The notes under the pieces are model-generated. The model was given only the letters and a program-made list of their open reading frames with translations. It searched no databases and was not told the origin of the DNA. DNA of 34,961 nucleotides from a virus. The first letter of the stretch is position 1, and each line of letters begins with the position of its first letter. The stretch covers positions 1 to 34,961 of the IMG/VR virus record IMGVR_UViG_3300020596_000073. One strand, written 5' to 3'. Shown here piece by piece: positions 1-34,961 of the stretch. Made by a program: the position numbers and the translations under genes.

Positions 1-285
1 GTCACGACGTACACGTGTGGGTCGATCACGACCACTGGCGCGGGCGTCATTGTCGTGGGCGCGGCGTTCGCTGCGGATATCGATACCTCAGTGGCAGGCG
101 CCGGGTTCACGAGGGCAGAAACACTCGGCCGCCACCTCCGTCAATACAAGCTCTCGACCGGCGCGGAAACGACAGATGGCCCGTTCACCACGGCCACTGC
201 GAATACCGCCAACGCAGCGATCATGAATTACATCGAGGCGGCGGGCGGCGGCCCAAAGAGGTTGATGGTGATGGGAGTGGGTTAA
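1..285 (+). CDS. C-terminal part of a phage structural (tail/fibre-like) protein, 5' truncated
   Basis: The frame is open from the first base to a TAA at 283-285, so only the last 94 residues are visible. The stretch is rich in Thr, Ala and Gly with alternating hydrophobic residues (GVIVVGAAF, later YKLSTGAETTDGPFTTAT and KRLMVMGVG at the end). This fits a beta-sandwich domain of the kind found at the ends of phage tail or fibre proteins. A GTG at 55 could be read as a start, but coding-like sequence continues upstream of it, so it is more likely internal. It stands just before the first early promoter, as expected for the last gene of a late operon. The assignment rests on composition and context; no family motif is certain. 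Confidence 0.55.
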   Translation, partial: VTTYTCGSITTTGAGVIVVGAAFAADIDTSVAGAGFTRAETLGRHLRQYKLSTGAETTDGPFTTATANTANAAIMNYIEAAGGGPKRLMVMGVG

Positions 286-327
286 TCGTGACTCGCACAC
301 ACGTCGGCGTGCTCCCGTCCTAGCGTC

Positions 328-356
328 TTGACAAATCGGGCCAGGGGCGGCACACT
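328..356 (+). promoter_or_regulatory. Promoter P1 (TTGACA, 17-base spacer, CACACT)
   Basis: A perfect -35 box TTGACA lies at 328-333. It is followed after 17 bases by CACACT at 351-356, a weak -10 box with three matches to TATAAT. The next ATG is at 364, so a transcript from here would be nearly leaderless. The ten bases TAGCGTCTTG at 321-330, overlapping the -35 box, occur as the exact reverse complement at promoter P2 (2868-2877), which suggests a shared operator. P1 separates the late gene end from the early genes. Confidence 0.5.
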
Positions 357-363
357 GGCCCGC

Positions 364-648
364 ATGACCCCACCGAAGAGCACCGCCTACACCCTCTACC
401 CCTCGGACAAATCCATTCGCGTGCAGGGCGTCCTGTCGAAAGACGGCGGCGCCCTGTTCGAGCGCATCCGCCGCGCGCTTCTCCTGGCCTCGGGCCGGAA
501 GCGCATCAGCGACGCGGACGTGATCGACTTCGCCGTGCGTGCCGCGACCCACGGCCAACCGCTGGTGGACCTCACCGAGCGGCTGGTGCTCAGCGCGGCT
601 GCCGCCAGACGAGCCGACTCGGACATGACCATCAAGCGGACGCGGTAA
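364..648 (+). CDS. Small basic early protein, possible ribbon-helix-helix regulator
   Basis: A 94-residue protein and the first gene of the early block, directly behind promoter P1. A strand-like segment around residues 16-24 (KSIRVQGVL) is followed by two predicted helices (about 28-43 and 49-60, with RISDADVIDFAVRAA). This order resembles the ribbon-helix-helix (CopG/Arc) fold, but the match is by pattern only. The C-terminus is Arg- and Ala-rich. I chose the ATG at 364; an in-frame TTG at 328 would place the start inside the promoter. There is no good ribosome binding site, in keeping with a leaderless message. If it is a DNA-binding protein, the 10-base element shared by P1 and P2 would be the natural target (inference). 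It could also be an unrelated hypothetical protein. Confidence 0.7.
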   Translation: MTPPKSTAYTLYPSDKSIRVQGVLSKDGGALFERIRRALLLASGRKRISDADVIDFAVRAATHGQPLVDLTERLVLSAAAARRADSDMTIKRTR

Positions 649-674
649 CGCCCTCACCCTCACGGAGCAGACCC

Positions 675-1769
675 ATGAAGAAGCAGACGCCCACGACGAA
701 GACGGCGGCGCTCGCCAAGACGAAGCCGCCCGCGAAGAAGACGCCGACGCCCGCGAAGAAGACGCCACGCCCCGTGTTCGCCACCGGCGTGAAGCAGGAG
801 GCCGCGGCGCTCGCGCTCGTCCCCCCACCGACGCCCGACCGGATCATCTCCGGTGACGACATCCAACTCGGCCAACTCGGCATGGTGGCGCTGACGCTCA
901 CGGCCGAGCAGGAAGCCGTGCTCGCGCGGCCGGCGCCGGCGGAATGGCTACGCGTGAAGCCAAACGGCGCCGTCTACGTCTCCCATCCGCAGCTCACGGC
1001 GCTGATGAATAGCGCGTTCGGCCGGTTCGGCTGGGCGCTCCTGCCGGCCTCGATGCCGAAGTTGTCGGAGAGCGGGAACGGGCGGAAGCAAGTGACCGCC
1101 TACTACGTGCTGCACATCGGCGGGAAACCCGTGGCGGCGGCGGTCGGAGAGCAGGATTATTCAGACAAAAACCCGGAGCAATCCTACGGGGATGCCGCTG
1201 AGGGTACCGTGGCGAGCGGGCTCCGGCGCTGCCTCAAGCGGATCGGCGTCTTCCCGGAACTGTGGGACCGGGACTACACGCGGACGTTTCTCCACGCGCA
1301 CTGTGTGCAGGTCCAGGTGCGCCAGAAGTGGGGCAACCAGCAGACCAAGGAGCAATGGCGGCTGAAATCGTCCGCCCCGTTCGAGGGCGAGCTAGCCCAC
1401 CGGAGCGAGCAGAAGGGCGACAACCGCTACGAGCCCGGCGACGTCGCGCCCGCCGGCGCGCACGCCTCCGAAACCGAGCCCATCACGCGCCAGCAGCAGG
1501 CCCGGCTGTTCACCATCCTCAAGAGCAAGGCGCGCACCGACGAGGAACTCCGCGAGTACCTGCTGCAGAAGTTCCGCCTTACGTCCACGGCCGACATCCA
1601 GCGGCGCGACTACGACACGGTGGTGCGCTGGGTGGAAGCCCCGAAGAACGCGACCAAGGCCCTGCCGGCCGGCGCCCAGCCAGAACCCGCACGGGCGGAC
1701 GACATCGAATGGTCGAACTTCTCCCGCATCGAAGGCCGCGAGCCGGGATCGGACGATGGCGATGAGTAG
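675..1769 (+). CDS. Single-strand annealing protein, Rad52/Mgm101-like
   Basis: A 364-residue recombinase of the annealing type, expected to coat single-stranded DNA and pair complementary strands in phage recombination. Residues 1-35 are a Lys/Pro/Thr-rich low-complexity tail (KKTPTPAKKTP). The core (about 74-205) follows the Mgm101/Rad52-like pattern: LTAEQEAVL, a Lys/Pro segment, NSAFGRFGWALLP, YYVLHIGGKPV, GEQDY, YGDAAEGTVASGLRRCLKRIGV and FPELWDRDY. After an acidic/Gly linker, residues 269-321 (ITRQQQARLFTI ending in VVRWVE) form a small helical domain often found at the C-terminus of phage annealing proteins and helicases. The start is supported by GGAGCAG upstream. The 3' end overlaps the nuclease gene by 14 bases, the classic pairing of annealing protein with exonuclease. 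Confidence 0.85.
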   Translation: MKKQTPTTKTAALAKTKPPAKKTPTPAKKTPRPVFATGVKQEAAALALVPPPTPDRIISGDDIQLGQLGMVALTLTAEQEAVLARPAPAEWLRVKPNGAVYVSHPQLTALMNSAFGRFGWALLPASMPKLSESGNGRKQVTAYYVLHIGGKPVAAAVGEQDYSDKNPEQSYGDAAEGTVASGLRRCLKRIGVFPELWDRDYTRTFLHAHCVQVQVRQKWGNQQTKEQWRLKSSAPFEGELAHRSEQKGDNRYEPGDVAPAGAHASETEPITRQQQARLFTILKSKARTDEELREYLLQKFRLTSTADIQRRDYDTVVRWVEAPKNATKALPAGAQPEPARADDIEWSNFSRIEGREPGSDDGDE

Positions 1770-2355
1770 CACCTTCAGCTTCGACAGCCACGTCCACGAG
1801 TACATCGACGACCAGACCGGCGCCGTCATGCCGCACATCACCGGGATGCTCGAGCAGGCCGGCAAGGTCAATGCCCAGTGGTTCAAGCCCGAGCACTGCC
1901 ACCGCGGCGAGCGCGTCCACCGGCTCACTGCCGACCTCGACATGGGTGTCTTCGCGTCGGCCAAGGATCTCATCGCGGGTGACGTCCTGGGCTACATCCA
2001 CGCCTACGAGCGGTTCCTGGCGGAGCTCGCCCCGGAGTGGGAGCACATCGAAGTCCCGTTCGTGAACTGGACGTGGTACTTCGGCGGACGCCCAGACCGC
2101 TACGGGCTGGTGCAGGGTGCCAAGTCGCTGTGCGACATCAAGAGCGGCATCGAAACCCCAGCGGCGCGCATCCAGACGGCGCTGCAGGCCATCCTCCTCG
2201 AGCCCCACGTCGGCCTCCCGGCCGAGGGCATCCCGCGCTACGCGCTGTACCTGAAGAAGACCGGCAGGTACAAGCTCCGGCCGCACACGGACATGAAGGA
2301 GCTGGACGAGGCGCGGCGCATCCTGGGCGAGTTTGCCGGACGGCGGGCCGCCTGA
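1756..2355 (+). CDS. PD-(D/E)XK nuclease, RecB/Cas4-like exonuclease
   Basis: A 199-residue nuclease, probably the exonuclease partner of the annealing protein upstream. Active-site pattern: E99 (EVPF), D114 in GRPDR, and the D-x-K pair D127/K129 in CDIKSG, followed by the QxxxY-like helix IQTALQAIL (139-147) and a late RYALYLKKTGRYKL segment (161-174). This matches the RecB/Cas4-type phage exonucleases. The N-terminus (FSFDSHVHEYIDDQTGAVMP) is the usual FDxxxHxY entry of these proteins. ATG at 1756 or 1762 is possible. It ends in an ATGA overlap with the HNH gene, so the three genes are translationally coupled. No Fe-S cysteine cluster is seen, which argues against a true Cas4. Confidence 0.82.
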   Translation: MAMSSTFSFDSHVHEYIDDQTGAVMPHITGMLEQAGKVNAQWFKPEHCHRGERVHRLTADLDMGVFASAKDLIAGDVLGYIHAYERFLAELAPEWEHIEVPFVNWTWYFGGRPDRYGLVQGAKSLCDIKSGIETPAARIQTALQAILLEPHVGLPAEGIPRYALYLKKTGRYKLRPHTDMKELDEARRILGEFAGRRAA

Positions 2356-2867
2356 TGCCGGCGCCGCTGTGGAAAGACAGTGGGCCGAGCCAGAAGGTGC
2401 GCCGAGCCATGAGGACCAAGACCCGGAAGTCGCACCTTGACGCGTCCAAGCGCGTCGTAAAGGCGCGAGACAAGGGCTGTCGGTTTCCGCTCTGCGGGTG
2501 CCGGCGGCTCCGGCTGCGGCTCGAAGTGAGCCACCGCGCGCATCAGGGCGCCGGGGGGAACCCGGCCGAGGACCGCAACGACGCCGCCAACCTGTTGCTG
2601 GTGTGCGCGGAGCGGCACAAGGACAACCCGATCAGCCTCGACAGGCACACCTTGCAATGGGAGCCCCTCACGGCGGACGGCGCCAAGGGGCCGATCGTCT
2701 GGTTCCTCGACATCGCCATGTACGCCTACCTCACCGGCCAAGCCACCCAGCGCCCGGTCGGGCCGACCTGGTTCGAGGTCGCCGCTGAGCGGCAGGCCGG
2801 CACGGTCGGCCCCCTCTCGCCCCGCCAGACGGCCGTGCTGCAGCAGCTCGCCCTGATGGAGATTTGA
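2355..2867 (+). CDS. HNH-type zinc nuclease-like protein
   Basis: A 170-residue protein starting in an ATGA overlap. A Lys/Arg-rich N-terminus is followed by an HNH-like core: C42, C47 and C49 (CRFPLCGC), E57/H60 (LEVSHRAH), an Asn-rich turn (RNDAANLL, about 74-81), then C84 and H88 (CAERHKD). The Cys residues could hold a structural zinc and H60 would be the metal-binding HNH histidine. The C-terminal half (about 110-170) is not recognised. The position in the recombination block suggests DNA cutting or joining of recombination intermediates, or a homing-type nuclease. The stop codon overlaps the -35 box of the next promoter. Confidence 0.75.
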   Translation: MPAPLWKDSGPSQKVRRAMRTKTRKSHLDASKRVVKARDKGCRFPLCGCRRLRLRLEVSHRAHQGAGGNPAEDRNDAANLLLVCAERHKDNPISLDRHTLQWEPLTADGAKGPIVWFLDIAMYAYLTGQATQRPVGPTWFEVAAERQAGTVGPLSPRQTAVLQQLALMEI

Positions 2868-2893
2868 CAAGACGCTAAGTCGTCGCGTAGTCT
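2864..2893 (+). promoter_or_regulatory. Promoter P2 (TTGACA, 18-base spacer, TAGTCT) with spacer operator
   Basis: TTGACA lies at 2864-2869 and TAGTCT at 2888-2893. Between them is the inverted repeat GACG-CTAAGT-CGTC (2871-2884), centred about 8.5 bases after the -35 box, the same distance as in P3. CAAGACGCTA (2868-2877) is the exact reverse complement of the element at P1. The promoter overlaps the end of the HNH gene and would drive the gene at 2965. Confidence 0.55.
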
Positions 2894-2896
2894 CAC

Positions 2897-2929
2897 CGCA
2901 CGCACGGAGGCATGACCCTCCGGCGTGCG
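2897..2929 (+). promoter_or_regulatory. 5' leader stem-loop after P2
   Basis: CGCACGC (2897-2903), one bulged A, and CGGAGG (2905-2910) pair with CCTCCG (2917-2922) and GCGTGCG (2923-2929) around the loop CATGAC. That is 13 base pairs with a single bulge. It begins at about the expected transcription start of P2, so the mRNA would open with a stem-loop. The alternating TCTCTCTC that follows is not a U-tract, so this looks like a stability or control element rather than a terminator. Confidence 0.6.
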
Positions 2930-2964
2930 TCTCTCTCTCGCCACAATTCAAGGAGCAGTCGATC

Positions 2965-3972
2965 ATGGCCAAGAAGCACATTATCCCGCCCTGCGCCACG
3001 CCCAGCACCGACGACGTGATCAACACGTCACTCCAAGTCGGCGCCCACACCGAAGTCGCCACGCTGGGATCGTTCCTCACGAACATCGCCGGGTTCCTGA
3101 CCACGGCCCGGCGGCTCGAAGATCGCGCGCTCGACACCCTCGACGTCGCCAAGCAGCTCCGGCAGCCCACCAGCAAAGACGAGGACGAGGCCATCGTGGC
3201 GACCGTGCGGCAGTGGACCGCGGAGCGGCGTGAGGCAACCAATCATTGGGACGCACGCGGCGTCGTGTTCTCGCTGCACAAGCGCCTGATCGCCGCGTTC
3301 CAGCGCGCCGACCGCCCGATGGAGGACGCCATCGCCCTGGGCACGCGGCTGCACAACGACTGGGTCGCCGCCGAAGCCCAGCGTGTGCGGCTCGAGGAGC
3401 AGCGCAAGCGGGACGCCCACGAAGCCCTCGAACGCGAGGCGCGCGCGGCCGAACTCCGCAAGCTCGAAGAGGCGGCGCTCGAGGCCGAGGCGTCGTCGCC
3501 GGACCTGAGTGAGCGCGAGCGTGTCTTCGTGGCCGCGTTCGTCGCGAGCAGCCGGCATGGCGCGTCCGCCGGCAATGCCGCGCGCGCCGCTGGATTCAAG
3601 CACCCGGACGCGACCGCCAGCCGGCTCCTGGCGACGCCGAAGGTCATCGCCGCCATCGCGGCGCATGACCGCGTGGTGGAACTCCGGCAGCAGGCCGCCG
3701 CCGTCATCGCCAAGCCCGTCGTGATCGCAGACGTGACCGTGCAGCCCGAGGTTGCGGCCAGTGCCGACCGCACCACCTACCGCGCCGAGCTGTTCGACGA
3801 AGGCGCGTTCCTCGCGGCGTGCCTCGCCCCGGGCAACCCCTACCGCATTCCCGCCTCGGCCCTGCTGACCGTGAAGCAGGCCGAACTCACCGCCCGCGCC
3901 CGCAGCATGGGCGAGGCTATCAACCACTGGCCCGGCGTCCGGCTGATCTCCAACACGAAGATCCGGGGCTGA
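2965..3972 (+). CDS. Coiled-coil early protein with small-terminase-like HTH
   Basis: 335 residues, first gene behind promoter P2, with AAGGAG before the ATG. Residues about 1-125 are helical. Residues 131-175 are a charged coiled coil (Arg/Glu/Ala-rich). Residues 181-235 read LSERERVFVAAFV, then NAARAAGF, SRLLATPKVIAAI, the layout of the Terminase_2 small-subunit helix-turn-helix. Residues about 261-335 form a separate domain (LFDEGAFLAACLAPG, LTVKQAELTARARSM, GVRLISNTKI). Similar end domains occur in phage proteins of the recombination region (from memory, not searched). The genuine small terminase is at 11164, so this is probably a different DNA-binding protein reusing the motif. It ends four bases before the helicase ATG. 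Confidence 0.75.
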   Translation: MAKKHIIPPCATPSTDDVINTSLQVGAHTEVATLGSFLTNIAGFLTTARRLEDRALDTLDVAKQLRQPTSKDEDEAIVATVRQWTAERREATNHWDARGVVFSLHKRLIAAFQRADRPMEDAIALGTRLHNDWVAAEAQRVRLEEQRKRDAHEALEREARAAELRKLEEAALEAEASSPDLSERERVFVAAFVASSRHGASAGNAARAAGFKHPDATASRLLATPKVIAAIAAHDRVVELRQQAAAVIAKPVVIADVTVQPEVAASADRTTYRAELFDEGAFLAACLAPGNPYRIPASALLTVKQAELTARARSMGEAINHWPGVRLISNTKIRG

Positions 3973-3976
3973 CCCC

Positions 3977-5803
3977 ATGGCGTCCCAGGAACTTCGGCCC
4001 TACCAGGAGAAGATGCTCGACAGTATCGTCGCCGCACGCCTCGCCGGCCAGAACCGCGTACTGGTCCAGGCGGCCACCGGGGTCGGCAAGACGACCGTGT
4101 TCTCGTCCTTGCCCACCCGGCTCGGCCCATGGCTCGACTCCCTGCCGGCGAAGCATCGCAAGATGCTCGTCATCGCGCACCGCGAGGAGCTGATCGCCCA
4201 AGCCGTGACGCGTATCCGCCAGAACAACCCTGGCCTGATCGTTACGAAGGAAAAGGGAAACGAATGCGCCAACGTCTACTCCGACGTCATCGTGGCCAGT
4301 ATCCAAACCCTGGACGCCCGCGACCAGCGACGGCTGCACCGGCTCCTGGGCTACATGCAGTTCGGGCTCGTGATCATAGACGAGTGCCACCACGCCTCGG
4401 CCGATAGCTACCGGCGCGTGCTTGCCGTCCTGGGCTTCCTCCCAGACCACGGCGGCGTGGCCCCCCTAGACTCGCTGTTGTCGAGCACGAAGCGCACCGA
4501 GGCCATTGCGGCCCGGATGAACGCCTGGGACGCCGTGGCGCCCCAGGACCGGCTCCTGGTGGGCTTCACCGCCACGCCCAACAGGACGGACGCGGTCGGG
4601 CTGTCGGTCGTGTTCCAAACGATCGCTTTTTCCTATCCGATGAAGGCGGCCATCAAGGATGCGTGGCTGGCCCCGCCCCGGGCGCTGGCGGTCGCCACCG
4701 ACGCGAGCCTTGAAGGCGTCAGGACGACCGCAGGCGAGTTCAACCAGAAGGACCTAGCGACGGCCGTCAACACGCCGCAGCGCAACGCCCAGGCGCTCCT
4801 GGCGTGGCAACAGCACGCGCTGGGACGCCCCACGCTCGGGTTCACCGTGGACGTCGCCCACGCGCACGCCGCGGCCGACCTGTGGCAGAAGGCGGGCCAT
4901 CGCTTCCTGCCCATCAGCGGCCAGACCCCGGACGACGACCGCCGGATGCTGCTGCGCCAGTACACCGAGGGCCAGATCGATGGCCTCTTCAACGCCATGT
5001 TGTTGACCGAGGGCACCGACCTGCCGCGCACGTCGTGCATCCTCCACCTGAAACCGACGAAGAGCGCCACGCTCTACGAGCAGATGACCGGCCGCGGCCT
5101 GCGCCTGTTCCCCGGCAAAGACGACTGCCTGATCCTCGACATGGTCGACATCAGCCGGAAGCACAGCCTGATGGCCGCGCCGGTGCTCTACGGCCTACCG
5201 CCGCTCATCAACGCGAAGGGGCAGCGGCTCGACGTGCTCGAGGCGGACATCGCGGCGCTGCGCGACGAGCACGCAGGCGTGGATCTCGATGCCATTCTCT
5301 CGAGCCTCACCGACCTCGACCAGCTCCGCTCGCGGTTGGTCTCGGTCAACGTCTTCGACGTGCAGCCCTTGGACCCCAGCGTGCTCCAAGCGACGCACCT
5401 GGACTGGATGCGCGCCGGGGAAGTCTACCGCCTGAACTACCCGTGGAGCGACGGCCATGAGACGGTGCGGGTGTCTCAGGACATGCTGGGCCACTGGGAC
5501 GTCGCCGTCGAGTTCCACCCACGCGCGGCGGATGCGACGGCCCTACGCCAGCGCACCATCGCGTCACAGGTCGCCAACCTCGCCACGGCCGTGATGCTCG
5601 GCGAGTCCTACGTGACCGAGCAGCGCGGCAGCGTCGCGAAAATGAAGAGCCGCACCGCGCGCTGGAAGGGGAACCCCGCGAGCACGAAGCAGATGGAGTT
5701 CCTGAAGCGTCTCCGCGTGCCGTTCAACGCGGCCACGCTGACCAGCGGCGCCGCCGGATCGCTCATCGACAGCGCCCTACACCACCGGCGTGGCCGGCGC
5801 TAG
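3977..5803 (+). CDS. SF2 DEAD/DEAH-type DNA helicase
   Basis: A 608-residue superfamily 2 helicase, expected to unwind or remodel DNA during replication or recombination. Motifs in order: Q-like LRPYQ (6-10), Walker A ATGVGKTT (33-40), Ia VIAHREEL (about 65-72), Walker B DECH (135-138), III FTATPNR (197-203), a RecA2 domain with motif V LLTEGTDLP (342-350) and motif VI EQMTGRGLR (368-376). The DECH box instead of DEAH is a common variant. The last 43 residues (STKQMEFLKRLRV, TLTSGAAGSLIDS) form the small helical tail seen on phage helicases, comparable to the end of the annealing protein. The start at 3977 lies four bases after the previous stop. It is the last gene before a 500-base gap. Confidence 0.9.
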   Translation: MASQELRPYQEKMLDSIVAARLAGQNRVLVQAATGVGKTTVFSSLPTRLGPWLDSLPAKHRKMLVIAHREELIAQAVTRIRQNNPGLIVTKEKGNECANVYSDVIVASIQTLDARDQRRLHRLLGYMQFGLVIIDECHHASADSYRRVLAVLGFLPDHGGVAPLDSLLSSTKRTEAIAARMNAWDAVAPQDRLLVGFTATPNRTDAVGLSVVFQTIAFSYPMKAAIKDAWLAPPRALAVATDASLEGVRTTAGEFNQKDLATAVNTPQRNAQALLAWQQHALGRPTLGFTVDVAHAHAAADLWQKAGHRFLPISGQTPDDDRRMLLRQYTEGQIDGLFNAMLLTEGTDLPRTSCILHLKPTKSATLYEQMTGRGLRLFPGKDDCLILDMVDISRKHSLMAAPVLYGLPPLINAKGQRLDVLEADIAALRDEHAGVDLDAILSSLTDLDQLRSRLVSVNVFDVQPLDPSVLQATHLDWMRAGEVYRLNYPWSDGHETVRVSQDMLGHWDVAVEFHPRAADATALRQRTIASQVANLATAVMLGESYVTEQRGSVAKMKSRTARWKGNPASTKQMEFLKRLRVPFNAATLTSGAAGSLIDSALHHRRGRR

Positions 5804-6304
5804 ATCCCTCAAGGAATCAGGAGCGTACTTGCTATCGGAGGACTAAAGGAGGGAAGATGCCCGGCAACGCGAAGGGAAGCAGGCCCTCGCGCCGCCGGGC
5901 GACCAGATGGTGTGGGGGATGACTCCCACTTCCCGCCCAGCCAGTTCGGAGAGTATACCCTGCTTAGTCGATGGTGGGGAGCCAGGACGACGCCACCTAG
6001 CGCCATCGATTACCGCACGGACCACACAACTCGGGTGACTACGGAGTGTGGGCAGGTCGGGCCGGGAGGTCTGGAGCCTGAGTAGAGGGGGACGCCGTAA
6101 GCCGCGTCTCGAAAAGTCCGGACCATCCGACGCGCTGTGCTAACGGGCAGCGTCGGGCCACGAAAGGGCGATCGGCCATTGGCTGTCGCAACCCAACGGG
6201 GCAGGCTTTCGCATCCTCTCTTCAGAGGGTATGGGGAGCCGTCTGCCTCGTGGGCTCCTGACCTTGGCTAATCTCATCACCACATACTCGAAGGAGCAGC
6301 GAGC
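5804..6304 (+). other. 500-base gene-free, highly structured region (candidate structured RNA)
   Basis: No convincing protein gene fills this stretch, although the genome is otherwise packed. It contains a series of inverted repeats: 5912-5929 (GTGGGGG/CTCCCAC, ATGA loop, 7 pairs), 5965-6012 (TAGTCGATGG/CCATCGATTA, 10 pairs with one G-U), 6022-6051 (CCACAC/GTGTGG), 6089-6110 (7 pairs), 6127-6156 (CCGACG..CTG/CAGCGTCGG, 9 pairs, 2-base bulge), 6215-6228 (CCTCT/AGAGG, CTTC loop) and 6235-6258 (GGAGCC/GGCTCC). GAAAAGTCCGGACC at 6111-6124 resembles the CR-I element of bacterial RNase P RNA, and GACCTTGGCTAATC at 6260-6273 loosely resembles CR-V. A weak promoter (CTGACC 6258-6263, CATACT 6283-6288, 19-base spacing) could serve the next gene. 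An origin of replication is an alternative reading. Confidence 0.4.
5857..5922 (+). CDS. Possible 21-residue peptide with strong ribosome binding site
   Basis: AAAGGAGG at 5845-5852 is four bases ahead of an ATG at 5857, and the frame closes at a TGA at 5920-5922. The peptide is Arg/Gly-rich (PSRRRATRW near the end). The stop codon falls in the loop of the 5912-5929 hairpin, which could be a control feature or chance. The good ribosome binding site is the only support; composition alone cannot decide. Confidence 0.2.
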   Translation: MPGNAKGSRPSRRRATRWCGG

Positions 6305-6838
6305 ATGGCAACCAAGACGAAGAACGAAGACGACGAGACTCTCGCTACGATGCAGCGCAGGATCGCACGAGCGACAAAGATCGTGGACGCGCTAGACGCG
6401 CTGGACGCCCAGCGGGCCGATCTCAGCGAGCAACTGGCGAAAGTGCTCAAGGGCGAGCAGGCCATCGGGGATCTGGTGAAGATCGCCGCGAGCACGTTCA
6501 GCCAGGCGTGGGAGCGGCGTTATCGGTCGCCCTACGCGTTCCTGGCGTTCAAGGACGTGCCGAATCTGAAGCGACTGATCAAGCAACTGGGGATCGAGGA
6601 ACTGGCGCGGCGGATGCAGCGGTATCTGCTGTCGCACGATCTGTTCTTCACCAAGGCGCGGCACTCGTTCGGCGTGTTCGTCGCGACGGTCAACCAGCAC
6701 GCCGAGGCATCCGGTGACGCGGCCCTGGGCGACTTCCTCTCCGATGAGCCTGCACCGAGCGATTGCCGGCACACCCCGCCTTGCACCACGCAGGCCGCCT
6801 GCACGAAGGCATCGAACAAAGAGCGGCTCTCATGGTGA
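6305..6838 (+). CDS. Replication-module accessory protein, coiled-coil N-terminus
   Basis: 177 residues with an AAGGAGCAG site upstream. Residues 8-52 are a predicted coiled coil (AKIVDALDALDAQRADL, EQLAKVLKGEQ). The middle holds a Trp/Tyr-rich helical domain (FSQAWERRYRSPYAFLAFKD, LKRLIKQLGIEELARRMQRY, LFFTKARHSFGVFVATVNQ; about 65-130). Similar domains are found in phage proteins next to replicative helicases (family knowledge, not searched). The C-terminus carries Cys residues (CRHTPPCTTQAAC). It overlaps dnaB by seven bases, so a role with the helicase, perhaps loading, is plausible but unproven. Confidence 0.72.
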   Translation: MATKTKNEDDETLATMQRRIARATKIVDALDALDAQRADLSEQLAKVLKGEQAIGDLVKIAASTFSQAWERRYRSPYAFLAFKDVPNLKRLIKQLGIEELARRMQRYLLSHDLFFTKARHSFGVFVATVNQHAEASGDAALGDFLSDEPAPSDCRHTPPCTTQAACTKASNKERLSW

Positions 6839-8280
6839 CGCGCGCCGCGAGGGCCGCCACGGAGTCTGATCGCGTTCTCCCCCACAACCTCGACGCGGAG
6901 CGCGCGGTGCTGGCGTCGATCCTGGTCGACAACGCCGCGTATGCGAAGGCGGCGCCGCTCGTGCGCGAGGCGTCGTTCTATCGGCTGGCGCACCAACTGC
7001 TGTTCGCCAGCCTCGCCCGGCAACTCGAGCGGCCGCACGGGCTCGCGGACCCGCTGACGACGCAGGCCGACCTCGTGAGGCATGGCACCCTCGAGGACGT
7101 CGGCGGGATGCTCTACCTGTCGGAGCTGTTGACCGGCGCCACACGCGCCACGAACATCGCGCACTACGCCACACTGGTGGCCGAAGCGAAGCAACGGCGC
7201 GAAATCATCGCGGCTGGCCAGGCCATGCTAGCGCAAGCGTTCGATGGCGATGACGTCGCCACGCTCCTCGCTGACGCGGACTCGGCGATCATCCAACTCC
7301 GGCACGGCACCGGTGGCGCGCTCCTGCACACGTCGGAACTCGGCCGGCAACTCTCGGCCGACCTGGAATACCGCTTCGCGCACCGCGGCGAGCTACTGGG
7401 TGTGCCCACGGGCTTCTCCACCCTCGACGTGCATACCGGCGGCTGGGAAAACGGCGATCTCGTGGTGGTGGCCGCGCGCCCGTCGATCGGGAAGACGAGT
7501 CTCGTGCTCAAGAGCGCATGGACGGCGGCCGAGTCGCACCGGCGCGACGGCACGCAGCGTCGCGTCGCGTTCTTCTCGCTCGAGATGAAAAAGTTGCAGT
7601 TGATGTATCGCCTCATGGCGCTGCTCACGGGCATCCCGATCAAGCGCCTCCGCGGCGGCGGCATCCCCGAGCACGTCACGCACGAGTGGGCGGCGGTGGC
7701 GCAGGCGCAGGAGCGCATGGCGACGATGGGCCTCTTCATTGACGACGCGGCCGACAAACCCTACGTCTCAACCATCCGGGGCAAGTGCCGGCAGATGATG
7801 GCGGACGGCGGGCTCGACCTCGTGATAATTGACTACTTCCAGTTGATGAAAGGCGAACCACGGAAAGGCGGCGAGACGAACCGCAGCGCGGAACTCGCCG
7901 CGGTGAGCCGCGAACTGAAGCTGATGGCCGGAGAACTCAACGTCCCGGTGATGCTGCTGTCGCAGCTCAACCGCAACAGCACGATCCGTGACGACCCGCG
8001 CCCGAAGCTGTCAGACCTTCGCGACACCGGCGCGCTCGAGCAGGATGCCGACGTGATCGCGTTTTTGCACCGGAAAGACCACAAGAACAGCGGCCCGACC
8101 GCCTTTATTATCGACAAGGCGCGGAACCACGACACCGCGGACATCTGGCTGACCCTGGACCGCCAGACGACCCGGTTTGAGGAAATGCCCGAGGGCTACA
8201 CCGCGCCGGAGCCCACGGCAGAGGAGAAAGCCGCCACCAAAAAGGCCATGATCATCGCCAGGAAGCGGGTGACAATTTGA
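6832..8280 (+). CDS. dnaB: DnaB-like replicative DNA helicase
   Basis: A 482-residue hexameric replicative helicase that would unwind the phage replication fork. The N-terminal domain (about 16-150) begins with VLPHNLDAERAVLASIL, typical of DnaB. The ATPase domain follows the linker VPTGFSTLDVHTGGWENGDLV in part (191-210). Walker A is ARPSIGKTS (215-223), Walker B LVIIDYFQLM with D334, then LLSQLNRNS and the arginine-finger region LSDLRDTGALEQDADVIAFL. Walker A has Ala where DnaB usually has Gly (GRPSMGKT); the catalytic Lys and Thr are intact. ATG 6832 is chosen; an in-frame TTG at 6763 would overlap the previous gene more. It ends in an ATGA overlap with the methyltransferase. Confidence 0.93.
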   Translation: MVTRAARAATESDRVLPHNLDAERAVLASILVDNAAYAKAAPLVREASFYRLAHQLLFASLARQLERPHGLADPLTTQADLVRHGTLEDVGGMLYLSELLTGATRATNIAHYATLVAEAKQRREIIAAGQAMLAQAFDGDDVATLLADADSAIIQLRHGTGGALLHTSELGRQLSADLEYRFAHRGELLGVPTGFSTLDVHTGGWENGDLVVVAARPSIGKTSLVLKSAWTAAESHRRDGTQRRVAFFSLEMKKLQLMYRLMALLTGIPIKRLRGGGIPEHVTHEWAAVAQAQERMATMGLFIDDAADKPYVSTIRGKCRQMMADGGLDLVIIDYFQLMKGEPRKGGETNRSAELAAVSRELKLMAGELNVPVMLLSQLNRNSTIRDDPRPKLSDLRDTGALEQDADVIAFLHRKDHKNSGPTAFIIDKARNHDTADIWLTLDRQTTRFEEMPEGYTAPEPTAEEKAATKKAMIIARKRVTI

Positions 8281-9146
8281 TGAGCACATGGCAAATTCTC
8301 CACGGCGACGTGCGCGACGGGCTCCGCACGCTACCCGATGCCAGTGTGCAGACGTGCGTGACGAGCCCTCCGTATTGGAGGCTCAGGGACTATGGCGTCG
8401 TGGGGCAGCTCGGCCTCGAAGCCAACCCAGATGCCTACGTCTCGGCGTTGGTGGACGTGTTCCGCGAGGTGCGGCGCGTGCTTAAGGACGACGCGACATT
8501 GTGGCTGAATATTGGCGACTCATTTTCCAATAAGCAACTACAGGGCCTCCCCTGGCGCGTGGCGTTTGCGCTGCAATCGGACGGCTGGTATCTCCGCGCA
8601 GACATCATCTGGGCGAAGCCCAACCCGATGCCTGAGTCCGTGACCGACCGACCGACAAAGGCGCACGAGTATCTGTTCCTGCTCACGAAGTCGCCGCGCT
8701 ACTACTACGACTGGAAGGCGATTACGGAGCCGGTAAGCGGTACGGCACATGGGCGAGGTTCCGGCGTTAATCCCAAGGCGGCTTTAAACGCGCCTGGGGC
8801 GAAGCAAAACGCGAGCTTTAGTGCAGCGACAGCCGGCCTCGTGGACGAGCGAAACAAGCGCAGCGTCTGGACGGTCGCCACACAACCCTATCCAGAGGCA
8901 CACTTCGCCACCTTCCCGGAGGCCCTGATCGCGCCGTGCATCTTTGCCGGCAGCCGAGCCGGCGATACCGTGCTGGACCCATTTGTGGGCTCAGGCACAA
9001 CAGGCGCGGTCTCCGTGCGGGCTGGCCGGCACTTCGTCGGCTGTGAATTGAGCGCGGAATACGTGGCGTTGGCTCGGCGAAGGATCGGTGACGCCGCGCC
9101 GATGTTCGCGCAAGAGGTAGAATCCCAACCGGAGCAGCAACCATGA
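8280..9146 (+). CDS. DNA methyltransferase, beta class (SPPY type, N4-cytosine or N6-adenine)
   Basis: 288 residues. Motif IV TSPPYW (28-33) comes first and the AdoMet-binding motif I DPFVGSGTT (233-241) comes near the end, with E256 in FVGCELS. This is the order of beta-class amino-methyltransferases. SPPY is more common in N4-cytosine enzymes, but N6-adenine activity cannot be excluded. No restriction endonuclease gene is adjacent, so it looks like an orphan enzyme that could mark phage DNA against host restriction. The catalytic motifs are intact, unlike the two other methyltransferase homologues in the window. Several AT-ending codons (around 8505-8535 and 8760-8825) differ from the neighbours, which could mean recent acquisition. 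Start ATG 8280 in ATGA overlap. Confidence 0.88.
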   Translation: MSTWQILHGDVRDGLRTLPDASVQTCVTSPPYWRLRDYGVVGQLGLEANPDAYVSALVDVFREVRRVLKDDATLWLNIGDSFSNKQLQGLPWRVAFALQSDGWYLRADIIWAKPNPMPESVTDRPTKAHEYLFLLTKSPRYYYDWKAITEPVSGTAHGRGSGVNPKAALNAPGAKQNASFSAATAGLVDERNKRSVWTVATQPYPEAHFATFPEALIAPCIFAGSRAGDTVLDPFVGSGTTGAVSVRAGRHFVGCELSAEYVALARRRIGDAAPMFAQEVESQPEQQP

Positions 9147-9631
9147 GTTTTCCCGAACCCTATTTTCTGGGCATCGATCCCGGCACGTCAGGCGGGATCG
9201 CCCTACTCGACACGGATGGGCGGGTGGTCTACGTCTCGGCCATGCCGGACGAGGACCGCGCAATCTTCTGCTTACTCGCCCCGCTCGGCCGCGTCGTGTA
9301 CGCGGCGCTCGAGCGCGTCTGGTCCTCGCCCGGCTGGGGCCACGTCGGCGCGTTCACCTTCGGCACCAATTACGGCGCGATCCGCATGGCGCTGGTCGCG
9401 CACGGCGTGCCGGTCGAGGACGTGCTGCCGCGCCGATGGCAGAAGGTGATGGGCGTGTCCTACCCGAAAGCCGCCAAGCGGGTGAAGGGCGCCCCGCCGT
9501 CGCCGCCCGTGCGACGGGACAAGAACATCACGAAGACGCTCGCACAGAATCTCTTCCCCGGCACGCGCGTCACCCACGCGATCGCGGATTGCCTCCTGAT
9601 CGCGGAGTACAAGCGCCGCACGACCCTGTAA
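9143..9631 (+). CDS. RuvC-like Holliday junction resolvase
   Basis: 162 residues with the RNase H fold signature: GIDPGTSGG (10-18, D12), a second strand VVYVSAMP, E57 in AALERVWS, and D149 in THAIADCLLIAEY (H145 also conserved). These are the acidic positions of RuvC-type resolvases, which cut four-way DNA junctions. In phages such enzymes resolve branched DNA before packaging. A Pro-rich insert (GAPPSPPVRRDKN, about 116-128) is unusual but lies before the last helix. ATGA overlap with the methyltransferase supports one operon. Confidence 0.85.
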   Translation: MSFPEPYFLGIDPGTSGGIALLDTDGRVVYVSAMPDEDRAIFCLLAPLGRVVYAALERVWSSPGWGHVGAFTFGTNYGAIRMALVAHGVPVEDVLPRRWQKVMGVSYPKAAKRVKGAPPSPPVRRDKNITKTLAQNLFPGTRVTHAIADCLLIAEYKRRTTL

Positions 9632-9664
9632 CCCCGTCCACCCCAACCCAAGGAACGAGTCGTC

Positions 9665-10138
9665 ATGAGCAAAGCCAAGAAGAAGACCGCCCGCAAGATC
9701 CCGACGCCGAAGAAGACGTCCGCGCTCGCCTCGCGCAAGTCCGCCCCGCGGAGCAAGGCCCACGCCGCCGCCACCGCGAAAGCCCACACGCCGGCGGAAC
9801 GGAAACTCCCCGGCATGACCCAGCCGCAGAACGTCCGTCTGAACCTGATCTGCGAGGGGCTCTCCGAGCAGCGCGACGTGATCAACAACGCGAAAAGGGA
9901 GGAGAAGAGCAGTAAGGCCGCGGCGCTCCAGGAGATGACCAACCGGAACTACAGCGTCTACAAGCACGCCGGCATCGAACTGTCGCTCGTGCCCGGCGCC
10001 GACACGCTGCGGGTCCACGTGATCAAGCAGGACGGCGACCTAGCGCGCGGCGAGGGCGACGAGACGCCCGACGAGGTCGACCTGACCTACGACGCCCCCA
10101 ATTCCACGCCAGACGACGACGAAGACCAGGTCCACTAG
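9665..10138 (+). CDS. Hypothetical protein with Lys-rich N-terminus
   Basis: 157 residues. Residues 1-47 are a Lys/Ala/Pro-rich disordered tail similar in style to the start of the annealing protein. The middle (about 52-95) is helical, and about 96-125 (YSVYKHAGIELSLVPGADTLRVHVI) looks like a small beta domain. The C-terminus is strongly acidic (TPDDDEDQ). Comparable small proteins accompany phage replication genes, but I do not recognise a function. AAGGAACGAG lies before the ATG. Confidence 0.65.
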   Translation: MSKAKKKTARKIPTPKKTSALASRKSAPRSKAHAAATAKAHTPAERKLPGMTQPQNVRLNLICEGLSEQRDVINNAKREEKSSKAAALQEMTNRNYSVYKHAGIELSLVPGADTLRVHVIKQDGDLARGEGDETPDEVDLTYDAPNSTPDDDEDQVH

Positions 10139-10144
10139 GCCATC

Positions 10145-11164
10145 ATGGCGAAGCCGAACGCTATCGCGAAAAGTCCCGGTGAACGGGTTTTTTCGTTCGA
10201 CGACACCCCGATCGCGGCGTTCGAGGGCATCAAGCTGAGAGCCCGGTCGGTCCTGTTCACCGGCCGGGTGACTCAGGACAACTGGCGCGCCGCGCTCGAG
10301 TTCACGGCCGCCACCGGGACCGCGTCCCCGTATTGGGTGGGCGACCTCCTGACGTACGCCGAGACGCGTGCCGAGTGGCAAGACATGGCCGCACAAGTCA
10401 CGTCGTCGCTGGGGCTCTCGCTCCACACGATCAAGAACCAGCACTACATCGCCACGCATGTCGACGTGGAGGCCCGTGCGCTCGCCCCGTCGTTCTCGCA
10501 TTCCGGCGAAGTGGCGTCGTTGCCACCGGGAGAGCAACGCGCGTGGCTCACGAAGGCCACGGACGAGGGCTACACCACGAACGAGCTCCGCCGGCAGATC
10601 CGCGCCGCGGCCCGTCGTGGTGTCATCGAGGGCCAAGCAGTCCTCGAGGGCCAGTTTCGCGTCCTCTACGCGGCCCCCCCCTGGAAGACGATGCCGGTGG
10701 CGGAGATGTGCAAGCTCCCCGTGGCGGCACACACGACGCCTGACGCGGTGCTGTTCCTGTGGGTACCGCCGTCGCTGATCCTGCAGAACCCCGGCCCGCG
10801 CGAGGTGCTCGAGGCGTGGGACTTCACCGCGCGGACGAACATCGTCTGGGACAAGGTGCGCGGCCTCGGCGGCCACTACACCTACGTGCGCCACGAGCAC
10901 CTAGTCATCGCCACCCGCGGCAAATTCGTGGCCGACTACCGCGGCGGGTCCACCGGCGAGCACGGCGAAGGGATGGTCCAGAGCGTCCACGCCGAGCGCG
11001 TGCGCGACCCTCGCATCGCGGAGAAGCCCGAAACGTTCAGAAAAGCGATCGAGCGGATGTACGCCGGCGGTCCATACTTGGAGCTATTCGGGCGCGCGCC
11101 GACCGAGGGCTGGACCACGTTCGGATCGGATGCTCGCCGGTGGCACAAGGACGCCACGCAGTAA
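10145..11164 (+). CDS. MT-A70-family adenine methyltransferase homologue with altered catalytic motif (APPW)
   Basis: 339 residues. The N-terminal half (about 20-155) is helical (AYAETRAEW-like segments, AWLTKATDEGYTTNELRRQI) and resembles the extra domain on phage MT-A70 proteins. The C-terminal half follows the MT-A70 fold: FRVLYAAPPW (171-180), VLFLWVPPS, NIVWDKV, the histidine strand YVRHEHLVIATRG, EKPETFRKAIERMY and YLELFGRAPTEGWTTFG. Family members usually carry DPPW at the catalytic site; here the Asp is Ala (177-180 APPW). If the reading is correct, the protein may bind nucleic acid or AdoMet without transferring methyl groups. The gene ends in a TAATG junction with the small terminase. 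Confidence 0.82.
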   Translation: MAKPNAIAKSPGERVFSFDDTPIAAFEGIKLRARSVLFTGRVTQDNWRAALEFTAATGTASPYWVGDLLTYAETRAEWQDMAAQVTSSLGLSLHTIKNQHYIATHVDVEARALAPSFSHSGEVASLPPGEQRAWLTKATDEGYTTNELRRQIRAAARRGVIEGQAVLEGQFRVLYAAPPWKTMPVAEMCKLPVAAHTTPDAVLFLWVPPSLILQNPGPREVLEAWDFTARTNIVWDKVRGLGGHYTYVRHEHLVIATRGKFVADYRGGSTGEHGEGMVQSVHAERVRDPRIAEKPETFRKAIERMYAGGPYLELFGRAPTEGWTTFGSDARRWHKDATQ

Positions 11165-11808
11165 TGGCCACGAAGCGCAAAGCGGACACCCCCCGCACGC
11201 CCCGCCTCGCCACCAGTCGGTACCGGCACGGCACCAACGAGTCCAAGGGACGCGAGGCGAAGCGCCAGGCGTTCGCGCTGCACGTCGCGGCCGGCAAATC
11301 CCACAAGGAGGCCGCGCGTGCCGCCGGCTGCACAGGGACAGGCGTCCGCACCAGGGCCGCGGAGATGCTGAAGGAGCCCAGCGTGCGAGCACAGGTCGCT
11401 GCCGCCCGGCAAGCCGCGTTCGACCACCTGCAGGTCGACGTCAACGTCTACTTCGAGCAGCTCCACGCGATCGCGACCGCCGACATCGCCGACATCCTCG
11501 ACGACAAAGGCCGGGTCCGCCCGCTGTCCACGATCCCCCCGCGGGCGCGCATGGCGATGGCCAGCTTGGATCTGGTGATGCAGAACGTCGAGGCCGGCGA
11601 CGGCGTCGTCGACATGGTGCTGAAGCCCCGGTTTCACAGCAAGCTCGAGGCCATCATCACGATGCTCAAGGCGCACGGCAAATTGGTCACGAAGATCGAG
11701 AAGGGGCGCCCTGGGGAGTTCGACCGCCTGAGTCGCGAGCAATTGCGCGACGTGATCGAGAAGGAGCTAGCCCCTGCGGCTGGGCTCAGGCTCGTGCGGG
11801 CCAAGTAG
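11164..11808 (+). CDS. terS: Terminase small subunit
   Basis: 214 residues, starting in a TAATG overlap. Residues about 25-75 give the DNA-binding helix-turn-helix of Terminase_2-type small subunits (QAFALHVAAGKSHKEAARAAG, then RAAEMLKEPSVRAQVAAAR). Residues about 85-150 continue with the usual dimer/oligomer region (VDVNVYFEQLHAIATADIADIL, PLSTIPPRARMAMASLDL). The C-terminus is Lys/Arg-rich. The protein should recognise the packaging site and present DNA to the large subunit, which lies 9 kb away at 20487. This separation is unusual; the accessory zone between them looks inserted. Confidence 0.82.
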   Translation: MATKRKADTPRTPRLATSRYRHGTNESKGREAKRQAFALHVAAGKSHKEAARAAGCTGTGVRTRAAEMLKEPSVRAQVAAARQAAFDHLQVDVNVYFEQLHAIATADIADILDDKGRVRPLSTIPPRARMAMASLDLVMQNVEAGDGVVDMVLKPRFHSKLEAIITMLKAHGKLVTKIEKGRPGEFDRLSREQLRDVIEKELAPAAGLRLVRAK

Positions 11809-11856
11809 GCAAGGATCGTTCGTCAGCACGGCGCGACATAGGAAAGGGACAACAAC

Positions 11857-12036
11857 ATAGCCAAGACCACCACGAAGAAGCGCAACCCGACCGACGCCAC
11901 CCTCCGCAACGTCACGGCGGGCCGCAAACGGGACAGCGCGTTGCTCGCGCGAGTAAAGCGCCTGGAGCGCGTCATCGAAAAACTGTGGGACAAGGTTGAC
12001 CTCCTCGCGGCCGCAATTGCCATTGCCGAGGGCTAG
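11857..12036 (+). CDS. Small coiled-coil protein apparently starting at ATA
   Basis: The frame reads IAKTTTKKRNPTDATL onward for 59 residues: a basic start, then RDSALLARVKRLERVIEKL as a heptad-like coiled coil, ending in LLAAAIAIAEG. Codon use is strongly coding-like. There is no ATG or GTG in the open frame, and the only TTG is 29 codons in. GGAAAGGGA (11841-11849) sits at normal ribosome-binding distance before ATA at 11857, where ATGGCCAAG would be expected. Either initiation is at ATA, or the start was mutated or misread. Stop TAG 12034-12036. Confidence 0.6.
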   Translation: MAKTTTKKRNPTDATLRNVTAGRKRDSALLARVKRLERVIEKLWDKVDLLAAAIAIAEG

Positions 12037-12178
12037 ACGCGCGTGCCGCATCGCCGGCTGTGACCGCCCGGTCAGGCTATGCTCAAGGCGCTTGAAGATG
12101 TGCATCTGGTGCGCGCAGCGGCGGCACCGGCTAGAGCGGACACAACGACACCTCACAAGAAAAGGAACAGCATCATGA
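12023..12178 (+). CDS. Possible small Cys-rich (zinc-finger-like) protein
   Basis: 51 residues from a TTG start, with five Cys spaced like a small zinc-binding unit (CRIAGC, later C, then CIWC) in an Arg-rich background (ARRACRIAGCDRPVRLCSR). It overlaps the end of the previous gene and closes in an ATGA overlap with the secreted protein gene. The pattern and junction favour a real gene, but the non-ATG start and high Arg content leave doubt. Confidence 0.4.
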   Translation: MPRARRACRIAGCDRPVRLCSRRLKMCIWCAQRRHRLERTQRHLTRKGTAS

Positions 12179-12756
12179 GAATCCTCGCCATCATCGCGAT
12201 CGTCTGTCTCGTACTCTTCGCGGCGCGCCCCGCGCAGGCGCAGCCGCTGCCCGGCGTGCCGCTCCCCACGTCGTATCGACTGACGCGCACACTACCGCTT
12301 CCCGTGTCGACGAGCACGTTCCTGGCGTCGAGCATGTCGTGCGGCTTGGCCCGGGGCGGCGTGTCGAGTTCGCCGGGCCTGCGGATTGAAGACCCGCGCA
12401 ACGCGGCGATGGACTGCGAGCTACTCGGCACCGCCAGCGGCGTGATCGTGTCTCGGCAGGCGCAGAACGCCTACGCGATGGTGGCGTGTGACGGCAACGG
12501 TGACTGCTCGGCACCGGCCATTTTCAACCTGCTTCTGCCGACCGTGCCGGCGGACCCGCGCCTGCGGCTCCCCCCGCCAGCGGTGGCCTTCGATGCCACC
12601 GTGACCGACCGGTATCGGCTCGGCCAGATCGACGTGGCCACGACCATCATCGACGGGCTCTTGCAGCCGTTCTACTTCGGCGCGGCGACCCTCACCATCC
12701 CTGGCTACAGCGTGCAGCGCGGCGACAAGGTGAGCGTGGCGCTCTGGCGGCCCTGA
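12175..12756 (+). CDS. Secreted or periplasmic protein with signal peptide
   Basis: 193 residues. Residues 1-22 form a clean Sec signal peptide: MR, a hydrophobic core ILAIIAIVCLVLF, then the cleavage-like site ARPAQA before Gln. The mature part is rich in Pro, Leu, Thr and Ala, with strand-like segments (VSTSTFLASSMSC, LIVSRQAQNAYAMVAC-type regions, LTIPGYSVQRGDKVSVALW at the end) and several Cys that could form disulphides. AAAAGGAACAG precedes the ATG. I do not recognise a family. A phage-encoded exported protein could act on the cell envelope or alter the host surface; this is inference. Confidence 0.7.
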   Translation: MRILAIIAIVCLVLFAARPAQAQPLPGVPLPTSYRLTRTLPLPVSTSTFLASSMSCGLARGGVSSSPGLRIEDPRNAAMDCELLGTASGVIVSRQAQNAYAMVACDGNGDCSAPAIFNLLLPTVPADPRLRLPPPAVAFDATVTDRYRLGQIDVATTIIDGLLQPFYFGAATLTIPGYSVQRGDKVSVALWRP

Positions 12757-13019
12757 TGTTCGACAACCCGACGCCGGACCGGAAGTACTGGCTACGGCAA
12801 TCAGACGGTGGCCGAACCTACCGATGCTCGCCGGACTCGGCGCGCATGACGCGTCGTCGCTTGGGCCTGAGCGCCCGGCAGCATCGCATCCAGCAGAAGG
12901 CGGCGCGGCGCGGCACACGCTGGACCAGGGCCGCCTTCAAGTGGAAGTACTGGCTACGGCGGCGGCCAAGCGCGCCGACACGCAGCCCCCGATTTGACAG
13001 AACGATAAATCGGCAGTAG
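12756..13019 (+). CDS. Hypothetical basic protein with internal KYWLR repeat
   Basis: 87 residues in TGATG overlap with the secreted protein gene, strongly basic (many Arg). The 18-base sequence GGAAGTACTGGCTACGGC occurs at 12781-12798 and again at 12943-12960, in frame, giving KYWLR twice. The 3' end of the gene contains promoter P3. Its last residues may therefore be a by-product of that promoter, and the gene could be shorter in function than in sequence. No family recognised. Confidence 0.5.
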   Translation: MFDNPTPDRKYWLRQSDGGRTYRCSPDSARMTRRRLGLSARQHRIQQKAARRGTRWTRAAFKWKYWLRRRPSAPTRSPRFDRTINRQ

Positions 13020-13022
13020 GAT
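12994..13022 (+). promoter_or_regulatory. Promoter P3 (TTGACA, 17-base spacer, TAGGAT) with spacer operator
   Basis: TTGACA at 12994-12999 and TAGGAT at 13017-13022 (four of six matches). The inverted repeat CGAT-AA-ATCG (13003-13012) is centred about 8.5 bases after the -35 box, as in P2. Ten of the first 15 spacer bases agree with P2. It would drive the genes from 13075. Confidence 0.6.
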
Positions 13023-13031
13023 CGGCGTCGA

Positions 13032-13052
13032 GGTCCGGCACTCACGCCGGCC
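13032..13052 (+). promoter_or_regulatory. 5' leader stem-loop after P3
   Basis: GG, a bulged T, and CCGGC (13035-13039) pair with GCCGG (13046-13050) and CC around the loop ACTCAC. This has the same plan as the P2 leader: a GC stem, one bulged base on the 5' arm, a six-base loop. An alternative pairing CGGCGT (13023-13028) with ACGCCG (13044-13049) is possible. The ribosome binding site TAGGAGCAG follows. Confidence 0.45.
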
Positions 13053-13074
13053 GCATAGGGTAGGAGCAGCCCCG

Positions 13075-13500
13075 ATGCACACACTGAACCGCGATCTTGT
13101 CTGTCACGAATGCGGCCACCGCGCGCCCACGGCCGACTGCCAGACCACCGGCGAGGGGCCGACGTGCCCCCGCTGCGGCGAACCGGGCGGCATGACGGCC
13201 ATCCACGCCACCCGGTATCGGCGCGACCAGCTCGACGTCTTCGAGATGGACGACGCGCGCTGGTTCTGGGCCGTCGCCGGCAAGTATCCGACCGGCCCAT
13301 TCGATTCGAGGGACGCGGCCACTGAGGACGCGGAAGACACGGTGCAGTTCACCGCCAGCCCCGCGCGCGACATCGACGCCCAGTGGGTGCTCGATCTCGT
13401 GCCCGTGCAGGCAACGGTGCTGCTGTTGTGCGCGGTGGCCGCGCTGGCGCTGATGGCGCTGGAGCACGAATCGACGTGGACGTATCTGGGGGCGCCCTGA
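13075..13500 (+). CDS. Zinc-ribbon protein with C-terminal membrane span
   Basis: 141 residues. The N-terminus has a zinc ribbon: C10/C13 (CHEC) and C31/C34 (CPRC). The middle holds aromatic and acidic residues (FEMDDARWFWAVAGKYPTGPF). Residues about 110-130 (VQATVLLLCAVAALALMAL) are a single hydrophobic span, so the protein may be anchored with the zinc ribbon in the cytoplasm. First gene behind promoter P3, with TAGGAGCAG before the ATG. Function unknown; could modify a host membrane complex. Confidence 0.68.
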   Translation: MHTLNRDLVCHECGHRAPTADCQTTGEGPTCPRCGEPGGMTAIHATRYRRDQLDVFEMDDARWFWAVAGKYPTGPFDSRDAATEDAEDTVQFTASPARDIDAQWVLDLVPVQATVLLLCAVAALALMALEHESTWTYLGAP

Positions 13501-13751
13501 TGGCTGACGTGGCCGCCACGTTCCCGTCGACGGCAGGGCGATCTGGTCCGGTCGGTGGTCCGCCATGGCCGGATCGGTTTCTCGACGGCCGCATCTGGCG
13601 CCTCGTGAGAGGCGTTGATTTCCACTCGACGATGGCCTCCGCGAATACCTATATCCGCAAACGGGCGAATGCGAAGGGCTTACGCGCGAGAGTAGCCGTC
13701 TGCAGGTTAGAGCTAGGCGTGGTCTACATCCAGGCGCGACCGAAGCTATGA
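13500..13751 (+). CDS. Hypothetical small protein
   Basis: 83 residues in TGATG overlap. After a Pro/Gly-rich start, residues about 28-80 read LDGRIWRLVRGVDF, then a basic helix with ANTYIRKRANAKGL and a strand pair ending VVYIQARP. This is a compact alpha/beta pattern seen in small phage proteins, without a function known to me. It overlaps the next gene by four bases. Confidence 0.6.
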   Translation: MADVAATFPSTAGRSGPVGGPPWPDRFLDGRIWRLVRGVDFHSTMASANTYIRKRANAKGLRARVAVCRLELGVVYIQARPKL

Positions 13752-13942
13752 GCGACGCGAACAAGCTCGACGTCCGCCCGCGCCCGTGGCGGCGGATGTT
13801 CCTCGGCCTCACCGCACGGGATTGGGTCATCATCCTGCTGCTGCTGGTCGCGCTCGCCCTACTGGAAGGGATCTGGCCGATGGTTCTGCCCGACCCGACC
13901 ACCCCCGCCGAACTGCCGATCGACCCCGAACAGGAACGGTGA
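13748..13942 (+). CDS. Small single-span membrane protein
   Basis: 64 residues. A basic N-terminus (RPRPWRRMFLGL) precedes one hydrophobic span, about residues 26-48 (WVIILLLLVALALLEGIW), and a Pro/acidic tail. Positive charges before the span suggest the N-terminus stays in the cytoplasm. Size and layout would suit a holin or spanin-like protein, but no endolysin is nearby, so it is left unassigned. Confidence 0.62.
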   Translation: MSDANKLDVRPRPWRRMFLGLTARDWVIILLLLVALALLEGIWPMVLPDPTTPAELPIDPEQER

Positions 13943-13943
13943 C

Positions 13944-14387
13944 ATGACCACACCCACGCGCCCGAAGAAGAAGGCCCCCGCGGCCCCGAAGCCGCGCACG
14001 GCCGTCATGCCGCCGCCCAACGACCCGCAAGGCGGCTACCAGCACGCACTCGCGGACGGCGGCGGCTACCAGCACGCACTCGAGGACGGCGTGCATACGC
14101 CCACGACGTGCCCGGCGTGTCTGGCCAGCATCGCGCTGCGCGAGCAGGTCAACACCATGATCGTGGGCCACCCGCTCGACACCATCATCGAGCTGGCCGA
14201 CTTCCTCGCGTTCGTTGCCTGGGACTACGCGATGCCGGCGGACGCCACGGATCTCGACGACGCGACGCTGGTGCTGCGCCACTTGTCGGTTTTCAGCCTC
14301 AGGATGGGAAGGTGGGCGCTGGAGATCCAAGCGGCCGTGCAGCACATACAGGGCGGGCTCGCGCCGCAACCGAAGAGGACGATGTGA
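13944..14387 (+). CDS. Hypothetical protein with tandem GGYQHAL repeat
   Basis: 147 residues, starting two bases after the previous stop. Residues 1-25 are a Lys/Pro/Ala-rich tail. Residues about 30-49 are two copies of a ten-residue unit (GGYQHALADG and GGYQHALEDG). A CPAC pair (57-60) may bind zinc with another partner. The rest is helical (LDTIIELADFLAFVAWDYA, LVLRHLSVFSLRMGRWALEI). The repeat is a recent-looking DNA duplication. Function unknown. Confidence 0.62.
   Translation: MTTPTRPKKKAPAAPKPRTAVMPPPNDPQGGYQHALADGGGYQHALEDGVHTPTTCPACLASIALREQVNTMIVGHPLDTIIELADFLAFVAWDYAMPADATDLDDATLVLRHLSVFSLRMGRWALEIQAAVQHIQGGLAPQPKRTM
14031..14090 (+). repeat. 30-base tandem repeat, two copies
   Basis: Positions 14031-14060 and 14061-14090 agree in 29 of 30 bases (cgcgg versus cgagg). 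The unit length is a multiple of three, so the reading frame is kept and the protein gains a ten-residue repeat. Confidence 0.9.
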
Positions 14388-14388
14388 A

Positions 14389-14994
14389 ATGAAGCAGATC
14401 AAGCGCACCAAGCTCGCGCCCGGCGAGGTCCGCGCATCGGATAGCTGGCGCACCCCCTTGCCGCTCTTCGCCGCGCTGGACGACGAATTCGGTTTCAACG
14501 TGGACCTCGCGGCCGACGCCAACAACCATCTATGCCCGACGTGGCTCGGCCCTGGTGGCGAGGCGGAGGATGCGCTTGCGGTGCGGCAATGGGCTCGCCA
14601 CGGCGATGTCGGGTTTCTGAACATGCCCTACAGCTCGGATCTCATCCTGCGCTTCATGGCGGCCGTGGCGCGCAACCGCATCGAGATGACCATCGTGGCG
14701 CTGCACCCGCACGACACGAGCGCCGCCTGGTGGAGCTACACGCGGCACGCGGTCGAGATCCGCGAGATGCCCCACCGGGTGCCCTACCTGCGGTCCGATG
14801 GGATCACGAAGGCAGGCGCGATGTTCGCCTCGGCCGTCAGCATCTACCGGCCCCAGCCGGGCATCCTGATGGCGCATCCGCGGCACGTTCTCTGGAGCTG
14901 GAAGACCCGTGCGGCGCTCGAGAAGGCGGAGCGCAAGAACGCAATGCGCCTCAACCGGTTGGACACGTTCCGAGGAGACGACGATGCCAGATAA
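14389..14994 (+). CDS. Dam-like phage DNA N6-adenine methyltransferase homologue with altered motif (NMPY)
   Basis: 201 residues. The layout follows the phage Dam family: SDSWRTPLPLFAALDDEFGF (18-37), VDLAADANNHLCP (38-50), then GFLNMPYS (75-82) and a strand MTIVALHPHDTSAAWW. The usual catalytic tetrapeptide is NPPY or DPPY; here the second residue is Met (NMPY at 78-81). The C-terminal part (FASAVSIYRPQ, VLWSWKTRAALEKAERK) is as expected. Activity is uncertain because of the substitution. It begins just after the previous stop and overlaps the next gene by 11 bases. It might mark phage DNA or be a degraded relic. Confidence 0.78.
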   Translation: MKQIKRTKLAPGEVRASDSWRTPLPLFAALDDEFGFNVDLAADANNHLCPTWLGPGGEAEDALAVRQWARHGDVGFLNMPYSSDLILRFMAAVARNRIEMTIVALHPHDTSAAWWSYTRHAVEIREMPHRVPYLRSDGITKAGAMFASAVSIYRPQPGILMAHPRHVLWSWKTRAALEKAERKNAMRLNRLDTFRGDDDAR

Positions 14995-15256
14995 CTCCAT
15001 CGACGCCGGCACCATATCAGCGATCTTCACCGGCACGATGTCAGTGAAAGCTGCGCGCGGGGCGCTCGCCACGGCGGAGGGCCACGCGGTGGCAAGGGCA
15101 CTCGATAGGGCGAATAAATGCCTAGAGAGCGCGGGCTGCGCCGGGCACCTTCCGGTGCTGTTCGCCAAGGCCATCGCTGATGCACGGCTGGCGATCGACG
15201 AGGCGGTGCGGGCACACGCCAACCACCAGGAGTTACTAGAGGAGGCGAAAAAGTGA
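14984..15256 (+). CDS. Hypothetical helical protein
   Basis: 90 residues, almost entirely Ala-rich helix (VKAARGALATAEGHAVARAL, FAKAIADARLAIDEAVRAHA) with CLESAGC in the middle. CGAGGAGACG provides the ribosome binding site, inside the end of the Dam-like gene. No family recognised. Confidence 0.6.
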   Translation: MPDNSIDAGTISAIFTGTMSVKAARGALATAEGHAVARALDRANKCLESAGCAGHLPVLFAKAIADARLAIDEAVRAHANHQELLEEAKK

Positions 15257-16083
15257 CCAGTGATGACTCCCGCGTCTTGGGGCAGGAGGCTGCCGCGATC
15301 ACGCAAGAGAGTGACGCGGAAACCTCACCGCGCTACCGCACGCTCGCATGGTCGCAACAAGGGTATTCGCTTTACGGCCGACCCACTCCCGAGCCTCCAC
15401 CGTTCACGCCGCCCTTCTCGGCATGGCTTTGCGCTGTCGTGCCAGCCGGATGGGATGTGATTTTCGTGCGTGAGCTGCGCCAAATCAGGCCGGAAGACGG
15501 CCGAGTCGACATGGAAGTCACCATCCAGCGGCGGGGTGACGAGATGGTGGCCGCCACGTCGCCCGAGATGCCGGTGATCGAAGTGGGGGACGTGATCGAG
15601 TTCGCCCACGGTAACGACGCGCCGCTGTTTCAACGGCTGTCACATCCAGCGGCGCTCGAAGACTGGAACGGCAAGTTAGGCGCCCGCGTGCTCGCGGTCT
15701 ATCGCGCGATCTGGCGCAGGGAGGCTCACGATGACCATGCGCGGAAGGTTGCCCCACCGGAGGAGATGCCGGTGATCGAAGCGGGGGATGATGTGATTTA
15801 CAGGTCTAAGCACGCGGGACAACCAGATGAGGAGATGAGCGGTTTATTGATTTCAGAGGCTAAAGCGTGGCAAGACGACCCGTGCGTTGTTGGTATTCGT
15901 CGGACGATTTGGACACGCGCCGAGGAGGTGATTCCGATGGACACACTCGGTGACGCCTATCTGCATGAGCAGGCCCGCATCAGAGAGTGTCACTCCACGC
16001 GACGGTGGCACCTGCAACGACTACACCGCGAGCGCGCGTTGAAGGAGATGATCCATGGCGATCCCGTCGAAGAAAAACGGTGA
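15253..16083 (+). CDS. Hypothetical protein with duplicated GDVI domain
   Basis: 276 residues from a GTG start in GTGA overlap. Two related segments are visible: about 105-160 (EMPVIEVGDVIEF to VLAVYRAIWRRE) and about 171-225 (EMPVIEAGDDVIY to VVGIRRTIWTRAE). Each looks like a small beta-barrel domain ending in I-x-R-x-IW. The N-terminal 100 residues include a Pro-rich linker and another strand-rich part (IFVRELRQIRP, MEVTIQRR). The second copy uses unusual AT-ending codons (gtttattgatttcagaggct, 15842-15861), unlike its surroundings. The C-terminus is a basic helix. Such domains recur in environmental phage genomes, function unknown. Confidence 0.6.
   Translation: MTSDDSRVLGQEAAAITQESDAETSPRYRTLAWSQQGYSLYGRPTPEPPPFTPPFSAWLCAVVPAGWDVIFVRELRQIRPEDGRVDMEVTIQRRGDEMVAATSPEMPVIEVGDVIEFAHGNDAPLFQRLSHPAALEDWNGKLGARVLAVYRAIWRREAHDDHARKVAPPEEMPVIEAGDDVIYRSKHAGQPDEEMSGLLISEAKAWQDDPCVVGIRRTIWTRAEEVIPMDTLGDAYLHEQARIRECHSTRRWHLQRLHRERALKEMIHGDPVEEKR
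15565..15788 (+). repeat. Direct repeat marking an internal gene duplication
   Basis: Positions 15565-15590 and 15763-15788 agree in 25 of 26 bases and encode EMPVIE(V/A)GD at the start of each duplicated domain. The rest of the two copies has diverged strongly, so this short block is either under selection or was refreshed by recombination. Confidence 0.75.
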
Positions 16084-16348
16084 CGGCTTCTGGCGTAACG
16101 ATCAACCGCCAGCCGTGGCTGACCCCACCCTCGACGCGCCACGCTTGATCGGCTGGACCGATCCCGTCGCGTGCCCCGCATGTCATGGAGGTTACCTGGT
16201 GAAGCGCACAGGTCCGCATGGGGATGTGTGCGGCTGCTCGCGTTTCCCCGAGTGTCTTCGCACGTGGTCTATGGAAGAAATGGGCGACTCCTTTGACCAC
16301 GAGACATCCGAGGCGAATTATGGCGCCGAGGCTCGCTATGGCGAATAG
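16055..16348 (+). CDS. Topoisomerase-type zinc-ribbon protein
   Basis: 97 residues with GAAGGAG at 16041-16047 before the ATG. Residues about 40-70 match the four-Cys zinc ribbon of the C-terminal domains of bacterial topoisomerase I: CPACHGGYLVKR, then CGCSRFPECLRTW. Such domains bind single-stranded DNA. Here the domain stands alone with an acidic C-terminal tail. It may help DNA handling or inhibit host topoisomerase; both are inference. Confidence 0.7.
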   Translation: MAIPSKKNGDGFWRNDQPPAVADPTLDAPRLIGWTDPVACPACHGGYLVKRTGPHGDVCGCSRFPECLRTWSMEEMGDSFDHETSEANYGAEARYGE

Positions 16349-16862
16349 CCCCACCGTCGACGCGGTTCTGGCCCGGCTCGCCGCGATTGACCATGGCTGC
16401 ACGCGCGCGCTTGGTCGTGTGTGCGGCGGCCCCGGCGAGACGCATCCGAGTAGCTGGTGCCGCGCCTGCTGTGCGCGGGCGCTCATGGCACACGTCGCCA
16501 CGCTCCTCGATGACGCGGCGTACCACGCGGACTGCCGCCCCAACCGCCTCGCGGCCGAAGCGGCACAGGCGCGGGTGCTGGAGCTAGAGGCGCAGGTCGC
16601 CGCCCTCACCGCCACGGAACGTGCGACCGCGGATGCGTTTATCGCCTACCGCGATCACCCACACTGCACCTCCGCCACCGGCTGGTGTCACGTCTGTGCG
16701 AGCAATGCCCTCGCCACCCTCGTGGCGCTGCACGCGAAGTGGTGCGTGACGCGGATACGGGCGCGAGCAAGCGAGCCACTGACAGCGGCGAGGACGTTGC
16801 TGATCACTGAAGCACGAGAGGCCGAGGCGGCATTGCTCGCCTGGACCGAGGAAACCCCATGA
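16338..16862 (+). CDS. Hypothetical protein with two Cys-rich helical repeats
   Basis: 174 residues. Two related units: about 16-55 (RVCGGPGE to WCRACCARALMAHVATLL) and about 100-130 (HCTSATGWCHVCASNALATLVAL). Both end in WCxxC followed by an Ala/Leu helix. Between them is a coiled coil (AAEAAQARVLELEAQVAAL). Start ATG 16338 or ATG 16320: each has GAGG six bases upstream, in almost duplicated sequence. It overlaps the upstream and downstream genes. Function unknown. Confidence 0.6.
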   Translation: MANSPTVDAVLARLAAIDHGCTRALGRVCGGPGETHPSSWCRACCARALMAHVATLLDDAAYHADCRPNRLAAEAAQARVLELEAQVAALTATERATADAFIAYRDHPHCTSATGWCHVCASNALATLVALHAKWCVTRIRARASEPLTAARTLLITEAREAEAALLAWTEETP

Positions 16863-17203
16863 CCACCGATCTGCAGAAGGTCGTCGCGTGGGCAGAAGAG
16901 AACCCCCGGACGGCCGAGCGCATTGACCTGGCCGCACACCTCGCCACCGCCACGTGGTCAGAGCAGTGCTACCTCGCTGTCGAGGATCACACCGTAGACC
17001 TGCACCAGCACATCGCGCACCTCATCGCGGCCGGGGACGCCGTCATCGCTAGCCTGCGCGCCGCTGCCGCCCGATGCGGGACGTGCGCGCACAGCGAAAC
17101 CGTGTCGCCCTCTGTCTCGCATCTCTGGTGCCACGTCCATGATCAGGCGCGCGCCCCCAACGACGGCTGCCGGCTGGGCTACGCGCCGAAGGAGACCCCA
17201 TGA
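16859..17203 (+). CDS. Cassette gene A: small Cys-rich protein
   Basis: 114 residues in ATGA overlap. The N-terminal helix is followed by WSEQCYLAVEDHTVDLHQH and IAHLIAAGDAVIASLRAAA, then a Cys motif: CGTCAH, a later C, and DGCRLGYAPKETP at the end. The C-x2-C, C, C, then aromatic-x-P order is like small phage zinc proteins. It is a paralogue of the gene at 17631: 106 of 112 bases match over 16953-17064. The junction to the next gene contains GAAGGAGACCCCATGACC, which is both its own C-terminus (PKETP) and the next gene's ribosome binding site and start. Confidence 0.65.
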   Translation: MTTDLQKVVAWAEENPRTAERIDLAAHLATATWSEQCYLAVEDHTVDLHQHIAHLIAAGDAVIASLRAAAARCGTCAHSETVSPSVSHLWCHVHDQARAPNDGCRLGYAPKETP

Positions 17204-17779
17204 CCCCCGAGCAGATCGAAATCCTCTACGAACTCCAGACCGCCGCGCAAGACTACGCTCGGCTCTCCGATTCGTTCCGCCACCGGGCTACCTACGACCT
17301 CGCGTGCTACGCGGGCGACCACCTCGACGACGCCAGCAGAGCGGGGCGGCACGCCAGCCGCTACCGACGTGCGGCTGAGGCCCTCGTCGCGCTCACCACG
17401 CCAGCGGCTCCCGCGCCCCTACGGACGACCGAGCCCCTCCCCGATGTGGAGGATTGGGCCGACGGAATTGTGGCGTGTGCATTCCTGCAAGGCGTGAGGC
17501 CGGCACTCAGGAGACCCACGAGTGCCGACGACGCCGTGGCGCAGATCCTACGCGCTGAGCGGGGCGCGATCGACTGCCCGTTCTGTGGTGGGCTCCTCCC
17601 ACAGCCGACGATCACGCCGAAGGAGACCCCATGACCACAGACGAGAGGATTGCGATGTTGGCGGCCGCGTGGTCAGAGCAGTGTTACATCGCTGTCGAGG
17701 ATCACACCGTAGACGCTCACCAGCACATCGCGCACCTCATCGCGGCCGGGGACGCCGTCATCACTAGCCTGCGCGCCGC
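16953..17779 (+). repeat. Imperfect 112-base direct repeat within genes A and A'
   Basis: 16953-17064 and 17668-17779 differ at six of 112 positions with no gaps. Together with the repeated gene junctions at 17184-17205, 17615-17636 (identical 22 bases) and 17947-17968 (two differences), and the 25-base linker repeat, it shows that a two-gene unit was duplicated as A-B-A'-B'. Confidence 0.85.
17200..17634 (+). CDS. Cassette gene B: small helical Cys protein
   Basis: 144 residues in ATGA overlap. It begins MTPEQIEILYELQTAAQDY, continues as helices, has the linker ALTTPAAP (about 65-72), then an acidic-aromatic part (VEDWADGIVACAFLQGV) and a CPFCGG zinc knuckle near the end. It ends ITPKETP. 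The 25 bases at 17388-17412 encoding the linker recur exactly at 18055-18079 in the gene at 17963, which also starts MTPEQ. Function unknown; the CPFCGG suggests nucleic-acid or protein binding. Confidence 0.62.
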   Translation: MTPEQIEILYELQTAAQDYARLSDSFRHRATYDLACYAGDHLDDASRAGRHASRYRRAAEALVALTTPAAPAPLRTTEPLPDVEDWADGIVACAFLQGVRPALRRPTSADDAVAQILRAERGAIDCPFCGGLLPQPTITPKETP

Positions 17780-17966
17780 CGCCGACCATTCGTCGCCAGC
17801 GGCTCCCACGGGCACCTGCGGGACGTGCGCGCACTTCTTGCCGTGGGACCGCGCGACGCTGACCGGCACGGGTGATTGTCACCATCCGGCCTACAAAGGC
17901 CGCCGCAACGGCATGCCGGACGACGACGGCTGCATCAAGGGCTACACACCGAAGGCGACCCCATGA
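17631..17966 (+). CDS. Cassette gene A': paralogue of 16859
   Basis: 111 residues in ATGA overlap. It shares WSEQCYIAVEDHTVDAHQH and IAHLIAAGDAVITSLRAAA with the gene at 16859 but has a different C-terminal half: CGTCAHFLPWDR, a GDC, then DDDGCIKGYTPKATP. The zinc-motif spacing is kept while the loop between differs, as if the end had been exchanged. It has the SPAAPTG linker also found in the B genes. Confidence 0.65.
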   Translation: MTTDERIAMLAAAWSEQCYIAVEDHTVDAHQHIAHLIAAGDAVITSLRAAADHSSPAAPTGTCGTCAHFLPWDRATLTGTGDCHHPAYKGRRNGMPDDDGCIKGYTPKATP

Positions 17967-18286
17967 CCCCAGAGCAAGCCATCGCCGCAATCAAGGGCAA
18001 CTGGCCCGATGAGTACTACTTGACGCTCCGCGAGGCGCTGACCGTAGCCATCGCCGCGCTCACCACGCCAGCGGCTCCCCCTGGGGATGAACCTCCGGTG
18101 ACGGCCTATCGCTACGCCATGCCGGACGACGAGGGGCTGCCACTACTGCTGTGTGCGTGCGGGCAAGGCTACGCGGCGTGGGAGCAGACTATCGGGGTGG
18201 AGGCCGAGTACGCCAGACCGATGCCGTGCTGCGGCCGGCGACTCTACTGGCGGCAACGCATCGACGTGCTGGAAGCCCCAGCTTGA
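17963..18286 (+). CDS. Cassette gene B': paralogue of 17200
   Basis: 107 residues in ATGA overlap, starting MTPEQAIAAIK. It has the same ALTTPAAP linker as gene B, encoded by an identical 25-base stretch. The C-terminal half differs: YRYAMPDDEGLPLLLCACG and a second Cys pair in MPCCGRRLYW, which together could hold one zinc. The gene ends at promoter P4, the TTGACA overlapping its stop codon. Confidence 0.62.
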   Translation: MTPEQAIAAIKGNWPDEYYLTLREALTVAIAALTTPAAPPGDEPPVTAYRYAMPDDEGLPLLLCACGQGYAAWEQTIGVEAEYARPMPCCGRRLYWRQRIDVLEAPA

Positions 18287-18312
18287 CAGATACGGCATTG
18301 TCGTATTACTGT
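18283..18312 (+). promoter_or_regulatory. Promoter P4 (TTGACA) with dyad operator
   Basis: TTGACA lies at 18283-18288. Possible -10 boxes are TACTGT at 18307-18312 (18-base spacer) or TATTAC at 18304-18309 (15-base spacer). The spacer contains ATACG-GCATTGT-CGTAT (18290-18306), a perfect 5-base inverted repeat, extended by ACAG/CTGT at 18286-18289 and 18309-18312. This looks like a repressor site covering the promoter. Confidence 0.58.
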
Positions 18313-18318
18313 GCCTCT

Positions 18319-18360
18319 GTCGACGGTCGCTTGTGACTGTCGACGCCGGCCCGCGAGGGC
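18319..18360 (+). promoter_or_regulatory. Two leader stem-loops after P4
   Basis: GTCGACGGTCGC (18319-18330) pairs with GTGACTGTCGAC (18333-18344): 11-12 pairs, two of them G-U, with a very short loop. Directly after it, GCCC-GCGA-GGGC (18349-18360) forms a GNRA-tetraloop hairpin. The first stem begins about where the transcript from P4 should begin. A ribosome binding site (AGAGCAGGA) and ATG 18376 follow. Confidence 0.6.
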
Positions 18361-18375
18361 AGAGAGCAGGATGAC

Positions 18376-18594
18376 ATGAGCAGCATGAGAACGAATCTAA
18401 CAGCAGGCACCCGCGTCACCCTCGCACTCGACGGGGAGACGTTCGAGGCGGTTGTTGAGTCGACGGCCGTTCGCTACTCTCGCCATCTTGGCGCAGATGT
18501 TACCTTCGTCACGTTCCATGAAGCGGGCGATGTCACGGCCGGCCTCACCTTCACCCTCGACGAATTCACAGACGCGATCCACGCGGCCGACTAG
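18376..18594 (+). CDS. Hypothetical small beta-rich protein
   Basis: 72 residues, first gene behind promoter P4. Strand-like segments dominate (TRVTLALDGETFEAVVEST, ADVTFVTFHEAGDVTAGLTF) with an acidic C-terminal helix (LDEFTDAIHAAD). It resembles a small SH3/OB-like barrel, which is only an impression. It is followed at once by a long hairpin. Confidence 0.6.
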   Translation: MSSMRTNLTAGTRVTLALDGETFEAVVESTAVRYSRHLGADVTFVTFHEAGDVTAGLTFTLDEFTDAIHAAD

Positions 18595-18595
18595 A

Positions 18596-18645
18596 CGAGT
18601 CTCCGCTCTGCCTAGGGCGCTGTCCTGGGCAGCGACGGACACTCG
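18596..18645 (+). promoter_or_regulatory. Nested long stem-loop between genes (terminator or leader element)
   Basis: Three nested stems: CGAGT (18596-18600) with ACTCG (18641-18645), CCG (18603-18605) with CGG (18636-18638), and CTGCCTAGG (18608-18616) with CCTGGGCAG (18624-18632, one G-U), loop of seven. It begins right after the stop codon of the 18376 gene. There is only a short CTTT after it, so factor-independent termination is uncertain. It may instead be the leader of the next gene. Confidence 0.55.
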
Positions 18646-18664
18646 GCTTTCAGGAGCACAGACC

Positions 18665-18895
18665 ATGACAAGACAGGCTATGGACGCCGCTCTCCCCCGC
18701 ACCGTCGTCACCTACGCGCTGGCGTATGGCCGCACGTCGATCACGCTCTGCGCCTTGCACGCGACTTCCGAACAGCGCCTCGGGCACGTCCAGCATGGGG
18801 CTCGCAAGGGCTACTGCGACGCCTGTGAGCAGGAGTACCTCGCCCTGATCGATGCCGACGCCGGCGACTTCCTGCCGACCACGGAGGCGCAGTAG
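18665..18895 (+). CDS. Small Cys-rich hypothetical protein
   Basis: 76 residues with AGGAGCA before the ATG. CALH and later CDACEQEYL form a C-x2-H plus C-x2-C arrangement that can bind zinc. The segment around them is YALAYGRTSITLCALHA and RKGYCDACEQEYLALI. The C-terminus is acidic. Comparable proteins elsewhere in phages have no known function. Confidence 0.62.
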   Translation: MTRQAMDAALPRTVVTYALAYGRTSITLCALHATSEQRLGHVQHGARKGYCDACEQEYLALIDADAGDFLPTTEAQ

Positions 18896-18898
18896 ACC

Positions 18899-19096
18899 AT
18901 GACGGCCCAGACCCCGTGGCCGCCGCCGCGCATCCGCGCCCTCCGCGCCGAGCTGGCCGAGTCCACCGCGATCTTTGCCAGCCGCTTCCACCGGTCCAGC
19001 CGCACCATCGAGGACTGGGAGCAGGGCCGGCGCCGGCCTGACGCTATGGTCATGATGAGCTTGACGCGTCTCGCCGCCCGACGACGTCCCGTATGA
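18899..19096 (+). CDS. Small XRE-type helix-turn-helix protein
   Basis: 65 residues. RIRALRAELAESTAIFASRF, then SSRTIEDWEQGRRRPDAM and a final helix MVMMSLTRLA, gives the helix-turn-helix of XRE/Cro-type regulators (IxxLR...xxFAxxFxxSxRTIxxWExGxRxPD). It could be the regulator for the operator-bearing promoters P2-P4 (inference). Its short size fits a Cro-like protein or an antitoxin-type repressor without a toxin partner nearby. The next gene starts in ATGA overlap. Confidence 0.75.
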   Translation: MTAQTPWPPPRIRALRAELAESTAIFASRFHRSSRTIEDWEQGRRRPDAMVMMSLTRLAARRRPV

Positions 19097-19302
19097 CCGA
19101 CGACCAACTCAACGCCGAACTGCTCGCCCGACGCGTGAGGCTCACGAAAGAGGCCAGCACACAAGCCGTCGAACTCCGCGCTCGGCAGCTCTCAGGGCAG
19201 CAGGCAGTCGGCCCCTGGGCTCCGGCAGCGCGGCTCGCCAAGCCACGGCGGACCAAGGTGAGGGCAGGGACGCTGGTGCAATGGCGCCGCGTGCGAGCTT
19301 AA
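19093..19302 (+). CDS. Hypothetical small basic protein
   Basis: 69 residues coupled by ATGA to the XRE protein gene. A helix (MTDDQLNAELLARRVRLTKE) is followed by a Lys/Arg-rich tail (KPRRTKVRAGTLVQWRRVRA). It might assist the regulator upstream. No family recognised. Confidence 0.5.
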   Translation: MTDDQLNAELLARRVRLTKEASTQAVELRARQLSGQQAVGPWAPAARLAKPRRTKVRAGTLVQWRRVRA

Positions 19303-19330
19303 CCAGTCAAGCAATCCGGCTCGATACCAC

Positions 19331-19374
19331 GATTCGCCTGCGTGGACTGCTCGAATCACACGCTCAAAAGAGTG
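19331..19374 (+). promoter_or_regulatory. Two small stem-loops in a 165-base gene-free spacer
   Basis: GATTCG (19331-19336) pairs with CGAATC (19352-19357). CGCTC-AAAA-GAGTG (19361-19374) follows, then an A-rich run GGGCAAAAAGGG. No gene is seen between 19303 and 19467. The pair of hairpins may be a terminator for the genes upstream or a leader, but no U-tract is present. Confidence 0.3.
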
Positions 19375-19467
19375 GGCAAAAAGGGAAGTGGCCAGAAACG
19401 GCACGCCTTCCTCACTGGCGCCGCGCCTGGATGATGCCCGTCGAGCACCCGGAGTAGACTGCCCGAC

Positions 19468-19707
19468 ATGGCCATCCTCGCCCCCGACGGCACGCCCGCA
19501 CGCCCCGCGAAAAAGCTCCTGACCCCGTCATGGATGATCACGGAGGCCGTGAGGCGCATACGGCAAGAGCTGCAGATCGCCCGCGCGTGCCGACTCGCAG
19601 AGCTGCGCCGGAGCTGCGGCGCGGACGAGCGCGACGACATCGTGTCCATCCGCATCCCGCGTGCCCACCCGTTCGACACAACGGCTGAACGCAAGTCGCT
19701 ACTCTGA
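19468..19707 (+). CDS. Hypothetical small basic helical protein
   Basis: 79 residues. After a Pro/Lys start the segment WMITEAVRRIRQELQIARACRLAELRRSCG is a long basic helix. The rest (DIVSIRIPRAHPFDTT) is strand-like. There is no clear ribosome binding site; the codons are coding-like. Function unknown. Confidence 0.5.
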   Translation: MAILAPDGTPARPAKKLLTPSWMITEAVRRIRQELQIARACRLAELRRSCGADERDDIVSIRIPRAHPFDTTAERKSLL

Positions 19708-19884
19708 ACGAAATGCTTCCCGTGCCCACCCGTGACGCTTTCCCCCCGCCACCGAAGCGGGGCATACTGGCCCTCTCCGGTGGCTCGCTCGCACGAGCCG
19801 TCGGATGTTTGCCCGTCCGTGGTCGTGCCAGCCAAGCGCCGGTGCCAGCCACGGCCGGGCCTTTTCACTCGCTAGGAGCAGGCG
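19708..19884 (+). promoter_or_regulatory. Structured spacer with terminator-like hairpin and leader
   Basis: GGCTCG-CTCGCA-CGAGCC (19782-19799) is a 6-pair hairpin. GCCCG and CCGTGG (19811-19822, T between) pair with CCACGG and CGGGC (19849-19860), giving 11 pairs with one mismatch around a 26-base loop, followed by CTTTTC. The GC stem and short T-run resemble a weak factor-independent terminator. The loop contains GTGCCAGCCA twice (direct repeat). ACTCG and AGGAGCAG (19874-19881) precede ATG 19885. Confidence 0.45.
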
Positions 19885-20055
19885 ATGTCCGCTGACTACA
19901 CCGCCGTCGCCATCGCCCGGCTCGCCCTCGAGGGCGCGTTGACGTGCGGGGTGACGACACGCTACGCGCCAAGCGGCACGCAATGCCGCAGACCGTCGGC
20001 CATCCCGTGGCAGAGGCGCCCACGGCTAGGGACTTCCACTCGTCAGGAGCAGACC
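19885..20055 (+). pseudogene. Probable small-gene remnant fused to the following leader
   Basis: A good start (AGGAGCAG, ATG 19885) opens 57 codons that run without a stop into ATG 20056. The first 25 or so codons end almost always in G or C and read SADYTAVAIARLALEGALT onward, like a real gene. The rest (from about 19963) contains two hairpins, GCGGCA/TGCCGC at 19973-19989 and CCGTGG/CCACGG at 20005-20025, and looks like a leader. A former gene may have lost its end, or the whole is an N-terminal extension of the gene at 20056. Confidence 0.35.
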
Positions 20056-20490
20056 ATGAACGCACGAGACACGATTCGGTATCGCACGGCGGAACTAGTG
20101 CGGCGCTTTATCGTTCAGCTCTCGGCCCTCGACCATTACCAGGCCCGACGCCTGGCGGAAGAGCTCGCCATGAGCATCGACTTGTTGCACGCCGAAGAAA
20201 AGGCTAAGGAAAATGCCCCCTCCCCACCGTCTGGACACCCGTCACAGACGCCTGGCGTGCCCGGCACCTGGGTCTGGACGCCGGAGGCCGAGGACAAGGG
20301 GACGCCCGAGCAGCCGCGGTACATGGGCAGCGAGGCCGTCCGGTTGGCCGCCACGAACGCGGCGCAGATGGTCATGGCCCCCGACTTCCGCCGGCTGTTC
20401 CCACGCTCCGCGCTGGCGGTCGTGCTCGACCACCACGACCTCCCGACCCCCAGCGCGGTCATCATCCTCCCCGACCCGACGGCCCGATGA
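20056..20490 (+). CDS. Hypothetical protein upstream of the large terminase
   Basis: 144 residues from ATG 20056, which has its own ACTCG...AGGAGCAG leader. The N-terminus is helical (DTIRYRTAELVRRFIVQLSAL, YQARRLAEELAMSIDLLHAEE). A Pro-rich linker (PSPPSGHPSQTPGVP) leads to a C-terminal domain (WVWTPEAED, AVRLAATNAAQMVMA, SAVIILPDP). ATGA overlap with the large terminase suggests a role in packaging or simple co-expression. A longer version starting at 19885 is possible. No family recognised. Confidence 0.6.
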   Translation: MNARDTIRYRTAELVRRFIVQLSALDHYQARRLAEELAMSIDLLHAEEKAKENAPSPPSGHPSQTPGVPGTWVWTPEAEDKGTPEQPRYMGSEAVRLAATNAAQMVMAPDFRRLFPRSALAVVLDHHDLPTPSAVIILPDPTAR

Positions 20491-21941
20491 CCATCGAAGC
20501 CGTCCAGCGTCTCCATGCCGCCACAGCGCGGCTCGTGGCGCTCGAGGGCTGCGAGCTGTACACCTACTTCCCGGAGTCGGGCCCCGTCCGCCGCGAGCTG
20601 TACCCGCGGCACATGGACCACTTCAAGGCGGGCGCGCAACACCGGCAGCGGCTGTTCATGGCCGCGAACCGGGTTGGGAAGACCCGCTCAGGCGCCTACG
20701 AGGTTGCCGCGCACGCCACTGGCGAGTACCCGGACTGGTGGACGGGCCGCGTCTTCCCGCACCGAATCGACGTCTGGGCCGCCGGCAAGGACACCGGCAC
20801 CACCAAAAACATCTTGCAGAAGGCGCTCGTCGGCGCGGTAGGCGAGGATGGCACCCTCTCCGGGGGCGGGATGATCCCGCTCGACCGGGTGATCCACGCC
20901 ACCCGCAAGCCGCACAACCCCGGCGCGCTCGACACGGTGTGGGTGAGGCACAACGACGGCGGCACGAGCATCATCCAGTTCAAGTCCTACGAGCAGGGAA
21001 GTAAAAGCTTCGAAGGCACGGAGCAGCACATCGTGTGGTTCGACGAAGAACCTCCGCTCGACTGCTACGCCGAGGCGGTTGTCCGCACCATGACCACGTC
21101 GGGCCTGATGATCACGACCTTCACGCCGCTCCAGGGCATGAGCGACGTCGTCTCGATGTTCGTGTCACCGTCGCCCGAGGCTGCGCAGTATCTCCATCTG
21201 ACCACCGCCGGGTGGGACCACGTCCCGCACCTCGGCGAGGCCGAAAAGGCTGAACTCCTCGCCACGACGCCACCGTTCCAGCGTGACGCGCGCAGCCAGG
21301 GCATCCCCCAACTGGGCTCCGGCGCCGTGTGGGCCTTCCCCGAATCAGAGCTGCGCGTCCCCAACTTCGAGATCCCGCCCCACTGGAACAAGTGCTTCGG
21401 CCTGGACGTGGGCGGCGGCGCGAAGGCGACAGCCGCGGTCTGGCTCGCGATCGAACCGTCCGCCGGGGGCCGCGTCATCGTGACCGACAGCTACAAGCGT
21501 GAGAGCCCCGAGCCCGCCGTGCATCTCTCCGCGATCCGCGCTCGCGGCGAGGGCATCCCCGGGTCTGGCGATGCGGCGGCGCTCATCGTGACGGCCGGCG
21601 ACGCCGAACAGCTGATCCGCGTCTACCAGCGTGGCGGCCTCGACCTCGAGCTGGCCGACAAAAGCGTCGAAGCGGGCATCGCGTCGGTCTGGCAGCTCTT
21701 TTCCGATGGCCGCCTCAAGGTCTTCGCGAGCTGCACCGAGTGGTGGGACGAGTGGCGCATGTATCAGCGCGACGCGAAGGGCCGCATCGTGAAAAAGAAC
21801 GACCACTGCATGGACGCCACCCGCTACGCGATATACTCCGGCATCAAGCGCGCGCGGCCGGTGACGACCAAGGCCCAGCAGCGGCGCGTCGCGTTCAACC
21901 GCGGGCGCCAGGCCGGCGGCGGATCGTGGATGGGCAGCTAG
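20487..21941 (+). CDS. terL: Terminase large subunit, P22-like
   Basis: 484 residues, the motor and nuclease that fill the capsid with DNA. The ATPase domain has Walker A MAANRVGKTRSG (58-69), a Walker B HIVWFDEEPP (181-190) with D186/E187, and the coupling region ITTFTPLQGMSD (209-220). The nuclease domain begins FGLDVGGG with D307 and ends with HCMDATRYAIY. The sequence pattern is that of P22/Sf6 gp2-type terminases, so headful packaging is likely. The small subunit is 9 kb upstream instead of adjacent. The C-terminus is basic and Gly-rich (RGRQAGGGS). It starts in ATGA overlap. Confidence 0.93.
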   Translation: MTIEAVQRLHAATARLVALEGCELYTYFPESGPVRRELYPRHMDHFKAGAQHRQRLFMAANRVGKTRSGAYEVAAHATGEYPDWWTGRVFPHRIDVWAAGKDTGTTKNILQKALVGAVGEDGTLSGGGMIPLDRVIHATRKPHNPGALDTVWVRHNDGGTSIIQFKSYEQGSKSFEGTEQHIVWFDEEPPLDCYAEAVVRTMTTSGLMITTFTPLQGMSDVVSMFVSPSPEAAQYLHLTTAGWDHVPHLGEAEKAELLATTPPFQRDARSQGIPQLGSGAVWAFPESELRVPNFEIPPHWNKCFGLDVGGGAKATAAVWLAIEPSAGGRVIVTDSYKRESPEPAVHLSAIRARGEGIPGSGDAAALIVTAGDAEQLIRVYQRGGLDLELADKSVEAGIASVWQLFSDGRLKVFASCTEWWDEWRMYQRDAKGRIVKKNDHCMDATRYAIYSGIKRARPVTTKAQQRRVAFNRGRQAGGGSWMGS

Positions 21942-21950
21942 GAGCAGAAG

Positions 21951-22199
21951 ATGACCGCACGAGTCGTCGCCACCCTGAAGAGGCTCGCCCACGCGTGGCA
22001 CCACCCCTCGCATACCACCGCGGTGGCCCACGAGGACGATGCGGTCGTCCTGATCTGGTGCCAGACCTGCCGGGAGGTATTCTTCGATCGCATCCACCCG
22101 CCACGCACCGCCGCCGGCGTCATGGAGAAGGCCGCCCGCTCGGGCGCGCTGGCCCAGGCGGGACGCGCGCAGTCCCGCAGGCGGAGGCGCCGTCGATGA
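21951..22199 (+). CDS. Hypothetical small protein with CxxC and Arg tail
   Basis: 82 residues with AGGAGCAG overlapping the terminase stop. A central WCQTCREVFF motif carries one Cys pair and may join His residues (HAWHHPSH) in metal binding. The C-terminus ends in a run of Arg, suggesting nucleic-acid contact. Function unknown. Confidence 0.6.
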   Translation: MTARVVATLKRLAHAWHHPSHTTAVAHEDDAVVLIWCQTCREVFFDRIHPPRTAAGVMEKAARSGALAQAGRAQSRRRRRRR

Positions 22200-22456
22200 C
22201 GTTCACCTGGCGTGGCATCCCGTCTGACCTGTGGTCGGCGCTCGTCGCGCGGGCGGCGGCCGAGCGCATCGGGATCGCGGCGATCGTCTCGCGCGCAGTG
22301 CGCCGTGACCTCACCCCGGAGTGCGGCATCTGGGTCGTGATGGACCAGCACACGCTCGTCAGTGCCCACCTGACCGCCGAGGCCGCGAGCGTGGCGGCCG
22401 TGCGCGTCGACGCGGCGACGGTGGAGCGCGTCCCGCTCGACAACTGGCTGACGTGA
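22196..22456 (+). CDS. Hypothetical small protein
   Basis: 86 residues in ATGA overlap. Residues 1-40 (TWRGIPSDLWSALVARAAAE, IAAIVSRAVRRDL) look like a ribbon-helix-helix or other short helical DNA-binding fold. Residues 43-86 (CGIWVVMDQHTLVSAHLTAEA, VRVDAATVERVPL) are strand-rich. No family recognised. Confidence 0.58.
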   Translation: MTFTWRGIPSDLWSALVARAAAERIGIAAIVSRAVRRDLTPECGIWVVMDQHTLVSAHLTAEAASVAAVRVDAATVERVPLDNWLT

Positions 22457-23037
22457 TGGGCGCCGCACCAACCACCGCCCCCGCGATGCAGATCATCCAG
22501 ATCTTCGACGACGTCTTGCCTAACCCGCACGCCGTACGCGCCGCGGCGCTGGCGATGCCCCGGCGTTCGGTCACGTTCGGCGACGACACCTTCCACGGCA
22601 TCGCGGAGCAGGCGACCATCGACCTCCTCGCGGCGCTCGATGCGCTGGTGCCCAGCTTCACGCCCACGCTCTCGTTCACCAGGCAGAGCCCCCGCGGCCA
22701 AGTCGAACCGAACTTCATCCACTCCGACGCGATGATGGGCGACCTGACGGCCATCTACTACATGACCCCGGTGGACGTCGCGGGCGACGGCACCACGTTC
22801 TGGCGCCACCGGCACTCTGGCGCGATCGATGGCGATTGGAATATCACGGTCATGCGGAACCGCCGGCTGTGGAAGCCGTGGGTCCGCGTCTCGGCCAAGT
22901 TCAACCGGCTGGTGCTGTTCAAGTCGGACCTGTTCCATTCGCGGAGCCTCGAGGAGAACCACGGGGAGGGCGATGGCGCGCGCCTCACGCACGTCGTGTT
23001 CGGCACGCTCGAGCCGCCGGTGATGTGGGGCTGGTGA
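22456..23037 (+). CDS. Fe(II)/2-oxoglutarate oxygenase-like protein
   Basis: 193 residues in TGATG overlap. The metal triad is visible: H89-x-D91 in FIHSDAMMGD, and H161 in LFHSRSLEE. R176 in GARLTHVVFG is placed to hold 2-oxoglutarate. The strands between (LTAIYYMTP, GTTFWRH, RLVLFKSDLF) fit the double-stranded beta-helix. Similar proteins of the DUF6445 type occur in phages near structural genes. The substrate cannot be told: hydroxylation of a protein or of a nucleotide are both possible. Confidence 0.75.
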   Translation: MGAAPTTAPAMQIIQIFDDVLPNPHAVRAAALAMPRRSVTFGDDTFHGIAEQATIDLLAALDALVPSFTPTLSFTRQSPRGQVEPNFIHSDAMMGDLTAIYYMTPVDVAGDGTTFWRHRHSGAIDGDWNITVMRNRRLWKPWVRVSAKFNRLVLFKSDLFHSRSLEENHGEGDGARLTHVVFGTLEPPVMWGW

Positions 23038-23276
23038 TGACTCTCACGCGCCGCCGCTTCCTTGCCGCGACGACCGCCGCCGTCGCCGGCGCCGTGTTCG
23101 ACCCAGAGCGCGCCCTGTGGATACCGGGCCAGCGGAGCTACTTCGACATCGTGCGCCCGCAGCACGCCGAGTGGCCTCGATTACGGCGTCTCCGCCAAGG
23201 GGACGTGATCACCCTCTCCGGATACGAAGGCACGTTCGTCGTCACCAGCGTCGTCACCAGCGATGGCCGCCGCTGA
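23037..23276 (+). CDS. Small protein with Tat-signal-like N-terminus
   Basis: 79 residues in TGATGA overlap. LTRRRFLAATTAAVAGAVF has the twin-arginine pattern (S/T-R-R-x-F-L) and a weakly hydrophobic, Ala-rich core, followed by ALWIPG. The rest is a small strand-rich domain (RQGDVITLSGYEGTFVVTS). The twin-arginine signature is common at this spot in phage small proteins; whether it is exported is unknown. It may bring the oxygenase product or another cofactor-bearing part into contact with the envelope (speculative). Confidence 0.6.
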   Translation: MTLTRRRFLAATTAAVAGAVFDPERALWIPGQRSYFDIVRPQHAEWPRLRRLRQGDVITLSGYEGTFVVTSVVTSDGRR

Positions 23277-23419
23277 TGCCGTCGTGCGCCGTCCGCGACT
23301 GCGGGAATCCGGACTGCCACCTATGCGAACTGAACCGGCAGTGGGTCCGAGACGCGCTCGCCTTGCCGCCGCCGCCGCCGCGGAAGACGACGCCACCACG
23401 GAAAGCGTCAACGCGCTGA
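23276..23419 (+). CDS. Very small zinc-knuckle protein
   Basis: 47 residues in TGATG overlap. Four Cys (CAVRDCGNPDCHLC) near the N-terminus make a compact zinc knuckle. The tail is Pro- and Lys-rich (PPPPPRKTTPPRK). The coupling to the previous gene supports expression. Confidence 0.5.
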   Translation: MPSCAVRDCGNPDCHLCELNRQWVRDALALPPPPPRKTTPPRKASTR

Positions 23420-23441
23420 CGGTTTCGTGTATGCTCTGGGT

Positions 23442-23516
23442 CGCAGGGTAGCTCAGTGGCAGAGCGCCAGGCTCATAACCTGGAAGCCGCGGGTTCAATT
23501 CCCGCTCCTGCAACCA
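23442..23516 (+). tRNA. tRNA with CAT anticodon, initiator-like (C1xA72 mismatch)
   Basis: 75 bases fold as a full cloverleaf with encoded CCA (23514-23516). D stem GCTC/GAGC (23451-23454, 23462-23465). Anticodon stem CCAGG/CCTGG with loop CTCATAA and anticodon CAT at 23474-23476. T stem GCGGG/CCCGC with loop TTCAATT. The acceptor stem pairs 2-71 to 7-66 (last pair G-U), while position 1 (C23442) faces A23512. This unpaired C1xA72 is the hallmark of bacterial initiator tRNA. The anticodon stem has two, not three, of the initiator GGG/CCC pairs, and the D stem is elongator-like. It may be a phage initiator tRNA, an elongator Met, or a lysidine-type Ile tRNA. TATGCT at 23430-23435 could be its -10 box. 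Confidence 0.93.
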
Positions 23517-23524
23517 ACGCCCAA

Positions 23525-23986
23525 ATGAGCCGCCCCTTCAAGCGCATCGAGAGCGAGTATTCGCCGCAGCAGATCGCGAAGCTGCACATCCGGCAGGTCA
23601 TCGAGGGTATCTGCGCCGACGACCTGATCCTCTGCGAAGTCGTCGCCCAGGGTGAGAAGGTGTGGCGGGCAACGATGCGGGAAGCGTTCGCACCAGTCAT
23701 GGACCTGCCGGACGAAATCTGCGACAGGGCCTATCTGTTTTTCTGCGGCGCGGTGCAGGCGCGGTTCACGCTCGACCAGGATCACGCGGAGGCCATGCAC
23801 CTGGCTGGCGCGTTCCTCGACCAGGTGGAGCCCGTGACCCCGCCCACGCAGGCCGAGATCGACAAGTCGTGGGTCATCGAAGAGGCGAGCCACCCGGACG
23901 CGATCCGCCAGCAGTACGGCGACAAGTCCCCGCAGCAGTGGCTGGACGAGGCCATCGCTGACGGCCACGACAAGGGGATCGACTGA
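23525..23986 (+). CDS. Hypothetical protein before the portal
   Basis: 153 residues, starting nine bases after the tRNA and overlapping the portal start (TGATGG). It is mostly helical (YSPQQIAKLHIRQVIEGIC, LPDEICDRAYLFFCGAVQARF, AEIDKSWVIEEASHPDAI) and acidic at the end. The constant place between terminase and portal suggests a minor head or packaging protein, but I do not recognise it. There is no obvious ribosome binding site; the tRNA 3' end lies there. Confidence 0.62.
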   Translation: MSRPFKRIESEYSPQQIAKLHIRQVIEGICADDLILCEVVAQGEKVWRATMREAFAPVMDLPDEICDRAYLFFCGAVQARFTLDQDHAEAMHLAGAFLDQVEPVTPPTQAEIDKSWVIEEASHPDAIRQQYGDKSPQQWLDEAIADGHDKGID

Positions 23987-26754
23987 TGGCCACCACTCCA
24001 GGGCGCCGGCCCCCGTCGCTCCCCCGCATCGATCCGGTTGAGGGCACCAACAACGCCTACGGCGTGGACATGGTCAGCCGCGGCAGAGGCGACTACGACG
24101 CGATCGTGGAAGCCGGCGGCGACCCAGACGCGACCCCCGTCACGCCCGACGAGATCGCCCGCGCCGACGCCCTCCGCAAGCGGCACGCCCGCGCTATCCG
24201 CAACTTCAAGACCTCGAGCAGCGCCGACGAAGACCAACGCCGCGCCGAACTCGACGACCTGAAGTACGCGCGCGCCCGCCTCGAGGACCACTGGACGGCT
24301 GGCGACATCACGCGGCGCAGCGGCGAGACGAATGGCGAGTCTGGCAAGCCTGGCTACGGTCGCCCCATGCTGGTGCTCGACAAGCTGGCCGTGCCGAAGC
24401 GGCAGACGATGAACGAGGCCCGCAACGCGCGCCTCAGTATCCGCATCAAGGCGAAGGCGGGCCGGGCGACGAAGAAGAACGCCCAACTGGTGCAGGACGC
24501 GGTGCGGGCCATTGAAGTCGACAGCCGCGCGCACATCGCGCGCGACTGGGCCCTCGACCGCGTGATCACCTGTGGCCGCGGCTACTACCGCATCGAAACG
24601 AAGTACGCCAACGACAAGGACCGCGACCTCGACATCGTCGTCAGTCGCATCCTGAACCAATTCGCGGTCTACCCGGACCCCTGGCGCAAGGAGCCGGACG
24701 GCTCGGACATGAAATTCTGCCTCATCACCGAGGACATCCCGACACGGGACTATCCAGACCGCTACCCGGACAGCAAGCTGGCGCTCAAGATCCGCAAGGC
24801 GCTCGACGAGCAGACCGATGGCGAGATTCTGGCCGGGTCGGTAGTGGAAGACGGGACCGACGCGCAGCACGAGGGCGGCGCGCTCACGGGCACCGGCGAC
24901 ACGCCGCCCGGCTGGATTACCGAGGCCACCATCCGCGTCGCCGAGCACTTCTATGTGGAGTACGAGCGCCGCACCAAGCTATGGGTGCCGACCAGCCAGG
25001 GCCATCAGGAGATGTGGGCCGACGAGATCCCGCCGACCGTCCAACTCCCGCCCGACGTCCTGAAGCGCGAGATCGTCACGCCGGTGGTCAAGTGGGAAGT
25101 GCTCAACGGTGAAGAAATCCTCGACGAGGAGCAGTGGCCCGGCCGCTTCATCCCGATCGTGGAAGTCGTCGGCGAGGAACACAACGTCAACGGCGAGCGG
25201 ACCTTCAAAGGCATCTACACCGTGGGCAAGGACGCGAATCGGTCCTACGAGTATCACCGCTCGGCCCAGGTCGAAGCCGTGGCGCTCGCCCCCCGCGCGC
25301 CCTACATCGCCGCCGAGGGCCAGACCGAGCTCTATCCGGAGTGGGACACGGCGAACTCCGAGAATCACTCGGTCCTGGTCTACAAGCCGACGAGCCACGA
25401 CGGCCATCTCATGCCCCCGCCGCAGCGCAACACGTCTGAGCCGGCGATTCAGGCGATCACCATCGCCGCGCAAGCCGCCGACCAGGACATCAAGGACATC
25501 ACCGGCCGGCACGAAGCGTCCCTCGGCCAATACTCGAGCGAGCGCAGCGGCAAGGCGGTGCAGTCGCTCCAGCAGCAGGCCCAGGTCGGCAGCTCGCATT
25601 TCCTCACGAACCTGGCCGAAATCTCGATGGCCTACGAAGCGCGCATCATCGTGGACCTCCTGCCCCACATCTACGACCGCCCCGGCCGCGTCATGCGCTT
25701 GCTCGGTGAGCGCGACCAGGAGGAGTACGCGATCGTCGGCGCCCCCTTCGTCCAGACCCCGGACGGGCCGCAAGCCGTGCCGGTCCCCCCAGGCATGCCG
25801 CCGGAGGGCATGGTCGGCCAGTCGGTGCAGATGCCGGGGATGGCGAAGCCGCAGCGCACGAAACTCTACACCTTCGACGCCGACGCCGATTACACCATCG
25901 CCGTGGGCGTCGGGCCAAGCACGCAGAGCGCGAAGGACCAGAACAGCGAATCGATCCGCGCCATCATGGAAGCCGCCCCCGCCCTCGCGCCGCTCATGGC
26001 CGACCTGCTCGCCTCGCAGATGGAAGGCGACATCGCGGAGCAACTGTCGGCCCGCATCAAGGCGGTGCAGCCCGCAATCGCCAACCTGCCGGGCGACGAG
26101 GACGACGACTCGGGCATGCCGCCGGAGGCGATGGCGAAGATCCAGGGTCTCACCATGCAGTTGCAGCAGATGCAGCAGCAGCTCCAGGAGGCCATGACCG
26201 AGATTCAGACCCGGCGCAGCCAGTACCAGACGCAACTGATGATCGCGCAGGAATCCAACGCCTCCCGCGAGCGCACCGTGCTCGCCACGACGCGCACGCA
26301 ACTGGCCATCGCGCAGATGAACGGCGGCGGCAAGGTGGACGTCGCCACGCTGCAGGGCGAGATCGACGCCGCGATGGGCGAGTCGCAGCAGGCGCACGAC
26401 GTCCTCATGGCCCGGCTCGAGGCGTCCCTCGAAGCGCAGCTCTCCGAGGACCAGGACCAGCGTGCCGCCCGTGCCGGCGACCGCGACGAGACGCGCGCGG
26501 TGCGCGGCGACGTGCGAAAGGAATTGATGGCCGGCAGCGCGGCGAGTCGGCAGCGCGCCCTTGCCCGCGAGCAGCGCGAGGGCGACGAGCAGCGCGCGAG
26601 CCGCGACGGCGTGCGACAGGACGTGCAGGCCGAGCGCGCCGACGCGCGGAAAGGCGCCCTCGCGGCAGCCACCGACCGCCGACAGGCCCAGATCGCCGAG
26701 GCGGCCACTGGCCGGGAGGCGCGCGCGACGAAGCCGAAAGCGGCAAAAAGTTGA
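23986..26754 (+). CDS. Portal protein, P22-like
   Basis: 922 residues, forming the ring through which DNA enters and leaves the head. Recognisable portal features: LVLDKLAVPKRQTMNEARNA (around 129), VDSRAHIARDWALDRVITCG and GYYRIET (about 180-205), NQFAVYPDPW, and the region with DIKDITGRHEASLGQYSSER (about 500-520) typical of P22-type portals. From about residue 715 a long Gln-rich coiled coil follows (LTMQLQQMQQQLQEAM), then an Arg/Asp/Ala-rich helical tail to the end. P22 portal is 725 residues, so about 200 residues are extra at the C-terminus, perhaps a longer internal barrel. The TTGACA of promoter P5 overlaps its stop. Confidence 0.9.
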   Translation: MATTPGRRPPSLPRIDPVEGTNNAYGVDMVSRGRGDYDAIVEAGGDPDATPVTPDEIARADALRKRHARAIRNFKTSSSADEDQRRAELDDLKYARARLEDHWTAGDITRRSGETNGESGKPGYGRPMLVLDKLAVPKRQTMNEARNARLSIRIKAKAGRATKKNAQLVQDAVRAIEVDSRAHIARDWALDRVITCGRGYYRIETKYANDKDRDLDIVVSRILNQFAVYPDPWRKEPDGSDMKFCLITEDIPTRDYPDRYPDSKLALKIRKALDEQTDGEILAGSVVEDGTDAQHEGGALTGTGDTPPGWITEATIRVAEHFYVEYERRTKLWVPTSQGHQEMWADEIPPTVQLPPDVLKREIVTPVVKWEVLNGEEILDEEQWPGRFIPIVEVVGEEHNVNGERTFKGIYTVGKDANRSYEYHRSAQVEAVALAPRAPYIAAEGQTELYPEWDTANSENHSVLVYKPTSHDGHLMPPPQRNTSEPAIQAITIAAQAADQDIKDITGRHEASLGQYSSERSGKAVQSLQQQAQVGSSHFLTNLAEISMAYEARIIVDLLPHIYDRPGRVMRLLGERDQEEYAIVGAPFVQTPDGPQAVPVPPGMPPEGMVGQSVQMPGMAKPQRTKLYTFDADADYTIAVGVGPSTQSAKDQNSESIRAIMEAAPALAPLMADLLASQMEGDIAEQLSARIKAVQPAIANLPGDEDDDSGMPPEAMAKIQGLTMQLQQMQQQLQEAMTEIQTRRSQYQTQLMIAQESNASRERTVLATTRTQLAIAQMNGGGKVDVATLQGEIDAAMGESQQAHDVLMARLEASLEAQLSEDQDQRAARAGDRDETRAVRGDVRKELMAGSAASRQRALAREQREGDEQRASRDGVRQDVQAERADARKGALAAATDRRQAQIAEAATGREARATKPKAAKS

Positions 26755-26781
26755 CAGCGCCAACCGTTTGACGTGTAGAGT
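26751..26781 (+). promoter_or_regulatory. Promoter P5 (TTGACA, 19-base spacer, TAGAGT)
   Basis: TTGACA at 26751-26756 overlaps the portal stop, and TAGAGT at 26776-26781 has four of six matches. The spacer of 19 is long, and the only inverted element is weak. A transcript would begin about 26788, so translation should start at ATG 26800 and not 26782. It would drive scaffold and coat genes. Confidence 0.4.
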
Positions 26782-26799
26782 ATGAGCCGAGCAGGGACT

Positions 26800-28053
26800 A
26801 TGGCCGACACCCCCACCCCGATTGACGACTTCGCCGCAGCCCCCACGGTGGTCTCCGATGACGACTTCGTCATCACCGATGGCGGGCAGATCCGGGAAAC
26901 GGCCGAGGAACTCCGCCACACCCTGAGTCACGACACGCCGGCCGACGTGGCGCCAGGCGACGAGACGCCCCCCGGCGAGCGCATCGAGCACGCGGACGGA
27001 TCGGTCGAGTCCACCGGCGCCGGCAGCGCGAAGGCCGAGAAGGCCGAGAAGGCCACCGAGGCCGTCAGCAAGCCGAAGCGCACGGTCGAGGGGCGTGTGG
27101 CCGAACTCCAAAAGGAGATCGCCACCAGGACGCGCGAGAAGCACGACACCATCCGCGAGCGCGATGCCGCCGCCAAGGAACTCGCGGACATCCGCGCCCA
27201 ATTGGCCGCCGCCCGCGAGCAGGCCCGCCCCGGCTTCCCGCGCGACACCCCCGTGGTGCCCGCCGACGCCGCCGCCGCGCCGGCCACGCTCCCGAAGAAG
27301 CCCGTCTGGAAGGAATACGACGACGCGGGCAAGGACTGGGACGTCTTCAATGACGATCTCGAGGCCTACCGCGACGCGCGCTCGGCCGCCTCGGAAGGCG
27401 TGGTGAAAGGCCACTTCGCCGCCGAACTCGCGCGCGTGCAGGCGGAGGCGGTCGCCCGCGTCGAGAGCATCGAGGCGCGCGCAGCCGAAGCCACCATCAA
27501 CGCCGGCCTGCAGGCCCGCGTCGACGCCGTCAAGGCCAGCACCCCCGACTTCGCCACCGCCATGGCGGACTTGCGCGCCGCGGGGGTCGAACAGACACCG
27601 TTCATGCGCGACGTGGTGCGGATGCACCCCAAGGGCGCCGATCTGCTCTACGCGCTCGGCAAGAACGTCGAATCCGCGGCGATCCTGCAATCGCTGGACT
27701 TCTCGACGGTGATGTTCGACGCCATCATGGAGTCGGACGATCCTACGGCCGTGCTGTTGCATCTCGCGGAAAGCAGCGAGACGTTTGAACAGATTCGGTC
27801 GCTCGATTCGGCATCTGCCGGAAGGCGGATCGCCGCGCTAGATGCGCGCCTCTCGTCCTCGTCCTCGCCCGAACCCCGTGCCTCCGGCTCGCGGCGTTCC
27901 GGTACGACTGTCTCACGCGCTGCAACCCCCATCCGGCCGGTGGGCGCGAGCAGCAAGGCGTCAGTAGTGGACGACGAGGACGACGAAGGCGAATCCTTCG
28001 AGTCGTGGATGTCCCGCGAGAACAAGCGGGACGCCGATCACGGCCGTCGCTAG
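26800..28053 (+). CDS. Scaffolding protein
   Basis: 417 residues between portal and coat genes, the standard place of the scaffold in P22-like phages. The N-terminus is acidic and disordered. A Lys/Glu/Ala linker (KAEKAEKATEAVSKPKRT) is followed by a coiled coil (VAELQKEIATRTREKHDTI, ERDAAAKELADIRAQLAAA). The middle is helical, and the C-terminus has a Ser/Arg-rich tail ending in an acidic and then basic patch (DDEDDEGESFESW, RENKRDADHGRR). A basic C-terminal end binds coat protein in P22 gp8. An in-frame ATG at 26782 is possible, but promoter P5 would not include it. Confidence 0.8.
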   Translation: MADTPTPIDDFAAAPTVVSDDDFVITDGGQIRETAEELRHTLSHDTPADVAPGDETPPGERIEHADGSVESTGAGSAKAEKAEKATEAVSKPKRTVEGRVAELQKEIATRTREKHDTIRERDAAAKELADIRAQLAAAREQARPGFPRDTPVVPADAAAAPATLPKKPVWKEYDDAGKDWDVFNDDLEAYRDARSAASEGVVKGHFAAELARVQAEAVARVESIEARAAEATINAGLQARVDAVKASTPDFATAMADLRAAGVEQTPFMRDVVRMHPKGADLLYALGKNVESAAILQSLDFSTVMFDAIMESDDPTAVLLHLAESSETFEQIRSLDSASAGRRIAALDARLSSSSSPEPRASGSRRSGTTVSRAATPIRPVGASSKASVVDDEDDEGESFESWMSRENKRDADHGRR

Positions 28054-28123
28054 ATCCTCCACCACCGGCACCTGTCGTCTTTCGGGCGGTTCGCAGCACG
28101 CGACTGCTCCGTAGAGGTCTGAC

Positions 28124-29380
28124 ATGTCCGTATCGAACAGTCTGGTGACGCCGGCCTGGGTCATCAAGAAAGTCACGCAGCGTCTCACCAACACGCTCCG
28201 CTTTGCGGCCAACGTGACGCGGGGCTACGACAGCCAGTACACGATCTCCGGCGCCAAGGTGGGCTATACCGTGAACGCGCGTCTGCCGCAGCGTTACATG
28301 GTCAACAAAGGCCAGGCGCTCAACCCCGTCAGCGCCAACGAAGAAGTGGTCCCGATCACCCTCACCGATCAGGCGAACGTCGGCATCGAGTTCAGCTCGG
28401 CCAGCCTCCGCATGGAAGTGGACAACTACACCGAACGCTACATCGACCCGGCCGTGGAAGCACTCGGCAATCAGATGGACCTCGACGGGCTGCAGCGGAT
28501 GTACAAGCGCGTGTTCCGCACGGTGGGCACGCCTGCCGTGGTCCCCACGACCAACGCGTCCTACCTCGATGCGACCGTGAAGCTCACGGAGGGCTCGGTC
28601 CCGACCGGCCGTCTCGTGGCGATTCTCACCGCGCAGATGCACGCGTCGCTGGCGAACGCCAATCTGGCGTTGTTCAATCCCGGCGCCGTGATCTCCAAGC
28701 AGTACCGCACCGGCAAGATTGCCGGCGAAGTGCTGGGCATCAAGGAGTGGTACATCGACGAGAACGCGCCGACGCACGTGGTCGGCCCACTCGGCGGGAC
28801 CCCCTTGGTCAACGTGGCGGCGGGCGCGGCCGGCGCCGCCTCCGGCGTGACGTCGCTCGTCACGGACGGCTGGACCGCCGCTGTGGCCAAGCGCCTGAAC
28901 GAAGGCGACGTCATCCAGTTCGACGGCGTCTTCGACATCAACCCGATGTCGTACCAGTCCACCGGGCGGCTCAAGGACTTCGTGGTGAGCGCCGACGTCT
29001 TCTCCGACGGCAGCGGCAACGCGACGATCCCGTTCTCGCCCCCGCTGGTTTATGGCGCGAGCAACGCCTACGCGACCGCCACGGGTCGCCCGGCGGACAA
29101 CGCGGCCATCACGATCTTCGGCCACGCCTCGACGCACGCGAACAAGGTCACGCGCACCGGCCTGGTGTATGACCCGAACGCCTTCACGTGCGTGATGGCG
29201 GACCTCCCCCTGCCGCAGGGCGTGTGGGTCAGCAAGCGCATCAGCAACGCGGCCATCGCCATGAGCGTCCGCTTCATCAAGGCGTACGACGTCATGACCG
29301 ACCAGTCCCCGGCGCGTCTCGACATCCTGTACGGCTGGGCCGCAGTGCGCCCCGAACTCGCCGTGCGGATTCAGAGCTAG
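28124..29380 (+). CDS. Major capsid (coat) protein, P22-like
   Basis: 418 residues. It follows the P22 coat pattern: an N-terminal arm (LVTPAWVIKKVTQRLTNTL), AANVTRGYDSQYTISGAKVGYTVNARLPQRYM in parts (29-60), the strand VPITLTDQANVGIEFSS, an alpha-helical spine (YIDPAVEALGNQMDLDGLQRM), and a strand-rich insertion around 205-330 where the P22 I-domain sits. The end (LPQGVWVSKRISNAAIAMSVR, DILYGWAAVRPELAVRIQS) is also typical. It should be the most abundant virion protein. A strong hairpin follows the gene. Confidence 0.93.
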   Translation: MSVSNSLVTPAWVIKKVTQRLTNTLRFAANVTRGYDSQYTISGAKVGYTVNARLPQRYMVNKGQALNPVSANEEVVPITLTDQANVGIEFSSASLRMEVDNYTERYIDPAVEALGNQMDLDGLQRMYKRVFRTVGTPAVVPTTNASYLDATVKLTEGSVPTGRLVAILTAQMHASLANANLALFNPGAVISKQYRTGKIAGEVLGIKEWYIDENAPTHVVGPLGGTPLVNVAAGAAGAASGVTSLVTDGWTAAVAKRLNEGDVIQFDGVFDINPMSYQSTGRLKDFVVSADVFSDGSGNATIPFSPPLVYGASNAYATATGRPADNAAITIFGHASTHANKVTRTGLVYDPNAFTCVMADLPLPQGVWVSKRISNAAIAMSVRFIKAYDVMTDQSPARLDILYGWAAVRPELAVRIQS

Positions 29381-29404
29381 CCGACACGCCCCAGTCGCGA
29401 TCGC

Positions 29405-29441
29405 GGCGCGCGCGGTGAGGTTCACGCCTCCCGCACGCGCC
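29405..29441 (+). terminator. GC-rich stem-loop after the coat gene
   Basis: GGCGCG, GCGG and GAGG (29405-29420) pair with CCTC, CCGC and CGCGCC (29427-29441): 14 pairs with one mismatch and one bulged T around the loop TTCACG. The perfect palindrome CGCGATCGCG (29396-29405) abuts it. No U-tract follows, so partial termination or mRNA end protection is more likely than full termination. Confidence 0.45.
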
Positions 29442-29475
29442 GCCTTACCCCAGTTTCCAGGAAGGACTCACGCTC

Positions 29476-30072
29476 ATGGCTATCACTCGCACCACTCTGT
29501 CGGGCTCGGCCTCGAAGGATGCCGACACGTTCTACGTCACCTCGGCCACCGGCGCAGCCGCGGGCACGCTCATGAAGGTGAACAACGAGTACTCGACCAT
29601 CGTCCGCGTGGACGGCACCGCCGTGCGCGTTCGCAGCCGCGGCCAGAATGGCGGCCGCGCCATCGCCCACGCGCAGCTCTCGCCGGTCATGTTCGCCCTC
29701 GCCGCGGACCTCGCGCCCTACATCACCGAGCACGGCGGGCTGGCCTCCGAACTCGAGGAAATCACCCTGAGCGCGGACGGGGCGATCGCGATCCCGACGC
29801 GCCACACCCGCATCAACATCATGAAGGGCTCCATTGCGGCGTTGACCCTGACGGCGCCCGGCTTGACCGTCCTCGACGGGATCGAGTTGCAGATCCACGG
29901 CGTGTCGTTGTTCGCGCACACCGTCACCCTGACCGCGGGCTTCTACGGCAACACCACGACCTCCGACGTCGCTACGTTCGCGGCCGGCGGCGGCGCGTGC
30001 TTGTCGCTCGAAACCAAGAACGGCCTGTGGGCGGTGAAGGGCGGCGGCACCATCGGCGTCACCTTCGCCTAG
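29476..30072 (+). CDS. Probable head decoration or head-fibre protein
   Basis: 198 residues downstream of the coat gene. The N-terminal part (TTLSGSASKDADTFYVTSATG, LMKVNNEYSTIVRVDGTAVRVRSRGQNG in part) reads as a beta domain. The C-terminal part (ITLSADGAIAIPTRHTRINI, LTLTAPGLTVLDGIELQIHG, VTLTAGFYGNT) is a second beta-sandwich. Two beta domains next to the coat gene suit a decoration protein on the capsid surface. AGGAAGG precedes the ATG. Confidence 0.62.
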   Translation: MAITRTTLSGSASKDADTFYVTSATGAAAGTLMKVNNEYSTIVRVDGTAVRVRSRGQNGGRAIAHAQLSPVMFALAADLAPYITEHGGLASELEEITLSADGAIAIPTRHTRINIMKGSIAALTLTAPGLTVLDGIELQIHGVSLFAHTVTLTAGFYGNTTTSDVATFAAGGGACLSLETKNGLWAVKGGGTIGVTFA

Positions 30073-30089
30073 CGCGGTTCTCGCCAACT

Positions 30090-30135
30090 TGACCGGGGCC
30101 CGTGGGCGCTTCGCAGCCGCCTCGGGCGCCGGTCA
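30090..30135 (+). terminator. GC-rich stem-loop after the decoration gene
   Basis: TGACCGG (30090-30096) and GCCCG (30098-30102) pair with CGGGC (30123-30127) and CCGGTCA (30129-30135), with one G-G mismatch between the two blocks. An inner GGCG/CGCC extends it. The structure is very stable and lacks a U-tract. Confidence 0.45.
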
Positions 30136-30173
30136 CTCGTCCTGTCACCCGCTGCGAACAAGGACGTTCACCA

Positions 30174-30503
30174 ATGGCAGACAAACCCCAGCCGGCGCAG
30201 TTCCCCAAGTGGATGTTTCACGGGGATCACGGCAAGCAGCTCTTCGAGTCGCCCTCGGAAGTCGTGGGCGACGGCTGGTGCGAATCACCCGCCGAGTGCG
30301 GCCTACCCCCGGCTTTCGTGCCAGCCGAACCCGGCGGGATGGTCCTCACCCCCGTGGGCGCCACGACGCCGGACGCCGATATCCACCACGGCCTGGGCGA
30401 GATGACCCGCATGAATCGGGCCACGAAGCTGCAGCAGCCGGCCGAACTCATGACGGCGGCCCAGCAGCGCGCCGCCGTTGCCCGCACGGCCGCGAAGCGG
30501 TAA
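30174..30503 (+). CDS. Small head-module protein with PKWMFHGD motif
   Basis: 109 residues. FPKWMFHGDHGKQLFESPSE followed by VVGDGWCESPAE is a motif I know from small phage proteins encoded near coat genes (PKW-x-hydrophobic-H-x-D then GDGW-x-xSPA). The rest is Pro-rich and ends in a helical basic tail (LMTAAQQRAAVARTAAKR). Possibly a minor head or head-associated protein; the exact role is unknown. Confidence 0.65.
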   Translation: MADKPQPAQFPKWMFHGDHGKQLFESPSEVVGDGWCESPAECGLPPAFVPAEPGGMVLTPVGATTPDADIHHGLGEMTRMNRATKLQQPAELMTAAQQRAAVARTAAKR

Positions 30504-30514
30504 ACGTGACCTCC

Positions 30515-30547
30515 CCGGCTGGGCGGCCCTCGTGACCGCCCGGCCGG
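30515..30547 (+). terminator. GC-rich stem-loop before the gp4-like gene
   Basis: CCGGCTGGGCGG (30515-30526) pairs with CCGCCCGGCCGG (30536-30547) with one G-U pair around the nine-base loop CCCTCGTGA. This is the third strong hairpin in the head module. No U-tract follows. Confidence 0.45.
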
Positions 30548-30571
30548 ACTCCCGTCCCAGAGAGATTCCAC

Positions 30572-31300
30572 ATGGCCACCACCGCTCGCACGCTGATCAC
30601 GAATGCGCTGCGCGACCTGGCGGCCATTGGCGCACGCCAGCCGGTCTCGGCGGACGATCTCGAGTTCGGCCTGACCACGCTCAATGAATGGGTGGGCAGC
30701 CTCCGCACGCAGCGCACGGCGACGTTCATGGTGTCGCGCCACGTCCTGCCGCTCACGGCCGGCGTCGGCAGCTACACGATTGGCCCCGGCGGCGCGTTCA
30801 ATCTCGACCGGCCCAACCGTATCGAAGGCGTCGGACTCGTCTTCGACCGCACCGCCGCCACCGTGACCGAGGTCAGCCTGGGCCGCCCCCTGAACCTGTC
30901 GGAGTATCAGCACGTCGTGGCCAAGGCCCAGACCTCGACGCACCCCTACGGCGTCTACTACGACTGGGGCATGGCCGCAGGCTTGGGCACGATCCGCGTC
31001 ATCCCGACCCCCTCCGGCGCGGTGAGTGACCTCGTGCTCTACCTGCCGAGCCCGGTGCAGCGGTTCACCGACCTGAGCACCACCTACCACTTCCCGGACG
31101 GCTACGAGCGCGCCATCCGTGCACATCTCGCCATCGAGCTCGCCCCAGCCTGGGAGCGCGAGCCCGCCGGCGCGCTGGTGGCCCGTGCCAGCGAGGCGAT
31201 GGCCGACGTGCGCCGCGCCAACCACCGGCCGCGCATCCTGAGCGTGGACGCCACGCTCCTGGGCATCTCGGGCGGCTACAACATCCGGACGGATCGCTAG
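30572..31300 (+). CDS. P22 gp4-like head-to-tail adaptor
   Basis: 242 residues. ARTLITNALRDLAAIGARQPV then LEFGLTTLNEWVGSL (about 5-45), the strand YTIGPGGAFNL with DRPNRIEGVGLV, ATVTEVSLGRPLNLSEYQ, YYDWGMAAGLGTIRVIPTP, FPDGYERAIRAHLAIELAP, and the end GGYNIRTDR follow P22 gp4 (tail accessory factor) very well. This protein binds the portal and closes the head after packaging. It lies four bases before the gp10-like gene. Confidence 0.88.
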   Translation: MATTARTLITNALRDLAAIGARQPVSADDLEFGLTTLNEWVGSLRTQRTATFMVSRHVLPLTAGVGSYTIGPGGAFNLDRPNRIEGVGLVFDRTAATVTEVSLGRPLNLSEYQHVVAKAQTSTHPYGVYYDWGMAAGLGTIRVIPTPSGAVSDLVLYLPSPVQRFTDLSTTYHFPDGYERAIRAHLAIELAPAWEREPAGALVARASEAMADVRRANHRPRILSVDATLLGISGGYNIRTDR

Positions 31301-31303
31301 CCG

Positions 31304-32755
31304 ATGGAGTACCCGAGCTTCGTCGGCGGCTCTTACAAGGCGAACAACCCGTTTGCCGCGAACGAGCTGACCATCAACTGGTATCCCGCCCCGCTCGAGT
31401 CGGAGGGCGCGCTGGCGCGCTGGCATCTCGTGCCGACGCCGGGCGTCGCCGTCTGGCCACGGTTCGACTCCGTCGGCCTGTCTGGGCCGGGCCGGGCCTT
31501 CGGGTTGTTCAACGGGCGCCTCTTCGCCGTGCTCGGCTCCGCCTTTGTGGAGTTCGTCAACGGTCTGCCCGGCGGCATCATCTCTACCTACGGCACGATC
31601 GCCGGCACGCCTAACCGCGCGACGATGGCCTACAACGGCACCGGCGGCCATCAGATCCACATCACGGGCGGCGGCATTTCGTACATCTTCGACACCGTGT
31701 CAGGCGTCCTCACGCTCGCCACCAACCAATCCCCGAGTGGCATGGCGTCGAGCACGGCCATGCTGGACGGCTACTTCTTCATGCTCGACCAAGCCGCGAA
31801 CACCGTGTATCAGTCGGCGTTGCTGGACGGCAACCTGTTCAACTCGCTCGACAAGGCGCAGCGCATCGTGGCGGATGACCCGTGGCGCCAGATCGGCGTC
31901 CTCGGCAAGGAACTCTTCCTCCTCGGCCAGTACACGTCGGAGGTCTGGTACGGGGCCGGCACGTTCCCCTTCACGATCGCGCCGCACCCGTCCGGCGCGA
32001 TCGAGATTGGCATCGCGGCCGACTTCTCCCTGGCGAAGGTGGGCAGCAGCCTGTTCTGGCTGGCGCAGACGCGGAACGTGCGGGCGCAGGTCGTGCAGGC
32101 CGACGGGTTGCAGCCGCAAGTCGTCTCCGACTTGGCGGTGCAGGCCGCGATGGGGCGCTACGCCCGCATCGACGACGCGATCGGCTTCGCCTTCGCGGAC
32201 GTAGACGGCCACGAGTTCTACGGGTTGACGTTCCCCTCGGGCGACACGACGTGGTGCTACGACCTCATGACGCGCCGCTGGCACGAGCGCCGCACCTGGT
32301 ATGCGGAGCAATCCCGCTGGGGCTGCTGGCGCCCGCTCTACCACGCCCGATTCGATGGCCAGAACCTCACGCTCAGTCTCGACAGCCCCGACCTGCTGCA
32401 GCTCGTGGACACGCTCGGGACCGACCTCGACCGCCCCGTGCGCCGCGTCCGGCAGGCGCCGCACGTCACCAACCAGCTCGAGCGCATCTACTTCTCGCGG
32501 TTCCGGCTGCATCTCTACGCCGGCCAGGGCGCGATCAGCGGCCAGGGGACCGACCCCATGATCGAGCTCCAGGTCTCCAACGACGGCGGCGAGACGTTCT
32601 ACTCGGAGGGCTACTCCGGCGCCGGCCGGCTCGGGGAGTACGACCGCTTCCCGGAGTGGGCGCGCTTGGGCTCCGCAGAAAATCGCCAGTTCCGCATCGA
32701 GACCACTGACCCCACGCCCTGGCGCATCGTCGGCGCCTACCTGGACGCCAAGTAG
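31304..32755 (+). CDS. P22 gp10-like packaged-DNA stabilisation/tail-hub protein
   Basis: 483 residues. FVGGSYKANNPFAANELTINWYP in parts (6-27), PTPGVAVWPRF, RAFGLFNGRLFAVLGS, YNGTGGHQIHITGGG, MLDGYFFMLDQAANTVYQS, QIGVLGKELFLLGQYTSEVW, FTIAPHPSGAIEIGIAADFS and YGLTFPSGDTTWCYDL follow gp10 of P22-like phages, a beta-propeller-like protein that plugs the neck and carries the tail needle and spikes. The order gp4-like then gp10-like matches the known tail assembly. Confidence 0.88.
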   Translation: MEYPSFVGGSYKANNPFAANELTINWYPAPLESEGALARWHLVPTPGVAVWPRFDSVGLSGPGRAFGLFNGRLFAVLGSAFVEFVNGLPGGIISTYGTIAGTPNRATMAYNGTGGHQIHITGGGISYIFDTVSGVLTLATNQSPSGMASSTAMLDGYFFMLDQAANTVYQSALLDGNLFNSLDKAQRIVADDPWRQIGVLGKELFLLGQYTSEVWYGAGTFPFTIAPHPSGAIEIGIAADFSLAKVGSSLFWLAQTRNVRAQVVQADGLQPQVVSDLAVQAAMGRYARIDDAIGFAFADVDGHEFYGLTFPSGDTTWCYDLMTRRWHERRTWYAEQSRWGCWRPLYHARFDGQNLTLSLDSPDLLQLVDTLGTDLDRPVRRVRQAPHVTNQLERIYFSRFRLHLYAGQGAISGQGTDPMIELQVSNDGGETFYSEGYSGAGRLGEYDRFPEWARLGSAENRQFRIETTDPTPWRIVGAYLDAK

Positions 32756-32757
32756 CC

Positions 32758-33366
32758 ATGAGTCACGTGCCGCCCTTCCCGAGCCGCGACGACGTCATCA
32801 CCACCCAGGCGCCGCGCAACCGCTTCACCAAGCGGATCGCGGACTGGCTACAAGCCGTGGTCGATAGCGTCGAGACGCTCGACACGCGCGCGTCGAGCCT
32901 CGTCGCGCAGGACGCCGCGCTGCTCATGGCCGATGTCGCCCTGGTCGCCGCTGTGGCGGCGTTGCAGCCCGCGACCGGCGTCTGGACCCCGGCGCTCACC
33001 TTCGGCGGCGCCGCGGTTGGTCTGACCTACTCCGACCGCGGGGGCTGGTGGGCGCGTCTCGGCAACGTCGTCACGGTGAGCGGCCGCATTATCCTGTCGG
33101 CGAACGGCAGCAGCACGGGCACGGCGACGGTCGCCGGACTGCCGGTCGCGGCGATGGCCGCCACGCCCAATCCGAACTACACGGGCGCCGTGCTCTCTGG
33201 CGCCATGGTGGGCCTGACCTCCGGCGTGCTCGCCCGCGTGCAAGGCGGCAGCACGGTCATCGACCTGCTCGACACGGGCACCACGGGCGTGGCCGTGCTC
33301 GACGAGTCCAACTTCGGAGCGACGAGCGTGCTCACGTTCGCGTTCTCCTACTTGGTGCAGCCGTGA
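32758..33366 (+). CDS. Tail fibre/receptor-type structural protein
   Basis: 202 residues. An N-terminal coiled coil (RFTKRIADWLQAVVDSVETL, SLVAQDAALLMADVALVAAV) is followed by a C-terminal beta domain starting VWTPALTFGGAAVGLTYSDR, GNVVTVSGRIILSANG and GTATVAGLP. This arrangement is that of trimeric phage fibre tips. It may be a short fibre or appendage. It overlaps the GNAT gene in GTGA fashion. Confidence 0.7.
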   Translation: MSHVPPFPSRDDVITTQAPRNRFTKRIADWLQAVVDSVETLDTRASSLVAQDAALLMADVALVAAVAALQPATGVWTPALTFGGAAVGLTYSDRGGWWARLGNVVTVSGRIILSANGSSTGTATVAGLPVAAMAATPNPNYTGAVLSGAMVGLTSGVLARVQGGSTVIDLLDTGTTGVAVLDESNFGATSVLTFAFSYLVQP

Positions 33367-33806
33367 CGACCATCCGCCACGCCGAACCGGCCGACCTGGC
33401 GCGCATCGTGGAGATGGGCGAGACGTTCGTCGCGTCGTCGCACTTCCAGGATCTGGGCCCCGCCGACCCGCACCGGATCGCGGCGCTCACGCGGACGCTG
33501 GCCCAGCACCCCGACGGGTGCGTCTTCGTGGCCGAGGTCGAGGGCCGCGTCGTCGGGATGCTGGCCGGGCACATCCCCGTGCATCCGATGCTCGACGTGG
33601 TCATGGCGTCCGAGCTGGTCTGGTGGGTGGACGTCGCGCACCGCACCGGCCGTGTTGGGCTGCGCCTCCTGACCGCGTTCGAGGGCTGGGCGCGGGACCA
33701 CGGCGCGTCCCATGTGCAGATGATCGCGCCGAACGAGAAGGTGGCGGCGTTCTACGACCGCCTCAAGTTCGAGCGCGTCGAAATTGCGTACGCGCGGAGG
33801 GTGTGA
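33363..33806 (+). CDS. GNAT-family N-acetyltransferase
   Basis: 147 residues from a GTG start in GTGA overlap. TTIRHAEPADLARIVEMGE is the GNAT N-terminal strand and helix; FVAEVEGRVVGMLAG is beta-2/3; WWVDVAHRTGRVGLRLLTAF contains the acetyl-CoA loop (R-x-G-R-V-G near 94-99); APNEKVAAFYDRLKFERVE is the C-terminal helix and strand. Placed in the tail region of several phages, the substrate is unknown. It may modify host or virion proteins. Confidence 0.82.
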   Translation: MTTIRHAEPADLARIVEMGETFVASSHFQDLGPADPHRIAALTRTLAQHPDGCVFVAEVEGRVVGMLAGHIPVHPMLDVVMASELVWWVDVAHRTGRVGLRLLTAFEGWARDHGASHVQMIAPNEKVAAFYDRLKFERVEIAYARRV

Positions 33807-33807
33807 A

Positions 33808-34383
33808 ATGGGTGTAGCCACGTCGATTGTCGTCGGGGGGATACTGTCCGCAGGCGGGGCGATCGGATCGTCCAAGATCAACGCGAGCGCCGCCAGACGC
33901 GCGCAGCGGTCGCAAGAACGCGGGAATAGCGCCGCGATGTCGATGGAGGAGCGCGCCGAGGCGGGCCGCCTCGAGGAAGCGCGCCGCGTCGAAGATCAGA
34001 ACCAGCGCAACTGGGAAGTGGAACAGTCGCGCGAGCAAGAGCGGTATCAGCGTGGCCGGGACGACTCAAGCCGCGCGGAAGCCGCCGACAGCGCCCGCTG
34101 GTCGTGGGACCAGCGCCGCCGCGAGCCCTACCGATCCGTGGGCCGTGGCGCCGTGCGCTCGCTGGCCGACCTCGCGGGCATCCAGGGCATCGAGGGCGAG
34201 GCCGCCCCAGACTTCTCGCAGGGCTGGGATGCCGCGTCGATGTCGCCGCAGCAGACCACGCCTGGCTTTACCCCGCCGCCGCCCGGCCCGCGCAGCCTCC
34301 CAGGCGACCCGCGCATCGTCTCTCGCGCGCCGGGCTCGATCTGGAATCCGACCATGGCGGATCTCGTGACGGAGCGCCAATAG
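33808..34383 (+). CDS. Probable ejection (internal virion) protein
   Basis: 191 residues with GGAGG before ATG. The Gly-rich hydrophobic start (VATSIVVGGILSAGGAIGSS) followed by a long charged helix (AARRAQRSQERGNSAAMS, EERAEAGRLEEARRVED, QREQERYQRGRDD) resembles ejection proteins of podoviruses with a membrane-seeking N-terminus. The C-terminal half is Pro-rich and disordered. P22 ejection genes follow the neck genes in this place. Moderately confident. Confidence 0.6.
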   Translation: MGVATSIVVGGILSAGGAIGSSKINASAARRAQRSQERGNSAAMSMEERAEAGRLEEARRVEDQNQRNWEVEQSREQERYQRGRDDSSRAEAADSARWSWDQRRREPYRSVGRGAVRSLADLAGIQGIEGEAAPDFSQGWDAASMSPQQTTPGFTPPPPGPRSLPGDPRIVSRAPGSIWNPTMADLVTERQ

Positions 34384-34961
34384 ATGAACACGATGGACAC
34401 GCTGGGCCTGAGTCCGGAGCACGCCGACCGCTGGGCCTACGACCGGCTGTTGAAGCGCCCGCAGCCGCCGCAGCAGCCCTACGGCGCGCCGCCGATGGCG
34501 CCGCCGATGGCCGCCCCCAACACCGTCGTCCCGCCGACGTCGCCCGCCCCGCCGCTCGCCGGCGCGCAGACGAGCTACACCGGTGGCGGGATGACGCCGA
34601 ACGCCGGCGCGAGTCCGCGCGACCCGCGTATCGATGCGACGGCGGACGAGCAAGCCGCGTGGGACCGCGAGTACGCGGCGCTCCCGCCTGGCGGGTCGAT
34701 GAATCGTCAGCGCCCCGGATCTGGCGCGTTGGCTGGCGGAGGCACGCCGGGATCAGGCTTTGGCCCAGGCGGGGCATCCAATCCCGGGTACCGCGGCCCT
34801 GGCAGCCCGGGATACAACTACGGCAACAACCCGCCCCCGGGCACGCCCCCGGGCACGTCTCCGTCGGGACGGACCACGCACGCCTACACCGGCGGCGCCT
34901 TGGACTACTACGGCACCGGCGACATCCAGAACGTCGACCACATCACCCGCGGCGACGTGGG
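34384..34961 (+). CDS. Pro/Gly-rich virion-type protein, 3' truncated by window end
   Basis: 192 complete codons from ATG 34384 to the last base, with no stop. The N-terminus (LGLSPEHADRWAYDRLLKRP) is helical, then Pro/Gly-rich (QPPQQPYGAPPMAPPM, PPPGTPPGTSPSG with a duplicated ccccgggcacg unit at about 34834-34858), then strand-like with YTGGALDYYGTGDIQN. It starts directly after the previous stop. It is probably the start of a large ejection or structural protein; nothing more can be said without the rest. Confidence 0.65.
   Translation, partial: MNTMDTLGLSPEHADRWAYDRLLKRPQPPQQPYGAPPMAPPMAAPNTVVPPTSPAPPLAGAQTSYTGGGMTPNAGASPRDPRIDATADEQAAWDREYAALPPGGSMNRQRPGSGALAGGGTPGSGFGPGGASNPGYRGPGSPGYNYGNNPPPGTPPGTSPSGRTTHAYTGGALDYYGTGDIQNVDHITRGDV

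Follow-up and report, generated by a model that had tools for sequence, protein, structure and literature searches.

A predicted family of large structured RNAs at the head of the replication genes of uncultured phages

In this study, we explored a 500-base gap in the genome of an uncultured virus (IMG/VR record IMGVR_UViG_3300020596_000073, 34,961 nucleotides, hereafter the window), lying between a helicase gene and further replication genes. Our findings, drawn from comparative sequence analysis, point to a new family of large structured phage RNA, absent from Rfam, whose structure is kept in at least 26 related genomes of a phage group that is uncultured and comes mostly from soil. The predicted fold is conserved and combines an S1/S2 pseudoknot with a contact between the loops of hairpin F and stem B (table 1). 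What such an RNA does is harder to establish; on balance we lean, with confidence no better than even, toward an RNA of about 400 nt, transcribed from the + strand ahead of the downstream gene p6 and acting in cis on the operon or the origin.

The gap and its relatives

The interval 5804-6304 is exactly the space between the stop codon of an SF2 helicase gene and the next ORF, of 177 aa (p6), in a module ordered helicase, gap, p6, DnaB. The preliminary description had taken it for a 500-base non-coding region between helicase and replication genes, and so it appears: the eight ORFs that can be drawn in it (43-65 aa) returned two weak, isolated matches, against 24 for neighbouring p6 as positive control, and a conserved ORF crossing the gap was rejected, as the eight lack conserved counterparts. 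The structured part proved somewhat narrower than the interval first delimited, at about 5859-6259. Elsewhere in the window, a tRNA-Met (CAT) gene lies about 470 bases upstream of a P22-like portal gene, an Mgm101-type (Rad52-like) annealing protein adjoins a PHROG exonuclease at 675-2352, likely as a recombination pair, and a 927-aa ORF on the - strand (24979-27762), antisense to the portal gene (23986-26754), probably owes its existence to high GC content.

Searches of IMG/VR with the helicase, p6 and DnaB gathered approximately 37 distinct uncultured viral contigs with the element or a comparable non-coding gap, the close set sharing 44-53% helicase identity with the window. Nearly all relatives have a non-coding gap before p6 (that of L040 being unresolved), and the gaps nearly always belong to this same module. 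Among these gaps nucleotide identity is almost nil, yet short motifs recur in unchanged order, the pattern expected of RNA structure. A scan of 23 viral records found the element in 16, one copy in each; a pattern scan added one phage type (L159/L166) and a second scan no further one. Among isolated phages, a nucleotide search gave chance matches only; p6 found no match there, so the phage group appears to be uncultured. Under strict filtering and without a positive control, the RNA was found neither in six bacterial genomes encoding relatives of the helicase nor in 396 genomes of the phylum of an Acidobacteria MAG (L060).

About 11 loci are divergent and unmatched by the core model described below (L003, L004, L006, L014, L019, L022, L029, L040, L041, L042 and L068); several resemble the rest in having hairpin A and a promoter-like start, and their 3' domain may have been replaced or have strongly diverged. 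Structured gaps with a different 3' part are seen in L003 (4140-4700), L004 (2600-3350), L022 (7110-7540), L042 (7050-7500) and L068 (4160-4480), each with a promoter-like start, most with the 5' hairpin, and none matched by the core model.

Covariation and the conserved fold

Hairpins by themselves prove little in DNA of 65% GC. Folded as a single sequence, the + strand of the gap gave z -3.05, beating each of 100 dinucleotide shuffles, and the - strand gave -1.66; measured at 16 loci, namely the window and those of 15 relatives, the syntenic element averaged -3.42 (+) and -2.87 (-), against 0.01 for control windows of the same loci. Since the 16 controls span -3.6 to +2.9, two of them falling below -3, folding energy alone is not decisive.

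The evidence that carries the family is covariation. Simple descriptor scans gave too many chance matches; a covariance model took their place, trained on a seed alignment of 12 sequences that left the window out (93.9% of cells paired; double-sided changes in 24 of 29 pairs; covariation 0.578 versus 0.195 +/- 0.025 shuffled). The best match of this model in the unseen window is 6022-6159 (30.4 bits, E 3.9e-4), where synteny would place the element. Other unseen members were recovered in their own gaps on the + strand, with scores of 97 (L027), 82 (L159), 70 (L012), 56 (L025), 55 (L032), 38 (L031), 36 (L030), 33 (L011) and 30 bits (L026), and with weaker matches in L141, L062 and L009; off-target matches stayed at or below 16 bits in the first search, the second yielding two at 21 bits on unrelated contigs. 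Once 25 members were aligned, 92.9% of the cells in the 29 pairs were standard, 27 pairs had changed on both sides, and covariation rose to 0.665, versus 0.187 +/- 0.015 in shuffles (0/500) and at most 0.104 in slid versions. Thus, independent members were found by a model blind to them, and their pairs show compensatory changes, the two observations by which we recognised a family. A second model, with the window in its training set, scored the window at 56.9 bits and L010, outside the training set, at 34; a 26.1-bit match on the - strand of L041 (3041-3175), outside the gap and with several broken pairs, is taken as chance. The paired columns contain 37 G-U cells and 9 A-C cells (raw counts, uncorrected for nucleotide composition), an excess that favours an RNA read from the + strand.

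The helix order is alike in 20 of 21 loci parsed per sequence, L141 being the unclear one: stem B, S1 5', UGGRGCC, S2 5', S1 3', GCAGGGGA, hairpin P4, ACGANAG, S2 3' and hairpin D. Pseudoknot S1 is absent from the covariance model, so its covariation is no fitting artefact. Two stems singled out in the preliminary description belong to this conserved set: the 10-pair stem, joining TAGTCGATGG (5965-5974) to CCATCGATTA (6003-6012) with one G-U, is hairpin F, and the stem at 6127-6156, which has seven contiguous pairs (CCGACGC/GCGTCGG) and two more past a small internal loop, is hairpin D. The loop of hairpin F is conserved (GGGAGCC..GCCACCGG), and across 16 loci its contact with the loop of stem B is 95.3% paired, with double changes in three of four pairs, as in CCGG/CCGG, CCAG/CTGG (L069), CTGG/CCAG (L159) and CCGA/UCGG (L007); the compensations are few and the contact is imperfect in the window. 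Hairpin A is taken to bound the element on the 5' side and the E/X pairing on the 3' side. Behind hairpin A, many loci, including several unmatched by the core model, carry hairpins B' and C, with an ATTCTA-type loop. Parsing of individual sequences found stem E and X/X' in the window and in several relatives, compensatory variants among them; because the alignment of stem E is out of register, this parsing is what suggests that their crossing is a probable second pseudoknot at the 3' end.

Table 1. Positions of the structural elements and neighbouring features in the window
Feature	Position	Strand	Remarks
SF2 DNA helicase, 608 aa	3977..5803	+	upstream of gap
Degenerate copy of upstream DNA site CTASATNTTGKGG	5800..5812	+	CTAGAT alone retained
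Weak promoter-like site, TTGCTA, 18 nt, GAAGAT	5829..5858	+	at about the position of the relatives' better TTGATC-N17/18-TATAAA
Whole structured RNA element, about 400 nt	5859..6259	+	inferred ends; conserved and GC-rich, flanked by two AT-rich dips
Hairpin A, GC-rich, 5'	5859..5900	+	in nearly all relatives, most of the divergent loci included
Short hairpin at the place of the relatives' hairpins B'/C	5912..5929	+	relatives' ATTCTA loop not kept
Hairpin F	5965..6012	+	conserved loop GGGAGCCA..GACGCCACC; covariation 0.590 vs 0.220 +/- 0.039 shuffled (0/500)
F-loop segment pairing with stem-B loop	5996..6000	+	CCTAG with CTCGG 6030-6034, 4/5 pairs
Stem B (CCACAC/GTGTGG) and loop	6022..6051	+	in covariance core
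Pseudoknot S1	6053..6080	+	CAGG 6053-6056 with CCTG 6077-6080; 3/3 core pairs covary in 25 members
Stem S2	6068..6124	+	GGTCTGGA 6068-6075 with TCCGGACC 6117-6124; encloses hairpin P4 (6089-6110)
Hairpin D	6127..6156	+	loop related to conserved GTGTCGTCAC
Hairpin G (GGGCGA..TCGC..CCC)	6166..6194	+	aligned by eye in relatives with GGGCCACGAACGGGCGACGGC
Stem E and crossing X/X'	6196..6259	+	E 6196-6204/6243-6251; X/X' GGGAGCC 6234-6240 with GGCTCCT 6253-6259
p6, conserved 177-aa helical protein, C-terminal Cys/His motif	6305..6838	+	putative helicase loader or replisome organiser
DnaB-like replicative helicase	6832..8280	+	downstream of p6

The surrounding DNA is also patterned. Most relatives have a TTGATC/TTGACA-N17/18-TATAAA-like site about 190-235 nt before stem B, where the core starts, with hairpin A right behind it; the best scores reach the 95% level of the background in 15 of 26. 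In the window the promoter copy is degenerate and a consensus sigma-70 site was not found. Directly upstream of the promoter-like site, most relatives keep the conserved DNA site CTASATNTTGKGG, nearly always as the sole good match in the sequence examined. Local GC content dips at both ends of the element, the downstream AT-rich dip lying about 225 nt past the core start, and simple criteria revealed no terminator between element and p6. The preliminary description had offered a structured RNA or an origin region. The former is strongly supported by covariation among homologues, the + strand G-U excess and the consistent promoter-like start of the relatives. As for a possible origin, the element does stand at the head of the replication genes, with a conserved DNA site upstream and an AT-rich dip downstream; this fragment has no GC-skew switch or minimum at the gap, and no iterons were identified in this connection.

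Comparison with known RNAs

Neither the window nor 17 relatives gave a gathering-score match in Rfam 15, and permissive searches likewise gave none: GRIK4 3'UTR, RsmW and AS-traI, as well as BTH_s1 on L033, lie far below gathering score and were rejected. There was no Rfam match to 6S, RNase P or tmRNA, and ARAGORN found no tmRNA in the window. The S1/S2/P4 arrangement resembles P3/P7/P8 of a group I intron or P1/P2/P4 of an HDV-like ribozyme, and both were therefore considered; both were dropped, having no Rfam match and missing the other expected stems, and for an intron there is no interrupted gene, the helicase gene having its own stop and p6 starting afresh. A published description of the element was not found in the open-access literature.

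Among large RNAs of phages and prophages, the element recalls GOLLD and ROOL, which are phage-encoded and form RNA cages (PMC12286853): it too is phage-encoded, hundreds of nucleotides long and elaborately folded with long-range contacts, and has no known protein partner. Unlike them, it has no Rfam match, measures about 400 rather than some 600-800 nt, and sits among replication genes, whereas they are often near tRNA genes; the only tRNA gene of the window is at 23442-23516. OLE RNA is likewise large and highly structured with conserved loops; it is bacterial, however, and acts with dedicated proteins, whereas our element stands in a phage context and lacks an Rfam match. The RNA II primer of ColE1-type plasmids is likewise a structured RNA of similar length, transcribed from a promoter beside replication functions; the likeness to our element, whose promoter is a putative one, is of length and setting. 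Leader RNAs such as HK022 put and EAR are promoter-proximal and on the strand of the downstream operon, the identity of the first ORF being immaterial; our element is far larger, and the likeness is one of position and strand.

Possible roles of the RNA

The cis-acting reading that we favour at even confidence would run as follows. Transcription would start from a promoter belonging to the element, placing the 5' end at hairpin A, and the element would form the first part of a transcript running on into p6 and other replication genes. It might then act at its own locus as a leader controlling transcription of the operon or RNA processing or, alternatively, as a primer RNA for the origin, a role with which the AT-rich dip behind the element is compatible, these last steps being the least certain. 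Context is what favours cis action: the element lies on the operon strand, at the head of the replication genes, with no terminator recognised by simple criteria, and often has p6 first behind it. Specifically, the next ORF after the element is p6 in about 15 of 25 loci; in about 10 of 25 at least one ORF intervenes, which makes it unlikely that translation of p6 is all that is controlled. The structure of p6 is confidently predicted (pLDDT 89.9); a fold search in the PDB returned nothing significant, and weak matches in a viral library include proteins named replication initiators.

Cis action is also favoured by a phage with another packaging module (L159/L195; IMGVR_UViG_3300043178_000071, 43.5 kb), which keeps the RNA (4770-4893, 98.5 bits) directly upstream of a 126-aa protein with a C-terminus weakly like that of p6 (hhalign probability 18%), a likeness that may reflect a loader motif. 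This suggests that the RNA may travel together with a p6-like gene. The phage has an SU10-like portal, Terminase_3 and a helicase-methyltransferase (methylase) fusion; a DnaB match was absent within the 14 kb read. Against our favoured reading count the degenerate promoter of the window, the roughly 11 gaps unmatched by the core model, and the fixed position itself, which may reflect mere shared descent.

Nearly as likely, though falling short of even, is a trans-acting RNA: processed, free and possibly self-associating, alone or as a ribonucleoprotein in the manner of GOLLD, ROOL and OLE, it would act away from its locus on replication or on the host. Such ornate RNAs are what the size and loop-loop contacts resemble, to the detriment of the cis-acting reading; several long-range contacts, the conserved loops AACCGGGAGCUGCA, UGGRGCC and GUCGUCAC, the promoter-like start and retention in a phage of different backbone speak for it as well. 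The self-complementary CCGG loops could allow dimer contacts, as in oligomer-forming RNAs, and GOLLD and ROOL set a precedent (PMC12286853). The lack of an Rfam match or of a recognised terminator or processing site weighs against it, as do the fixed place in front of the replication genes and the distance of 17 kb to the sole tRNA gene of the window.

A bolder form of cis action, which we regard as unlikely, is an origin cassette made up of a promoter, the pseudoknotted RNA of 400 nt, an AT-rich stretch and the gene for a helicase loader, which would have passed between phages that differ in packaging module and in which the RNA would mark or prime the origin. It is improbable that the structure acts as DNA, in a single-strand initiation site or as DnaB-loading origin hairpins: the replication module, the AT-rich dip past the core start and the upstream DNA site, conserved almost always in single copy in the sequence examined, would suit this, yet the G-U excess (uncorrected for composition) points to a + strand RNA, the promoter-like start keeps a fixed spacing, no GC-skew switch occurs here, and intricate pseudoknots are unusual in known single-strand initiation sites. 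Chance hairpins or an unannotated gene, which hairpin-rich DNA of 65% GC and the wide spread of the folding controls might suggest, are already refuted by covariation unmatched in 500 shuffles, by the recovery of left-out members and by the lack of a conserved ORF.

If the origin cassette held true, an origin would be run by a large self-folding RNA instead of a DNA-binding initiator. Large structured phage RNAs are few and their function is mostly obscure; the element adds a candidate family whose role is directly testable, given that its secondary structure is solid and includes a loop-loop contact, that its place within the replication module is constant and that a candidate partner protein is encoded nearby. 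Our findings illustrate that gaps in packed phage genomes can conceal RNA families missing from Rfam.
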